In this document: in pieces, positions 1 through 64,000 of the stretch | Position numbering within the stretch: position 1 is the stretch's first letter | Layout: the number at the start of each line of letters is the position of its first letter | Assembly: GCA_937991945.1 (NCBI GenBank) | Contig: CALKLO010000039.1 | Location: 1-64,000 of the forward strand | Length of the DNA stretch: 64,000 nt | Source: an uncultured Granulosicoccus sp. | GTDB taxonomy: Bacteria; Pseudomonadota; Gammaproteobacteria; Granulosicoccales; Granulosicoccaceae | Reading direction: 5' to 3' | Program-made: the position numbers and the translations under genes | Notes under the pieces: model-generated | Told to the model about the DNA's origin: nothing | Databases searched by the model: none | What the model saw: only the letters and a program-made list of their open reading frames with translations

Positions 1-741
1 CACTGTCACACCACCGCCCTCAATAAACAATCGATGCAAACCGCGTTCGGCTAATGCCGCGACAATGTCCGACATTTTCATGCGTCCATTTTCTAACGGT
101 ACATAAACTCGTTTAACCAAGCCACTCTCATCAACATCACAAGGCACGGCGTCACACCCATGCAGTTGCCATGTTGGAGCAACCTTGTCAGTAAATAGAC
201 CAATCGTATCCGGCATTCTGGCGGAAGGATCGATGACCACGCGTACGGGGTGCGGTCCATCAACCTCTCGAGTGGTCAACTGGGGGTCATCGGTTATCAC
301 TGTTTCGACACCTACAACAACCGCATCTGCCAACGCTCGCATTCGATGCAGATGCTTACGATTCTCAGGCCCTGTTACAAAAAAGGCGTCTCCCGTTTTG
401 GTTGCAATTTGGGCGTCGATACTCTGCCCCAAGTGTCCAATAAGCAGAGATTTCCCGATGTTTACTGACAGAAACGGCAGGTACAAATCGAACAAAGCTT
501 TGACTTGCGGGTCTAGCGTGTCAGGGTAGATCCAATGGTTAAGGCTGTCGAGCCGAAGCACAGCCTTCTCATCAAACTCGCTTAATTGGACAGCAACACC
601 ATTCGTGACATCGAAGTGAAGTCCAAAGGGTGTTGTCACGCCAGCGGCATCGATAAGATCTCTGGCAGCCAAAAGCAAAGCCCAAGCATCGTCAACAGCT
701 CGGTTACTGAGTTCAACAGATAGGGGGATATCGGATACCAC
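1..741 (-). CDS. RibD C-terminal-like reductase, 3' end cut off by window edge
   Basis: The minus strand is open from a GTG at 741 to base 1, giving 247 residues without a stop. From about residue 85 the protein matches the RibD_C/dihydrofolate-reductase fold used by pyrimidine reductases of riboflavin synthesis: a DAQIAT stretch followed by TGPENRKHLHRMRALADA, then VVVGVETVITDDPQL, HPVRVVIDPSARMP, and a late LFIEGGG motif typical of the NADPH-binding reductase. There is no deaminase domain, so it is a stand-alone reductase rather than full RibD. The first ~80 residues do not resemble a family I recognise. The start is uncertain because the frame stays open further upstream. It is divergent from a CDP-alcohol phosphatidyltransferase, so a pathway other than riboflavin is possible; substrate unknown. 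Confidence 0.8.
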   Translation of the reverse strand, partial: MVSDIPLSVELSNRAVDDAWALLLAARDLIDAAGVTTPFGLHFDVTNGVAVQLSEFDEKAVLRLDSLNHWIYPDTLDPQVKALFDLYLPFLSVNIGKSLLIGHLGQSIDAQIATKTGDAFFVTGPENRKHLHRMRALADAVVVGVETVITDDPQLTTREVDGPHPVRVVIDPSARMPDTIGLFTDKVAPTWQLHGCDAVPCDVDESGLVKRVYVPLENGRMKMSDIVAALAERGLHRLFIEGGGVTV

Positions 742-853
742 AGCGCGTATGATTAATTTTGTAGTTAAGGGTGAACCAGTTAGGCACAATAAACTAAACG
801 GAAAACAAATTGCGTACAACACCCCACAGGGTACATTTGCCAAGAGACATCTT

Positions 854-1726
854 GTGACGAACACCACGACTGACCGACAAAAACCGCCGCACATATCTCG
901 CGACGACTATACAACATTGTCCAAACAGGCTCGCTCCGCCTTGGCGCTTGTCACAGTTGGACTATTTTTACTCGCCATTAGTTTCTACGTAAGTTTTAGC
1001 CTTGATAGATCTTTCCTAGTTGCAATTTTAGCCACTTGGATTGGGATGCTTATTGTGCTTTGGCGAGGACTTGCACATCATGGCCATTCAGCCTTTGGGT
1101 CTGCGAACTTGCTGACCAGCGTACGCGGCGCAGGCGCTTCGTTACTGGCAGGCTTAGTTCTTATACCCGATGTCCTGAATGCATCTCTAGCGACGACGAC
1201 AACCGCATTGTGGGCAGTCTCACTCTGCGTAACGCTGCTTATCGCACTTGATGGTGTCGACGGCTATCTTGCACGTCGTGAAAAGCTTATGTCGAGTTTT
1301 GGAGCGCGTTTTGACATGGAAGTCGACGCCTTCCTAGCCTTGGTCATAGCCCTTATATTGTGGCGTACGAATGAAACCGGCCTTTGGGTTCTAGGACTAG
1401 GACTCATGCGTTATGTCTTTGTCGTATGCAGCTGGTTTCTAGCCCCCCTTAGAGCTTCATTGTTTCCGTCAATGCGCAGAAAAGTAATCTGCGTCATCCA
1501 ACTGGGTGCACTGTGCCTAATGTTATCGCCACTGATCGATGGTGTGGCTTCGGCTATTGTTGGCGGAGTTGCACTCGTGTGTTTAGCCTACTCCTTCTTA
1601 ATTGATATTATATGGCTCTACCGACAGCCCTCCTACGACGTGACTTCATCAGCGTCAGTGCGCGACATGAAAAACACGCACACCATGGCACCTGGCAATA
1701 CAGACAACATAGACACCAAACCATAA
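854..1726 (+). CDS. CDP-alcohol phosphatidyltransferase family membrane protein
   Basis: This enzyme should transfer a phosphatidyl (or related) group from a CDP-activated donor to an alcohol in the cytoplasmic membrane. The diagnostic motif D-x2-D-G-x2-A-R-x8-G-x3-D-x3-D is complete (DGVDGYLARR followed by GARFDMEVD, bases about 1250-1320). Several hydrophobic segments surround it. I prefer the GTG at 854, preceded by AAGAGA, because the residues encoded upstream from an ATG at 749 are polar and look unconserved; 749 remains possible. The last 31 codons are polar (many T, N, S, D) and lie antisense to the end of the neighbouring flippase gene. The acceptor alcohol cannot be told from sequence. 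Confidence 0.82.
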   Translation: MTNTTTDRQKPPHISRDDYTTLSKQARSALALVTVGLFLLAISFYVSFSLDRSFLVAILATWIGMLIVLWRGLAHHGHSAFGSANLLTSVRGAGASLLAGLVLIPDVLNASLATTTTALWAVSLCVTLLIALDGVDGYLARREKLMSSFGARFDMEVDAFLALVIALILWRTNETGLWVLGLGLMRYVFVVCSWFLAPLRASLFPSMRRKVICVIQLGALCLMLSPLIDGVASAIVGGVALVCLAYSFLIDIIWLYRQPSYDVTSSASVRDMKNTHTMAPGNTDNIDTKP

Positions 1727-2574
1727 ACAATGCTGGTCGCAGTACCGGCTTCGGCAGATAAACCAATGACCGGCCATAACGCCGCGGCTGTCAGCTCTCG
1801 AACTCCCCAACCGCCTATGGATACAGGAAGTACCATGCTCAGCAGAACCACTGGCACGATAGTCACTAACGCTATCGTTGGAATCGGCTGAGCCAAAGAC
1901 TTAGCGCCGATTGCAAACACCGCTATATACGTGGCAACGATGGCTAGGCTCAGCAGCGTTTGCAACACCCATTGGTAATCCGTTATCCACACCACTCTAA
2001 TTGCCGGGCCAATATTGCGCGTAAATCGGTGAACTCGCGACGATACAGACGCTAGCGCGAACAACGAGCCTACGGCCGCAACAATAATAAAAGCGACCAG
2101 CATCAAGATGTGCAACACGCTAGCAGGTGCTTGTTGTTCTGAGAACACGGGCCAGAGAAGCCACCCTGTAAACGTCACGGCTATTAAGGCAACCTGACCC
2201 GCCAGTCGCTCAAGTGTGACGCTCATAACAGCTGGCTCCCACCCACGGCTATCGCGATTACGATACACACGTGCAGCGTCTCCACCAACACCACCGGGTA
2301 GACTCAAGTTAGCAAGTGTTGCTAAGTAATACTCACTGATGGCTCGTTGAAGGCGTAGCGGCTGAGCTAAACGATGCGCGGTTTGTTGCCACCGGTAAGC
2401 GGACAAAACCATTTGCAGTTGAACGACCAAAAACGCGAACCCTAACCATCGAACGTCAGCGCCTTTCAAAATCGCCCATGTGCGTTCGATATCCACCAGC
2501 CAAACAACAACCAGTAGCACGACGATAACGAGTATTAATCGTAGCCATCGCGACCCGTTCGTCATATTGCTCAA
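1633..2574 (-). CDS. Flippase-like / LPG synthase transmembrane-region family protein (UPF0104, YbhN-like)
   Basis: A 313-residue polytopic inner-membrane protein with about seven to eight hydrophobic segments. The segment LPGGVGGDAARVYR followed by VTLERLAGQ is characteristic of the lysylphosphatidylglycerol synthase transmembrane family (PF03706), whose members flip or export lipids or act with hopanoid and glycolipid pathways. The soluble aminoacyl-transferase domain of MprF is absent. Its 3' end overlaps the convergent CDP-alcohol phosphatidyltransferase gene by 94 bases. Adjacency to that enzyme suggests that it handles a lipid made there; this is inference. Confidence 0.8.
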   Translation of the reverse strand: MSNMTNGSRWLRLILVIVVLLVVVWLVDIERTWAILKGADVRWLGFAFLVVQLQMVLSAYRWQQTAHRLAQPLRLQRAISEYYLATLANLSLPGGVGGDAARVYRNRDSRGWEPAVMSVTLERLAGQVALIAVTFTGWLLWPVFSEQQAPASVLHILMLVAFIIVAAVGSLFALASVSSRVHRFTRNIGPAIRVVWITDYQWVLQTLLSLAIVATYIAVFAIGAKSLAQPIPTIALVTIVPVVLLSMVLPVSIGGWGVRELTAAALWPVIGLSAEAGTATSIVYGLVSMLSVLPGAMVCVFFMSRTDADEVTS

Positions 2575-2651
2575 GAGTGATAGATCATCTAGTCATCCGC
2601 CTGCGACCAGTACTGCGCAAAGAAATACCTTTGCGCTTTGAACACTAGATT

Positions 2652-3236
2652 CTACTTGTCTTGATTAGCTTCTACTTCAATAATTAAATCGATTTCGTCA
2701 CCCACCAGGCCGTTTGCTACACCGTAGTCCATGCCATAAGCACTGCGTTGAAGCGACGCTCTAGCTGAAATACCTAGCGTTAGTTTTTTATGGCCAAACG
2801 GGTATTTGTCAGATTTGTTCAGTGTGGCGGTAAGCGTCAACGGCTGTGTTTCGCCTAACAACTGCAGCTCGCCTTCAATATTCGCATTACCTTGATCATC
2901 AACCATTGCGCTCGCAGCTGTGAATGTCATCTTAGGGTGCTTCTTAACGTTAAGAAAATCAGCCTTACGAAGATGCTTGTCACGAGCTTTGTTATCGCTT
3001 TGTACAGACGCCGTTTCAACAACGATTTGAACATCAGAGACAACACCGGTTTCTGCATCGTAGCTAAACGAGCCAGACACGTCCGAAAAATATCCCAAGG
3101 TTTTGGCAAACCCTACATGCTCAACTAAGAATGCCACCGTGGTGTGAGCCTTATCCAGAGAGAAGCGTTCGCTGGCCGCAAATGCGGGAGATGCGAGAAA
3201 GGATAAACAGACTAAGGCTATGACTTTTTTAAACAT
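2652..3236 (-). CDS. YceI family periplasmic protein
   Basis: The protein starts with a clear Sec signal peptide (MFKKVIALVCLSFLASPAFA) and continues as a single lipocalin-like YceI domain: FSLDKAHTTVAFLVEHVGF near the mature N-terminus, VETASVQSDNKARDKHL in the middle and a late YGMDYG. Family members bind isoprenoid quinone-like ligands in a beta-barrel in the periplasm and are often linked to acid or respiratory stress. I chose the ATG at 3236 because GGAGA lies just upstream and it places the signal peptide at the N-terminus; an in-frame ATG at 3263 would add nine residues. Length (194 residues) is normal. Confidence 0.88.
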   Translation of the reverse strand: MFKKVIALVCLSFLASPAFAASERFSLDKAHTTVAFLVEHVGFAKTLGYFSDVSGSFSYDAETGVVSDVQIVVETASVQSDNKARDKHLRKADFLNVKKHPKMTFTAASAMVDDQGNANIEGELQLLGETQPLTLTATLNKSDKYPFGHKKLTLGISARASLQRSAYGMDYGVANGLVGDEIDLIIEVEANQDK

Positions 3237-3349
3237 AGTATCTCCGGCAAGGTTTACGACCATAAAAAACAGGCAACACCTGCACTACAGCCAGGCATCA
3301 CGCGCTCATATATTACCTTTACGAGTCTACGGCAATGCCAGAGGTTCCC

Positions 3350-4090
3350 TCAACCCGCGCAGGCGTCCAAAAACCGCTTAACCGTTGTAGCCATTCCAAA
3401 CTCCACCGCATCAGCGGTAAGTCCATGCCCAATAGACACTTCGGCTAAATTGTCGATTCTCTCTACTAATGGAGGTAAATTCGCAACGGTTAAGTCATGA
3501 CCCGCATTCACCGCCATACCAGCGGCTAGAGCTGCGTCTGCTGTCGCGCCTAATTTCTCTAACTCCACTCGCATGGCGTCCGGGTCGGCATAAGTGCCAC
3601 CGTAGGGGCCCGTGTACAGCTCAATGCGATCGCAACCGGTCTCACTGGCCCACTTCACCTGCTCTGCATCTGCATCGGCAAATAGCGACACTCGCATGCC
3701 TGCCTGCTTCAACCTATCGACGATAGGTGCCAACATATTGTGGTGTGAATGGAAGTCCCAGCCGTGATCTGAGGTAGCTTGAGCCGGATCATCTGGCACT
3801 AAGGTGACTTGCTCAGGCCGATTTTTCTCAACGAGTTTTAGAAAATCTTCGGTCGGATAGCCTTCGACGTTGAATTCACAGCGTGGGAATTCATCATCTA
3901 TCAACGCCCGAAGTTCAGCCACATCGGTAAATCGAGTGTGCCGTTGATCAGGGCGCGGGTGCACCGTTAAGCCATGAGCGCCATTAATCAGTGCTATACG
4001 CCCAATCCCCGTGACACTAGGCCACGGTAGATCGCGCCGATTGCGAAGTTGTGCAATCGCATTAAGATTAACTGATAGTTGAGTCGCCAT
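3350..4090 (-). CDS. pdxJ: Pyridoxine 5'-phosphate synthase
   Basis: PdxJ condenses 3-amino-2-oxopropyl phosphate with 1-deoxyxylulose 5-phosphate, the last step of de novo vitamin B6 synthesis in the cytoplasm. The 246-residue TIM barrel shows the expected landmarks: [14 protein letters not shown] at the N-terminus, [17 protein letters not shown] (phosphate and substrate binding), [33 protein letters not shown] and [12 protein letters not shown]. The start is only six bases after the stop of the upstream soeC-like gene, so it is probably the last gene of that operon. PdxJ is usually found elsewhere (for example near recO), so the pairing with a molybdoenzyme is unusual. Confidence 0.93.
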
Positions 4091-4096
4091 TGTCCG

Positions 4097-5029
4097 TTAG
4101 GTTCGTTGAAATCCGTGGTACAGATTAACAACATGGCGGGCTTCCGCAAAGAACAACCAACGTTCAACAAAAACACCGGCGTAAGCACTGAGCACAGCGA
4201 TGAGTAAAGCGATGCTTCCAACCGGACCAAAAACCCCACTAATGAGCAACAGAGGCAATACAGCCATTAACGTTAGGCTGATTGCGCGTAGCCAAATAAG
4301 CTTCACTTTATCGACCTGATAACCAAACTCTTTGTTGTGGAACGTATCGCTGCTATTTCCAACATCCAGCAAGCGAACCGTTGCCCGTGTAAAACCTAGA
4401 GCGGTATTAATCGTAGGGCCTGCAGGCTGGCCAATCCAGTAGAAATAAATAACCTTAGCCAATGCCGAAATAATAACCAGCCCTAACGCCACGCTCACTA
4501 AACGGCTAAGGGGAAGGTTTTGTGACGCTAGCATAAAGCCTAGGATCAAAGCACCCAGTAGCAACCCTAACAACACAAAATTTACCGGCGTTAAAGCGGT
4601 ATGCCATTGTCGGATCGTTTTAAGCTGCGCGTAGATCATGCCGGTACAAACCAGAATAACGACACAAAACAGAGCGGTTAACAAACCTAAAACAACCGTT
4701 AATGCCGTATTCCCCATAAACCAATCACACGCCAACCAAATCAGGCAAAGCGGGTAAAACAACACAGCAAATACTGCTTCTCGGGACAACCAAGAGGTAC
4801 GAAAACGAACAAAGGATCGCCACGCATTTTTGGGGTTAGCCAGATGGAATGTGGAGGAGATCAAGCCAGCGGTAACTAACGCCAAGCCGACCAGCCCCAT
4901 AACCGTAGCTTGGTCAGGGCTTGCTTCTGGAGTTAAGCCGGTTAGCCGACTAATTCCAAGCAGAAACAGGACACCGTAACCAGCACCAGCTGTAACGGTA
5001 AAAAATATGACAGACAAAGCCGGATGCAT
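4097..5029 (-). CDS. soeC: DmsC/SoeC-type membrane anchor subunit of molybdoenzyme
   Basis: A 310-residue protein with about eight hydrophobic helices, of the DmsC family (PF04976). It should anchor the catalytic and iron-sulfur subunits to the cytoplasmic membrane and pass electrons to or from quinone. Landmarks are the N-terminal HPALSVIFFTVTAGAGYG and HLANPKNAWRSFVRFRTSWLSREA, which are typical of DmsC-like anchors. Its start overlaps the stop of the iron-sulfur subunit gene by one base, so the genes are cotranscribed. The assignment to SoeC rather than DmsC rests mainly on the catalytic subunit lacking a Tat signal. Confidence 0.78.
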   Translation of the reverse strand: MHPALSVIFFTVTAGAGYGVLFLLGISRLTGLTPEASPDQATVMGLVGLALVTAGLISSTFHLANPKNAWRSFVRFRTSWLSREAVFAVLFYPLCLIWLACDWFMGNTALTVVLGLLTALFCVVILVCTGMIYAQLKTIRQWHTALTPVNFVLLGLLLGALILGFMLASQNLPLSRLVSVALGLVIISALAKVIYFYWIGQPAGPTINTALGFTRATVRLLDVGNSSDTFHNKEFGYQVDKVKLIWLRAISLTLMAVLPLLLISGVFGPVGSIALLIAVLSAYAGVFVERWLFFAEARHVVNLYHGFQRT

Positions 5030-5754
5030 TAGCGGGCTCCCTTACCAAAATCGTTGAAAGCATCTTTCTGACGCTTCATCCATTTGCCAATTAATGTTTG
5101 GCCCGTTGCAGCTTCCTTTTTCTCAATAGTCGGTGCTTTAGGTCGCTGACGCGGTGGCAAATACTTATTAACGGGGTTGTAGCCGACTTCAGGCATCATC
5201 GCGTAACCGCTACGCTCTCGAACCAGTGTGCTTACTTCCGAATTTGGATCGTCAAAGTCACCAAAAAAGCGGGCACTGGTAGGACAGGTCATAACGCAAG
5301 CCGGTTGTCGCTCTTCCACGGGTAAGGCTTCGTCATAAATTCTATCGACACACAGTGTGCATTTTTTCATGACACCGGAATCTTCGTCTAGCTCACGAGC
5401 ACCGTAAGGGCAGGCCCACGCACACAAATTACAACCCATGCACTTCGATTGATCGACTAAAACAATGCCGTCTTCTTCACGCTTGTACGAAGCCCCTGTT
5501 GGACAAACCGTTACGCAAGCAGCATCATCACAATGCATGCAAGACATCGGCGTATTCACTGTCTTGTTGTTTGGGTAATCGTCAACTTCGTAAGAGCGAA
5601 TTCGGTTAAACCAAACACCTGCTGGGTTTTCACCGTACGGGTCGTAATCCGTTAACGGCCCCGTGGTACCGGATGTATTCCACTGTTTACAAGCAACTGC
5701 ACACGCATGGCAACCCACACAGGTGTCAAGATCTATGACTAGTCCAAGCTTCAT
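5029..5754 (-). CDS. soeB: Four-cluster ferredoxin subunit of molybdoenzyme (SoeB/DmsB-like)
   Basis: This 241-residue electron-transfer subunit carries sixteen cysteines in four 4Fe-4S motifs: C12/15/18/22, C72/75/80/84, C105/108/111/115 and C132/135/153/157. The layout is that of DmsB, PsrB and SoeB proteins, which relay electrons between the molybdopterin subunit and the membrane anchor. There is no signal peptide. The start overlaps the end of the catalytic subunit gene by four bases, so translation is probably coupled. Confidence 0.87.
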   Translation of the reverse strand: MKLGLVIDLDTCVGCHACAVACKQWNTSGTTGPLTDYDPYGENPAGVWFNRIRSYEVDDYPNNKTVNTPMSCMHCDDAACVTVCPTGASYKREEDGIVLVDQSKCMGCNLCAWACPYGARELDEDSGVMKKCTLCVDRIYDEALPVEERQPACVMTCPTSARFFGDFDDPNSEVSTLVRERSGYAMMPEVGYNPVNKYLPPRQRPKAPTIEKKEAATGQTLIGKWMKRQKDAFNDFGKGAR

Positions 5755-8705
5755 GGCTTGTCTCCGGTAGGTAGGTGTCCGCGGGTCAACGCGTCTTCCA
5801 TTGAACGCTCCAAGTTAACTGGAGTATGAGTGTGGTAGCGCAACACAGTCGGTGATTCAGCCATATCAGGGAGTCGCTTAATATGTTTAAACTCTGGGTA
5901 AACACCCGTCTCACCCTCTTCAGCTTTGTAGATATCAACCTTCAGATCGTACCAAGCGGCTTGGCCCGTAACAGGATCAGAGTTGGTTAATCCTCGCTCA
6001 CCATCTTTAGATGGCAGCAACTCAGAAATCAGATGGTTCATCAGAAAGCCTTTAGTCGATTCTGGTGCTTTATCTGATAAGCCCCACGCACCACTTTGCT
6101 TGCCGATAGCATTCCACGTCCACACCGTATCCGGATTACATCCTTCCATCAATTTGGCCTGACAGCGAATTTTACCGTGATGGCTTTCCACCCAAATCCA
6201 ATCTAGATCGTCGATACCCAGACTCAATCCACGCTGCCTATTAATGTACATATAGTTTTGCGCCATGATCTGGCGTAACCAAGCGTTTTGGGAATCCCAA
6301 GAATGGTACATGTGCATGGGACGTTGATTGACTGCATGAAACTTGTACTTTTCGTTGTCAATACGCTGCTCTTCAAGAGGGACGTACCAATCAGGCATAG
6401 GATCAAAGTAGTCAATCAAACGTTGACGATCAGTGTCGTTGTTCGGTTGTGGTCCGTCATATAAACCCTGCCCTGCCAATCTAAATTTTTGCAGCACTTC
6501 AGAGTACAGTTCGATCGTTATAGGACCTGCATGTGCGTTGAATCCAACGCTCTTAGCCCACTCAAGATAATCCTTGTTAGCGAAACGATAGTAGCGCTGT
6601 TCAGGAGGAAGCTTGTGCTCAAAAAAGCAGTCGTTGTCTTGATAGGCTTGCCATTGATCAGGATTAGGCGCACCGACCATATGCTCATCGCCATCCTTAC
6701 CGCGCCAACCAGCCAAGAAACCAATACCCGGTGCTTTTTCCCAGTTGGTGATGAAATCTTTGTAGTCCGCAAACTTAGCGCCACCGTCTGCATCAGTTAA
6801 TGCTGGAAACTTCAGTCGCGTTCCAATATCGACAAGAACTTCCTGCCAAGGGCGGACATCTCGGTCCAAATCAATCACGGGCTGACGAATAGAGTCACAG
6901 GCTGCATGCGGTTCTGAGATAGGACGATCAAGCATCGATATCGTGTCGAAGCGTTCGAGATACGTTGTATCAGGCAACACCAAGTCAGAGTAGTTAACCA
7001 TCTCTGAGTGAAAGGCATCACTGGTTACGATAAACGGCAGTTTGTAATCACCGTGCTCGTCTTTTTCCCGAAGCATGTCCTGAACTTCGGCTGTGTTCAT
7101 GCTGGAGTTCCAAGACATATTCGCCATGAACAAAATGAGCGTGTCTATCGGGTATGGATCACCTTTAACCGCATTGTTGATCACCATGTGCATCATGCCG
7201 TGGTTAGCAATAGGTGCCTCCCAGGAATACGCTTTATCGATACGCAGTGGCTCGCCATTCGCATCAACGACTAGATCTTCAGGCGACATCGGGAAACCTA
7301 ATGGCGGCGAAGATAAAGGGGTATCCGGAGCCATAGCCTTCGCAGGTTTTATCGGTGGTGCAACGTGCTTAGGAAATGGCGGTTTCGCCAAATGCGACCC
7401 CGGGCAATCAACGGCACCCAACATCACCTGAAATAGATGTATAGAACGGCACGTTTGAAAGCCGTTAGAGTGAGCTGAGATACCACGCATAGCATGCATA
7501 GCCACAGGTCGGCCAATAAAACGTTCATGACGGCGTCCGGTCCAATCCGTCCACGGTGTCTCAATGGTGATGGTTTCTTTAAAGGCAACGTGAGCCATTT
7601 CCAACGCTAAGCGTTCAATAGTTTCCGCATCAACCCCGACTCTTTCGGCAACGTTCTCTGGCGCGTACTCTTCACTTAAATACTTTTCAGCCAGGTGCGT
7701 CATGACTGTTTTTACCTGCGTGCAATCAGCAACGCCATCGGTAATACCGCCCTTAGCGCCTGGGGTTAGAAATTCGCCAAAAAGTGCAGGTTTGATTTCA
7801 TCATCGTGACTGGAGGCATTCCAAGAGGCCACACTGTCTGTCGCCTGATTCCAAATTTGCAGCTCGCCCTCTTCGTCTCTGAGCAATAAGCCGTGCTTTG
7901 ACGTACCCGGCGCATGAATAACCAACTGCGTTGAGTTCGTATAATTAGTCAGAAATTCCCAATCGAATTGCTCATTCTTCAACAAGACATGGGCAAACGA
8001 GAGTGCCAACAACCCATCGGTGCCTGGACGAATACCAATCCATTCATCTGCAATAGCCTGATAGCCGGTACGCACAGGATTGATGGCTACAAATTTAGCA
8101 CCACGACGCTTGAGCTTTTCCAGCCCGATTTTGATCGGATTGGAGGCGTGATCTTCCGCGACACCCCAAAGCATGAAGTATTTAGCGTTATCCCAATCCG
8201 GGTCGCCAAATTCCCAAAAAGATTGGCCCGTCATGTACAAGCCACCAGCCGCCATATTCACGGAACAAAACCCGCCGTGAGCCGCCCAGTTGATAGTGCC
8301 GAATTGAGACGCCCAGAAACCCGTCAGGGCTTGCATCTGATCGCGACCTGTAAAGAACGCTAGACGCTTAGGGTCAGTGGCACGAATTTTTCTCAACCGC
8401 TCAGTGAGCAACGTAAGCGCTTTGTCCCAGGAAATGGGTTCGAATTCGCCATCACCACGCTCGGTACCCGCTTTTCTGACAAGAGGCTGAGTCAGCTTTG
8501 CAGGTGACTTCTGCTTCATGATGCCGGCATTACCTTTGGCACACAGCACACCTTTATTAACTGGGTGCTTGGGATTACCTTGGATAAAGCGAATTTCGTT
8601 ACCTTCTAATGTGACTTTGATGCCACAACGGCATGCGCACATATAGCAAGTGGTCGTTTTGACCGTTTGCTTGGCGTGATCTTCAAATTCTGGGAGTGCT
8701 GACAT
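5751..8705 (-). CDS. soeA: Molybdopterin oxidoreductase catalytic subunit, probable cytoplasmic sulfite dehydrogenase SoeA
   Basis: A 984-residue member of the DMSO reductase family. An N-terminal 4Fe-4S site is formed by C20, C23, C27 and C55. C147 (in HGGFCSVNMAAGG) sits where the molybdenum-coordinating cysteine of thiosulfate/polysulfide reductases and SoeA is found. Typical bis-MGD contacts follow: WGVAEDHASNP, AINPVRTG, ADEWIGIRPGTDG and a late MYHSWDSQNAWL. No twin-arginine signal is present, so the enzyme should stay in the cytoplasm, as established for SoeABC of Allochromatium vinosum, which oxidises sulfite to sulfate and reduces quinone. Other members of the family cannot be excluded by reading alone. 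It is first in the soeABC-pdxJ gene order; no strong Shine-Dalgarno was seen before the start. Confidence 0.78.
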   Translation of the reverse strand: MSALPEFEDHAKQTVKTTTCYMCACRCGIKVTLEGNEIRFIQGNPKHPVNKGVLCAKGNAGIMKQKSPAKLTQPLVRKAGTERGDGEFEPISWDKALTLLTERLRKIRATDPKRLAFFTGRDQMQALTGFWASQFGTINWAAHGGFCSVNMAAGGLYMTGQSFWEFGDPDWDNAKYFMLWGVAEDHASNPIKIGLEKLKRRGAKFVAINPVRTGYQAIADEWIGIRPGTDGLLALSFAHVLLKNEQFDWEFLTNYTNSTQLVIHAPGTSKHGLLLRDEEGELQIWNQATDSVASWNASSHDDEIKPALFGEFLTPGAKGGITDGVADCTQVKTVMTHLAEKYLSEEYAPENVAERVGVDAETIERLALEMAHVAFKETITIETPWTDWTGRRHERFIGRPVAMHAMRGISAHSNGFQTCRSIHLFQVMLGAVDCPGSHLAKPPFPKHVAPPIKPAKAMAPDTPLSSPPLGFPMSPEDLVVDANGEPLRIDKAYSWEAPIANHGMMHMVINNAVKGDPYPIDTLILFMANMSWNSSMNTAEVQDMLREKDEHGDYKLPFIVTSDAFHSEMVNYSDLVLPDTTYLERFDTISMLDRPISEPHAACDSIRQPVIDLDRDVRPWQEVLVDIGTRLKFPALTDADGGAKFADYKDFITNWEKAPGIGFLAGWRGKDGDEHMVGAPNPDQWQAYQDNDCFFEHKLPPEQRYYRFANKDYLEWAKSVGFNAHAGPITIELYSEVLQKFRLAGQGLYDGPQPNNDTDRQRLIDYFDPMPDWYVPLEEQRIDNEKYKFHAVNQRPMHMYHSWDSQNAWLRQIMAQNYMYINRQRGLSLGIDDLDWIWVESHHGKIRCQAKLMEGCNPDTVWTWNAIGKQSGAWGLSDKAPESTKGFLMNHLISELLPSKDGERGLTNSDPVTGQAAWYDLKVDIYKAEEGETGVYPEFKHIKRLPDMAESPTVLRYHTHTPVNLERSMEDALTRGHLPTGDKP

Positions 8706-8887
8706 AAGCGGTGACCGTAATTCGCGGGTAGACGGCGGGATTCAACACTATGAACATAGTCCATGCAGAGCGCCAACCAGTAATATTTGCGGGCCCACAA
8801 ATTTTTTCATGATGGCTAGATGCGCCAAATGGGACATTCCTATTGGCTCAATCCTTGAAACCTGCCACTCAGGGGCAGTTTGGGGCA

Positions 8888-8908
8888 AAATAGGCCATTG
8901 CCCTATTT
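8888..8908. repeat. Inverted repeat in the soeA/NDUFA9-like divergent region
   Basis: A perfect 7-base inverted repeat, AAATAGG and CCTATTT around CCATTGC, lies 33 bases before the start of the NDUFA9-like gene. An overlapping alternative pairing, GGGCAA with TTGCCC, uses part of the same bases. It could be a regulator site in the 236-base divergent region 8706-8941, or chance. No confident promoter was assigned there; TATAAG at 8911 is a possible -10. Confidence 0.3.
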
Positions 8909-8941
8909 AATATAAGACCAATCAGGAGTTCCTTTCTCGAG

Positions 8942-9889
8942 ATGTCTACCAGACGCGTAACGATTTTAGGTGGATCCGGTTTTGTCGGATCACAGCTCAC
9001 TTACCGACTTGCCGAAATTTTCGACGAAGTGGTCGTATTAACTCGCCGAGCCCAGCGCGTACGAGCGCTAAAAACCATCATTAATGTCCAAGTGCTAGAA
9101 GTGAACGTTCATGATGCGCAAGCGCTGAACGATGCACTCGCAGGCTCAAGCGTTGTGATCAACTTAGTCGGCATTCTCAACGAAGGTGCAAATGCCTCCG
9201 AGAGTAGCTTTGCAAGCGCGCACAGCGACTTGACTGACAAGGTACTCACGGCCTGTAAAGTCAACGGCATCACTCGCTACCTACACATGAGTGCGCTAAA
9301 TGCCAATGCTGACGGGGGCTCCAGTCAATACTTAAAAACCAAGGGTATGGCTGAACAAAAGCTTCACGATGCACACGCCAGCATTCAATGGACAATGTTC
9401 AGACCCTCAGTGATTTTTGGCAAGCACGATGCCTTTTTCAATCGCTTCGCTGGACTGCTGCGCGCACTGCCCATCTTCCCGCTGGCTGTTCCTGATGCGA
9501 AATTAGCGCCGGTCTATATTGGCGACGTGTGCGATGTCATGATTAACTCCATCGACGACCCAGGCGCTATCGGTGCTGCCTATGAATTATGCGGGCCCGA
9601 AGATTTCACCCTGCGCGAATTGGTTCAATACACCGCTGATACCGCAGAAATTTCCAGCCGCATAATCGGATTACCCGATTGGGCTTCGAAACTTCAGGCT
9701 CGCGTTATGGAGTTTGTACCCGGCAAGCCTTTTTCACGTGACAACTACCTGTCGTTACAAACTGATAGCGTTTGCTCAGAAGGTACGGTTAGACAACCCA
9801 CATCACTCGATGCAGTCGTGCCCCAGTACATCGGTACTGCTGATTGGTCAGGCAGACTGCAAAAAAGGCGTGCAGCTGCTCGTCGTTAA
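8942..9889 (+). CDS. NDUFA9-like NAD(P)-binding protein (atypical SDR/epimerase family)
   Basis: A 315-residue Rossmann-fold protein of the extended/atypical short-chain dehydrogenase group, in the family called complex I NDUFA9 subunit-like. The N-terminal nucleotide-binding loop is GGSGFVGSQL (about residues 10-19), followed by VINLVGILNEG and the helix FASAHSDLTDKVLTACK. HMSALNA and YLKTKGMAEQ take the place of the catalytic Tyr-Lys region. Then come FRPSVIFGKHDAFFNRFAGL and APVYIGDVCDVM. In bacteria the family's role is poorly defined: NADPH binding, sometimes quinone or lipid-linked. AGGAG lies 13 bases before the start. It stands alone, convergent with the next gene. Confidence 0.85.
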   Translation: MSTRRVTILGGSGFVGSQLTYRLAEIFDEVVVLTRRAQRVRALKTIINVQVLEVNVHDAQALNDALAGSSVVINLVGILNEGANASESSFASAHSDLTDKVLTACKVNGITRYLHMSALNANADGGSSQYLKTKGMAEQKLHDAHASIQWTMFRPSVIFGKHDAFFNRFAGLLRALPIFPLAVPDAKLAPVYIGDVCDVMINSIDDPGAIGAAYELCGPEDFTLRELVQYTADTAEISSRIIGLPDWASKLQARVMEFVPGKPFSRDNYLSLQTDSVCSEGTVRQPTSLDAVVPQYIGTADWSGRLQKRRAAARR

Positions 9890-9890
9890 A

Positions 9891-11039
9891 TTATTGAGCG
9901 GCGGCTGCATCCGTGTAGCTACTCATTTTTGCCTGCCGCTTCTCGGCAGGCAATGCGCCAACCTCAGCGGCAAGCGCATAAAAGCTCTCAAGCTCTCGAC
10001 CGGCCTCTTCATACATGGCCCCAAATGCGGGTACATACTGGCGATAGGTGGCCACAGCCATTAGGCGGGCATTGTTTAGCCCACGTCGAAACCAACCATC
10101 GTATCCGGCGTAGCCATCCCACTCACTGGTCTTAAGAAGCTCGTAGTCTTCAAGCATGGTCGCGAATATAGCCTCTTTTTTCGCACGTTTTACCTCATCG
10201 GGCAATTCTTGCGCGTACAAATCGACTAGTGAGCCGCGAGTGTTTTTCAGTAAATCACCAAAATCAGAGGCTCTTTTAATCGTCGCTTCGTAATCCTCGA
10301 TACGCTCACTCTGCTGGCGACTTTCCAACCAAATTCGTACACCCTCTTGTTCAACAAAAGAGGCGAACGCTTCATTGAAGTTACTGTCGTCTTTAACGTA
10401 CAACAGCTGGTGAGCAAGCTCATGGAACAAGGTGCCTACGTAGCTAGTGTCACCGCCTCTAAGCATGGTGTCGTATACCGGGTCGTCGAACCAACCCAGC
10501 GTCGAATAAGCTGCAGCACCACCAATAGTCACATCATACGATTGCTCAGCTAAGGAGGCAGCAAACTCTTCTGCATGCTCTCGATCAAAGTATCCGCGAT
10601 AGTTGACACATCCTGCCACTGGAAAACACCACGTGTTAGCGGTCATCGAAAACTCTGAGGTGGCGACAACGTTCCAGGTGAGTGCACCACGACCTGTATC
10701 CACGTAAGTGCTATAACTCTCGTTAGCCGGTAGTGCTAAATCGACAATGGCAAACCGCCGAGCATCGATTAATGTTTGTAACTTGTAACGCAAGTCAGGG
10801 TCAGTATTTTCGTCAGCGAGAAGTTCATCAATGGATTGACGTTGACTCATTAGTTTCAGATGACCACCCACCGCCTGTGAGTAGTAACTAATGGTGCTGC
10901 AGCCTCCAAGCATTAAGACGCTCAACACCACCAACATTCGCCTTAGATATCTAGAGGGGCTGCTAACACAGTGACTTATGCGACGGCATAAACGGATGCT
11001 GCCAGCAACTGCGGGCACTTGGAACAGATAGCTTTTCAT
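9891..11039 (-). CDS. Putative zinc aminopeptidase lipoprotein (PF10023 family)
   Basis: This 382-residue protein begins with a basic region and a hydrophobic stretch ending in a lipobox, LMLGGC, with the lipid-carrying cysteine at residue 47, so it should be exported and acylated. A zinc peptidase motif HELAH (206-210) is followed by NEAFASFVEQEG (222 onward), the downstream glutamate of gluzincin-type enzymes. These features match the uncharacterised bacterial Aminopep family. A TTG at 11054 could be used instead of the ATG at 11039. Residue 47 is far in for a lipobox, so the true start may lie further downstream. Confidence 0.82.
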   Translation of the reverse strand: MKSYLFQVPAVAGSIRLCRRISHCVSSPSRYLRRMLVVLSVLMLGGCSTISYYSQAVGGHLKLMSQRQSIDELLADENTDPDLRYKLQTLIDARRFAIVDLALPANESYSTYVDTGRGALTWNVVATSEFSMTANTWCFPVAGCVNYRGYFDREHAEEFAASLAEQSYDVTIGGAAAYSTLGWFDDPVYDTMLRGGDTSYVGTLFHELAHQLLYVKDDSNFNEAFASFVEQEGVRIWLESRQQSERIEDYEATIKRASDFGDLLKNTRGSLVDLYAQELPDEVKRAKKEAIFATMLEDYELLKTSEWDGYAGYDGWFRRGLNNARLMAVATYRQYVPAFGAMYEEAGRELESFYALAAEVGALPAEKRQAKMSSYTDAAAAQ

Positions 11040-11118
11040 TCGCAACGTTGACAATAATCCTTAGCACGTACTCATCAGTGTAACATTCAGCCATGCTCAA
11101 GCATCCCAACACGATCTC

Positions 11119-12360
11119 ATGAAACACTACTTGGTGGGCGGCGCTGTACGCGACAAACTATTAAATATACCGGTCATCGACCGCGACTGGGTTGTGGTCG
11201 GAAGTACGCCTGCAGCTATGCTTGCCGACGGCTATAAATCGGTTGGAAAAGATTTCCCCGTATTCCTCCACCCGAAAACACACGAAGAATACGCACTTGC
11301 ACGTGTTGAACGGAAAACCGGCCCTGGGTACCATGGTTTTGAATTCAAGACAGACTCATCAGTCACGCTGGAAGAGGATTTAAGCCGACGGGATTTAACT
11401 ATCAATGCCATGGCACAGACCGATACGGGCGAACTCATTGACCCTTATAACGGCAAACAAGATTTAGACAACAGGGTATTACGCCATGTATCCAACGCCT
11501 TCATTGAAGATCCTGTTCGCGTGCTGCGCGTGGCTCGATTTATGGCGCGCCTCGTTCACTTAGGCTTCACCGTCGCTGACGACACAATGGCGCTAATGCA
11601 GTCTATGGTGTTTGATGGCGAGGTAGATAATTTAGTCGCTGAGCGCGTTTGGCAGGAAACACACGCTGCACTGACGGCTCATACTCCTACCGCTTTCTTT
11701 GACACCTTAAAATCATGCACCGCACTTGCACGTATCTTGCCCGAGGTAGACGCTTTGTTCGGCATACCTCAAACTGCAAAATGGCACCCAGAGATTGATG
11801 CTGGCTTGCACACCATGATGACTTTAACGCAGAGCGCCCTACTGAGCACGACCGCCGATGTGCGGTTTGCAGCGTTATGTCATGACCTAGGCAAAGCGAC
11901 GACTCCAAAAGATATCTTACCGTCTCACCACGGACATGAGGAGAGAGGTAAAAAAATAACAGCGGCACTTTGCCAACGTATTCGTGTACCTAAAAAGACG
12001 ACAGACTTAGCCGTCATAAGTGCTCGTTACCACACACACTGTCATCGTATTCGAGAGCTAAATGCCAGCACATTGGTCAAGCTCCTGCAAAGCCTCGATG
12101 TCATCAGAAAGCCTGACCGATTCGAGCAGTTTTTACTGCTATGCACAGCCGATGCGCGAGGTCGTTTGGGCCATGAAAATGACGCTTATCCACAAGCGGA
12201 CATTCTACGAAATGCCGCCGCAGAGTTTCGGCAAATTGATACCGCTAGCATCGCTCAGCAGGTAGAAAACAAAGCCAATATTGCAGAAGAAATTACGCAC
12301 GCTCGGGTGGTAACAATGAAACGCTGGCGTAAGGATCAAGATTTTCCTGAATCAGCTTAA
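11119..12360 (+). CDS. cca: Multifunctional CCA-adding tRNA nucleotidyltransferase
   Basis: The enzyme adds or repairs the CCA 3' end of tRNAs using CTP and ATP. The class II nucleotidyltransferase head shows GGAVRD (residues 7-12) and the catalytic pair D21 and D23 in DRDWVVVG. RRDLTINAMA follows, then the neck region RVLRVARFMARL. A C-terminal HD domain (H255-D256 in LCHDLGKATTP) gives the phosphodiesterase/phosphatase activity of the longer gammaproteobacterial form. At 413 residues it matches the E. coli enzyme. It is divergent from the aminopeptidase gene, with about 80 bases between them. Confidence 0.95.
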   Translation: MKHYLVGGAVRDKLLNIPVIDRDWVVVGSTPAAMLADGYKSVGKDFPVFLHPKTHEEYALARVERKTGPGYHGFEFKTDSSVTLEEDLSRRDLTINAMAQTDTGELIDPYNGKQDLDNRVLRHVSNAFIEDPVRVLRVARFMARLVHLGFTVADDTMALMQSMVFDGEVDNLVAERVWQETHAALTAHTPTAFFDTLKSCTALARILPEVDALFGIPQTAKWHPEIDAGLHTMMTLTQSALLSTTADVRFAALCHDLGKATTPKDILPSHHGHEERGKKITAALCQRIRVPKKTTDLAVISARYHTHCHRIRELNASTLVKLLQSLDVIRKPDRFEQFLLLCTADARGRLGHENDAYPQADILRNAAAEFRQIDTASIAQQVENKANIAEEITHARVVTMKRWRKDQDFPESA

Positions 12361-12378
12361 CCCCATAGCAACACACTA

Positions 12379-13536
12379 TTAGTCACTCAGATTTATGATC
12401 GTGGCATCTGGATCAAAAGCTAACCAAGCAAACGCAAAGTGCACTCCGTCATCGAGTTGTTGAAGCTGTGTACCTGCCAACTCACCTTGGGTACTAAAGC
12501 CAAACGCATTCCACTCACTGGATGTTTGCTGATCGACAACTACCTCACCTCGCAACTCAAACGTTAACGACTGACCATCGACTGTTGCAAGATAAGCTGC
12601 GGCGGCCGGAACTTGTCTAGACTCTGAAATTTTTCCAGCATCCAATGCTGAGGCTGCAGTGGTAGCTGCCAGTACAACAGACGGATTGTCATCAATACTC
12701 AAGTTAACAACCGGGTTTTTGGCTAAACCACTTAATGGCAACAGTTGTGTTTTGCCGCCTGCCCGGATACTCAACACGCGCTCCATAGCGGGCAATCTTG
12801 GGTCGACATCACCGCGAAATAGAAACGGATTATTATCGATGGCATCGTAACCGCGGTAAGGGTTATTGCCATAGGGCCTTTTAAATCCAGTTTCTTGAGA
12901 CAGTACTGAGCCTTGCGGGTAAGCCATTTTAAACTGTGCAAAACTAATGATTTGCGACGGCACTCTGCCCAACTCTACGTGCGTGAGATCACCAATAATG
13001 CCTTTACCGCTAAACTGCTGCCACCACGTTTCGCTTTGTCGGTCATACATAACAAGGTCGCTTTTCCTAAGCCTACCAGTCGTACCAAAATCCAGAACGA
13101 GAGTTTTACCGTCTTGAACAAGCGCTCGCTCAAACACGATTGATGTATTACACAAAGGGCAAAACGTGACGGCCACAGGAACACCTCCCACCTCATCGTT
13201 CACTATTTCGTGATACATCAATATTTGTAGTGGATAGGCTCGCGCCATGCCTTCCATAATCAAGGCCACAACAGGCTCTTGATCCTCTAGCCACTCTGAC
13301 GCTACGTCGGCGCTCACAAATTTTGGCGAATCGATGGCGGGAATGCCATCGCGCGGAGGGCCACCAGTAAGAATCTCTTCTATCGCCACCGATGACTTTT
13401 TAAAGTTCGTTAGTGGGAATTCCCCTCGGGGAAATTGCAGCACCTGCGCAGATGCAAAGCTACTCGCAAGATAAACGCTAAGCAGTACAAAGGCTACGGA
13501 AAGTGATTTAAAACGCTGCGCTACTGTGTAATTCAT
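12379..13536 (-). CDS. DUF3179 domain protein, secreted
   Basis: A 385-residue protein with an N-terminal signal peptide (hydrophobic core at about residues 12-29, cleavage near SFASA-Q). The body matches DUF3179: a conserved tyrosine-histidine segment LMYHEIVND, then TFCPLCNTSIVFER with C126 and C129, FGTTGRLRKSDLVMYDRQSETWW, and a late RAGGKTQLLPLSGL. The Cys-x2-Cys pair and preceding histidine look like a metal or redox site, but no function has been established to my knowledge. It is convergent with cca, with an 18-base gap. Confidence 0.85.
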   Translation of the reverse strand: MNYTVAQRFKSLSVAFVLLSVYLASSFASAQVLQFPRGEFPLTNFKKSSVAIEEILTGGPPRDGIPAIDSPKFVSADVASEWLEDQEPVVALIMEGMARAYPLQILMYHEIVNDEVGGVPVAVTFCPLCNTSIVFERALVQDGKTLVLDFGTTGRLRKSDLVMYDRQSETWWQQFSGKGIIGDLTHVELGRVPSQIISFAQFKMAYPQGSVLSQETGFKRPYGNNPYRGYDAIDNNPFLFRGDVDPRLPAMERVLSIRAGGKTQLLPLSGLAKNPVVNLSIDDNPSVVLAATTAASALDAGKISESRQVPAAAAYLATVDGQSLTFELRGEVVVDQQTSSEWNAFGFSTQGELAGTQLQQLDDGVHFAFAWLAFDPDATIINLSD

Positions 13537-13605
13537 GATCCGTCATATCAAAGCAACCGGTAATGCCTCGGACTTCACTGTGTCAATTTGGTTCGGTGCG
13601 TAAAT

Positions 13606-14025
13606 TTACCCTTTGAAGAGTTTTTCAAACCAAAACAGTATTTTACCCATCCACGTATACGATAAACCCCATGCAATCAAAACACCGAGGGCATTTGCAA
13701 ACATATCCATCGTTTCAAATTGCCTAAAAACCACTAAACCTTGCATAAACTCCATGCCTATGCCCAAGGCTATTAGCGCAATAGCTAATAAAAGGCGCGC
13801 AACGTTCGATGGGTAGATTTGAGAAAACCAGCCCATGAGGAAACCGTAGACCAGCAGGTGCATCAACTTATCCTGGATTAAGACATCGCCGACAGGTTTT
13901 AAATCAATGACGGACGCGACGACAACCACTAAGGCAAACAACACACCCAGCGCGAGCCACAGCTTGGAATAGCGTAATCGCGTTAGTGCCAACTCGGCTC
14001 GGACATTATATTGACAGCTCATCAT
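13606..14025 (-). CDS. VanZ-like membrane protein (copy 1)
   Basis: A 139-residue protein with four hydrophobic segments of the VanZ-like family. The recognisable core is QDKLMHLLVYGFLMGWFSQ followed by GIGMEFMQGLVVFRQFETMD and ANALGVLIAW. The conserved acidic and glutamine residues in the middle helices are shared with the next gene upstream, which encodes a paralogue. VanZ of enterococci gives teicoplanin resistance, but most family members have no known role; drug resistance should not be assumed here. Confidence 0.8.
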   Translation of the reverse strand: MMSCQYNVRAELALTRLRYSKLWLALGVLFALVVVVASVIDLKPVGDVLIQDKLMHLLVYGFLMGWFSQIYPSNVARLLLAIALIALGIGMEFMQGLVVFRQFETMDMFANALGVLIAWGLSYTWMGKILFWFEKLFKG

Positions 14026-14077
14026 AAAGGCGAAGATTTACGTGTTTCTATTGCTCCAATAGGCAGCTATTGAAACA

Positions 14078-14533
14078 TTAGGTGCTTTGCATCGGAAAAA
14101 GGTTCAGAGCACTGAGTCGATCATAAAGCCGCTCGGCATTGACCGCTAGATTCCCGCACCACGTATAGGTTATGGCCCACGCAAACACGACACCTCCAGT
14201 ATTAGCGGCCATATCCAGGTAATCAAACTGCCGGGACGGCACCATACCTTGCACGAACTCCATACACAGACCAAAAACTGACAGCCCAACTACGAGCAGC
14301 AGCCGCGTCAAATCATGACGGAATATTTGTGCAAACACCATCATGAGCGATGCGTAGGCCAAGGTGTGCGCCAGCTTGTCTTGCATCATGATTGTTCGAA
14401 AAGCTTGAGGCACGCTGTTCACTGACGCGTACACCACTGCACTGAGCATCAACGCTCCTATCGCAAGCCACACACGCTTGTATGAGAGGTGTTGCATACT
14501 GAGCATGCCTTTGGTACTGAACTCAAGCTTCAT
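14078..14533 (-). CDS. VanZ-like membrane protein (copy 2)
   Basis: A 151-residue four-helix membrane protein, paralogous to the product of the gene 52 bases downstream. Shared blocks are QDKLAHTLAYASLMMVFAQ, LCMEFVQGMVPSRQFDYLD and AANTGGVVFAWAITYTW. The two genes lie in the same orientation and align over nearly their full length, consistent with an old tandem duplication: similarity is clear but many positions differ. The alternative start ATG at 14500 would shorten it by 11 residues. Function unknown. Confidence 0.8.
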   Translation of the reverse strand: MKLEFSTKGMLSMQHLSYKRVWLAIGALMLSAVVYASVNSVPQAFRTIMMQDKLAHTLAYASLMMVFAQIFRHDLTRLLLVVGLSVFGLCMEFVQGMVPSRQFDYLDMAANTGGVVFAWAITYTWCGNLAVNAERLYDRLSALNLFPMQST

Positions 14534-14617
14534 GGCGGATCCGTTTACCTGGAAATACCTGATTAGGTTTCCCTGACCGACGTTAACGGATCAACACACT
14601 CCCATCTGAAGAGCGAT

Positions 14618-14950
14618 TTACAAACGAACTGTGATAAAAATCGATAATGTGAGCAGTAAGGCTACGATAATATGGCCGACACTGGACACAACCAGCGGAT
14701 GCCAGCGATTCCCGCCCCGCCAGTAGGTGTAAGCGACGACTGGCACACAAAATATAAACAGACCAGAGAGCACCCAAACACCGACTGTTTCAGCCTCTAG
14801 AGACCAATTTAGCTTATCCCGACCAGAGATAATCCAACCTGTCAGGGAATAGACCATAAAGAAGCCGTTCATGACGAGCGGCACAATGAGCAGTGAGAAT
14901 TGCATTACAGGTCCCACTACACGGGAATCACCCATGAGATTTCTTGTCAT
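14618..14950 (-). CDS. Small hypothetical membrane protein
   Basis: A 110-residue protein with three predicted membrane helices (about residues 17-38, 55-76 and 86-107) and short polar loops. I do not recognise a family. It lies upstream of the two VanZ-like genes in the same orientation, 84 bases away, and may be cotranscribed with them. The strong hydrophobic pattern and a start preceded only by the divergent gene's promoter region support it as a real gene. Confidence 0.6.
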   Translation of the reverse strand: MTRNLMGDSRVVGPVMQFSLLIVPLVMNGFFMVYSLTGWIISGRDKLNWSLEAETVGVWVLSGLFIFCVPVVAYTYWRGGNRWHPLVVSSVGHIIVALLLTLSIFITVRL

Positions 14951-15015
14951 AACCTAATACGAGTAGAGCGAATTTAACATCAGCGATTTTCACCTGAACT
15001 TAATCACCCAACCGA

Positions 15016-15438
15016 GTGACCGATATGCCAACCAACATTGATCGAACACCCACAACGCGAAACAACCTCTTGAAACTTGTTTCTGCCGCGTGTGCCGCAT
15101 TGCTTATTATAACTATGAACTACGTACGAGCAGGCGAGGCAGATGTGTTGGACGCTAGCATCACACACTTAGGTCAAGATCGGTTCAGAATTGATGCGAC
15201 CGTTAAACATGCAGACGCCGGCTGGGAGCACTACGCTGACCGCTGGGATGTTCTAGATGCCGAAGGACAGGTATTAGGGAGCCGCGAATTGGCTCACCCC
15301 CATGATAACGAACAACCCTTTACTCGCTCACTCACATTGACGCTACCCAAAGGCCTGAGCGTTGTAACCATCAGAGCCAACGACTCAGTCCATGGATTGG
15401 GCGGAGCTGAGTTTACATTGGCAATACCCACAATTTAG
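15016..15438 (+). CDS. Conserved secreted protein of unknown function
   Basis: A 140-residue protein with a signal-like hydrophobic segment at about residues 20-36 after a long polar N-terminus, probably cleaved near VRAGEA. The mature part contains ATVKHADAGWEHYADRWDV, GSRELAHPHDNEQPFTRSL and VTIRANDSVHGLGG, which I recognise as a conserved pattern of short uncharacterised periplasmic proteins in marine proteobacteria. The histidine- and aspartate-rich stretch could bind metal, but nothing further can be said. It converges on uppP. Confidence 0.72.
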   Translation: MTDMPTNIDRTPTTRNNLLKLVSAACAALLIITMNYVRAGEADVLDASITHLGQDRFRIDATVKHADAGWEHYADRWDVLDAEGQVLGSRELAHPHDNEQPFTRSLTLTLPKGLSVVTIRANDSVHGLGGAEFTLAIPTI

Positions 15439-15462
15439 TGGGGTGATTAGTTTGCCGCTGCT

Positions 15463-16260
15463 TTATAAGAAGAGCCACAGCAACAGCACGCCAAGCAATA
15501 AGCGATAGATAACAAATGGCGTCATGCCCATTTTGTTAATGAACGCTAGAAAATAGTGGATGCAAACAAACGCACTAACCGCAGCGATTGCTGTACCTAG
15601 CGTCAATGTTGCCCATTCAACAGGCAAAGGACTCTCAACGAGGTCTTTGGTCACACCCAAACCAGACAAAACAATAATGGGTATGGACAGCAGGAAGGAA
15701 TAACGCGCAGCAGCTTCGCGCGTTAAACCCAGTAAAAGCGCCGCTGTAATGGTGATACCTGATCGTGATGTACCCGGAATCAGTGCCATGGCTTGTGCGC
15801 CACCGATAACCAAGAAGTCTTGCCAGCTTAACGAGTACTCATCGCGCGCTAGTTTGCTGCGATGATCTGCCAGCCACAACAACAAACCAAAGATAATGGT
15901 TGTGGCGGCAATGACCAGTGGTGATCTTAAATGAACTTCAATGACGTCCTTGAAGGCTAATCCCACCAAGCCTGCTGGAATGGTACCCAAAATGACGCCC
16001 CAGGCAAGACGAGCCTCTGGAGTCATTTTTCGTTGTGTCATGGAGGCAATCCAGGCCAGGAATAACGTCACGATATCTCGACGGAAGTAGGCAACCACCG
16101 CGACCAACGTGCCTAGATGCACGGCCACATCAAATGCCAAACCTTGATCAGGCCATTGCAGCAACTTGGGCACTAGAATTAAATGCGCTGAACTGGACAC
16201 AGGCAAGAACTCAGTAAGCCCTTGCACTAGCGCCAGCCAGATTATGTGTGTTAATTCCAT
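15463..16260 (-). CDS. uppP: Undecaprenyl-diphosphatase
   Basis: This integral membrane enzyme (BacA family) removes a phosphate from undecaprenyl diphosphate so that the lipid carrier of peptidoglycan and other surface polymers can be reused; it also gives some bacitracin tolerance. Both signature regions are present: [15 protein letters not shown] with E17 and the SSSAH run, and PGTSRSG at residues 162-168. Eight hydrophobic segments and a length of 265 residues are normal for the family. Confidence 0.95.
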
Positions 16261-16299
16261 TTTATTAAGCCTGTCAGTCCTGTGCGCTTAGCGCGTTAG

Positions 16300-17490
16300 C
16301 TACAACCGGTATGAAAGATCTTGCGTGTGGAAACCCTGCAAGGCGTGATCATAGTGCTTACCCAATGCCATTACTTGAAATCTCTCACCCATTTCACCTG
16401 GCAGCGTTAGTGTCTTTACCACTCTTGAGAGCTCAATTCGCGCGGACTCGCTCTGCACCTGTTGCTGCTGCACGTCCATCAAATTTAGCAAGCCATTATC
16501 CAACAAAAAAGCTGACTGCGACGCATAACCCAGAAGCTCCAGCTCATGCTCACTGGCTGACTCAACCACCGCAGTAAAGTCCACATGGGCGGTTATGTCC
16601 TGCAATCCTGGCCACAGATAAGGCTCGTCATGCATCCGATGTCGGTAATAACAAGCCAACGTGCCCTCGTGACGCTCCTCTGAATAATACTCTTGCCTGG
16701 GATACCCATAATCGGCCAGCAAAATTACGCCTCGACTCAAGGTTTCAGCCAAACTTGCTAACCATGGCTTAAGCAATAAGCAGACCTCTGATTGGTAGCC
16801 TAGGCCCAGTGGGCGCCCAAGATCTTTCTCAATGGCCGCAACCGCCGCTGCCAAGGCTTCAGGCGCATTGGCCAGTTGCTCTTCACCCTGCGAATTCACG
16901 CCTATTTGCTGCAACTCTGTGTTCACCCGAAATCGCTCCACAGACAAGGCATCCATCACCTCATTAGCGATGATGACGCCAGTAAAGGCCTCAGGCAGTG
17001 TGCTCAACCACGTAACTTGCGCAAATTGCTCATGGGTGAGCCTCGCTTCCAACTCGATGCGTTGACGCTGTTGCAGCTCTGCGCTGGGCTCGAGGATCGT
17101 GTAATCAAGCAAATCATCGGTCAGGGATTCCAACAAACCTGCGGCCAACTTGCCACTGCCCGCACCTAGCTCAAGCACACCGCCGCCGGTATGACTCAAG
17201 ACTTCTCGCACCTGATTCGCCAGAGTGGCTCCAAACAGTGGAGTCAGCTCCGGCGCGGTAAAGAAGTCTCCTTCGGCACCGAACTTAGCTGAACCCGCCA
17301 TGTAGTACCCCATACCGGGTTGGTACAGCGCCATGGACATGAAATCAGCAAACGAGAGTCGCCCACCATTGTCATCGCACCGAGCTTTTATGAGAGTTTG
17401 AAGCGCAAGGCTGTGCTCCAAAGCCTCCTCAGAGGGTTTAGGCAGAGAATCTTCAGCCGATTTACGCATCCGTGCGAACACCGCGCTCAA
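16300..17490 (-). CDS. SAM-dependent methyltransferase, MidA/NDUFAF7 family
   Basis: A 396-residue protein of the family PF02636. The start of the conserved part is FADFMSMALYQPGMGYYM and GAEGDFFTAPELTPLFGATL, followed by the SAM-binding loop LELGAGSGKLA and IIANEVMDALSVERF. The eukaryotic counterpart methylates an arginine of complex I subunit NDUFS2; the bacterial substrate is unknown. The start overlaps the end of folB by 29 bases, so the two are cotranscribed, as is common in gammaproteobacteria. Confidence 0.88.
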   Translation of the reverse strand: MSAVFARMRKSAEDSLPKPSEEALEHSLALQTLIKARCDDNGGRLSFADFMSMALYQPGMGYYMAGSAKFGAEGDFFTAPELTPLFGATLANQVREVLSHTGGGVLELGAGSGKLAAGLLESLTDDLLDYTILEPSAELQQRQRIELEARLTHEQFAQVTWLSTLPEAFTGVIIANEVMDALSVERFRVNTELQQIGVNSQGEEQLANAPEALAAAVAAIEKDLGRPLGLGYQSEVCLLLKPWLASLAETLSRGVILLADYGYPRQEYYSEERHEGTLACYYRHRMHDEPYLWPGLQDITAHVDFTAVVESASEHELELLGYASQSAFLLDNGLLNLMDVQQQQVQSESARIELSRVVKTLTLPGEMGERFQVMALGKHYDHALQGFHTQDLSYRL

Positions 17491-17824
17491 TGATCACACC
17501 CACGTCGGTATCCCCTGCCAATGCATCTGGCTTGTGCAACGTCAGCTTGACCCACGCAACACCGAAATCTTGAGTAATAATCTCGCAAATTTTCGATGCC
17601 ATGGTCTCGATAAGTTGGAACTCACTGTTTTCTATATAGTTTGTCAGTGTATCGGACAATGTTTTATAGTTTAACGTGCTGTCCACGTCCTCAGCCTTGG
17701 CTGCGGTGGCGATATCAGCAGACATTTCTAGGTCGATTACCACACGTTGCCGAGTGGTTCGCTCCCAATCGTAGATACCAATAATGGTACTTATTGATAG
17801 TCCTGTGATGAAAATGCGGTCCAT
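17462..17824 (-). CDS. folB: Dihydroneopterin aldolase
   Basis: FolB converts 7,8-dihydroneopterin to 6-hydroxymethyl-dihydropterin and glycolaldehyde in folate synthesis. The 120-residue protein has the family start MDRIFITGLSISTIIGIYDWER with the conserved glutamate at 21, then VIDLEMSADIATAAKAEDVDSTLNY, LIETMASKI and a catalytic lysine in LTLHKPDAL. It is divergent from rpmB. The usual folB partner plsY lies 25 kb away in this genome, beside tsaD. Confidence 0.93.
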   Translation of the reverse strand: MDRIFITGLSISTIIGIYDWERTTRQRVVIDLEMSADIATAAKAEDVDSTLNYKTLSDTLTNYIENSEFQLIETMASKICEIITQDFGVAWVKLTLHKPDALAGDTDVGVIIERGVRTDA

Positions 17825-17870
17825 TTTGAGCTCCAGATTGCGGTTAGTTGAAAATTGTGGTGATAACGAC

Positions 17871-17899
17871 TTGAGCCTTGGCTAGGAATTCGCTACACT
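17871..17899 (+). promoter_or_regulatory. Sigma-70-type promoter of rpmB-rpmG
   Basis: TTGAGC at 17871-17876 and TACACT at 17894-17899 are separated by 17 bases, a good vegetative promoter 46 bases before the L28 start. A ribosome binding site GGAG follows at about 17933. The promoter fits the strong expression expected of ribosomal protein genes. Confidence 0.6.
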
Positions 17900-17944
17900 T
17901 CGCAGGCTAAACGTTGTACAAGTCCTAATTCGGAGTAGTTTCGC

Positions 17945-18181
17945 ATGTCCAGAGTGTGCCAGGTCACCGGCAAGAGCCCAATGTCAGGTAACAATGTGTC
18001 GCACGCCAAGAATCGGCGTAGACGTCGCTTTTTGCCTAATCTTCATACCCATCGTTTTTGGGTTGCGGCAGAAAAGCGTTTCATTTCATTACGTGTTTCC
18101 TCAAACGGAATGCGCATCATTGATAAGCGCGGCATTGATGTTGTCCTCGGCGAGCTGCGTGCTCGCGGTGAAAAAGTTTAA
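17945..18181 (+). CDS. rpmB: 50S ribosomal protein L28
   Basis: A 78-residue basic ribosomal protein with the conserved [20 protein letters not shown] start and [18 protein letters not shown], typical of bacterial L28. It binds 23S rRNA in the large subunit. The gene is followed by rpmG after 42 bases, the standard rpmB-rpmG pair, and is preceded by GGAG at good spacing. Confidence 0.97.
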
Positions 18182-18223
18182 GTAGCAGCAAGTTTACTGC
18201 TCCCCTAATACGGAATAAGAATC

Positions 18224-18379
18224 ATGCGAGATAAAATCAAACTCGTGTCTTCAGCAGGCACAGGACATTTCTACACGACGTCCAAAAACAAACGAACCAT
18301 GACTAGCAAGCTGGAAATGAAGAAATTCGATCCAGTTGTTCGCAAGCACGTCATGTACAAAGAAGCCAAAATTAAGTAA
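18224..18379 (+). CDS. rpmG: 50S ribosomal protein L33
   Basis: A 51-residue protein starting [20 protein letters not shown] and ending with [11 protein letters not shown], the cysteine-free form of L33 usual in proteobacteria. The lack of zinc-binding cysteines means that it does not depend on zinc. It follows rpmB and is closed by a strong terminator. Confidence 0.96.
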
Positions 18380-18407
18380 TTCTGGCTCTCTTTAGTTCGA
18401 AGCTGTA

Positions 18408-18436
18408 AAAAAAGCCTGACTAGTTCAGGCTTTTTT
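18408..18436 (+). terminator. Rho-independent terminator of rpmBG
   Basis: Stem GCCTGA/TCAGGC with loop CTAGT, extended by six A-T pairs, ends in TTTTTT. It lies 28 bases after the rpmG stop. The A-tract on the left arm means that it could also act on the minus strand. Confidence 0.9.
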
Positions 18437-18450
18437 ATGCACAAATGAAA

Positions 18451-18472
18451 CACCCCACGCAAGCGTGGGGTG
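18451..18472 (-). terminator. Hairpin terminator of the desaturase gene
   Basis: A perfect 10-base stem, CACCCCACGC and GCGTGGGGTG with a two-base loop, lies six bases beyond the stop of the minus-strand desaturase gene. On that strand it is followed by TTTCATTTG, a modest U-rich tail. Confidence 0.65.
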
Positions 18473-18478
18473 AGCACG

Positions 18479-19669
18479 CTAGCCGTTAAACGGCTTTAAT
18501 TCGTAGCCGCGCAACCTAGCCGCAAATTCCTCAAGGCATTCAATGCCCGTCGCTTCAGCATGATTACACCAGTCCTGTAGCGAGGCTAACAAGGCCTCTT
18601 GGCTAGCGCCGGCCTTCTTCCAAATGTCTTGTAACTGGTTCTGCAACTCGTACACCGTATTCAGGCTTTCACTGGTCGCAAGCGCTGCCGCCACTCTAGA
18701 TCGGCCAGAATCATCCAGTAAATGATCCACCTTAAGTAAATCTCGTGCAGCCTCACGCAGCGTCTGTCGATGCTCAGAAGACACTTTTAGCTCTTTTGCA
18801 TGAACTGGCCGAACCACTTTACGCGCGTAACTTTCCATAACGTGCAAGCGACTGGATATGATGGCCTTAACGGTATCGATATCCATTACCGTTTTAGAGG
18901 CATCGAATCTGGGCCGTGGCGCAACTCGCCGAACCTTTGCAAGTTTTAGCGCACTGAAAACACGAATGTAAACCCAACCCAGATCGAACTCCCAACGGCG
19001 CAAGGAAAATCGAGCCGAAGACGGATAAGCGTGATGGTTGTTGTGTAGCTCTTCGCCGCAAATAATGGCTGCTATGGGCGTGATGTTGGTTGCCGCATCG
19101 TCTGTTTCAAAATTACGATAACCCCAAAAATGCGCTAACCCGTTAATCACTCCAGCAGCGAGTACTGGAATGCACAGCATTTGGATCGCGAAAACGGCAA
19201 TACCTGCCAGACCAAACAGAGCAAATTCAACTATTGCTAATATTGTTACGCCCAAGACGTTGTAGCGGGAGTACAAGTTACGTTCCAGCCAATCATCTGG
19301 CGTACCGCGACCAAACTGCTCAGTGATCTGTTTATCAGCGGTGGCCTCCCGGTATAGCTCCGCCCCCTCCAACAACACTTTTCGAATGCCATAAACCTGC
19401 GGGCTGTGCGGATCTTCCGGACCTTCGCAACGAGCATGATGCTTTCGATGCACGGATACCCACTCTTTGGTGATCATGCCGGTAGTCATCCAAAGCCAAA
19501 ATCTAAAAAAGTGCTGCAACACCGGGTGTAAATCTACTGATCTGTGGGCCTGACTCCTATGCAAGAAGACAGTGACTGATAACAAGGTGATATGGCAGCT
19601 GACAGCTGTCCATAAAACCAGACCCCATGCAGAGACATCCCAAAATCCTAGAAGAAACAAACTAACCAC
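18479..19669 (-). CDS. Membrane fatty acid desaturase (DesA/delta-9 type)
   Basis: A 396-residue membrane di-iron desaturase. Three histidine boxes are present: HRSQAH (37-42), HRKHH (74-78) and HNNHH (209-213), with hydrophobic helices between them. The sequence around the first box (VTVFLHRSQAHRSVDLHP) resembles the aerobic acyl desaturases of Pseudomonas, which introduce a delta-9 double bond into acyl chains and adjust membrane fluidity. A C-terminal region of about 150 polar residues follows the catalytic core. The start is a GTG; a TTG nine bases downstream is possible. Confidence 0.87.
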   Translation of the reverse strand: MVSLFLLGFWDVSAWGLVLWTAVSCHITLLSVTVFLHRSQAHRSVDLHPVLQHFFRFWLWMTTGMITKEWVSVHRKHHARCEGPEDPHSPQVYGIRKVLLEGAELYREATADKQITEQFGRGTPDDWLERNLYSRYNVLGVTILAIVEFALFGLAGIAVFAIQMLCIPVLAAGVINGLAHFWGYRNFETDDAATNITPIAAIICGEELHNNHHAYPSSARFSLRRWEFDLGWVYIRVFSALKLAKVRRVAPRPRFDASKTVMDIDTVKAIISSRLHVMESYARKVVRPVHAKELKVSSEHRQTLREAARDLLKVDHLLDDSGRSRVAAALATSESLNTVYELQNQLQDIWKKAGASQEALLASLQDWCNHAEATGIECLEEFAARLRGYELKPFNG

Positions 19670-19823
19670 CCTATAACGGTTGTGTATTCAACAGATACCA
19701 TACACAAAGGACAGCTTTTTGTGGCAATGCAGACGGAATGCTTGCGCAAACTTCGAGACCTGTCTTGGGCTGCTCTATACTCTTAAATACTGATCGTGAT
19801 TTAACTTCAAATTTGAGCCCCAC

Positions 19824-20555
19824 ATGGCCGCTGTGCTCGACAACACCATCGAAACCAACAACTTTGCACTCAATGCCGATTCGCTCTGTCGTCGGTTAAG
19901 TGAGAGCGCATCCGTATCAGACGTCACACTGCAAATGCGACGTGGTGAGGTGCTCGGACTGCTCGGTTTAAACGGCGCGGGCAAAACAACCACCTTACGC
20001 ATGCTTAGCGGCGTCTTAGTGCCTGACTCAGGCTCAGTTTCCATTAACGGATTCTCGATGCATGACCAACCACTGCAAGCACGAGCACAACTGGGTTATC
20101 TGCCCGATCAGCCACCGGTTTATGACGACTTACGTGTGCACGAGTATTTAACGCTTGCAGGCAAAATCAGAGGTCTTCGATCCAATCGACTGAGCCTACA
20201 ACAATCGCTAGTCACCGAACAATGCATGCTTGGTGACGTCAACCAAAAGCGTATTGGCACACTATCCAAAGGCTACAAGCAGCGGGTAGGACTTGCTCAG
20301 GCAATGATTCATCAACCAGCTCTACTTCTACTAGATGAGCCTAGTAACGGCTTAGATCCACAACAGCTGGATAGCATGCGCACACTGATCGCTACCATCG
20401 CTCAAACATCTGCCGTTATATTGTCTACGCACCTGCTCAGTGAAGCCCAAGCCATTTGTAATAGAGTAGCGATAATTCACGAAGGTAAGCTGGTTACCGA
20501 TCAAGCTTCAGATGGTGAAAACCTTGAGCACATTTTCCAAGGAGCCATCCGGTGA
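19824..20555 (+). CDS. ABC transporter ATP-binding protein of GldA-like export locus
   Basis: A 243-residue ATPase with Walker A GLNGAGKTT (48-56), signature LSKGYKQRVGLAQAMI, and Walker B LLLLDEPSNGLD, with a switch histidine in STHLLSEA. It is of the CcmA/DrrA/GldA class that pairs with a separate membrane permease. The stop overlaps the permease start by four bases. The following GldG-like and DUF4340-like genes place it in the gliding-type ABC locus that also occurs in non-gliding proteobacteria, where its cargo is unknown. Confidence 0.9.
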   Translation: MAAVLDNTIETNNFALNADSLCRRLSESASVSDVTLQMRRGEVLGLLGLNGAGKTTTLRMLSGVLVPDSGSVSINGFSMHDQPLQARAQLGYLPDQPPVYDDLRVHEYLTLAGKIRGLRSNRLSLQQSLVTEQCMLGDVNQKRIGTLSKGYKQRVGLAQAMIHQPALLLLDEPSNGLDPQQLDSMRTLIATIAQTSAVILSTHLLSEAQAICNRVAIIHEGKLVTDQASDGENLEHIFQGAIR

Positions 20556-21304
20556 TTGCCACGATAGCGGGACTTGAAAGCAGACGCTTATTTCGCAGCG
20601 CTCACACGTGGGTAATGGCAGCCTTACTCGCAGCTCTATTCGGGTTTTTGTTTCTAAAACAACTTGAATCTTTTCTTAGCTTGCAAAGCGCATTGGCAGC
20701 TCAAGATCACCCTATTGGGCTCACAGGCTTCATGAGTGTGCGCTACCTAGAACCTCTTGCATTGGCTTTTACTCTGGTGGCGCCACTTTTCGCTATGCGT
20801 AGCTTTAGCGACGAATACCGACAACAAACGTTCGCACTTTGGCAATCATCCCCTGTCAGCGCAAGCTCGTTAGTGCTGGGTAAATTTATCGGTATATTCG
20901 CAGCACTGACCCTACTCATCTTGCTTTGTGCAGGCATGCTGCTCATCATGAAAGCCTTTGTCGATATTGATTTACCCTTACTGCTCTCTGCAACACTGGG
21001 ACTCATGCTATGCACAGCAACCTGCACTGCCTGTGGTGTTTATTTCTCCACACTGACTCAGCACAGCCTTATTGCCATCGTCGCCAGCATTGCATTGCTG
21101 CTTTTTTCTTGGTTACTGGGCAGCGCTAATTTCGCCTCTTTACCCATCCAGTTTATTAGAGAGCTTTCTATTCCTAATCATTTGCGCGGATTCTTTCAAG
21201 GCTATATACAAACTCGTGATATCGCCTTTTTTCTGCTAGCCACGGGGCTGTTTCTCGGTTTGAGCATAATAAAAATCGACTCCATGCGGCATACGGGGCA
21301 ATAA
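20552..21304 (+). CDS. ABC-2 type permease (GldF-like)
   Basis: A 250-residue protein with about six membrane helices of the ABC-2 family. The region RSFSDEYRQQTFALWQSSPVSASSLVLGKFIG (read in parts, around residues 83-114) is characteristic of GldF-type permeases. Its start overlaps the ATPase gene and its stop is one base before the GTG start of the next gene, so the four genes form one transcript. Confidence 0.85.
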   Translation: MIATIAGLESRRLFRSAHTWVMAALLAALFGFLFLKQLESFLSLQSALAAQDHPIGLTGFMSVRYLEPLALAFTLVAPLFAMRSFSDEYRQQTFALWQSSPVSASSLVLGKFIGIFAALTLLILLCAGMLLIMKAFVDIDLPLLLSATLGLMLCTATCTACGVYFSTLTQHSLIAIVASIALLLFSWLLGSANFASLPIQFIRELSIPNHLRGFFQGYIQTRDIAFFLLATGLFLGLSIIKIDSMRHTGQ

Positions 21305-21305
21305 G

Positions 21306-22637
21306 GTGAGAGCTCCCCGCACGCATAGGGTGTTGTCCCTGTTATTAGTCGGCATAACGCTGTGTTTCGGATGGTTAAGCCAGCGGTACACAACGGCACT
21401 CGACCTGACAGCCAACAGTCGACATAGCTTAAGCGTTAGCACTCAAAGCGTTTTAACCTCGATTGAAACGCCCGTCACTATCATTGCCATCATTGGGCCA
21501 GACGCACAGCAACGCAACGCAATAGAAACGTTGGTTAGCCGGCTGCAAGGGGTTAAAGACGATATCAACCTCCAGTTTATTAACCCTGAGACAGACCCAG
21601 CAGCGGTTCGCAAGCTTAAGGCTGAAACAGGCGGCACGTTAATACTTCGAAGCGGTGGCAGGGAAACACGTCTAAAGAATTTATCAGAACGCAGTTTGAC
21701 TAACAGCCTGCGCCAGCTTCATCGCGATGAAGACAGATCTATCGCCTTTATAAACGGTCATGAAGAACGCAGCCCAACCGAATTAACTAACCACGATTGG
21801 AGCACCGTCGCCAATCGGTTGAATGAGATTGGCCTAGTGAGTCGTGAGCACAGCTTGGTCAGTGAGCCGGTGCTGGGTGATGATATTGATCTTGTTGTTA
21901 TCGCAGCCCCTAGACGTCCGTATTTTCCAGGAGAAATAGCCAGCCTGAACACCTACTTGTCTCGCGGCGGAAACTTACTCTGGTTAAGCGAGCAAAGCGA
22001 TACGTCTGCGGTTGGGCCAAACTTGCAATTCCTATCAGATTATTTAGGCGTGGACACACTGCCTGGCACCGTCATAGACACCGCCAGTCAAGCTGTCCTA
22101 GCTGAATCCCAAAGCTTTGTGTTGCTGACGCGGTTTCCAGACCACCCTGTCAACGCGGTACTCAACAACCCATTGTTGCTTCCCCAAGCATCTGCATTGG
22201 CAGTCACACCTTTAGCCGGACAAACCCTGATACCGCTATTGCAAACAGAAAGTGAAAGCTGGACGGAACTTGGAACATTAGCCGGTGCGGTAGCCTTTGA
22301 TGAAGACACTCAAGAACTTGCTGGCCCCTTACTACTCGGCGTCACTATTGAGCGAGAGTACCCTCACACTAAACAGCGCATTGCCGTCATCGGTGACGCC
22401 GATTTTGCAGCGTCTCAATTCATAGACAACGGTGACAACCAAGCATTTACAGAAGCCTTAATGCTTTGGCTCACAGGTGAGTCGAGCGCCTTAGATTTTG
22501 TCACTCAATCAGCGCCTGATACAGCACTAACACTGGACAATAGATCCATCATTGTTATCAGTAGTCTCTACCTTGCAGGTATACCGCTGCTGCTACTGAT
22601 TGTTGCAGGCATGGTTAGATGGCGCACTCGTAAATAG
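21306..22637 (+). CDS. GldG-like ABC-associated membrane protein
   Basis: A 443-residue protein with one N-terminal helix (about residues 7-24), a large periplasmic part and a C-terminal helix (about 414-436). The start ALDLTANSRHSLSVSTQSVL, the internal IAFINGHEERSP and the late RIAVIGDADFAASQF are typical of the GldG/DUF4350-like family. It starts with GTG one base after the permease stop. Members accompany ABC-2 exporters and are thought to form the periplasmic part; no motility role is implied here. Confidence 0.82.
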   Translation: MRAPRTHRVLSLLLVGITLCFGWLSQRYTTALDLTANSRHSLSVSTQSVLTSIETPVTIIAIIGPDAQQRNAIETLVSRLQGVKDDINLQFINPETDPAAVRKLKAETGGTLILRSGGRETRLKNLSERSLTNSLRQLHRDEDRSIAFINGHEERSPTELTNHDWSTVANRLNEIGLVSREHSLVSEPVLGDDIDLVVIAAPRRPYFPGEIASLNTYLSRGGNLLWLSEQSDTSAVGPNLQFLSDYLGVDTLPGTVIDTASQAVLAESQSFVLLTRFPDHPVNAVLNNPLLLPQASALAVTPLAGQTLIPLLQTESESWTELGTLAGAVAFDEDTQELAGPLLLGVTIEREYPHTKQRIAVIGDADFAASQFIDNGDNQAFTEALMLWLTGESSALDFVTQSAPDTALTLDNRSIIVISSLYLAGIPLLLLIVAGMVRWRTRK

Positions 22638-22641
22638 TGAT

Positions 22642-23436
22642 ATGAGATCACGACATAAACAAACACAACGCACTATTGCAGCTGGCAGTGTGCTCCTGGT
22701 TAGTCTTGTTGGTCTCATTGTATTTTTACAATGGTCTGATAGACAGGATCACCTAACCGGCGATATACAAGAAGACAGTAGTCAATCTTTACATGCCATT
22801 GGCATACAACGGCCAGGCTTTGCCGATATGCGTTTGGCACTCATTGATTCACAGTGGCAAATACAAGAACCTTGCTTAGCGGACGTTAACCCACAAAGAA
22901 TGCAAGCATTCTCATCGTTACAAAAACCAGCTAGCCACAGCTACGCAGCAGCAGAAGTTGACTTACTCGCAGCAGGTCTAATTGAGCCACTGGCAACCGT
23001 TAGTCTTAATGACACAACCTTGCACATAGGCAACACGGATTTATCCGGTGAACGCCGCTACATACAACGTAACGATCGTATTGAATTTGCGCCTGAATGG
23101 ATACTATCGCTACTACAAGGCGGCACGTCCGCCTTTGCACACTTAATCGTATTCCCCGATGCAATGACATCACTCAGCATTCAACAAGCAGACGGTGCAG
23201 CTGTGGATATCGCCGATCACATTATGCAATGGCAGACACTCAGCGCCAATCAAGTCATTAGCTGGCCAATGAAAGATGATGAGCCTGAGTTAAGACAAAC
23301 CTACACCCTTGCCTATGAAAGCCCGTCAAAAAACGGCCAACTGAGAGTGAATGTGTACGACGCTTTTAGTGCTGTGTTGCACAGTGATGCTCACTGCGCG
23401 TACGTAGTCAGCAATGATGCGTTGCCTACACCGTGA
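22642..23436 (+). CDS. DUF4340-like protein of the ABC/GldG locus
   Basis: A 264-residue protein with one N-terminal membrane helix (about residues 12-30) and a mostly beta-rich periplasmic region including IGIQRPGFADMRL and LHIGNTDLSGERRYIQ, resembling the DUF4340 proteins that close this type of operon. It begins four bases after the gldG-like stop. Divergence from the family is large, so the family call is moderate. Its conserved place in such operons is the main support. Confidence 0.65.
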   Translation: MRSRHKQTQRTIAAGSVLLVSLVGLIVFLQWSDRQDHLTGDIQEDSSQSLHAIGIQRPGFADMRLALIDSQWQIQEPCLADVNPQRMQAFSSLQKPASHSYAAAEVDLLAAGLIEPLATVSLNDTTLHIGNTDLSGERRYIQRNDRIEFAPEWILSLLQGGTSAFAHLIVFPDAMTSLSIQQADGAAVDIADHIMQWQTLSANQVISWPMKDDEPELRQTYTLAYESPSKNGQLRVNVYDAFSAVLHSDAHCAYVVSNDALPTP

Positions 23437-23490
23437 TCTGGCTGAAACACCTGCACTCTTTTTGCAGCATCGAATATCACCGAGCAGTTT

Positions 23491-24303
23491 ATGCCTGAGC
23501 TACCTGAAGTTGAAACCACTCGGCTCGGTATCGAGCCGCACTTGGTGGGCAACAAAATTGACGATGTACGTATTCACAACGCAAGTCTTCGATGGCCTAT
23601 TCCCAGCACCATTCATGCGCTGAAAAATGCCACCGTGTTATCGGTTGGACGTCGCGGAAAGTACTTGCTGATTAATATATCGGCTGGAACCGCTATCGTG
23701 CACTTGGGCATGTCTGGCAGCTTAAGGCTCTGTGAGCCGACAGAAGAACTGCGCAAACACGACCATGTGGAACTGCAAATAGACACAGGTCGAGTACTCC
23801 GCTTACATGATCCTAGGCGTTTTGGCTGCCTGCTTTGGCAAGCGTGTGATGAACCAACGCACAAGCTACTCGCAAAGCTTGGACCTGAACCCCTTTCAGA
23901 TGACTTTGATGCCAGTCACTTATTCAAAGCCACACGCAACCGACAAGTAGCCATTAAGAATTTGATCATGAATAGCGAAGTCGTTGTCGGCGTAGGCAAC
24001 ATCTACGCAAGCGAATCACTTTTTATGGCTGGCATTAGACCGGGCCGAGCAGCGAAAAGAATCACAAAGAAAGAAACGGAAGAGTTAACTCAGACAATAA
24101 AACTGGTTTTGCAACGCTCCATAAACCAAGGCGGTACAACCCTCAGGGACTTTGTAAACAGCGACGGCAATCCAGGCTATTTTGCCCAGCAATTACAGGT
24201 CTATGGTCGAGCGTTAGAGCCCTGCCGCGTGTGCGAAACACCCATCAGTCAAAAAACGTTAGGGCAACGATCAACGTTTTACTGTACACAGTGCCAACGC
24301 TAG
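23491..24303 (+). CDS. mutM: Formamidopyrimidine-DNA glycosylase
   Basis: MutM excises oxidised purines such as 8-oxoguanine and cuts the abasic site. The mature N-terminus PELPEVETT supplies the catalytic proline (residue 2) and glutamate 3; the conserved lysine lies in [21 protein letters not shown] and GGTTLRDF are family landmarks. A C-terminal zinc finger (CRVC and later CTQC) ends the protein. At 270 residues it is full length. It follows the ABC locus by 54 bases and may be read from the same transcript. Confidence 0.96.
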
Positions 24304-24320
24304 TCATTGGCCAGTAACAC

Positions 24321-25545
<1,225 letters not shown>

Positions 25546-25650
25546 TAACGTGTCCCAAGAAAGACGAACGTTGAGTTTGGGGCAAAAGATCGCGCCGCGC
25601 AACACACCGGCAGCATGATCCGCAAAACTGTTACCGAATTCACCCTAGTA

Positions 25651-26283
25651 CTAGCTGTCTTGACTGACACGAAACAGACGAGCAGATACGTCGCCAAACT
25701 GTTTTTCGCGATGCAACTGAAAACCCGGCGGCCATTCATCGTCGAATGCCTGGCGACTTGGAGCTTCCATATAGACTAAAGCTCCATCGGCCACGTGCTG
25801 CGGGCGCAATGCCGACATGATTTCTAATTGGCAGGCAGCATCAAAGGGTGGGTCAACAAATACGATGTCAAAGGCTTGCTCATTGCGGCCCAAAAAAGCT
25901 TCTGCTGTGCCCTTAATCACTGGTGCTGAATGCTCAAGTTGACCTAACGTGGCTTGGATGTGCGAAAAAGCACGCGAGTCCGGCTCGACGAATGTCACGC
26001 TAGCGGCAAATCTGGACAAGGACTCAAAGCCTAACGCTCCTGTGCCGGCAAACAAATCAAGACAATGACTGCCTGCGATATCTGCCTGCAACCAGTTGAA
26101 TAAGGTCTCACGCACCCTATCTCCTGTAGGACGGAGCCCTGGGACATCAGGCACAGTTAATTTTCTACCACGCCATTGGCCCGAAACAATACGGACTTGT
26201 CCAGTAGACTTGCTCTGACGGGGGTTTCGACTAGGGTTTGAAGGCGGCGTCACGATGTTAGGATGCTGTCCAAAGACAATCAT
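25651..26283 (-). CDS. rsmD: 16S rRNA (guanine(966)-N(2))-methyltransferase
   Basis: RsmD methylates G966 of 16S rRNA during 30S assembly. Landmarks are QVRIVSGQWRGRKL (29-42), RPTGDRVRETLFNWL, the SAM-binding LDLFAGTGALGFE (75-87) and the catalytic DPPF (144-147). The N-terminal ~28 residues are a variable polar extension. It heads the minus-strand group with coaD and the ferredoxin and is divergent from ftsY, the usual gammaproteobacterial arrangement. Confidence 0.94.
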   Translation of the reverse strand: MIVFGQHPNIVTPPSNPSRNPRQSKSTGQVRIVSGQWRGRKLTVPDVPGLRPTGDRVRETLFNWLQADIAGSHCLDLFAGTGALGFESLSRFAASVTFVEPDSRAFSHIQATLGQLEHSAPVIKGTAEAFLGRNEQAFDIVFVDPPFDAACQLEIMSALRPQHVADGALVYMEAPSRQAFDDEWPPGFQLHREKQFGDVSARLFRVSQDS

Positions 26284-26358
26284 TTAATGATACCGGCGCG
26301 AGCACCCTCTGTCCCCACTATCATTAGTAACAATTAATAAGAAGCCACGAAATAATCA

Positions 26359-27330
26359 ATGGGAATTTTTAGTTTTCTCAAACGGCAGAAATCAGAGCGC
26401 GCCGAGGCGCCAGAGGCCGCAGCACCGCTTGAAAAAAAGCTGACGCGCACTCGCTCACGATTCCGAGACAATCTGCTGGACTTCATGCTGGGCAACAAGC
26501 CCATCAATGCAGACTTACTGGAGGAGTTGGAGAGCCAGCTAATCATGGCAGATGTCGGCATTGATGCCACGTCGCGCGTCATGAAGTCACTGAATCAGCA
26601 AGTGAGCCGTTCAGAAGTCGGCGATTCCGAAGCGCTACGTTTGGCACTTCAAAAAGAACTCACCTCCCTACTCCTGCCAGTTGAACAACCGCTAGAAATA
26701 CCCGACAGCGATTCACCTTTCGTTATCTTGGTGGTTGGTGTAAATGGCTCTGGCAAAACCACAACCATTGGCAAGCTAGCCAAACAGCTGCAGGACGGTG
26801 GTAAATCGGTCATGTTGGCAGCTGGCGACACCTTCCGAGCAGCCGCTGTTGAACAGCTACAGGCGTGGGGCGATCGCAATAATGTACCCGTGGTAGCCCA
26901 AAGCACAGGTTCAGACTCAGCCTCTGTCATCTTTGACGCCGTGCAATCCGCGAAAGCGCGGGGTATTGATGTACTCATTGCTGATACCGCAGGCAGACTC
27001 CACACACAAAACAATCTGATGGAAGAACTGCAGAAGGTCAAACGCGTTATGGGCAAAGTGGACCCAACGGCCCCTCACGAGACACTGATTGTCCTAGATG
27101 GCGGAACCGGCCAAAATGCACTCAATCAGGCGCAGCAATTTCACGACGCTATGCAGTTGACTGGCATGGTGGTGACAAAACTCGACGGCACGGCTAAAGG
27201 CGGCGTGATTTTCGCCATTGCCGATAAATTGGGCCTGCCTATCCGGTTCATCGGTGTTGGCGAACAAGTCGCTGATCTTGAAGTGTTTGAAGCCGAGCGC
27301 TATGTCAATGCGTTGGTCGCTACCTCATGA
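26359..27330 (+). CDS. ftsY: Signal recognition particle receptor FtsY
   Basis: FtsY is the membrane-associated GTPase that receives SRP-ribosome complexes for cotranslational insertion. The NG domain has G1 GVNGSGKTTT (127-136), DTFRAAAVEQL, DTAGR (209-213) and TKLDGTAKGG (273-282). The N-terminal acidic A domain is very short here (about 30 residues) compared with E. coli. The stop overlaps ftsE by four bases. Confidence 0.97.
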   Translation: MGIFSFLKRQKSERAEAPEAAAPLEKKLTRTRSRFRDNLLDFMLGNKPINADLLEELESQLIMADVGIDATSRVMKSLNQQVSRSEVGDSEALRLALQKELTSLLLPVEQPLEIPDSDSPFVILVVGVNGSGKTTTIGKLAKQLQDGGKSVMLAAGDTFRAAAVEQLQAWGDRNNVPVVAQSTGSDSASVIFDAVQSAKARGIDVLIADTAGRLHTQNNLMEELQKVKRVMGKVDPTAPHETLIVLDGGTGQNALNQAQQFHDAMQLTGMVVTKLDGTAKGGVIFAIADKLGLPIRFIGVGEQVADLEVFEAERYVNALVATS

Positions 27331-28055
27331 TTTCGTTTGATCGAGTGAGTCTTGAATACCAGGCAGATCGTTTCGCCTTGCAAGATGTGTCTTTTTCACT
27401 CGAGCCCGGCTCTTTCACCTACCTAACGGGGCATTCGGGTGCGGGCAAGAGCTCATTATTGAAGCTCATTGCGCGCCTTGAGAAACCCACCAGCGGTGAA
27501 ATCAAGGTCAGCAACATCAGCTACTCCACTCTGAGTCGTCGTCAGGAGCCAGCCTTACGCAAGCAAATGGGGATCATTTTTCAGGACAACCAGCTGCTCA
27601 ACGATCGCAATGTTTTTGACAACATCGCGTTTCCGTTGATCATTGGCGGCTACAAATATTCAGATATTCAAAAGCGCGTCAATGCCGCTTTAAATAAAGT
27701 GGGATTGTCCAATCGTGGTGCAGATGACCCCATGGCCTTATCAGGGGGTGAGCAACAACGGGTGGGCATTGCGCGCGCGGTAGTCGCCCGACCAAAAATA
27801 TTACTGGCAGACGAGCCCACCGGCAACCTTGATGCCGATATCAGCGCCGAAATCATGCAACTCTTAATGCAGTTCAATAACTCAGGCGTAACCGTGCTTA
27901 TTGCAACTCATGATGAAGGCCTGCTCAACACATTCGACTTTCCCCGCCTTGTTATCAAGCAAGGCCGTTTGCTTCAATCAGCAAACTCGACAATTGACGG
28001 CTTCAACCAACACCGCCCGACTGGCGTTAGGCGTCGTACTAACAAGCCTGTCTAA
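27327..28055 (+). CDS. ftsE: Cell division ATP-binding protein FtsE
   Basis: FtsE is the cytoplasmic ATPase of the FtsEX divisome complex, which controls peptidoglycan hydrolases during septation. It has Walker A GHSGAGKSS (35-43), signature LSGGEQQRVGIARAVV and Walker B LLADEPTGNLD. At 242 residues it is about 20 longer than E. coli FtsE; the extra residues form a polar, arginine-rich C-terminal tail. It is translationally coupled to ftsY. Confidence 0.96.
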   Translation: MISFDRVSLEYQADRFALQDVSFSLEPGSFTYLTGHSGAGKSSLLKLIARLEKPTSGEIKVSNISYSTLSRRQEPALRKQMGIIFQDNQLLNDRNVFDNIAFPLIIGGYKYSDIQKRVNAALNKVGLSNRGADDPMALSGGEQQRVGIARAVVARPKILLADEPTGNLDADISAEIMQLLMQFNNSGVTVLIATHDEGLLNTFDFPRLVIKQGRLLQSANSTIDGFNQHRPTGVRRRTNKPV

Positions 28056-28081
28056 ATTTCGCCTCACAACGCTGACACACC

Positions 28082-29068
28082 ATGAATTCACCCACTGAAT
28101 CCAGACATGAGCTGAACCCGTCTACTAGAAAGGCAGTTGGATCGCGTTGGACCTATACCAAGCGAGGCTATGCGTTAGCGCAAAGCCTCAGGCAATTCAA
28201 ACGCTACAAAGTCGCCAGCATGATCACCCTGCTAGTTCTGGGTATCACACTGGCACTGCCCGTGATATTGCTGTTTGCTGGCAATGCATTGCAGCAACTG
28301 GGCATGCGTAATTTGGAGGGCGAAAGCCTGACAGCCTACTTACACACCGAGGTCAGCGATTTACAAGGCGCTGAAATGGCGCAAAGTTGGCAGGGCAAAC
28401 TCGGTATCCGCTCTACTCGCTTTATTTCACGCGATGAAGCCCTAGCATTGTTCCAAGAGAATAGTGACATAGGCGACGCCATTGACGTCTTGGGCAGAAA
28501 CCCACTACCTGGCGCAATTATGGTTTTCCCTGACAGCAATACGGTCAGCCCCGAGCGATTCGAAAGCCTCGTTAACGATTTACGCAATCAGGCAGGCGTA
28601 GCTAGAGTGCAAATGGATCTCAGGTGGGTTAAGCGACTCCATGCAGTGGTCTCGCTAATACAGCTTGTCGGAGGCTTATTGGCAGGGTTTCTAACCTTGA
28701 CGGCGCTGCTGGTCATCGGCAATACAATAAGGCTTGAGCTGTTACGAAGGCGTAGTGAAATGGAAGTGGCGAACCTACTGGGCGCTTCAAGCGGCTTTAT
28801 GAATAGGCCCATTATCTATACCGGTGCGTTATACGGCCTACTAGGTGGGTTGATGGCCTGCATTATTGCGCTTATGGCTTTTTACGCCATACGCGAGCCG
28901 GCACATGAGCTTTCATCGCTATACCAAAGTTCATTTCAACTGCTAATGCCCAGTTTTACTCAGATAATTAGTGTGATCTGTGTCTCATTTTTATTAGGGA
29001 TTGTCGGTGCCGTTAGCAGTCTGTACCGACCTTCACAACAGTTAACATCTCGTATATCAAATACATAA
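28082..29068 (+). CDS. ftsX: Cell division protein FtsX
   Basis: FtsX is the membrane partner of FtsE. The 328-residue protein has a polar N-terminal cytoplasmic segment of about 40 residues, a first helix (about 52-74), a periplasmic domain with TRFISRDEALALFQENSD and NPLPGAIMVFP, then three further helices near the C-terminus, with LLRRRSEMEVANLLGAS between them. This is the standard FtsX plan. It lies 26 bases after ftsE. Confidence 0.95.
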   Translation: MNSPTESRHELNPSTRKAVGSRWTYTKRGYALAQSLRQFKRYKVASMITLLVLGITLALPVILLFAGNALQQLGMRNLEGESLTAYLHTEVSDLQGAEMAQSWQGKLGIRSTRFISRDEALALFQENSDIGDAIDVLGRNPLPGAIMVFPDSNTVSPERFESLVNDLRNQAGVARVQMDLRWVKRLHAVVSLIQLVGGLLAGFLTLTALLVIGNTIRLELLRRRSEMEVANLLGASSGFMNRPIIYTGALYGLLGGLMACIIALMAFYAIREPAHELSSLYQSSFQLLMPSFTQIISVICVSFLLGIVGAVSSLYRPSQQLTSRISNT

Positions 29069-29150
29069 TATCAATGTAACGTATTGTATTTTATAATTAT
29101 TTATTTATCTCTATTGGCAATTTATTTGTCAAAAACAGCTAAATTTGAGC

Positions 29151-29179
29151 GGAACTTTGCCGCTAATTAGCACTCTCAT
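29151..29179 (+). promoter_or_regulatory. Sigma-E-type promoter of rpoH
   Basis: GGAACTT (29151-29157) and TCTCAT (29174-29179) are 16 bases apart. This matches the extracytoplasmic-stress sigma factor consensus, GGAACTT with a TCTRA-type -10 at the same spacing as the E. coli rpoE promoter and rpoH P3. The -10 differs at one position from TCTGA. It lies 50 bases before the rpoH start and its -10 falls inside the CIRCE element. The 98 bases between ftsX and 29167 are very AT-rich. Confidence 0.65.
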
Positions 29180-29193
29180 GTGGTGAGTGCTAA
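29167..29193 (+). promoter_or_regulatory. CIRCE element (HrcA operator) upstream of rpoH
   Basis: TTAGCACTC at 29167-29175, nine spacer bases, and GAGTGCTAA at 29185-29193 form an exact match to the CIRCE consensus bound by the HrcA repressor. A sigma-70-like promoter, TTAGCA with an 18-base spacer and TAAAAT at 29191-29196, uses the element itself, so HrcA binding should block it. The same bases hold the -10 of a sigma-E-type promoter. CIRCE normally precedes groESL or dnaK operons. Confidence 0.93.
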
Positions 29194-29228
29194 AATACAG
29201 CTGTCCCGACTGTTGTTGGAGAAATATT

Positions 29229-30098
29229 ATGAGTAACGCCCTGACTGTCAATAAAAATTCTATGCCTATTCCTGTCATCACCGATGACCTGAATAGCTAC
29301 CTGGCAAAAATTGCCAACATCAATCTTCTTAGCGTTGAGCAAGAGCAGGATCTCGCGCGGCGTTTACGCAACAACGAAGATCTCGATGCGGCTCGCCAGC
29401 TGGTTATGTCTCAACTCCGATTTGTTGTGCATATTGCCCGTACCTATAAAGGCTACGGCCTGCCCATGGCAGACCTAGTACAAGAAGGCAACATCGGCCT
29501 AATGAAGGCCGTTAAGCGCTTTGACCCTGATGTCGGTGTGCGCCTGATTTCTTTCGCTGTCCATTGGATCCGAGCTGAAATTCACGAGTATGTGATCAAG
29601 AACTGGCGCATCGTGAAAGTTGCTACTACCAAATCGCAGCGCAAATTATTCTTCAAACTGCGAAGCGCTAAAAAGCAACTCAATTGGTTTAGCCAAGAAG
29701 AAGTAGATGCGGTAGCTGCAGATTTAGGTGTCGACGCCAAAGTGGTTGTCGAGATGGAATCTCGCATGCACGGTCATGACACGGCCTTCGATGCTCCTCC
29801 AGGTGCTAACGAAGATCGCGTAAGTCTGTCTCCGTCTGAATCATTATTTCAGGATCAAGATGACCCATCAACGATTCTTGAACGTGAAGACGGCAGAAAC
29901 AACTCACACGACGGGTTGGCAGCGGGTTTTGAAATTTTGGATGACCGAAGCCGCACCATTTTACAAAGACGTTGGTTAGAGGACGAGAAATCGACTCTGC
30001 ATGAGCTCGCTGATGAATACGGTGTCTCTGCAGAACGAATTCGCCAAATCGAGAAAGCTGCTATGAAGAAAATTAAGACGCATCTCATGGCTGCCTAA
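29229..30098 (+). CDS. rpoH: RNA polymerase sigma-32 (heat shock) factor
   Basis: RpoH directs transcription of heat-shock genes. The 289-residue protein has region 2 motifs VQEGNIGLMKAVKRFDP and LISFAVHWIRAEIHEYV, the RpoH-specific box QRKLFFKLR (137-145), and a region 4 helix-turn-helix ending SAERIRQIEKAAMKKIK. The ATG at 29229 is chosen because GGAG lies seven to ten bases upstream and the product begins like other RpoH proteins; an upstream in-frame start at 29187 would lie inside the operator. Control by both CIRCE and a sigma-E-type promoter is suggested by the upstream region. Confidence 0.97.
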   Translation: MSNALTVNKNSMPIPVITDDLNSYLAKIANINLLSVEQEQDLARRLRNNEDLDAARQLVMSQLRFVVHIARTYKGYGLPMADLVQEGNIGLMKAVKRFDPDVGVRLISFAVHWIRAEIHEYVIKNWRIVKVATTKSQRKLFFKLRSAKKQLNWFSQEEVDAVAADLGVDAKVVVEMESRMHGHDTAFDAPPGANEDRVSLSPSESLFQDQDDPSTILEREDGRNNSHDGLAAGFEILDDRSRTILQRRWLEDEKSTLHELADEYGVSAERIRQIEKAAMKKIKTHLMAA

Positions 30099-30129
30099 TC
30101 GGTAACTGCCTATCGTTAGAAAGGTACAT

Positions 30130-30167
30130 AGCCATCTTCGACCACGCGTCGGAGGTGGCTTTTTAAT
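30130..30167 (+). terminator. Terminator of rpoH
   Basis: An imperfect stem pairs AGCCATCTTCGAC with GTCGGAGGTGGCT around a short CACGC loop and runs into TTTTAATTT. It begins 32 bases after the rpoH stop. Confidence 0.75.
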
Positions 30168-30220
30168 TTGCTTCCACAACGGTGCTGACAGACTTAAAAA
30201 GCATAACGATGAGGTGAACC

Positions 30221-30601
30221 ATGACAACGATTAGAATACACAAGCTCCTACCCATAGCGCTTGTGCTGTTCATCACGCAAACGTCGACACCCAGCTTCGC
30301 AGCTACACCTGCTTGGTGCACAGCGGACACCCTTACACCTGTGGAACAAACCATTTGCGACGATACAACCCTGTCTCAAGCGGATGCTCTTTTAGATCAG
30401 CTGTATCGGGCCGTATTAAGTTTTCGTGGGCTAGAAGGACACGAGGGTATGTGGCCCGGTGAAATTATTTCTGATCAGCGCGAGTGGATAGAACAACGCA
30501 ACACCCTTCAAGGACGAAGCGAGATTTTAGAAGCCTATAGCAATCGGATTCAAACACTGACGCAAGTGCTCAAACTACGCTGGCAACCGCTTAAGCCATA
30601 G
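30221..30601 (+). CDS. LprI-like (DUF1311) periplasmic protein
   Basis: A 126-residue protein with a signal peptide (cleavage near PSFAA) and a mature domain of the LprI/DUF1311 family: WCTADTLTPVEQTICDD, then LDQLYRAVL and SDQREWIEQRN. Family members include a mycobacterial lysozyme inhibitor, but most have no tested role. The usual second pair of cysteines of the domain is not apparent. It is a single gene following the rpoH terminator. Confidence 0.78.
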   Translation: MTTIRIHKLLPIALVLFITQTSTPSFAATPAWCTADTLTPVEQTICDDTTLSQADALLDQLYRAVLSFRGLEGHEGMWPGEIISDQREWIEQRNTLQGRSEILEAYSNRIQTLTQVLKLRWQPLKP

Positions 30602-30643
30602 TTGAGTTAGTCTTGATGATGAGCCTTGCTGCCAGAGTCATCC

Positions 30644-31126
30644 ATGAGTTCATTAAAGCCTAGCGTTAAGCAACACGAATATTCATCGACCATCACGTGG
30701 ACTGGCAACGCTGGAACAGGCACCAGCGCATACCGAGCCTACGAACGAACTTGGGATGTTATAACGCCGGGTAAGCCTGTCATACACTGCTCTAACGACC
30801 CATTGCTCGGTGGCAACCCCGACCTGCCGAACCCTGAAGATTTATTAATTAGTGCGGTATCAGCGTGCCATATGTTGTGGTATTTGCACCTAGCCAGCAC
30901 TGCTAACGTGATTGTGCAAGCTTATAGCGATGCGCCTGTCGCAATCGGGGAGATTGCTAGCAGCGGTGCGGGACGATTTATAAGCATCACCCTAAAACCG
31001 ACCATAGAGCTTGCAGGCAACACTGACGAATCTATCGCCAATGCCATTCATCAAGAGATCCATCAATATTGCTTTATCGCTAGGTCGCTGAATTTTCCAA
31101 TCGATATCGATGCTGAGTATGTGTGA
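30644..31126 (+). CDS. OsmC family protein
   Basis: A 160-residue protein of the OsmC/Ohr family, thiol peroxidases that reduce organic hydroperoxides. Recognisable parts are the TWTGNAGTGTSAYRAYERTW start, GNPDLPNPEDLLISAVSACHMLWYLHLA with a single cysteine in SAC, and a late HQYCFIARSLNFP with the second cysteine. The family's two active cysteines are therefore present, although the second lies in a shifted context. The ATG at 30644 gives a normal length; 30626 is an alternative. Confidence 0.83.
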   Translation: MSSLKPSVKQHEYSSTITWTGNAGTGTSAYRAYERTWDVITPGKPVIHCSNDPLLGGNPDLPNPEDLLISAVSACHMLWYLHLASTANVIVQAYSDAPVAIGEIASSGAGRFISITLKPTIELAGNTDESIANAIHQEIHQYCFIARSLNFPIDIDAEYV

Positions 31127-31229
31127 GACGGCATTTTAGACACACTAAGAAGAACAACGCACTGAACTGCACTAGCCACCCTGCTGTTAATTGGCTACGC
31201 ACCGCATAAGACGAACAACAGCTATACAA

Positions 31230-32132
31230 CTACTTCAGCGCAAACACAGCTTCCGCAGTCTTAGCTATTTTTAGCACAGACGAATGCCTAAGCTTTCGCT
31301 GTGGGGAAATTGCAATATACGTTTCGTGGACATCCTGCACAGACCCAATCTGCACAGCTCGAAAGCTTCTCTGCACATCATCAGCAATAACTTCGGGCGC
31401 TGGAAATACACCGAGACCTGCTTCTCCAAACGTTTTCATCAGAGCGCTGTCATCAAACTCCGCCGCTATATTGGGAGTAATTTCGTGTTCATCGAACCAA
31501 TGATCCAAGCTTCTTCGCAAAGCGCTCGACGCATTGGGTAACAAGACGGGAAGCTCTGCCAAAGAATGCGGAAAACCTTGGTCTAGAGAGTCACCCCAAC
31601 TTCTCGGTGCAAAAAAAGCAATATTGCTCGTGCCCAATACATGGTTATAGGCACGTACATTCAACTCAGTTGGAACCGGACGATCGGAGAGAATTAAATC
31701 CAATTTATGCACTGACAGATCGGCTAGCAATGCCTCTAACTTACCTTCCGTGCAAGACAATCGAGCCGGGTCTTCATCGCTCAGTGTGTCACCCAACAGA
31801 CGGCAGGCTACCAACTTAGGAAACGAATCTACGACACCCACCCTTAAAGCACGCGGGCTTTTCTGCGCGGTGGTGGACAGACGTTGTGTCAGAGCCATAC
31901 CCACAGAAAATATTTCGTCGGCATAACTTTGTACAACGCGTCCAGTGTCAGACAGTGTTAAGCCACGCCCCACCCGAATGAACAATGGTTCTCCAACCGC
32001 CTCTTCTAACAACTTAATTTGACCGCTGACAGTTTGGGGCGTTAAGTGAAGAACTTTTGCAGCTCTCGCCACACTACCTTCGCGGGCAACGGTATAAAAA
32101 TAAAGCAGATGGTTGTAGTTCAGATGACGCAT
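31230..32132 (-). CDS. nhaR: LysR-type transcriptional activator NhaR
   Basis: A 300-residue LysR regulator. Its N-terminal helix-turn-helix (LNYNHLLYFYTVAREGSV, AAKVLHLTPQTVSGQIKLLEE, FIRVGRGLTLSDTG) is distinctly NhaR-like; NhaR senses sodium and activates Na+/H+ antiporter genes in E. coli. The rest is a substrate-binding fold. It starts 38 bases after the stop of a Na+/Ca2+-type antiporter gene and is probably cotranscribed with it, the same antiporter-then-regulator order as nhaA-nhaR but with an unrelated antiporter. Confidence 0.85.
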   Translation of the reverse strand: MRHLNYNHLLYFYTVAREGSVARAAKVLHLTPQTVSGQIKLLEEAVGEPLFIRVGRGLTLSDTGRVVQSYADEIFSVGMALTQRLSTTAQKSPRALRVGVVDSFPKLVACRLLGDTLSDEDPARLSCTEGKLEALLADLSVHKLDLILSDRPVPTELNVRAYNHVLGTSNIAFFAPRSWGDSLDQGFPHSLAELPVLLPNASSALRRSLDHWFDEHEITPNIAAEFDDSALMKTFGEAGLGVFPAPEVIADDVQRSFRAVQIGSVQDVHETYIAISPQRKLRHSSVLKIAKTAEAVFALK

Positions 32133-32170
32133 AACAAACTACCCATGGTGATCGCCTACTACGACAATAT

Positions 32171-33112
32171 TCACTGCAATAGCAACGTCGTATAGACCAC
32201 GAAAGAGGCTAGCAGGGCACCTCCCATGATTCGAGAAATGTACCCCGGAAACCATGAGAGCACGGCTAGTACTAGCGTTAATCCAACCATAGTCAGTAGT
32301 GGCAAATTTCCCACCCCTGCGCTGTTTATAGGAGCAATTAGCCCACTGACACCCAACACTAATCCGATATTCATTAAGTTTGACCCTACGACGTTACCAA
32401 TCGCCATAGCGGTGTCACGCCTCGCAACAGCCAATACCGTGGCTGTTATTTCAGGCAAACCCGTACCGATTGAAGTAACCGTCAAGGCAACGACTGCATC
32501 AGGCACCTTAAAAATTTCAGCAAGCCCGACTCCACCCCAGATCAGGCCTTCAGCACCGATAATCAACAAAATAATACCGGCAAAGACCTGAGACGCACTG
32601 ATCCAGGAACTCTGCGCTTTAGCTTCGGCGACACTCGTACCCAGAGCCTCTTCCAGATCCGCAGGTGGGCCATCTACACGCATCGCCCACAACACACTAG
32701 CGACGGCTGATAGCAGTAGAATCAGACCCTCGGAGCGCCCTAAGTGCCCATCGATAAGGAAAAAATAGCCAAGCAAGGTCATGCCTATCATCAATGGCAG
32801 CTGATGGATCTTGATGGCTCGCTCGATGGTAAGCGGTAGGATAAGGGCGCCTAATCCCAACACTATGGCAAGGTTAACAACGTTTGAACCCACAACGTTG
32901 CCCGCGGCCATGTCTCCATAGCCTTGCATGGCGGCGCCAGCGCTGACGAACAGTTCGGGGGCACTGGTACCTAGTGATACCAACACAAACCCTATGATGG
33001 CTGCAGACCAGCCCAGCTTTGCGCCAATGGTTGTAGCGCCCTTGAGCAGCAAGTCACCGCCGAAATATAGGCCAACGCAACCACCGGCAATAGCCAGAAT
33101 ATAAAAAAGCAT
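32171..33112 (-). CDS. Calcium/sodium antiporter (CaCA family, YrbG-like)
   Basis: A 313-residue inner-membrane exchanger with about ten helices arranged as two inverted repeats. Both alpha repeats are clear: GTSAPELFVSAGAAMQG with GNVVGSNVVNLAIVLG, and GTGLPEITATVLAVA with GNVVGSNLMNIGLVLG. The conserved glutamates and asparagines of these repeats bind Na+ and Ca2+. It probably exports one ion in exchange for the other; direction cannot be told. The nhaR gene downstream suggests sodium-responsive expression. Confidence 0.92.
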   Translation of the reverse strand: MLFYILAIAGGCVGLYFGGDLLLKGATTIGAKLGWSAAIIGFVLVSLGTSAPELFVSAGAAMQGYGDMAAGNVVGSNVVNLAIVLGLGALILPLTIERAIKIHQLPLMIGMTLLGYFFLIDGHLGRSEGLILLLSAVASVLWAMRVDGPPADLEEALGTSVAEAKAQSSWISASQVFAGIILLIIGAEGLIWGGVGLAEIFKVPDAVVALTVTSIGTGLPEITATVLAVARRDTAMAIGNVVGSNLMNIGLVLGVSGLIAPINSAGVGNLPLLTMVGLTLVLAVLSWFPGYISRIMGGALLASFVVYTTLLLQ

Positions 33113-33178
33113 GGAGTTGACGTTCCTCTAAAAACTCGTCAGGGGTTTGCATTCGAGAAATACGATGCAATCGGCTAG

Positions 33179-33199
33179 GTTTTGCTTGAACAGCAAAAC
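33179..33199. repeat. Perfect inverted repeat between ctaB and the antiporter gene
   Basis: An 8-base perfect stem GTTTTGCT/AGCAAAAC with loop TGAAC lies in the 184-base gap 33113-33296 between two minus-strand genes. No long U-run follows on either strand, so termination of ctaB or a regulator site are both possible. Nothing else was recognised in the gap. Confidence 0.35.
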
Positions 33200-33296
33200 T
33201 TGCGCCCTACACAAGTGTCGACCAAAACTTTTGTCAGGAATAGTCGTGCTTTTCTACGAAATACATCGTTATTTCCGTACTAACGACGCAATCGCC

Positions 33297-34229
33297 TTAC
33301 GCTAACAAATAACGTACTACCGGTATGTAGTGATCTATCAGCATGATGCCGAATAGCCACATCAGGTAGTTGATGGAAAATACGAACGTCCGCATTGGCT
33401 GCTTTGTATCCGTGTCGTCAAACATCTTCCAAGAGTGGTACAGAAACATTGCACCTAATATCAACGCACCCGCCAAATACAGAGGCCCACTCATCCGGAT
33501 GAGATACGGCAAAATCGTGACGATAACCAACAGAACGGTGTACAAAAATATTTGAACACGCGTAAACGGAATGCCGTGAGTCACAGGCAACATAGGAATA
33601 TCGACCTTCGCGTAATCGTCACGTCTATGAATGGCCAGCGCCCAAAAATGGGGTGGCGTCCAAATAAAGACGATTAGAAACAACAACAACGCACCAGCGC
33701 CGACATCGTTAGTAACGGCAGCCCACCCCAACACTGGCGGCATTGCACCGGCGGCTCCACCGATTACGATATTTTGTGGCGTTGCCCGCTTCAGATATAC
33801 CGTGTACACAATGGCATAGCCGATCAAAGAGAAAAACGTCAATACAGCGGTCAGCGGGTTCACTAGAACAACTAGCATAACCATGGCAATTACACCTAGC
33901 AACACAGCAAATACCAAACACTGCCGAGTCGATAAAGCACCCTGCGGTATTGGCCGGTTTGCCGTGCGTTTCATAATCGCGTCAGTTCGCTGATCGATCA
34001 CATGGTTGATAGCTGCAGCCGAACTTGATGCCAAGCCGATACCCAAAAGACCAAAAAACGTCTCCTGCAAGGGTAACCAGAGCGGCAAAGCGAGTGCCAT
34101 TCCCACCAAAGCGGTGAAAACCAGCAATAGCACTACCTTAGGCTTAGTAATCTCTAAGTAGTCGCGCCAGTGCCGCATGGTATGGGCCAGCAGACCATCA
34201 GCAGAATTGGGTTGTGTTGTGGTTTTCAT
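33297..34229 (-). CDS. ctaB: Protoheme IX farnesyltransferase (heme O synthase)
   Basis: CtaB/CyoE attaches a farnesyl group to heme B to give heme O. The 310-residue protein has about nine helices and the prenyltransferase motif [19 protein letters not shown] with its paired aspartates, plus the loop [19 protein letters not shown] chose the ATG at 34229, with GGAAC upstream; a TTG at 34247 is possible. In related gammaproteobacteria heme A synthase lies between the SCO-like gene and this one; here only 52 bases separate them. Confidence 0.95.
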
Positions 34230-34281
34230 GAAGTTCCGGCACGACAAAGGATCCAGCGCAATGCAGCGCTGGTGCAGAAAG

Positions 34282-34941
34282 TTACCCGATACGAGATACT
34301 TTTAACAGGTGTTTTACGTCTTTAAGCATCGATTTAGGGGGTAAATCTGGTGGGAATCGCAACATGATGTTGCCAAACGGGTCTATCAGGTAAATGGCAT
34401 TTTCCAAATTATCCATGCCGGCCTCAGCGGCTCTAACCTGATCACGTAGCGCAGCCTGTTCAGCTTCGGTACCCACTGCCACCATTAAGCCGGGATGCTC
34501 TGACAATAATTTCTCTGACAGTTGCGTAGGCGTCTCGACCAACACGGCCCTTTGGACGCGATCCATTCGATGATTCAGCGCTAGTCGCACCTGCCTCATG
34601 TGATAAAGATTGAGCTCACAGGCATCAGTGCACTCGCCTTCTGGCATGTACAGTAAGGTCCAGCTACCGCGAACCGTATCTAAATTTAATAGCTCTTCAC
34701 CCTCACCAAATGAAAATTCAGTGAGCGGCACAGCCGGCTCAATCAATTGCCCTCGTGAGGTATCGCCAATTTGCCCACCACTGCTGCGAACTAAATGCAG
34801 ATAAACACTGGCGAGTAGCAAAGGAATTGCGAATATAGCAATGATGAGAACCAATTTGATGCGCGAACGACGTCGGGCAGCCAAATCTATCTCTGGATAA
34901 TTTTCCTCACTCTTCATAGCTGGCTGTTTAGAATCGCTCAT
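34282..34941 (-). CDS. SCO-like thioredoxin-fold oxidase assembly protein
   Basis: A 219-residue membrane-anchored protein: a polar N-terminus, one helix (about residues 28-49) and a periplasmic thioredoxin-like domain. The potential redox or copper site is C-x3-C in [10 protein letters not shown], followed by a late [14 protein letters not shown]. It resembles the cox-locus hypothetical proteins found between surf1 and ctaA in Pseudomonas and is related to SCO1/SenC, which deliver copper to subunit II. A typical SCO1 histidine was not identified with confidence, so a copper role is inference. Confidence 0.72.
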
Positions 34942-34978
34942 TGTCTGTAAAACTCGTTTAATGTCTAACTGGCTAAGG

Positions 34979-35764
34979 CTAAGTATCGGTCGTCGCTTTG
35001 CTAAGGTTGCGCGTATTGACCACTAAAAAAATAATGGTCAGTGCAAAGGCCATAGCGAACCATTGAAAGGCATAACTATAGTGTTTAGCAGGACCCGATG
35101 CAGCAGGCTGCCAATTGGCTTGCAACCATTCAGGTCTTTGTGTGTAAACCTTGGAGTCGGTGCCGTTTACATCCACTGATTGTACTTGTACGACAACGGG
35201 TAAAACTGGCCCACCTAAAACATTCGATAGCAATTCGTAATCGAAGAACTGCAATATACGCGGCCAATCGCCGGATGTCTCGATTGCATCCCCGCTGGCA
35301 AAGCCTTTTGATGGCTGGGACAATAAGCCTTCGATGAAGAGTTCTTCAAGCAGCACATTTTCAGGTAACCCCACCTCGGGCAATTGCGCCCGTGTAGCCC
35401 CGGGCTCAACCCAACCTCTATTGATCAAGACCCAATAGCCGTCGTTAGACAACACAGGTGTAATGACTTCAAAACCTGCAACGGATGCGTGGGTCCGATT
35501 GTCCCACAAGAACTGCCTCTGCGAATCGTAGCGCCCTTCAATGGAGGCTCTTTGATACATGGCAGCCGCAGAATCTAGATCCGATAATTGTCCTATTGGG
35601 ACAGCCGCAGCATCTCTGGCCGTTAGTACAGCGTCCTGAAAAGAGACCTTGAGCGCAGCCCTCTCCAATTGCCATTGCCCCAGCATTAGCATGCATGACA
35701 ACACGGCTAGGTATAACGCCACAGCCCAGAGCTTGGGTGAAAACTGCCGATTACCAATACGCAT
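34979..35764 (-). CDS. SURF1 family cytochrome oxidase assembly protein
   Basis: A 261-residue protein with the SURF1 plan: an N-terminal helix (about residues 12-28), a periplasmic domain, and a C-terminal helix (about 236-252). Landmarks are GQWQLERAALK, QRASIEGRYD, FLWDNRTHASVAGFEVITP, VLINRGWVEPG and HYSYAFQWFAMAFAL. SURF1 aids heme A insertion into subunit I of aa3-type oxidases. It is divergent from the DUF2909 gene. Confidence 0.92.
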   Translation of the reverse strand: MRIGNRQFSPKLWAVALYLAVLSCMLMLGQWQLERAALKVSFQDAVLTARDAAAVPIGQLSDLDSAAAMYQRASIEGRYDSQRQFLWDNRTHASVAGFEVITPVLSNDGYWVLINRGWVEPGATRAQLPEVGLPENVLLEELFIEGLLSQPSKGFASGDAIETSGDWPRILQFFDYELLSNVLGGPVLPVVVQVQSVDVNGTDSKVYTQRPEWLQANWQPAASGPAKHYSYAFQWFAMAFALTIIFLVVNTRNLSKATTDT

Positions 35765-35781
35765 AGTGGTAACCTAGCCTC

Positions 35782-36093
35782 ATGCTACTAGTCAAAATTA
35801 TTGTCCTTATATTGCTCTTGTTTGTCATTATCAGCCTTTTCTCTGGGCTGTATTTCCTTGTGAAAGACAAAGGCCAGTCCAATCGCACCGTTAACGCATT
35901 AACCATGAGGATAGGCCTGTCCGTTGCAGCCATCATTGTAGTGTTGATCGCAGGCTTAACAGGCGTACTCGAAATTAACCCCAGCCCTCTTGACCCTCAG
36001 GCCGTTCAAACCCAACAAGCGCCCGATGCTAGCGCCCCTGCAGAGCCTTCCAAACCAGGAAGCGGCAGACGCCCAATCCAACCCAGCGACTAA
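35782..36093 (+). CDS. Twin transmembrane protein (DUF2909) of the cox locus
   Basis: A 103-residue protein with two hydrophobic helices (about residues 4-27 and 43-63) joined by SGLYFLVKDKGQSNRTVNALTMRIG, and a proline- and alanine-rich C-terminal tail. This is the DUF2909 protein that stands divergent to surf1 in oxidase loci of Pseudomonas and relatives. The tail is longer than usual. It probably aids oxidase assembly, which is not proven. Confidence 0.82.
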   Translation: MLLVKIIVLILLLFVIISLFSGLYFLVKDKGQSNRTVNALTMRIGLSVAAIIVVLIAGLTGVLEINPSPLDPQAVQTQQAPDASAPAEPSKPGSGRRPIQPSD

Positions 36094-36207
36094 TCATCAG
36101 GTAAACGTTGTAAGGCTACGTACAGCCTACTCGATACACTCGACCTTTATACGCACTGACTCACCATTCGTTTCAGGTCTAGGTATCGAAAACTCACTTA
36201 ATTCTTG

Positions 36208-36244
36208 ACAAAAAAAAGGGGCGAATCAATCGCCCCTTTTTTGT
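36208..36244. terminator. Bidirectional terminator between DUF2909 and coxC genes
   Basis: A perfect 16-base stem (ACAAAAAAAGGGGCGA with its complement) closes a five-base ATCAA loop. It carries a run of seven T on either strand, so it should end both the plus-strand DUF2909 transcript and the minus-strand oxidase operon. No gene was recognised in the rest of the gap 36094-36267. Confidence 0.92.
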
Positions 36245-36267
36245 GCCTGTCGTGTTCTAACGAATCA

Positions 36268-37140
36268 TTAGAACAGGTAAACAAAGATGAACAGTCCCAA
36301 CCAGACCACATCTACAAAGTGCCAGTACCAAGCGGCAGCTTCGAAAGCAAAGTGGTTTTCAGCACTGAAGTGGTTGCGCATGGCTCGAATCGCAACGACT
36401 AACAATATGACAGCGCCCATTGTGACGTGGAAACCGTGGAAACCGGTTAGCAAGAAGAACGTTGACCCGTAGATGCCACTGGTCAGCTTCAAGTTCAGAG
36501 CTGAATAGGCATGGATGTATTCTTCAATCTGCAGACCCATGAAGATGAAACCCAACGTCACGGTGGCTAACAACCAAAGGATGAAAGGCTTACGGTGTCC
36601 AGCACGGATAGCGTGATGCGCTAGCGTACATGTCACACCAGATGACAGTAGCAGCAAGGTGTTGATGAGCGGTAAACCGAACCAACCCATAGGCACGAAC
36701 TTACCGCCAACATCGCCAGGACCATTACTAGGCCAAACGTAGTCGTGTCCCGTATGAAGTACAGCGTTGGTCATTTCAGCACCGCCGCCGCCTAAACCAC
36801 CCAGCCATGGGCCAGAGAATGTACGAGCGTAAAACAACGCACCGAAGAATGCTGCGAAGAACATGACTTCAGAGAAGATGAACCACATCATGCAGAGTCT
36901 GAACGATGCATCTACTTGCGGGCTGTACGTACCTGCCTCACTCTCTTTGGCAACTAAACCGAACCAGCCAAACATCATGAAGATGGTAATGGCCATTCCT
37001 ATGAAGAACATTTCCTTGCCGAATGCGCCATCGTTTAGCCATGATGCAAATCCGAAAAAGAATATGAACAGGCCAATGGAACCCACGATGGGCCAGCGTG
37101 CATCGTGCGGGACGTAATAGCCAGTGGCAGCAGTACTCAT
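36268..37140 (-). CDS. ctaE: Cytochrome c oxidase subunit III
   Basis: Subunit III (290 residues, seven helices) stabilises the oxidase and its proton uptake. Landmarks include YYVPHDARWPIVGSIGLF at the N-terminus, MWFIFSEVMFFAAFFGALFY, WPSNGPGDVGGKFVPMGW, and TGFHGFHVTMGAV, with a WHFVDVVWLGLFIFVYLF end. It is the last gene of the ctaC-ctaD-small protein-ctaG-ctaE series. Confidence 0.97.
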   Translation of the reverse strand: MSTAATGYYVPHDARWPIVGSIGLFIFFFGFASWLNDGAFGKEMFFIGMAITIFMMFGWFGLVAKESEAGTYSPQVDASFRLCMMWFIFSEVMFFAAFFGALFYARTFSGPWLGGLGGGGAEMTNAVLHTGHDYVWPSNGPGDVGGKFVPMGWFGLPLINTLLLLSSGVTCTLAHHAIRAGHRKPFILWLLATVTLGFIFMGLQIEEYIHAYSALNLKLTSGIYGSTFFLLTGFHGFHVTMGAVILLVVAIRAMRNHFSAENHFAFEAAAWYWHFVDVVWLGLFIFVYLF

Positions 37141-37214
37141 GTCTGATCCTGTTTGAGCGCCTGTGCGCTCTGTTCGTCAAAAAAATAAATCACAAAGGTA
37201 TTCGTAAAATTGCC

Positions 37215-37775
37215 TTAGCTTTGATCCGGCGACCGGAAGAAAGTGTACGACAAAGTGACCCTGTCTACGTTAATCGGCAAATCGGGGTCAATAATAAACG
37301 TCAAAGGCATATCCTTTGACCCGTTTGGCTCAAAAGCTTGTCGAGTGAAGCAAAAACACTCGGTTTTATTGAAATATTTAGCAGCAGCAAAGGGCGAAAC
37401 ACTCGGTGTTGCCTGTGCTACAACGGGGCTGCTAGATAGGTTTTCGGCGTAATAGCTGGCTTGGTACATTTTGCCAGGTGTCACAGTCATCGTTTTTTCC
37501 ATGGGCTTGAAAATCCAAGAACCGCCCTGATTGATGCTGGCCACAAATTCAACAATAATTTCACGATCTTCAGCAACCAGCTCTGTTTGAGTAGCGTTTG
37601 CCTCAGCGACTGAAACCCTGCCAGTTTTCCCATTTAGCCCGGTGATATCACAAATGATGTCATACAAAGGCACCATCAAGTACCCAAAACCAAACATTGC
37701 AAAAGCTAGGCATAACATCTTGCCAGCCACTTTGGCGTGGGACTTACGAGGGGGATCAAACGGTAAATCACTCAT
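37215..37775 (-). CDS. ctaG: Cytochrome c oxidase assembly protein CtaG (Cox11)
   Basis: CtaG delivers copper to the CuB site of subunit I. The protein (186 residues from the ATG at 37775) has one N-terminal membrane helix with FGFGYLMVPLYDIICDITG, and the copper-binding C-F-C motif in TECFCFTRQAFEPNGSKDMP. The start at 37775 overlaps the stop of the 54-residue gene upstream (ATGA), which supports it over the longer in-frame start at 37829. Confidence 0.95.
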   Translation of the reverse strand: MSDLPFDPPRKSHAKVAGKMLCLAFAMFGFGYLMVPLYDIICDITGLNGKTGRVSVAEANATQTELVAEDREIIVEFVASINQGGSWIFKPMEKTMTVTPGKMYQASYYAENLSSSPVVAQATPSVSPFAAAKYFNKTECFCFTRQAFEPNGSKDMPLTFIIDPDLPINVDRVTLSYTFFRSPDQS

Positions 37776-37936
37776 GCAACCTGCCCTCTTCCATAAAGAA
37801 TGTACAAGATACTTCCCGCATAAAGACACAAGGCGATGACACCCAACGTGAGCGGTATCCGGTAGCGTTTGAAGAACCCCGGAGACGGTGTGTCTCCAGG
37901 GTTACTTTCAGCACTTTTTACTGGGTTATTACTCAT
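37772..37936 (-). CDS. Small single-helix protein between ctaD and ctaG
   Basis: A 54-residue open frame starts at ATG 37936 and ends in a TGA that overlaps the ctaG start. It has a polar N-terminus (MSNNPVKSAESNPG), a basic FFKRYR segment and one membrane helix (IPLTLGVIALCLYAGSILYILY), then GRGQVA. The place, size and single helix match the cytochrome oxidase small assembly proteins found in cox loci of beta- and gammaproteobacteria. Overlapping coupling with ctaG makes it very probably real. Confidence 0.82.
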   Translation of the reverse strand: MSNNPVKSAESNPGDTPSPGFFKRYRIPLTLGVIALCLYAGSILYILYGRGQVA

Positions 37937-37971
37937 TAAAGTGACTTTATCTTTATTGCGCTAACGACCGA

Positions 37972-39603
37972 CTAGCGAGTAACCGTTGAAGGTTCGATAG
38001 TCGGTGCTGTTTCAAAGGTGTGGTATGGCGCAGGCGATGCAACTGTCCACTCAAGACCACGAGCTCCTTCCCATACTTCTGCTGTCGCCTTCTCGCCGCC
38101 ACGAACACACTTGACGATGATGTAGACAAACATCAGTTGGCTGAAGCCGAAACCGAATGCACCGATAGTTGCAATCATGTTCCAGTCAGCGAATTGCAGG
38201 CTGTAGTCAGGAATACGACGAGGCATGCCAGCTAGTCCAACAAAGTGCATTGGGAAGAACAAGACATTTACGAAGATAGTTGAGATCCAGAAGTGCATCT
38301 TTCCTAGCTTTTCGTCGTACATGTTGCCAGTCCACTTAGGCAACCAGTAGTACGTTGCAGCCATCAGTGAATAGATTGCACCAGGGACCAACACGTAGTG
38401 GAAGTGAGCAACAACGAAGTAGGTATCGTGGTATTGGATATCCGCAGGTGTAATGGCAAGCATAAGACCTGACAGACCACCAACAGTAAACATGATAACG
38501 AAGCCAATAGCGAACAGCATAGGCGTTTCGAAAGTCATGGCTCCACGCCACATGGTAGCAACCCAGTTAAACACCTTAACGCCGGTCGGCACCGAGATAA
38601 GCATGGTTGAGAACATAAAGAACAGCTCACCAGCCAAAGGCATACCCGTAGTGAACATGTGGTGAGCCCAAACGATAAACGACAAGAAAGCGATGGATGC
38701 CGTTGCGTAAACCATTGAGTCATAACCGAACAGTTCTTTACGAGCAAAGGTTGGGATGATTGAAGAGACGATACCAAAGGCTGGCAGAATCAAGATATAC
38801 ACTTCAGGGTGACCAAAGAACCAGAAAATATGCTGGAACATAACTGGATCACCACCGCCAGCAGCACTGAAAAAGCTTGTGCCGAAATAACGGTCCGTAA
38901 GCAACATGGTTACAGCCCCTGCAAATACCGGAATAGTGGCAATTAGCAAGTAAGCCGTGATCAGCCATGTCCATACGAACATTGGCATTTTCATGAAAGT
39001 CATGCCAGGAGCGCGCATGTTGAATATCGTTGCAACGATATTAATAGAGCCCATGACAGACGATATACCCAAGAAATGGATAGCAAATATTACGAAAGCA
39101 AAGCTATCGCCCATTTGCAGAACCAACGGTGGATACAACGTCCAACCACCCGCTGGGCCGCCACTGTCCATGAACAATGTGGATAGCATGATGGTGAAGG
39201 CGAAAGGCATGATCCAGAAAGACCAGTTGTTCAGTCTTGGAAGAGCCATATCTGGTGCACCGATCATCATCGGTATCATCCAGTTAGCCAAGCCAACAAA
39301 CGCCGGCATGACCACACCGAAGATCATGACAATGGCGTGCATTGTTGTCATGGAGTTGAAGAACATCGGATCAACGATTTGGATACCAGGCTGGAACAAT
39401 TCAGCACGGATAACCAGAGCCATAGCTCCGCCGATGAAAAACATAACTAGAGAGAACCAAAGGTACAACGTACCGATGTCTTTATGGTTGGTCGTTGTGA
39501 CCCAACGCATTAAGCCCGGTGCAGGTCCGTGATGGCCATGGTCATCACCGTGATCGTGGTTATGATCATCGGCTGCATGGTGAGTGACGTCATTTGAACT
39601 CAT
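37972..39603 (-). CDS. ctaD: Cytochrome c oxidase subunit I
   Basis: The catalytic subunit (543 residues, twelve helices) holds heme A and the heme a3-CuB centre where oxygen is reduced. GHPEVYILILPAFG carries the CuB histidine and the glutamate of type A1 oxidases; WAHHMFTTG supplies two more CuB histidines, and HDTYFVVAHFHYVL holds the heme ligands. The N-terminal ~27 residues are unusually histidine- and aspartate-rich (HHAADDHNHDHGDDHGHHG), a possible metal-binding tail. It overlaps the ctaC stop by one base. Confidence 0.98.
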   Translation of the reverse strand: MSSNDVTHHAADDHNHDHGDDHGHHGPAPGLMRWVTTTNHKDIGTLYLWFSLVMFFIGGAMALVIRAELFQPGIQIVDPMFFNSMTTMHAIVMIFGVVMPAFVGLANWMIPMMIGAPDMALPRLNNWSFWIMPFAFTIMLSTLFMDSGGPAGGWTLYPPLVLQMGDSFAFVIFAIHFLGISSVMGSINIVATIFNMRAPGMTFMKMPMFVWTWLITAYLLIATIPVFAGAVTMLLTDRYFGTSFFSAAGGGDPVMFQHIFWFFGHPEVYILILPAFGIVSSIIPTFARKELFGYDSMVYATASIAFLSFIVWAHHMFTTGMPLAGELFFMFSTMLISVPTGVKVFNWVATMWRGAMTFETPMLFAIGFVIMFTVGGLSGLMLAITPADIQYHDTYFVVAHFHYVLVPGAIYSLMAATYYWLPKWTGNMYDEKLGKMHFWISTIFVNVLFFPMHFVGLAGMPRRIPDYSLQFADWNMIATIGAFGFGFSQLMFVYIIVKCVRGGEKATAEVWEGARGLEWTVASPAPYHTFETAPTIEPSTVTR

Positions 39604-40847
39604 CAGTTGACTCCCGTAGTTGTATTCGTATCAGGCAGTAACGCAACGCTCTCAGGAGCGCGGATGTCTACACCGTTGCGCAACGACTTAATGTGCGAAG
39701 GTTGAAGAGTGTCGCCTGTGTTGTTTCCAAAAGCGTTTCGCTGGAAAGTAATGACCGCTGCTAAATCGGCGTCACTCAGCACTTCACTAAATTGAGACAT
39801 CATTGACCCGTCGATACCGTTCATTACGGTGTCGATGTGCTTGTCGATGCTGCCAGTTGCGACGTCACTTCCGCCGATAGCTGGGAACATGCCTGGAATT
39901 CCTTGACCTTCCGCCTGGTGGCAGCTCATGCAGTTTGCTTGGTAAACCTTCTCACCAACGCTCACTAGCTCTTGATGAGCCCACTGACGATCGGCCTGCT
40001 CAGATACTGATGCCATAGCCAATTGCTTTTCAGCGACCCAGATATCGAACTCTTCTTGAGGAACGGCTCTGACAACGATAGGCATAAACCCGTGACCACG
40101 ACCGCATAGCTCTGCGCATTTACCGTGGTATACGCCAGGCTCTTCAATCAGTGCCCAGTTTTCGTTGATAAACCCAGGGATAGCATCTTTCTTAACCGCC
40201 AAATCAGGAACCCACCAAGAATGGATTACATCAGCAGCTGTATGCAGGAAGCGAATCTTTTTGCCAACAGGGATGACTAGCTCGTTGTCCACCTCTTTCA
40301 GGTAGACGCCACCTTCGCTGTCACCACGCTTTCTAGAAGGAGAAAAAGTCGCCTCTAAGTCAACATCAGAGCCCATTTGACGAGCTTCGTTATGGCTCGG
40401 CTCTAGTTGGCTGTAGAAAGAGACGCCGCTGTCCATGTATTCGTACTGCCAGCGCCATTGGTAAGCGGTGACTTTAATGGACATCTCAGAATCACTGAAA
40501 TCTTCCATTTTGATGAGGACGCGCGCCGCTGGAATGGCCATAGCAATCAAGATTACTAATGGAACGACAGTCCAGACTATTTCAACGGTTGTGCTCTCAT
40601 GGAATGTCGCAGGTTTGACGCCTTTAGATTTGCGGTGAGCAAACATGGAATAGATCATGACACCGAACACTGCAGCGCCGATGGCACAGCAAATGTAGAA
40701 AATCCGCATATGGAGGGTATAAACCTCGTTGCTGATCTCCGTTACGCCTTGCGGCATGTTCAACGCTCCCCATTCTGCCGAGGCACCAAAAGGCACCAAC
40801 AACAGCATCAACGACAGAAGCGCCCAACGAGAAACGTTAGACGTCAT
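39603..40847 (-). CDS. ctaC: Cytochrome c oxidase subunit II with fused cytochrome c domain
   Basis: A 414-residue subunit II. A signal peptide is followed by two helices, then the cupredoxin domain with the CuA site CAELCGRGHGFM (C-x3-C-x3-H-x2-M). The C-terminal part carries a class I cytochrome c domain with heme motif CMSCH and a later methionine ligand candidate in MMSQFSEVL. The fusion defines a caa3-type oxidase that takes electrons through its own cytochrome. The upstream GGAGAG is a good ribosome site. Confidence 0.96.
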   Translation of the reverse strand: MTSNVSRWALLSLMLLLVPFGASAEWGALNMPQGVTEISNEVYTLHMRIFYICCAIGAAVFGVMIYSMFAHRKSKGVKPATFHESTTVEIVWTVVPLVILIAMAIPAARVLIKMEDFSDSEMSIKVTAYQWRWQYEYMDSGVSFYSQLEPSHNEARQMGSDVDLEATFSPSRKRGDSEGGVYLKEVDNELVIPVGKKIRFLHTAADVIHSWWVPDLAVKKDAIPGFINENWALIEEPGVYHGKCAELCGRGHGFMPIVVRAVPQEEFDIWVAEKQLAMASVSEQADRQWAHQELVSVGEKVYQANCMSCHQAEGQGIPGMFPAIGGSDVATGSIDKHIDTVMNGIDGSMMSQFSEVLSDADLAAVITFQRNAFGNNTGDTLQPSHIKSLRNGVDIRAPESVALLPDTNTTTGVN

Positions 40848-40881
40848 AACTACTCTCCAAAAAATTAAAAAAAAATCAATT

Positions 40882-40896
40882 GGCGCGCTTTGCGCC
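40882..40896. repeat. Short inverted repeat upstream of ctaC
   Basis: GGCGC and GCGCC flank GCTTT, 35 bases before the ctaC start on the minus strand, next to a run of adenines. It may be a leader hairpin or regulator site for the oxidase operon; evidence is weak. Confidence 0.25.
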
Positions 40897-40989
40897 GCAA
40901 CCTATTGAACTTAACCCTCAGCCCGTTGGCAAAGCGTCAGCTCGGTAACTCTGTTTCGTGCATACCTTGACGATTGAAAAGCCTGCCGG

Positions 40990-41463
40990 CTAACCTTTCA
41001 AGGCACTCTGCAATTCTGTATATAGCGCTTTTTTTTCTTCCCTGTTGAGACTACTGCCTAGAACGTAACGTTTTCCATGCGCTGATACGCTCAAGTCTCC
41101 TACTTCGAAAATATTATCGGAGCAGTAGTATGACAACTGACTAAACTGGCGTGGCAAGTTTACAGTGAGATCGGGTTGATTGTAGCCCCACTCCAAACGA
41201 ATAGCCTCATTGTTGAGCGTAATTACCTCTTTTCTGGACAACCTTTTCAACGTTAGATACAGACAAGCAACAATTAAGGCGATTTCGGCCCCTGCGAACG
41301 GTATCACCATCCATAAACCGAAAGTTGCCAAAGCCACTGCGACTCCCATACAGATGAAACCTAGACTTGCGGCCAGATAGAGATTGGCGCGCCAACTCAT
41401 TGACTGATTGCCTTTAACAATCACTCTAGTGGTCTTGCCGTTCTCCGCCTGAATCTCAATCAC
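40990..41463 (-). CDS. DUF2244 membrane protein
   Basis: A 157-residue protein with two helices (about residues 29-50 and 52-72) and a soluble C-terminal domain including LEWGYNQPDLTVNLPR, matching DUF2244. Such proteins are often found next to cytochrome oxidase genes, as here, upstream of ctaC in the same direction, 142 bases away. No function is established. The start codon is a GTG. Confidence 0.8.
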   Translation of the reverse strand: MIEIQAENGKTTRVIVKGNQSMSWRANLYLAASLGFICMGVAVALATFGLWMVIPFAGAEIALIVACLYLTLKRLSRKEVITLNNEAIRLEWGYNQPDLTVNLPRQFSQLSYYCSDNIFEVGDLSVSAHGKRYVLGSSLNREEKKALYTELQSALKG

Positions 41464-41585
41464 AGTCAGTATCCATCACTAACGCTGGGGTGGACGTGTG
41501 TACTCGTGCTTCTATTTACGGTAAACCGCACCTAATGGTTGTCACTAACTTACCTGCAGCTAATGTCGTGCCAGCATTATCACTC

Positions 41586-42485
41586 CTAACGCTCGATTTT
41601 ACTGCTCCAAGACCCACGTAGGCTGTCCACGGGTATTTTAAATTCGGAATCACTGTTTTTCCTGGACGGATGTAATTCACCCTTCCAGCCATGCCCGTGA
41701 ACTAACTCTAGTGACACAACAAAGCGTTGTTGCTCACTTACAAAGGCTCGAAGGCGGTCACGAACCCGAGTCGACATCAACCCCAGCCGGCGTCCCGCAG
41801 CAATATTTCCAGCACCAATGCATCTCAACTCATGCTGCAACTCATCAATGCTGGGGTAGTCGACATTTAACGCATCTCTATCGAGCACTGGGGCGGCAAA
41901 CCCTGCGGCCATCAATGAATCGCCGATATGATGCATATCGATCAACCCGAACTCATGCAAATAACCATCTATTGAAGCCCAAGCGGCTCGGTATTCCATT
42001 AGCGTGTCTGGCCCCGCACTAACAAACATAAATGCCCCACCCGGCTTGAGAATTCTAGCGACCTCTTCAAAGACCCGATGCGGTGAATGGCACCACGGCA
42101 GCAATAAGTTAGACACGACCAGATCATGCGACTCACTGGCAAATGGTAGCGAATGAGGATCACACTCAACGCGACTGGGGCTTTTAGGCTGCGAACGCAA
42201 CCAACTCGGCCAACTTCGCGGTAGTGGCGTTTGCGCCTTCGTTACAAAATCACAGCCGGTTACTTGAGCATCTGGGTAGCGTTGCTGCAACGTGTCTAGT
42301 TGATAACCCGTCCGACACCCCAAGTCCAACACCCTTGACGGTGTAATGGCTAGAAGATCGAGCCTATCCTGCAATTGCTTAGAGGTTGCCTCATAAACCG
42401 CAGAATGCGCGTCAAACTCGTGCTGCCAACGTTGAAGCTGGCGACGCACTTGGGCCACAGTGCCCGGTTGAATAAGCGAGCTCAT
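41586..42485 (-). CDS. BioC-like SAM-dependent methyltransferase
   Basis: A 299-residue class I methyltransferase. The SAM-binding motif is RVLDLGCRTGYQ (about residues 51-62), followed by CDPHSLPFASESHDLVVSNLLLPW (in parts) and ILKPGGAFMFVSAGP. The C-terminal part (FAAPVLDRDALNVDYPSIDELQHELR, in parts, then GAGNIAAGRR) resembles BioC, which methylates malonyl-ACP to start biotin synthesis. No bio genes are adjacent, so BioC is likely but not certain. A gene-specific bioC call would need the rest of the genome. Confidence 0.75.
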   Translation of the reverse strand: MSSLIQPGTVAQVRRQLQRWQHEFDAHSAVYEATSKQLQDRLDLLAITPSRVLDLGCRTGYQLDTLQQRYPDAQVTGCDFVTKAQTPLPRSWPSWLRSQPKSPSRVECDPHSLPFASESHDLVVSNLLLPWCHSPHRVFEEVARILKPGGAFMFVSAGPDTLMEYRAAWASIDGYLHEFGLIDMHHIGDSLMAAGFAAPVLDRDALNVDYPSIDELQHELRCIGAGNIAAGRRLGLMSTRVRDRLRAFVSEQQRFVVSLELVHGHGWKGELHPSRKNSDSEFKIPVDSLRGSWSSKIER

Positions 42486-42582
42486 GAGTTCAGATTGCTG
42501 GGCAGATTAATCAAAGGCTGGATTTTGAACGCATTATTCTTATATAGTCCGAGATATCTGACATGACCTAGGACACAGATTC

Positions 42583-43188
42583 TTGTTTAGCGCTGATCTT
42601 GCCATACCCGCACTCATTGTTGGCGTTCTTGCGTATCTCGCAGGTTCAGTTTCAGCAGCCATCGTCGTTTGCAAGGCAATGGGACTCAACGATCCCCGCA
42701 CAGAAGGCTCTGGAAACCCAGGCGCAACAAACGTTTTACGTGTCGGCGGAAAGCTGCCCGCAGCTCTGACTCTGGTGGGCGATGCTCTAAAGGGTTTTCT
42801 GCCGGTGCTCATTACATCAATGGTTGTAGAGCATCCACCTACGATTGCCCTCGCCGCGCTGGCGGCATTTCTCGGGCATTTGTATCCCATATTTTTTGAT
42901 TTTCGCGGAGGCAAAGGCGTTGCTACGGCCTTTGGAGCACTACTCGGATTAGACTTAACGATTGGTGCACTCGCATTGCTTACCTGGTTGGCCTTTAGTC
43001 TTACGTTCAAGCGCTCATCACTAGCAGCTCTGCTGACTTTCGTTCTAACCCCAGCCTACCTTCTGTTTGATGGTCAAACTACGTATGCCGTCGTTTTCGT
43101 CATCATTGGTGCGCTAATTTTTTACACCCACCGCGCTAATATTCAACGCTTGCTGGCTGGAACCGAGCCGTTGATAGGCAAACGCTAA
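42583..43188 (+). CDS. plsY: Glycerol-3-phosphate acyltransferase PlsY
   Basis: PlsY transfers an acyl group from acyl-phosphate to glycerol 3-phosphate, the first step of phospholipid synthesis in the inner membrane. The conserved motifs are present: AGSVSAAIVVCK, GSGNPGATNVLRVGGK and HLYPIFFDFRGGKGVAT. At 201 residues it is full length. The start appears to be a TTG, with AGGAC about nine bases upstream; no nearby in-frame ATG exists. It is convergent with tsaD; its usual close partner folB is at 17.5 kb. Confidence 0.94.
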   Translation: MFSADLAIPALIVGVLAYLAGSVSAAIVVCKAMGLNDPRTEGSGNPGATNVLRVGGKLPAALTLVGDALKGFLPVLITSMVVEHPPTIALAALAAFLGHLYPIFFDFRGGKGVATAFGALLGLDLTIGALALLTWLAFSLTFKRSSLAALLTFVLTPAYLLFDGQTTYAVVFVIIGALIFYTHRANIQRLLAGTEPLIGKR

Positions 43189-43210
43189 TTAAGCGACCTG
43201 CCCCTTCAAT

Positions 43211-44227
43211 TTATACAAGGCTATCCAAAGGCCAACGAGGCCGTACCTTCACGCCTAACTCTGAAGTCTCCCCACGCGCCAAACGCTGAGCGCCTGCCAA
43301 TGCGATCATGGCCCCATTGTCTGTGCAGAATTCAAGTCGAGGGTAGAAGACTTCAACTCCATCAGAGGCAAGCGCATCGGCTGCACGACGAAGTTGACTG
43401 TTAGCACTCACACCCCCTGAAATCACTAACCGTGACAGACCCGTTTGCTTCAACGCCTTCTGGCTTTTTCCAATAAGCACGTCAACCACGGCCTGCTCAA
43501 AACTGGCGGCCAAATCAGCCATGAACTGCGGATGGTCCTCATCAGAGCCTTTGAAGGCCTTGTATCGTGTAATCGCGGCTGTTTTTAGTCCACTGAAGCT
43601 GAAGTCCAGATTAGGCCTATCCATCATGGGCCGAGGCAAACTAACGTTGCTCGCATCGCCGCTTTGCGCCAACTTGGATAGAGCAGGACCGCCCGGGTAC
43701 CCCAAACCGAGCATTTTGGCCGTTTTATCAAACGCCTCACCCGCCGCATCGTCAATGGATTCACCGAGCAGCTCGTAATGACCCAAATCCGTCACACTAA
43801 CCAGCTGCGTGTGCCCTCCCGATACTAATAAACACAGAAAAGGGAACGTTGGAGGCTCATCTTCTAGCATGGGCGCCAACAAATGCCCCTCTAAATGATG
43901 AACACCTAGCGCAGGGCGTTGAATGGCCCAGGCAAGCCCCTGCGCCATCATGGCTCCTGTCAGCAGCGCACCCGCCAACCCAGGGCCCGCCGTATAAGCG
44001 ACAGCGTCTATGTCAGTGAGTGAAATATCAGCCATTTCACAGACTTGCCGAGTTAAAGGCACCAAGCGCCGCACGTGATCTCGCGATGCCAGCTCAGGCA
44101 CCACCCCTCCGTACAAGGCATGCAAATCGACCTGACTGAACAACGAATGAGCCAAAAGTCCGTCTTTCATACTGTAGAGAGCGAGGCCAGTTTCGTCGCA
44201 GGAGCTCTCGATTCCGAGTGTAATCAT
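43211..44227 (-). CDS. tsaD: tRNA N6-adenosine threonylcarbamoyltransferase TsaD
   Basis: TsaD transfers the threonylcarbamoyl group to A37 of ANN-decoding tRNAs, working with TsaB, TsaE and TsaC. The ASKHA-fold protein (338 residues from the ATG at 44227) starts [16 protein letters not shown] and has the metal-binding HHLEGH motif, [20 protein letters not shown] and [11 protein letters not shown]. The start at 44227 is preferred; a TTG four codons earlier is possible. It is divergent from rpsU, the standard gammaproteobacterial order. Confidence 0.96.
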
Positions 44228-44257
44228 GGTTTTTTTCAAAAAAAATATCGCGAAAAT

Positions 44258-44287
44258 TTGAGTTTATGGCACAGAACCCGTTATAGT
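44258..44287 (+). promoter_or_regulatory. Sigma-70-type promoter of rpsU
   Basis: TTGAGT at 44258-44263 and TATAGT at 44282-44287 are separated by 18 bases. The -10 lies 36 bases before the rpsU start, between the divergent tsaD and rpsU genes. Confidence 0.6.
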
Positions 44288-44323
44288 AGAGGGCTTTCCG
44301 CTCTCCAGCCGAGTAATTCTTTA

Positions 44324-44539
44324 ATGCCTTCAGTACGTGTCAAAGAGAACGAACCATTCGAAATGGCCCTGCGCCGTTTCAAGCGATCTTGCGAAAAAGC
44401 GGGAGTTCTTACAGAAACTCGCCGTCGTGAGTTTTACGAAAAGCCCACTACCGAGCGTAAGCGCAAGGCAGCAGCGGCCGTAAAACGTCACCAAAAGAAG
44501 GTTTCTAAAGAATCTTCACGTCGCGTAAGAATGTACTAG
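44324..44539 (+). CDS. rpsU: 30S ribosomal protein S21
   Basis: A 71-residue basic protein starting [20 protein letters not shown], with [15 protein letters not shown] and a lysine/arginine-rich end, typical of S21. S21 helps pairing of mRNA leaders with 16S rRNA. In many gammaproteobacteria it is followed by dnaG and rpoD; here yqeY follows and then gltD, so the classic macromolecular-synthesis operon is not present at this place. Confidence 0.97.
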
Positions 44540-44540
44540 A

Positions 44541-44596
44541 AACAACGACCTGGCTGCTGAGTTATTCTCAACTCGGCTCACCATTCGTTGTTTTTG
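44541..44596 (+). terminator. Terminator of rpsU
   Basis: AACAACGA (44541-44548) pairs with TCGTTGTT (44585-44592), closing a 36-base interior that contains its own GAGTT/AACTC stem, and is followed by TTTTTG. It starts two bases after the rpsU stop. It should separate rpsU from yqeY. Confidence 0.7.
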
Positions 44597-44630
44597 TTGA
44601 CCGGGCAATCCTACATTGCCCGTAATCAAC
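44596..44630. repeat. Hairpin in the rpsU-yqeY gap
   Basis: CGGGCAAT (44602-44609) pairs with ATTGCCCG (44615-44622) around CCTAC, and an outer GTTGA/TCAAC pair extends the stem to 44596-44630. No T-run follows. It lies directly behind the rpsU terminator and might be a leader element of yqeY or a second terminator; no gene was recognised in 44540-44740. Confidence 0.4.
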
Positions 44631-44740
44631 GGTTTGCTAGTCTCCATACCCAAGCATTGTGCTGGGCTTTTCTGTGCCCGCTGCACACTAAAGATTCACG
44701 CGCATAGCCCTTATTCTATCTAGTTAAGTGGAGCATCGTG

Positions 44741-45190
44741 ATGAGCGAGACCCGTCAGCGCGTAATGGACGATATCAAGACAGCAATGAAGGCTGGTGAC
44801 AAACCCCGCCTTGCAACGCTGCGTCTAATGTCCGCCGCAATCAAGCAAAAAGAAGTTGATGAACGCATAGAGCTGAACGAAGAGCAAACGCTTGCCATCT
44901 TCGACAAGCTGATGAAGCAGCGAAGAGAATCAATTAGCCAATACGAAAGCGCTGGTCGCGACGATTTGGTTGCTCAAGAAGAATTCGAAGCCAACATTAT
45001 CAAGACTTATATGCCTGAGGCATTAAGCGATGATGAAATATCTGCGATCATTGTGGATGCTATCTCGACATCAGGTGCCGCGTCAGTAAAAGACATGGGT
45101 AAAGTCATGGGCTTAGTTAAACCAAAGCTTCAAGGCCGTGCCGATATGTCTAGCGTCAGCAAAACCATCAAAGATCGCCTTAACTCGTGA
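44741..45190 (+). CDS. GatB/YqeY domain protein
   Basis: A 149-residue protein of the YqeY family, which resembles the tRNA-binding tail domain of GatB. It contains LRLMSAAIKQKEVDERIEL, RRESISQYESAGRDDL and the late GKVMGLVKPKLQGRADMSSV. A role linked to tRNA is supposed but not shown. The ATG at 44741 has GTGGAG seven bases upstream; an adjacent GTG at 44738 is possible. Confidence 0.92.
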   Translation: MSETRQRVMDDIKTAMKAGDKPRLATLRLMSAAIKQKEVDERIELNEEQTLAIFDKLMKQRRESISQYESAGRDDLVAQEEFEANIIKTYMPEALSDDEISAIIVDAISTSGAASVKDMGKVMGLVKPKLQGRADMSSVSKTIKDRLNS

Positions 45191-45240
45191 TCTTTTAGTT
45201 ATGAGCCCGTCGCCACGGGCTCGTTAAGGTTAAGGAATAA

Positions 45241-47729
<2,489 letters not shown>

Positions 47730-47750
47730 AAATACGATAGGTAGGAGTCA

Positions 47751-47773
47751 AAGCCTGCTAACAAAGCAGGCTT
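47751..47773. terminator. Hairpin between hemE and ponA
   Basis: A perfect 9-base stem AAGCCTGCT/AGCAGGCTT with loop AACAA lies midway between the convergent hemE and ponA genes. The U-rich tails are short on both strands, so it is a plausible but weak bidirectional terminator. Confidence 0.6.
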
Positions 47774-47788
47774 ACACAACGAGCAACG

Positions 47789-50419
47789 CTAGAACAGTTG
47801 CTCGACCTGTTTTGCCTTTTCCTTCTTAGTCCTGCTCACGACAACTTCCTCGCCTTTCTCGGCGCTGATTTCTGCGTTTTCCATGCGCTTGATATCGTCT
47901 TCGTCCGGCATGTTGTCTTCCATGAACATCTCAAAGATGGTGTTACTGCCAGCGGCAGGCTCACCACTCTTTCGATCGATTCTGACGATTTTAATGCCCT
48001 CTGGCACGGCCGGTTCAATCTCAGGAGTACCGACAACGGTATTTTGCATGAAGCTTGTCCACATCGGTAATGCTGCGATACCGCCTGCTTCACCACGACC
48101 CAATGGATCGAGACCATCAGAACCAATCCATGCAGATGCCACCACTGAAGAGTTGTAGCCAACAAACCACGCATCCAGCTGGTTGTTGGTTGTTCCCGTC
48201 TTACCGGCTAAATCTTGACGTTGGAGTGCTTCACCTGCGCGACGGGCGGTTCCTCGCTGAACCACCTCTTTCATGATGCTCGTCATGATGAAGGCGTTGC
48301 GCCCATCAATCACGCGTGGCGCATCTACGGCATCTAGCAGTATCTTTTTGAGTTCAACACTTGCCGCCGCACTTTCGGTGGCCGTCGCATCTTCATTACG
48401 CAGCACTGCCAGACTGGCATCGTCTGTCGTAATAGCGTCAGAGGTTGCCTCACCCTTCGCCGACCCCATTTCGGCATTTAAAGGATTTCCAATGGTGGGA
48501 TCGCAGTCATCACAAAAAACCACTTTAGGAGCTCGATACAAGATATTTCCGCGAGGGTCTTGTACACGCGTGATGAAGTGCGCGGGCACTTGATAACCGC
48601 CGTTCGCAAAAATAGAAAAAGCCGAACTCATCTCCAGAGGAGATACAGACGCACTACCTAGCGATAGCGAAAGATCAGGTGGCAGGTTCTCTTTTCTAAA
48701 ACCGAAGCGCTGCGAGTACTCCACGGTGTACGGAATGCCAATTTCTCTCAGCACACGAACAGAAACAAGGTTACGTGACTTGACCAGCGCTTCTCGCAAT
48801 CGCGTTGGGCCAAAAAAACGACCGCTGTAGTTAGATGGCCGCCATTCACCTTCCAAAGCATCATCGTGGAAAACAACCGGGGCATCGTTGTAAATTGTTG
48901 CCGCCGTGTCGCCTGCGCTCAACGCTGCAGAATAAATAAACGGCTTGAACGTAGAGCCTGGCTGACGCCGCGCTTGAGTTACCCGATTGAACTTACTGCG
49001 GTAGTAATCGTAACCACCCACTAAGGCTGTGATTTCGCCGGTGTTGGGCTCCATGGCGATAAATGCACCTTCAACCGTTGGCTCCTGAACAAAGCGCACA
49101 CTACCGTCTTGCTTCACTTGCAAGGCGATGACATCGCCCACCGCTAACACTTGATCAGCCGATTCTATTTGCTTACCGCGACTGTCAATGCTGTAACGCT
49201 CTCGTGCCCACTCGATATCTTCAAACGGTAAAACGTACTCTTCTGCTTTCTCAGTTACAACCGTTGCGCTGGTCGCATCGACAGCCAAGACCGCAGCTGG
49301 CCACAAATCGCCAGGGTTTCCTAAGCCTTCAAGATATTCACTACGTAACAGTTCATCAGCAAGCGTTGGCTCATCGAGTTTGCCAATTGGGCCTGTGTAG
49401 CCATGGCGCCGCTCGTAATCGTAAAGCGCATCGCGCAAAGCTTCATTAGCTGCACGCTGATCAGCAGACTTAATGGAGGTATAAACGTTATAACCGGCAT
49501 TGGCCCAGTTCTTCCCAAACAGTTGCTGCACTCTGGAGCGCGCCATTTCACCCACATAATGGGCTTCAGCCTCAGGAGTTGCATAATGCGGTTTAGCGGT
49601 AGCCGGCTGTGCTATCGCATAGTCATAAGCAGGCTGATCAATGAGTTCAAGTGCGAGTAACCGGCCTAGAACGTAATCGCGACGTAACAACGCACGCTCA
49701 GGGTTAACAATAGGGTTGTAGCGAGATGGCGCTTTTGGCAACCCAGCTAACATGGCAGATTCAACCAATTCCAAATCGGATATTTTTTTACCGTAATACA
49801 CTTTTGACGCAGCTGCAAAACCGTACGAACGGTTTCCAAGGTAAATTTTATTGATGTACAGCTCTAGAATTTCGTCCTTGGCTAATTCACTTTCAATTTT
49901 GAACGATAAAAATATTTCCCGAATTTTACGATCGTAGGTGCGTGCATTGGTTAAGAAGAAGTTACGTGCCACCTGCATCGTGATGGTACTGCCGCCAGGA
50001 CCTTTTCTGCCTGTCTTCACCAGATAGATAGCCGCTCTGACGAGTCCCTGCCATGCAACACCGGGGTGAGTGTAAAAATGCTGATCCTCGGCCGCGATAA
50101 TGGCATTTTTTAAACTATCGGGCACCTCAGAGATCATCACCGGCTCACGACGTTTCTCGCCGTACTCGGCAATGAGATCACCATCTGCGGTGAAAACGCG
50201 CAATGGCATCTGCAACTGCACTTCTCGCAGTTGCTGAACGTCGGGCAATGTTGGCGCGATGGTGTAGTACAAATAACCCACCCCAATAGCCACCAGCAAA
50301 CCTGCCACGACGCCTGAGAAGGCAAGCCATTTCACGATCTTGCCTAGCCAGCCACCCTGCTTGCTACGGCTTGATCGACGTCGACGAGATTTCCCAGTAG
50401 AACCAGATGATGAAGGCAT
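47789..50419 (-). CDS. mrcA: Penicillin-binding protein 1A (bifunctional peptidoglycan synthase)
   Basis: An 876-residue class A PBP that polymerises and crosslinks peptidoglycan. After a basic N-terminus and one membrane helix (about 32-53) comes the glycosyltransferase domain, with catalytic E111 in AAEDQHFYTHPG, RNFFLTNARTYDRKIREIFL (in parts), and KIYLGNRSYGFAAAS. The transpeptidase domain has S489-TFK492, SRN and K740-TG742. An intervening OB-like domain makes it long, typical of PBP1A. It is divergent from pilM, the conserved gammaproteobacterial arrangement. Confidence 0.96.
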   Translation of the reverse strand: MPSSSGSTGKSRRRRSSRSKQGGWLGKIVKWLAFSGVVAGLLVAIGVGYLYYTIAPTLPDVQQLREVQLQMPLRVFTADGDLIAEYGEKRREPVMISEVPDSLKNAIIAAEDQHFYTHPGVAWQGLVRAAIYLVKTGRKGPGGSTITMQVARNFFLTNARTYDRKIREIFLSFKIESELAKDEILELYINKIYLGNRSYGFAAASKVYYGKKISDLELVESAMLAGLPKAPSRYNPIVNPERALLRRDYVLGRLLALELIDQPAYDYAIAQPATAKPHYATPEAEAHYVGEMARSRVQQLFGKNWANAGYNVYTSIKSADQRAANEALRDALYDYERRHGYTGPIGKLDEPTLADELLRSEYLEGLGNPGDLWPAAVLAVDATSATVVTEKAEEYVLPFEDIEWARERYSIDSRGKQIESADQVLAVGDVIALQVKQDGSVRFVQEPTVEGAFIAMEPNTGEITALVGGYDYYRSKFNRVTQARRQPGSTFKPFIYSAALSAGDTAATIYNDAPVVFHDDALEGEWRPSNYSGRFFGPTRLREALVKSRNLVSVRVLREIGIPYTVEYSQRFGFRKENLPPDLSLSLGSASVSPLEMSSAFSIFANGGYQVPAHFITRVQDPRGNILYRAPKVVFCDDCDPTIGNPLNAEMGSAKGEATSDAITTDDASLAVLRNEDATATESAAASVELKKILLDAVDAPRVIDGRNAFIMTSIMKEVVQRGTARRAGEALQRQDLAGKTGTTNNQLDAWFVGYNSSVVASAWIGSDGLDPLGRGEAGGIAALPMWTSFMQNTVVGTPEIEPAVPEGIKIVRIDRKSGEPAAGSNTIFEMFMEDNMPDEDDIKRMENAEISAEKGEEVVVSRTKKEKAKQVEQLF

Positions 50420-50697
50420 CTAAAAGCCGTATTCGGTGATGGATACCGGAAATTATATCAATTGCCTGACCTTCAGGCTGAACCTTGTTCCCTTATCTGG
50501 CGTGTTACCGCTAAATGGTGGTTTTTTATGTCTACCTGAGAAACGGCTTTACGACACCGAATGGGACAGAATATCTTGAGGTTAGCTGCGTCACGTAACA
50601 GCAATGTGCCCAAAAACTGTCGACTGCATCTCGCATTAAGCGTTGGAAATTTCGACTAGCGCTAAAGGAAATTCACGCTTTGGGCGCTAAACGGGAC

Positions 50698-51765
50698 ATG
50701 GCACTCAAAATATCATCCAAAAAAGCTGGCCTTATTGGCCTTGATATCACTGCGACCTCAGTGAAATTGCTGGAATTGAAACCGGCAAAGAAGGGGTTCA
50801 AGGTGATGAGCTATACCGTAGAGCCCCTCCCGGCAAACGCGGTCATCGAGAAAAACCTGCAGGACGTGGAAGCCGTTGGCGAAGCAATTCGCCGCGCTTA
50901 CAAGCGTTCAGCCACTCGCACCAAGGTGTGCGCTGTGGCGGTGCCCAGCGCCATGGTCATCACAAAGGTGATTCAGATGCCAGGGGACTTAAAGGATCAT
51001 GAGATGAACGCCCAGATTCAGCTCGAGGCCGACCAATACATTCCTTACGCCATTGAGGAGGTCAATTTGGACTTCCAAGTGATCGGGCCTTCTGAAAACG
51101 ACCCGAGCATGGTTGACGTGCTACTCGCCGCCTCGCGCAGTGAGAACGTTGAGGACAGAATCGCGGCGGCGGAGATTGGCGGTTTGGACGTCAAAATCGT
51201 TGATGTCGAACCCTACACGACAGAGGGCGCTTTCCAGCTCATTAAACATCAGATTCCCAACGATGGAATGGATCGCACAGTCGCTGTTTTAGATGTTGGT
51301 GCGAGTATGACCAGTCTGTGTGTGCTGCGTAACCAACAACTTATTTATACGCGTGAACAACCTTTTGGGGGCAAGCAGCTCACAGAGGAAATCATGCGTC
51401 GTTATGGTCTGTCTTATGAAGATGCCGGTCGCGTAAAACGCGTTGGCGGCTTGCCAGATAACTATGACCCTGAGGTTCTTGCCCCATTTAGAGATTTGAT
51501 GGTTCAACAGGCCAACCGTTTCTTACAGTTCTTCTTCTCGGCAGATAAGAACGACTATGTTGATCAGATCGTTCTTGCCGGTGGTTGCACAGGCATACCC
51601 GGTGTCGCCGAGCTGATAGAACAACGAATTGGTACGCCCACAGTGGTTGCAGACCCGTTTGGTGAAATGCGCGTCGGATCCGATATTCCAACGCAACGAC
51701 TTAAGGATGATGGGCCCGCCATGTTGATCGCATGCGGACTGGCTATGCGAGGAGCCGAGCTATGA
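50698..51765 (+). CDS. pilM: Type IV pilus inner-membrane platform protein PilM
   Basis: PilM is a cytoplasmic actin-like protein that binds the N-terminus of PilN and links the pilus motor to the alignment complex. The 355-residue sequence starts MALKISSKKAGLIGLDITAT and contains VAVPSAMVITKVIQMP, VLDVGASMTSLCVL and VLAGGCTGIPGVAE, the nucleotide-binding pattern of the fold. I prefer the ATG at 50698; a TTG at 50680 with AAAGGA upstream is possible. The stop overlaps pilN. Confidence 0.95.
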   Translation: MALKISSKKAGLIGLDITATSVKLLELKPAKKGFKVMSYTVEPLPANAVIEKNLQDVEAVGEAIRRAYKRSATRTKVCAVAVPSAMVITKVIQMPGDLKDHEMNAQIQLEADQYIPYAIEEVNLDFQVIGPSENDPSMVDVLLAASRSENVEDRIAAAEIGGLDVKIVDVEPYTTEGAFQLIKHQIPNDGMDRTVAVLDVGASMTSLCVLRNQQLIYTREQPFGGKQLTEEIMRRYGLSYEDAGRVKRVGGLPDNYDPEVLAPFRDLMVQQANRFLQFFFSADKNDYVDQIVLAGGCTGIPGVAELIEQRIGTPTVVADPFGEMRVGSDIPTQRLKDDGPAMLIACGLAMRGAEL

Positions 51766-52331
51766 CACGCATTAACCTTCTTCCCTGGCGTGAAACACGC
51801 AGACTAAATAAAAATAAGGAATTTTACGTAGCCTTAGGCTTATGCATGGCCATAGCAGCAGGAGTTGGCTTTACCGGTTTTAAATTTGCTGAAGACAAGG
51901 TCAACTTTCAAGCTCAGCGTAATGCACGCCTCGATTATGAGATTGCGCTTCTTCAAGAGGAGCTGCAAGCAATCCGAGCACTAGAGGAAACTAAAAACGA
52001 TCTTTTAGCTCGCATGGAAATCATTCAGCAGTTGCAGGGATTACGCCCGCAGATTGTTCATACATTTTTCGAGATTGCAGCCCGAATTCCTGACGGCATT
52101 TACTTAACTGCCATGAAGCAATCGAGCGGCAAGCGGCTTCAATTAGATGGTTATGCAGAATCAAACGCTCGCGTATCGGCGCTCATGCGTCGAATGGATC
52201 GTAGTGATTATTTTACAAATCCAACTCTGGATGTCATCACGTCAAACGAAAATCAGAGTATCTCTACATTCAAGTTAAGCCTTGAGCAAAATAATCCTAA
52301 GGCTGACAAGGAGTCCGAAGATGACATTTAG
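51762..52331 (+). CDS. pilN: Type IV pilus alignment protein PilN
   Basis: PilN (189 residues) is a single-pass inner-membrane protein that pairs with PilO. Its N-terminal cytoplasmic motif TRINLLPWRE is the conserved PilM-binding peptide. A helix (about residues 23-41) and a coiled-coil segment (about 45-85) follow, then a small alpha/beta domain. The ATG overlaps the pilM stop (ATGA), and its own stop overlaps pilO. Confidence 0.95.
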   Translation: MTRINLLPWRETRRLNKNKEFYVALGLCMAIAAGVGFTGFKFAEDKVNFQAQRNARLDYEIALLQEELQAIRALEETKNDLLARMEIIQQLQGLRPQIVHTFFEIAARIPDGIYLTAMKQSSGKRLQLDGYAESNARVSALMRRMDRSDYFTNPTLDVITSNENQSISTFKLSLEQNNPKADKESEDDI

Positions 52332-52974
52332 TGATCGCTTGAGTGAGCTGCAAAATATCGATGCGGATAGCTTCAATCGCATTGGCACCGCTCCCATCAT
52401 AGCTAGAGGCTTTTTGATTTTAATCGCCTGCGCAGTTGTTGTTGCAGCCTCGGCACATTTTCTAGTAAAGCCACAATTTGATGAGCTAGCTGTACTAGAG
52501 AGAAAAGAGTTAGATCTACGAACGACCTTTGATAACGAACAAGCAAAGGCTGCTAACCGCGTGGCTTACGTCGAGCAACTTGCAGAGATGAAGAAGACGT
52601 TTAACGTCATGCTTCGTCAACTACCCAACAAAACAGACATTGAGAGTCTTCTGGTTGATCTGTCGCAGACCAGTGTCGCCAGTGGGCTCGAGGTAGAATT
52701 TTTCAAGCCTGAGCAAGAAATATCTAAAGAGTTTTATGCAGAGTATCCCATTCGGATCAGCGTCACGGGTCAGTACCATGAGTTCGGTAAATTCGTAAGC
52801 GGTCTAGCGGCTCTACCTCGTATCGTTACATTAAGCGACATTGACATCACCGATGTAACCCCTCTGCCGAAAGAGAACTCGGCGTCAGGTCCTAGGACGG
52901 CACTATCAGGCTCTAAGAAATTACAAATGGATCTTATCGCTACAACTTATCGTTATATTGAGGAGGGCGAATAA
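52321..52974 (+). CDS. pilO: Type IV pilus alignment protein PilO
   Basis: PilO (217 residues) is the partner of PilN. After a short cytoplasmic segment and one helix (about residues 25-45), a coiled coil leads to the periplasmic domain with LLVDLSQTSVASGLEVEFFKP and ISVTGQYHEFGKFVSGLAALPRIV (in parts), the PilO signature. It begins inside the end of pilN and ends three bases before pilP. Confidence 0.95.
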   Translation: MTFSDRLSELQNIDADSFNRIGTAPIIARGFLILIACAVVVAASAHFLVKPQFDELAVLERKELDLRTTFDNEQAKAANRVAYVEQLAEMKKTFNVMLRQLPNKTDIESLLVDLSQTSVASGLEVEFFKPEQEISKEFYAEYPIRISVTGQYHEFGKFVSGLAALPRIVTLSDIDITDVTPLPKENSASGPRTALSGSKKLQMDLIATTYRYIEEGE

Positions 52975-52977
52975 GCC

Positions 52978-53493
52978 ATGAACCGCTTGAAACTCATACC
53001 GCTAATAGGTATCACAAGCTTCTTGACTGCCTGCGGAGGCAGCATGGCCGATCTCGAACACTTCATCAGTGAGACGAAACAGGCTCATCACGGCAAGGTC
53101 GATCCTTTACCAGAATTCCCCGAATATACAAACTTCACCTACGTGGTAGATGACATTCGCGACCCGTTTAACCCTCAATCCGAATTAGCAATGGTTACTG
53201 ACGATGGCACCGGCCCAAGGCCTGAAGCTACACGTCGGCGGGAACCGTTAGAGAGCTACCCGGTAGATGCGCTAAAAATGGTCGGCTTATTGCAGCAGAA
53301 ATCACAAACGTGGGGATTAGTACGTGATCCCGATGGAACGATACATAGAGTTCAACCGGGTAATTACGCTGGCCAAAACCACGGCAAAATTACTCAAGTG
53401 TCCGAAGCGAAAATACACATAGTGGAACTGGTGCCCGACGGGCTCAGTGGCTGGGTTAACCGCGAGGCTCAGCTCGCCATGGCAGAGGACTAG
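52978..53493 (+). CDS. pilP: Type IV pilus lipoprotein PilP
   Basis: PilP is a lipoprotein that connects the PilNO complex with the PilQ secretin. The signal ends in a lipobox SFLTAC with C19 as the acylated residue. The mature domain includes RDPFNPQSELA and LKMVGLLQQKSQTWGLVRDPDG, and ends in a beta-sandwich, with HRVQPGNYAGQNHGKI. At 171 residues it is a normal length. Confidence 0.95.
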   Translation: MNRLKLIPLIGITSFLTACGGSMADLEHFISETKQAHHGKVDPLPEFPEYTNFTYVVDDIRDPFNPQSELAMVTDDGTGPRPEATRRREPLESYPVDALKMVGLLQQKSQTWGLVRDPDGTIHRVQPGNYAGQNHGKITQVSEAKIHIVELVPDGLSGWVNREAQLAMAED

Positions 53494-53497
53494 ACCA

Positions 53498-55711
53498 ATG
53501 GAGATTAGCTTAACAATGCAAGTCCGAGATAAGATGCGGCGTCTAAGTCAGATAGGCTTACACAGATTTTCACGTGTAGCCGGGGCAACGTTAATTGCCG
53601 GAATTGCACTGGCAAGTAATGGGCTGCATGCAGCATCCAATACTTTGCTGGATATCACTCATGTCTCCTTGCCTGGCAACAAGCAGCAGCTTGCGCTAAC
53701 AATGAGTGGGCCCGCTGTTGAACCCAAGGCATTCACTATTGATAATCCTGCAAGGATAGCTCTAGACTTGCCTGACACATCGAATGGTATGGATAGTCGT
53801 AGCGTTAGCATAAGCTCAGGCTTGCTGCAAAACGTTACCACTATAGAGGCCGGTGGAAGAACTCGCGTAGTGGTCAACTTAACAGCATTGGCTCCTTACT
53901 CCACAACAATCAGCGGTAACCAACTACTTATAAATCTTGACCCATCCGGAAAAGACACATTGGATAACGATGTTGCTGACCCGGTTGATCTTGCTGCAGC
54001 AACGCCTGCTACTGATGACACCGAGATCGTTCGTCAGCGCAGCACAACTATCAATGGGCTAGATTTTCGTCGCGGTCCAATGGGCGAAGGCCGAATTATA
54101 TTCGACTTGTCTTCAGCCGGTGCTGTCACCGATTTACGTCGTGAAGGCGGTCGTTTAATTGTTGAGTTTCCAGACACCCAGTTAGCATCTAAGCTACAAA
54201 AGCGACTGGATGTCATGGACTTTGGTACACCCGTCAAGTATATCGATGCTATATCTAACAAGCGCGGTACAAAAGTTATCATACAACCTGCGTCTCAGAA
54301 CTTTGAGCAGCTCGCTTACCAATCCGACAATCAGTTCACAGTCGAATTAAAGCCGATGACGCAAGAGCAAATGGTGGAAAACCAAAAAGCCAAATTTGGC
54401 TTCGTCGGTGAAAAGCTATCGCTAAACTTTCAAGACATCGAGATTCGCTCAGTACTACAACTACTAGCGGACTTCACTGACTTGAACATTGTTGTCAGCG
54501 ACACGGTAGAAGGCAAGCTTACGCTACGTTTGAAAAATGTCCCTTGGGATCAAGCGTTGGAAATCATCTTGCAATCTAAGTCTCTTGGCAAGCGTCAAGC
54601 TGGCTCAGTCATCATGATCGCCCCTGCAGAAGAGATTGCAGAGAGCGAAAGAGTCGAGCTAGAAGCGCAAAAGCAAAAAATTGAATTAGCGCCAATTCGT
54701 ACTGAATTTTTCCAAGCCAACTATGCCAAAGCCAGCGATCTAGCAATGCTTTTACAAGGCGGTGAAGAAGGTCGGAGCCTGGAAGGTAATACCGGCGGCA
54801 TGCTCACTGACAGAGGTAACGTTTCAGTTGATGATCGCACTAACACAATCTTGATCAGCGATACATCTGAGCAGTTAACGGCCATCCGAGCATTGATTCA
54901 TCGCTTAGATGTTCCTATCCGTCAGGTTCTCATTGAGTCACGCATTGTCATAGCAACTGATGACTTCAATAAAGACATCGGTGTTCGTTGGGGCTTGAAC
55001 CGGAACACGGTTAATTCCAATGGCGAAACCGATGGTACTGGATTTGCGTTATCTGGAAATGCGGCTGGGGTACAAGACCTACTCAACAACGAAACAGTTG
55101 GCGATGGTCGATTCAACACCAACTTACCTGCAAACAATGCTGCTGGTTCAATCGGTGTTGCACTAGCAAAACTACCATTCGGAACTCTGCTTGAGCTGGA
55201 ACTATCGGCCATGCAAGCAGAAGGAACCGGAGAAGTCATCTCTAGCCCACGCGTTATTACTGCTAACCAGCACGAAGCGTATATCGAGCAAGGTGTTGAG
55301 ATTCCTTACCTAGAAGCTGCTTCAAGTGGTGCTACCTCGGTCTCTTTCCGAAAAGCGGTACTTGGCTTAACGGTCACACCACAAATCACACCGGACGATC
55401 GAATCGTTATGGACTTAAAAGTCAATAAAGATACCGTTGGTGAGATATTCGGTGCGGGATCATTGGCGGTACCTAGTATCGACACTCGTGAGGTCAAGAC
55501 TCAGGTACTTGTCGACAATGGAGAAACCGTTGTACTCGGTGGTGTCTACGAACAAGCCATCTTGAGCAAGGTCGACATGGTGCCATTCTTCGGCAACCTT
55601 CCGTTGATCGGTCGGTTGTTCCAACACACTGTTGAAGAAGATGACAAGTCTGAACTGCTGGTCTTCGTAACGCCTAAGATCATCAAAGAAGACGTCTCTT
55701 TGAACTACTAA
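53498..55711 (+). CDS. pilQ: Type IV pilus secretin PilQ
   Basis: PilQ (737 residues) forms the outer-membrane channel for the pilus. After a signal region (hydrophobic core near TLIAGIALASNGLHA), two AMIN-type peptidoglycan-binding stretches occur: LALTMSGPAVEPKAFTI and IIFDLSSAGAV. Then come the secretin N domain with LSLNFQDIEIRSVLQLLADF and a C-terminal secretin domain with VEIPYLEAASSG, LGLTVTPQITPDDR, and VFGNLP-type end FFGNLPLIGRLFQH. The ATG at 53498, preceded by GAGGAC, starts four bases after pilP. Confidence 0.95.
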   Translation: MEISLTMQVRDKMRRLSQIGLHRFSRVAGATLIAGIALASNGLHAASNTLLDITHVSLPGNKQQLALTMSGPAVEPKAFTIDNPARIALDLPDTSNGMDSRSVSISSGLLQNVTTIEAGGRTRVVVNLTALAPYSTTISGNQLLINLDPSGKDTLDNDVADPVDLAAATPATDDTEIVRQRSTTINGLDFRRGPMGEGRIIFDLSSAGAVTDLRREGGRLIVEFPDTQLASKLQKRLDVMDFGTPVKYIDAISNKRGTKVIIQPASQNFEQLAYQSDNQFTVELKPMTQEQMVENQKAKFGFVGEKLSLNFQDIEIRSVLQLLADFTDLNIVVSDTVEGKLTLRLKNVPWDQALEIILQSKSLGKRQAGSVIMIAPAEEIAESERVELEAQKQKIELAPIRTEFFQANYAKASDLAMLLQGGEEGRSLEGNTGGMLTDRGNVSVDDRTNTILISDTSEQLTAIRALIHRLDVPIRQVLIESRIVIATDDFNKDIGVRWGLNRNTVNSNGETDGTGFALSGNAAGVQDLLNNETVGDGRFNTNLPANNAAGSIGVALAKLPFGTLLELELSAMQAEGTGEVISSPRVITANQHEAYIEQGVEIPYLEAASSGATSVSFRKAVLGLTVTPQITPDDRIVMDLKVNKDTVGEIFGAGSLAVPSIDTREVKTQVLVDNGETVVLGGVYEQAILSKVDMVPFFGNLPLIGRLFQHTVEEDDKSELLVFVTPKIIKEDVSLNY

Positions 55712-55761
55712 CTAGCAATCTGTCTCAGGGCTCCCCCCTGAGGAAAACAACTGTTTTCAAG

Positions 55762-55786
55762 CCCACGGTAAACGTGGGTTTTTTTT
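55762..55786 (+). terminator. Terminator of pilMNOPQ
   Basis: Stem CCCACG/CGTGGG with loop GTAAA is followed by TTTTTTTT. It lies 50 bases after the pilQ stop. A small GAAAACAACTGTTTTC palindrome just before it may pair as well. Nothing else was seen in 55787-55892. Confidence 0.92.
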
Positions 55787-55892
55787 GTCTATATTTTACT
55801 AGCGTATTAAAATTCCCTACGGGGCTGTAATGAAGACTTTCTCAGCGGCCCAACACTAGGTATCATTAGCCAACTGCACCTTAAAGAATCTC

Positions 55893-56585
55893 ATGACCAG
55901 TCTATTTCTAGTCGGCCCTATGGGCTCAGGCAAGAGTACCGTTGGTCGAGCCCTTGCCAACAAAATTGGCTATCAGTTTCTGGACAGCGATCGAGAAATT
56001 GAAGCTCGCTGTGGTGTAGATATACCCACTATCTTTGATTACGAAGGTGAGGCCGGGTTTCGCGATCGAGAATCCCGCATGATCGATGAACTCACCAACC
56101 TACCGGGTATCGTTCTGGCTACTGGCGGTGGGTCCATTCTACGAGACGAAAACCGAAACCATTTAAAGGGCCGTGGGCACGTCATATTGTTGCAAGTCGA
56201 TATAAAGGAGCAACTCCGACGAGTCGCGTTCGACTCCAATCGCCCCCTCTTAAAAACCGACGACCCTGAAGCTCGACTGAAATCCTTGATGGAAGAGCGA
56301 GAGCCTATCTACAAGTCAGTGGCTGACATCGAGATATCAACCGATTCCCGCCGCATGTACCATGTTGTTACACGCATATTGCGGCATCTGAAAAAGACTG
56401 AAGTCCCGTTAGAGCCGGCTCCCAAAGAACTTCGTGGCGTCAATACCCGAAAAGAGCCTTTAAAGAAGCCGATAGGGAACAGACCTGGTATCGACCCGAA
56501 AACCGAACCAAATGCCAGTACCGAGGCCAAGTCTGGGACCGGACCCGAGGCCGAATCCGGGACCGAGCCCAGCCCCAGTGACTAA
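55893..56585 (+). CDS. aroK: Shikimate kinase with unusual C-terminal tail
   Basis: Shikimate kinase phosphorylates shikimate in aromatic amino acid synthesis. Walker A GPMGSGKST (about residues 8-16), D-S-D in FLDSDREIE, FRDRESRMIDEL and ATGGGSILRDENR are the expected sites. The catalytic domain ends near residue 170 (RHLKKTE). About 60 further residues, rich in P, K, E, G, S and T, follow; the last 30 contain the near-repeated SGTGPEAESGTEP. E. coli AroK is 173 residues, so the tail is extra. It stands before aroB as usual. Confidence 0.94.
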   Translation: MTSLFLVGPMGSGKSTVGRALANKIGYQFLDSDREIEARCGVDIPTIFDYEGEAGFRDRESRMIDELTNLPGIVLATGGGSILRDENRNHLKGRGHVILLQVDIKEQLRRVAFDSNRPLLKTDDPEARLKSLMEEREPIYKSVADIEISTDSRRMYHVVTRILRHLKKTEVPLEPAPKELRGVNTRKEPLKKPIGNRPGIDPKTEPNASTEAKSGTGPEAESGTEPSPSD

Positions 56586-56675
56586 ATGTGCCGTATGCTT
56601 TACCGCACGGGCCAAACGTCTCATCAATCGCGAAAAGCCTCACCTACTCATTACATTTAAGTCGGCGTAATCTCC

Positions 56676-57752
56676 ATGCAAACGGTAAATATTGAACTCG
56701 GCTCTCGCAGCTATCCGATTCACATCGGCACAGACTTGATAGGCAAACAAGGTTTGCTTGCTGATAGCGTTCGCAATCGAGCCATGGTGGTGACCAATGA
56801 GACCATTGCCCCGCTCTACCTAGATAAGACGCTAGCCAGTTTGGGCAACGTGCCTTCATGCAGTGTGATTCTCCCCGATGGAGAGTCCTTTAAAAATCTG
56901 GACGAGCTCAACAAAATATTCTCAGCCCTGCTTTCAGAAAATTTCGATAGAAATTGCACATTGATCGCACTGGGAGGCGGAGTTATCGGCGATATGACTG
57001 GGTATGCCGCGGCTAGCTACCAAAGAGGCGTGGACTTCATTCAACTACCAACCACGCTATTAGCCCAAGTTGATTCTTCCGTGGGCGGCAAAACAGCCGT
57101 CAACCATCCACTTGGCAAAAACATGATTGGCGCTTTCCATCAGCCGATTTCAGTTATCGCAGACATGAGCACGTTGGCCACACTTGAAGAGCGCCAGCTC
57201 AAAGCTGGACTCGCAGAGGTCATCAAATATGGCTTCATCATCGATGCAGATTTTTTTAACTGGTTAGAGGCCAACATGGACGCCCTACTCGACAGGGACG
57301 CTCTCGCCACAGCGACTGCCGTGCGCCGATCCTGCGAGATAAAAGCACGCGTCGTCGAAGCAGATGAACGTGAACATGGCATGCGTGCCTTGCTCAACCT
57401 AGGCCATACGTTTGGGCATGCCATAGAAGCTGCGATGGGTTACGGCCACTGGCTACACGGAGAAGCTGTGAGCGCGGGCATCGCGATGGCTCTGGATACC
57501 TCCAGACGACTAAACCTAATAGACAGCCAAACTGAACAACGCGGTATCAAACTCCTGGAACGAGCAGGATTGCCGGTTCAGCCACCTGCCGACATGAGTC
57601 CAGAACTATTCCTTCGCTATATGGCTCGTGACAAAAAAGTACTATCTGGCAATATCCGATTGATACTAGTCAACGATATCGGCCAGTCTCACGTCAGCCA
57701 AGACTTCGACCATGGAGCCTTACACGCAACGCTTTCGCATTTTTGCGAGTGA
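56676..57752 (+). CDS. aroB: 3-dehydroquinate synthase
   Basis: AroB converts DAHP to 3-dehydroquinate in the shikimate pathway, using NAD+ and a divalent metal. The 358-residue protein contains [17 protein letters not shown], the NAD-binding [39 protein letters not shown], and [11 protein letters not shown], whose histidines bind zinc. It lies 90 bases after aroK, and the pair leads into damX. Confidence 0.96.
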
Positions 57753-57828
57753 GTTTTCTACCGACAGGCAAGCGGCGCCAACTCGGTCTATAGTAGTATC
57801 CACCTTTCTACCGTATCGAAGCTCTACC

Positions 57829-59556
57829 ATGTCGTTAAATGACGCGTCGGATGTGGCCCCATCAGATCTACTATCCGACGCCACGCTAGCGGCGCTCGAT
57901 TTGCCACAGCAGCCCTTTGGTCCCTTGGGTCCAAATACCAACAGCTTCAGCGATGAAACCACCGCTGAACAGCTAGCGGACGTCAAACAAGCCCTTATCA
58001 CGGGTGACGACCTGCTGCTGATTTTGGGTGCTGACGGCTCCGGTAAGTCCATTATGCTCAAGCAGTTGAGCGAACACAGCGGCTTACGCATTCAGTGTTT
58101 CTCGGTAAAAGGCAGCGAACGGTTCAGCACAATGAATTTGTTTGCTGGGCTTCTTGAGGCGTTCAAGCATCCGCCTCCAGAAAAATTGCAGGATATCCTT
58201 GACGACCTAATCCCCTACCTACAGACAATGATCTCGCGCAATACGCTGAGTATTATTGTGCTAGATGATGCCCATTTGGTGAATGAAGCGGAATTGACTC
58301 AACTACTGAGCAGCATGCTTTACGTCAATAGCCAGGACGAAACACTGGTTAGGGTCGCCATGGCTGCGGTTCCACTCTTTGAGGAACACATCCCCGACCT
58401 ACTCCCGGCGGGTGCTGATCTGCCGTATTCGAGTTTGAATATCCACGGCTTAGATTCCGTTCGTGCGGCAGATTTTATCGATTTTCGTATGCAACAGGCC
58501 GGATTGAGTGGCGAACCCTCATTTACCGAACCTGAAATCATTGAATTAGTTGAACAATCTGATGGCTTGCCTGGTCCGCTTCAAGCGGCTGCAGCGCATG
58601 CACTCAATGAACAATATGGTCCAATAAGAACAGACTTAGGCACTGATCTAGCCACCGGCGGCGGTGCTGCCTGGCTCCAATCAAGAATGGGCAAAATCGC
58701 CATGGGCGTTATCGCCTCGCTCTTCATTGTGCTGGGTATTTTGATGTTTCTGCCGGGCAAATCTAACGAAAACTCTACTCGCTACACTGTCTCGGAAACC
58801 GCTCCGGTGACGCTGAGCGATGCAACCCCTAATGGCGACGTGGGCCTAGTTCAGAGCTCTGAGTTAACGAAAGCTCTCGAAGAGACACGAAACAGCGTCC
58901 CAGGTGCCACAGCCAAGATCACGTTGAATGGCCTCGCGACAGAAGAGCCAAGCCCAACGGTTGCCGACAACGAGCAAGCAACCAGCGAGAGCGCAACAGA
59001 GTCGGGCGCTAGCATTGCACTAGGTGATGATGCTTCTGCCGCCAATACGCCTATCGTTATAGTCGCCGCGCCAGAGACCAACACTACAGAGGCGCAAGCT
59101 ACGCTTGAGCCCGCGCCTGCGCCAATACCTGCGCCCGCACCAGAACCGCAAATCGACGAACCTGTCGCACCGGTTGCCGAGACAGTGGCAGAAGAAGCGC
59201 CCAGCCCAGCGGCTGAGGAAAGCAGCTCTAGCAATGTCTCCACTGGTGGCGAGCTAGAGTCCTCAAGCTGGATTCTGGTTCAAGATAGGGATCTGTTTAC
59301 GGTCCAAATGAGTGCATCCAGAGACCGCGCCTCGGTCGTTAGCTTCTTGAATCAGCATGCCTCTGCGCTCTCCGCGCCTAACTCGATTTACTCGTTCGCC
59401 CGTGACGGCAGTACTTGGTATGCTCTACTACACGGCCTTTACAGCAGCATCGACGAAGCCCGAGCTTCCGTAGAGACCATGCCAGCGGCCACACTGATTA
59501 ATCAGCCATGGATTCGGTCAGTGGCACGCGTTCAAGACGTCCTCAAAGCTCAATAG
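57829..59556 (+). CDS. damX: DamX-like AAA-ATPase/SPOR domain protein
   Basis: A 575-residue division-associated protein. The N-terminal half is an ExeA-like AAA domain with Walker A GADGSGKS (67-74) and Walker B in SIIVLDDAHLV, then a helical part. One membrane helix (about 290-309) is followed by a long alanine-, proline- and glutamate-rich linker (APAPIPAPAPEPQI region). The C-terminal ~75 residues form a SPOR domain (YTVQM-like FTVQMSASRDRASV and WYALLHGLYSSIDEAR), which binds septal peptidoglycan lacking stem peptides. The position after aroB and before gltB matches damX. An earlier in-frame ATG at 57712 lies inside aroB and is less likely. Confidence 0.85.
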   Translation: MSLNDASDVAPSDLLSDATLAALDLPQQPFGPLGPNTNSFSDETTAEQLADVKQALITGDDLLLILGADGSGKSIMLKQLSEHSGLRIQCFSVKGSERFSTMNLFAGLLEAFKHPPPEKLQDILDDLIPYLQTMISRNTLSIIVLDDAHLVNEAELTQLLSSMLYVNSQDETLVRVAMAAVPLFEEHIPDLLPAGADLPYSSLNIHGLDSVRAADFIDFRMQQAGLSGEPSFTEPEIIELVEQSDGLPGPLQAAAAHALNEQYGPIRTDLGTDLATGGGAAWLQSRMGKIAMGVIASLFIVLGILMFLPGKSNENSTRYTVSETAPVTLSDATPNGDVGLVQSSELTKALEETRNSVPGATAKITLNGLATEEPSPTVADNEQATSESATESGASIALGDDASAANTPIVIVAAPETNTTEAQATLEPAPAPIPAPAPEPQIDEPVAPVAETVAEEAPSPAAEESSSSNVSTGGELESSSWILVQDRDLFTVQMSASRDRASVVSFLNQHASALSAPNSIYSFARDGSTWYALLHGLYSSIDEARASVETMPAATLINQPWIRSVARVQDVLKAQ

Positions 59557-59573
59557 ATCACTGATTTTATTAC

Positions 59574-59592
59574 AAGGATAAGATTTATCCTT
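59574..59592. repeat. Palindromic hairpin downstream of damX
   Basis: AAGGATAA and TTATCCTT form a perfect 8-base stem around GAT, 18 bases after the damX stop. There is no T-run on the plus strand. It lies before the putative gltB promoter and could be a weak terminator or a binding site. Confidence 0.4.
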
Positions 59593-59601
59593 CGCATCTG
59601 A

Positions 59602-59641
59602 CGGCCTCAGACATTTTAGAGGCCGCTCGAATCGGTATAAT
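59602..59641 (+). promoter_or_regulatory. Putative gltB promoter region with hairpin
   Basis: TATAAT at 59636-59641 is a perfect -10 hexamer, 59 bases before the gltB start. No good -35 lies 16-18 bases upstream (TTTTAG at best). CGGCCTC (59602-59608) and GAGGCCG (59619-59625) form a perfect 7-base inverted repeat overlapping the -35 position, which may be an activator or repressor site. Confidence 0.45.
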
Positions 59642-59699
59642 GATTAGCTGCGTAGAAGTAACTGACGCCTGAATCACACGCTTTATATCGACAAATGCT

Positions 59700-62600
59700 A
59701 TGACGTACCTTGATAATTTAGCCGAGCACGGACTCTACCAACCTGATTTCGAACGCGACAATTGTGGCTTTGGACTCATTGCGCAAATGGATGGTCGCGC
59801 TAGCCATTGGTTGGTTGAAACCGCGATTACCGCATTAGGACGCATGACCCACCGAGGTGCCATTGGTGCCGACGGTAAAACCGGAGACGGTTGTGGGTTG
59901 TTGCTTCGAAAACCCGAAGCGTTTCTGCGAGCAGCCGCTGCTGACGAAGGATTAACCTTACGCAGTGAGTTTGCCACGGGCATTGTATTCCTAAGCAAAG
60001 ACGAGACGTTGGCCGCCGCCGCCAAACAAGCACTGAACGTAGCCTGCGAAGAACGCGGCTTAGAAGTTAATGGGTGGCGTGTTGTTCCCACTCAAATCTC
60101 AGCATGTGGTGAAGAGGCTCAACGCAGCGTCCCCATTATCGAACAAATTTTTGTATCTGCCACTGAAGAGATGGATTCAGCAGAATTCAACCGGCATTTA
60201 TTTGTTGCCCGACGTCGTGCCGAAATTAGCCTTCGCGATACAGACCCAGATTTTTACGTCTGTTCATTATCCAGCGATGTCATTTTGTATAAAGGCTTGG
60301 TCATGCCCGAGTACTTGGCCACGTTTTACACAGACCTTGAAGACGAATCACTCGAGTCATCTATTGCGGTCTTCCACCAACGCTTTTCGACAAACACGCT
60401 GCCTCAATGGCGCTTAGCTCAACCGTTTCGTTACCTTGCCCATAACGGCGAAATCAATACGATTCAAGGCAATCGCAGCTGGGCAAACGCCCGAGCATCA
60501 AAATTGCGCTCACCCGTATTGCCAGAGCTTAACGAATTACTGCCGTTAGTGAGCCAACATGGCTCCGACTCAATGTCTTTAGACAACATGCTCGAACTCC
60601 TCATGGCGGGTGGTATCGATGTATTTCGCGCTATGCGCATGTTGATGCCACCGGCTTGGCAAAACACATGGGAACTCGATTCTGATTTACGAGCGTTCCT
60701 TGAATATAACTCTATGCACATGGAACCATGGGACGGCCCCGCGGGCGTTGTATTGTCAGATGGCCGGTATGCGAGCTGTGTGCTAGACAGAAACGGTTTA
60801 CGCCCAGCGCGTTATGTCATTAGTAAAGATCGACATATCACGTTGGCTTCAGAGGTCGGCGTATACGATTACCTGCCTAGCGACATCATTAAAAAGGGTC
60901 GTTTGAAGCCTGGCGAAATGTTAGCTGTCGACACACAGTCAGGCCGCTTGTTGTTACCACAAGATGTCAGTGATCTTCTTAAGCATCGCCAGCCCTACGC
61001 CAAGTGGCTACAGAAAAACGCGCGTCATCTACGATCACGCTTGCGCGATCTGCCACATGCAACCCCCATCATGGAAAACGATCAACTGGCAACATTCGAA
61101 AAAATGTTTAATGTCAGTTTTGAAGAACGCGATCAGGTATTGCGTGTTTTGGCGGAGGGTGCCTCTGAGGCCATCGGTTCCATGGGAGACGACACGCCGT
61201 TCCCGGTTATGTCCGAACATGTTCGTCCTTTGTACGATAACTTTAGACAACAATTTGCACAGGTAACCAACCCACCTATCGACCCATTAAGAGAGACGAT
61301 TGTCATGTCTCTTGAAACGTGTCTAGGCCGCGAAAAGAATCTGTTTCGCGAGACACACCATCATGCAAATCGTTTATTGGTTCGCTCGCCGGTATTGTCC
61401 AGTGAGAAATTCGATACGTTGGTTGCAATGGGTGATGAGTCCGGTTACTCCAATGTGCGCATCGATCTTAACTATGACCCCAATGACGAATCATTAGCGC
61501 ACGCGGTTCAGCGCATATGCAAAGAAGCGATCAGCGCTATCGTTGACGATAACAAAGTCATTATCATCTTAAGCGATCGTGAGCTAACGACAGGTATGCA
61601 TCCTGTGCATGCCCTACTAGCTACAGGTGCGGTTCATCACGCATTAATTAAGGCCGGTTGTCGATGTGACGCCAACCTCGTTATAGAAACAGGTACTGCT
61701 AGAGACTCTCATCAAGTTGCCGTGCTTGTCGGTTACGGTGCAACCTGTGTGTTCCCTTACTTGGCCTATGAGTCCATTCATGGCATGTCTCGCCGAGGTG
61801 AGCTACCCACCGATGACGTACCTCAGCTAGAGCAAAATTACCGTAAAGGTATCAACAAAGGACTGATGAAAATTCTGTCCAAAATGGGTATATCGACGAT
61901 ATCCAGCTATCGCGGCGCTCAGCTCTACGAAATAGTGGGACTGCATTCTGAAGTCGTTGACCTCTGCTTCTGCGGCACGACAAACCGAATTGAAGGTATC
62001 AACTTCAGTGACATCGAAGTCGATATAGCAACGCTTGCGAAAGCTGCGTTTAATCCACAAGTTTCTGTCACTCAAGGTGGCTTACTTAAATACATCCACG
62101 GTGGCGAATACCACGCCTACAACCCAGATGTTGTTCAGCAATTGCAAGCCGCTGTAACGAGTGGCGAGTACGAAGATTACCAGGTGTACGCCAATACCGT
62201 TGATGGTAGACGCCCCGCTATGCTTCGCGACCTACTGGACTTAACGCCCAAAGGACCGCCTATTCCAGTTGAGGCTGTTGAGTCCGTTGAATCAATCATC
62301 TCAAGATTCGATTCTGCAGGTATGTCATTAGGCGCACTCTCACCCGAAGCTCATGAAACCTTAGCTGAGGCTATGAATAGACTTGGCGGGCGCTCTAACT
62401 CTGGAGAAGGTGGTGAGGATGAAGCTCGCTATGGCACACTCAAAATGTCCAAGATCAAGCAAATTGCATCAGGACGATTTGGCGTCACACCGCATTACTT
62501 AGTCAATGCTGAAGTCCTGCAGATCAAAATTGCACAGGGTGCTAAACCTGGCGAAGGTGGCCAGCTACCTGGTCACAAAGTGAACGACATGATCGCCAAG

Positions 62601-64000
62601 TTACGACACAGCAATCCTGGCGTGGCATTGATCTCTCCTCCACCGCACCACGACATCTATTCAATAGAAGATCTTGCGCAACTCATCTTTGACTTAAAGC
62701 AAGTCAATCCAGAGGCGCTCGTGTCGGTCAAGCTAGTTGCCGAAGCCGGTGTTGGAACAGTCGCTGCTGGTGTAGCAAAAGCTTACGCCGATCTCATTAC
62801 TATCTCAGGGTACGACGGCGGCACAGGTGCTTCACCGTTAACCAGCGTGAAATACGCAGGCTCGCCTTGGGAACTCGGCATGTCCGAGACCCATCAGGTA
62901 CTCCGTGCGAATAACTTACGTAACAAAGTACGAGTTCAAACAGATGGTGGTTTGAAAACAGGCCTAGACGTCATTAAGGCAGCCATATTAGGTGCCGAGA
63001 GTTTCGGTTTTGGCACCGGCCCCATGATTGCAATGGGTTGTAAGTATTTACGCATTTGCCATTTGAACAACTGCGCAACCGGTGTAGCAACTCAGCATAA
63101 AATACTGCGCGTTAAGCATTTTAACGGCAACGTTGATAAGGTCATGCACTACATGAAGTTCGTGGCTGAAGATGTGCGCAGGCATATGGCTTACTTAGGC
63201 GTACGAAGCCTCAGTGAAGTCATTGGACATCCAGAGTTTCTAACACCCGCTGAAGGTCGCACGGACAGACAAAAACGTCTTGATCTGACGCCTTTATTAG
63301 CGACAGGTGGTGTGCCAGATGATGCACCACGGTATTGCACAGTCGAACGCAATAATCCTTACGATAAGGGTCTGCTAGCGGAGCAAATGGTATCTGACTG
63401 CAAAGCGGCTATCAGGAAAAAATCGGGTGGTGAATTCCATTACGCCTTGAAGAACATTAACCGATCTATTGGTGCCCGCCTCAGTGGCGAGATAGCCAAG
63501 CTGCACGGTGACAAGGGAATGGCCGATAACCCTATCGACATTCGCTGCACCGGTACAGCAGGCCAGTCATTCGGTGTTTGGAATGCCGGCGGTCTGAACT
63601 TGTATCTTGACGGTGATGCGAACGACTATGTAGGCAAAGGTATGGCTGGCGGAAAAATCGTTATCCGACCCCCAAGCGATGCCCGCTTCACAGGTCGTAC
63701 TTCAACGATTGTTGGCAACACCTGTCTTTACGGTGCGACTGGCGGTAACTTTTATGCTGCCGGTTTAGGCGGAGAACGATTCGCAGTTAGAAACAGTGGT
63801 GCAGTAGCTATCGTAGAAGGCATCGGTGATCACGGCTGTGAATACATGACCGGCGGCTGTGTTGTTGTTCTCGGAGAAACTGGTGTCAACTTTGGCGCGG
63901 GTATGACGGGTGGACTGGGCTTCGTTTTTGACCAGCACAACGTGTTTGTTGATCGTTACAACCACGAACTCATCGATATCCATCGTCTGCACTCCGAGTC
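59700..64000 (+). CDS. gltB: Glutamate synthase large (alpha) subunit, 3' end beyond window
   Basis: GltB makes glutamate from glutamine and 2-oxoglutarate. The visible 1433 residues include most of the protein (family about 1480-1520). A 21-residue propeptide precedes catalytic C22 (NCGFGLI), which becomes the N-terminal nucleophile of the amidotransferase domain. [13 protein letters not shown] and [13 protein letters not shown] follow. The FMN-binding synthase domain shows [12 protein letters not shown] and [20 protein letters not shown], and the 3Fe-4S site is C1114-x5-C1120-x4-C1125. The C-terminal glutamate synthase repeat domain is cut at the edge. Its partner gltD is at 45 kb, not adjacent upstream. 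Confidence 0.97.

Follow-up and report, generated by a model that had tools for sequence, protein, structure and literature searches.

A CIRCE operator overlapping predicted sigma-E-type and sigma-70-type promoters of rpoH in Granulosicoccus and other Gammaproteobacteria

Textbook heat-shock control is built on Escherichia coli, in which sigma-32 and sigma-E operate without HrcA; there, rpoH is known to be under sigma-E control. Here, we show that in an uncultured Granulosicoccus sp. a perfect CIRCE, the predicted HrcA site, lies upstream of rpoH and overlaps both GGAACTT-N16-TCTCAT and TTAGCA-N18-TAAAAT, and that these elements keep a fixed spacing in relatives, are conserved beyond specific controls and co-occur with hrcA. 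The 46 bases at 29151-29196 probably form one composite operator-promoter, in which HrcA would block starts by both sigma-E and sigma-70; from the sequence, we infer binding of HrcA and of sigma-E, both start sites, and repression with subsequent release. The evidence suggests that many Gammaproteobacteria join HrcA, the sigma-E response and basal transcription within 46 bases before rpoH. Its two ingredients, CIRCE before rpoH and sigma-E control of rpoH, are both already known; the arrangement is a widespread and well-supported variant of these control elements, and what is less known is that the two overlap in a nested, conserved way.

The window (the whole 64,000-nucleotide stretch analysed) carries the gene order ftsY-ftsE-ftsX-rpoH, with the composite element in the intergenic region between the ftsX stop at 29068 and the rpoH ATG at 29229 (Table 1). 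The rpoH product scores 393 bits against TIGR02392 (cut-off 323) and is 70% identical to the RpoH of its best named relative, a Granulosicoccaceae MAG. CIRCE lies 35 bases before the start codon and, as first proposed, is exact, with 0 mismatches; even when up to 3 mismatches are allowed, the window contains no other match, with 0.04 expected by chance. The coordinates confirm the claimed overlap with both promoter-like sequences, whose -35 and -10 elements are 16 bases (GGAACTT to TCTCAT) and 18 bases (TTAGCA to TAAAAT) apart. GGAACTT-N16-TCTCA fits the sigma-E-type pattern of GGAACTT, 15-17 bases and TC[T/A]NA, and the likeness in spacing to E. coli rpoH P3 holds, given that E. coli rpoH has TGAACTT-N16-TCTGA, which is the sigma-E-dependent promoter P3. 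The sigma-70-like site is weak when considered alone (9/12 matches, with a poor -35), sites as good numbering 8 in 1.35 kb versus 2.6 expected, and the conservation of its -35 is inseparable from that of CIRCE because both share the same bases. A longer RpoH starting from a GTG at 29187 is unlikely, given that this start lies inside CIRCE and that relatives keep MSN or MST after a G-rich ribosome-binding site. An RNA-level role of the CIRCE hairpin was also considered; no Rfam family matched, and transcripts begun at the predicted starts, within CIRCE or immediately past it, would lack at least part of the hairpin.

Table 1. Features of the rpoH locus in the window, and altered operators found in other genomes.
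Feature	Position	Strand	Basis or remark
ftsX, upstream neighbour of rpoH	28082-29068	+	gene order ftsY-ftsE-ftsX-rpoH
Sigma-E-type -35, GGAACTT	29151-29157	+	read from sequence
CIRCE (predicted HrcA site), TTAGCACTC-N9-GAGTGCTAA, perfect	29167-29193	+	sequence and genus conservation
CIRCE left arm, TTAGCACTC	29167-29175	+	sequence
CIRCE spacer, TCATGTGGT	29176-29184	+	sequence
CIRCE right arm, GAGTGCTAA	29185-29193	+	sequence
Possible sigma-70 -35, TTAGCA, the first 6 CIRCE bases	29167-29172	+	consensus scan
Sigma-E-type -10, TCTCA(T)	29174-29179	+	2 bases of CIRCE left arm, remainder in CIRCE spacer
Sigma-70-type -10, TAAAAT, the last 3 CIRCE bases plus AAT	29191-29196	+	T30 conservation
Likely ribosome-binding site, GGAGA	29218-29222	+	sequence; G/A-rich stretch conserved in genus
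rpoH, heat-shock sigma factor, 289 aa, ATG start	29229-30098	+	TIGR02392
Intrinsic terminator-like hairpin 3' of rpoH	30130-30160	+	terminator scan
Altered operator, TTAGCAGTC-N9-GACTGCTAA, exact	L017 2948-2974		at rpoH
Altered operator, TTAGCAGTC-N9-GACTGCTAA, with mismatches	L006 2931; L007 about 2931; genome of L029		
Altered operator at groES	G391:C6:596595-596621 (L163)		

Within the genus, the DNA upstream of rpoH is intact in 17 members, the present genome among them, and all 17 have CIRCE there with at most 1 mismatch. When the named relative L005 is added to these 17, GGAAC (at most 1 mismatch) stands at exactly -16 relative to CIRCE in 17 genomes out of 18, and at -17 in one. An ungapped genus alignment peaks at -16 to -3 relative to CIRCE (GGAACTT.GCCG.T), in CIRCE itself and at +28 to +31, and mean information is 1.3 bits per base at -16 to -1 versus 0.3 at -60 to -21; positions -60 to -28 are near background, and a short A/T block occupies -27 to -25. 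As the original prediction requires, the inverted repeat is conserved in relatives, and so are the sigma-E-type -35 and the two -10 elements, all at fixed geometry. At one locus (L110, 2380-2438, minus strand) a tandem CIRCE pair precedes rpoH, with five bases between the copies and a single mismatch in one of them.

Across the class, 143 of 370 genomes (roughly two fifths of the gammaproteobacterial genomes sampled) and 106 of 272 genera contain GGAAC-N11-CIRCE, versus 0 for a reversed-pattern control. Of the composite loci that were fetched, 29/30 have RpoH directly downstream, the remaining one being a short contig without a match. In a phylum-wide sample, one of 185 genomes outside the class matches (G447), at groES (L170); this locus, L179 and L171 are composite matches at a groES or wrong-strand CIRCE with a chance GGAAC, and do not change the overall picture. 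Forty-eight loci outside the genus have CIRCE at rpoH, drawn from named gamma- and betaproteobacterial genomes or MAGs, a single deltaproteobacterial one and further genomes of the class, and 28 of these have GGAAC 16 or 17 bases before CIRCE (shuffles: mean 1.3, maximum 6). The other 20 do not, and the sigma-E part of the architecture is not universal. Neither a chance match nor confined to one genome, the arrangement is a common gammaproteobacterial rpoH promoter form (betaproteobacterial, Burkholderiales-type genomes included) and no local oddity.

The composite co-occurs with the repressor gene. The HrcA profile PF01628 was found in 142/143 composite-bearing genomes versus 135/227 others (p = 2e-22, a value that overstates the independent evidence because the genomes are related). 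The single exception (G100) was ruled out as an hrcA-less composite genome: it carries the first 74 HrcA residues at a contig end, which PF01628 missed because it covers the C-terminal part, and it also has a groES CIRCE. Hence, all 143 composite genomes carry hrcA, one of them split at a contig end. In a further genome, hrcA (G297:C30:12559-13224) contains one internal TAG stop and is either a pseudogene or the product of a sequencing error.

The groES CIRCE sites, to which the same repressor binds, serve as an internal control for bases inside the operator. Within the sigma-E -10, TC[T/A]NA, the end of the left arm contributes the first two bases, and CIRCE position 12 is the fifth; position 12 is A in 28/29 rpoH sites, chosen by presence of the -35 and not by spacer, versus 6/24 groES sites (p = 3e-8). 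Outside the genus, A12 occurs in 23/28 loci with the sigma-E -35 versus 5/20 without it (p = 1e-4). A T at position 30, which lies just past CIRCE and closes TAANNT, is present at 46 of the 48 rpoH loci outside the genus and at 2 of the 24 groES sites (p = 4e-14), regardless of the sigma-E -35 (27/28 with, 19/20 without). That A12 is tied to the -35 and T30 is not points to two separate promoters, each borrowing operator bases. Together, A12 and T30 provide a base-level signature separating rpoH-type from groES-type CIRCE operators: groES shares the operator and the repressor, and is the other site in this genome, but lacks the embedded A12 and T30, so that these -10 elements are not inside the groES operator. 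The same data bear on the possibility that only the CIRCE/sigma-70 part works here and that GGAACTT is a relic or a coincidence. The 20 CIRCE-rpoH loci without a -35 at 16/17 would fit such a reading, but GGAACTT is among the best-conserved intergenic bases in the genus (1.2-2.0 bits) and the matching A12 is largely restricted to loci that have the -35, and we regard a relic or coincidence as improbable.

Both regulators named in the original prediction were recovered by profile search of the 3.83 Mb assembly. There is one hrcA, adjoining grpE (PF01628, 204 bits), and an rpoE (TIGR02939, 309 bits, cut-off 236), directly followed by a gene for an RseA_N protein (57 bits), which makes an rpoE-rseA pair. 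Given that a GGAAC -35 is common to many ECF sigma factors, the sigma factor at rpoH need not be RpoE, and the genome holds several ECF-like genes. Recognition by another ECF sigma factor is nevertheless about as doubtful as a relic, because rpoE itself is preceded by GGAACTA-N15-TCATA, an independent example of the same promoter type in this genome, and because of the likeness to E. coli P3. The suggested search for further CIRCE sites added groES (1 mismatch), making two convincing sites genome-wide with the perfect one at rpoH; a third candidate (L003, 3 mismatches) falls within a glycosyl-hydrolase-like ORF and is probably due to chance. CIRCE was not found upstream of hrcA-grpE itself (L004, G000:C50), so autoregulation by HrcA seems to be absent here. 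A different genome does have a CIRCE-like site (G077:C77:14923-14965, minus strand) upstream of hrcA (C77:13894-14553), and HrcA may be autoregulated in some class members.

Transcripts arriving from further upstream, either from a promoter-like site at 29042-29069 or by ftsX read-through, could bypass the element. If most rpoH mRNA arose in this way, HrcA on CIRCE would be mainly a roadblock or marginal. This alternative draws on a match to the promoter consensus (TTAACA-N16-CATAAT, 10/12) and on a terminator scan that found none between ftsX and rpoH; yet the site lies where ftsX ends, genus conservation is low at -60 to -28 relative to CIRCE, and we consider this alternative less probable still than the two preceding ones. 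Chance similarity or an assembly artefact has a negligible probability, being at odds with the 0.04 matches expected per window even at 3 mismatches and refuted by conservation across genus and class.

In the composite operator-promoter that we favour, transcription would start near 29185 from the sigma-E-type promoter and near 29203 from the sigma-70-type one. HrcA bound at 29167-29193 would cover both -10 elements, exclude RNA polymerase and silence both promoters by occlusion. The sigma-70 promoter would provide a basal level of rpoH mRNA, to which the sigma-E promoter would add induction by envelope stress, both firing fully only once HrcA is released. The predicted logic is a gate of the form (sigma-E or sigma-70) and not HrcA, under which envelope stress would raise rpoH expression, and with it RpoH, only when HrcA is released. 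HrcA activity in other bacteria depends on GroEL, which is titrated by unfolded protein, or on temperature. In Campylobacter jejuni, HrcA has been called an intrinsic protein thermosensor (PMC8533110).

The suspicion that CIRCE before rpoH had already been noted in some proteobacteria proved right. In Geobacter sulfurreducens, a perfect CIRCE is placed at -51 before rpoH and HrcA control is predicted (PMC545781, Table 8); our locus shares this feature, and the excerpted part of that paper does not mention a sigma-E promoter. The one related locus in our set, from a Geobacteraceae MAG (L084), has neither GGAAC at 16/17 nor AAT after CIRCE. Full-text literature on CIRCE, HrcA and rpoH yielded no account of an overlap with sigma-E promoters; a comparative CIRCE survey by Permina and Gelfand, which lay outside that search, reportedly treats the same groups and may already list rpoH targets.

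E. coli P3 shares GAACTT-N16-TCT.A with the Granulosicoccus element, likewise before rpoH and after ftsX (E. coli TGAACTTGTGGATAAAATCACTGTCTGATAAAA), but the E. coli sequence, TGAACTT-N16-TCTGATAAAA, is without CIRCE, and P3 has no comparable operator overlapping it. A control search of E. coli returned no HrcA match. Among rpoH loci without CIRCE, a sigma-E-type promoter lies no more than 300 bases away in 16/27 (shuffles: mean 0.4, maximum 4), many of them in Enterobacterales. Plausibly, rpoH came under sigma-E control early in the history of the class and some lineages lost the overlying CIRCE together with hrcA; gain of CIRCE in other lineages is conceivable. More broadly, the sigma-E promoter of rpoH may have merged with the operator in Gammaproteobacteria, the former Betaproteobacteria included, with CIRCE bases forming part of the sigma-E -10 and HrcA/GroEL vetoing the induction of RpoH by envelope stress, while E. 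coli retains a bare P3, a proposal that we judge equally likely to stand or fall. If true, the heat-shock cascade taught from E. coli would be a reduced form of a commoner three-input gate.

In Lysobacteraceae and relatives, the operator appears changed in both arms, at rpoH and at one groES (Table 1), and a GGAACTT-like sequence is still found upstream of these altered operators. Such parallel changes suggest a shift of HrcA specificity in this group. At a locus without CIRCE in a gammaproteobacterial MAG (L035, about 2940), GGAACTT-N16-TCTTA is followed further down by GAGTGCTATAGT, possibly a decayed CIRCE half.
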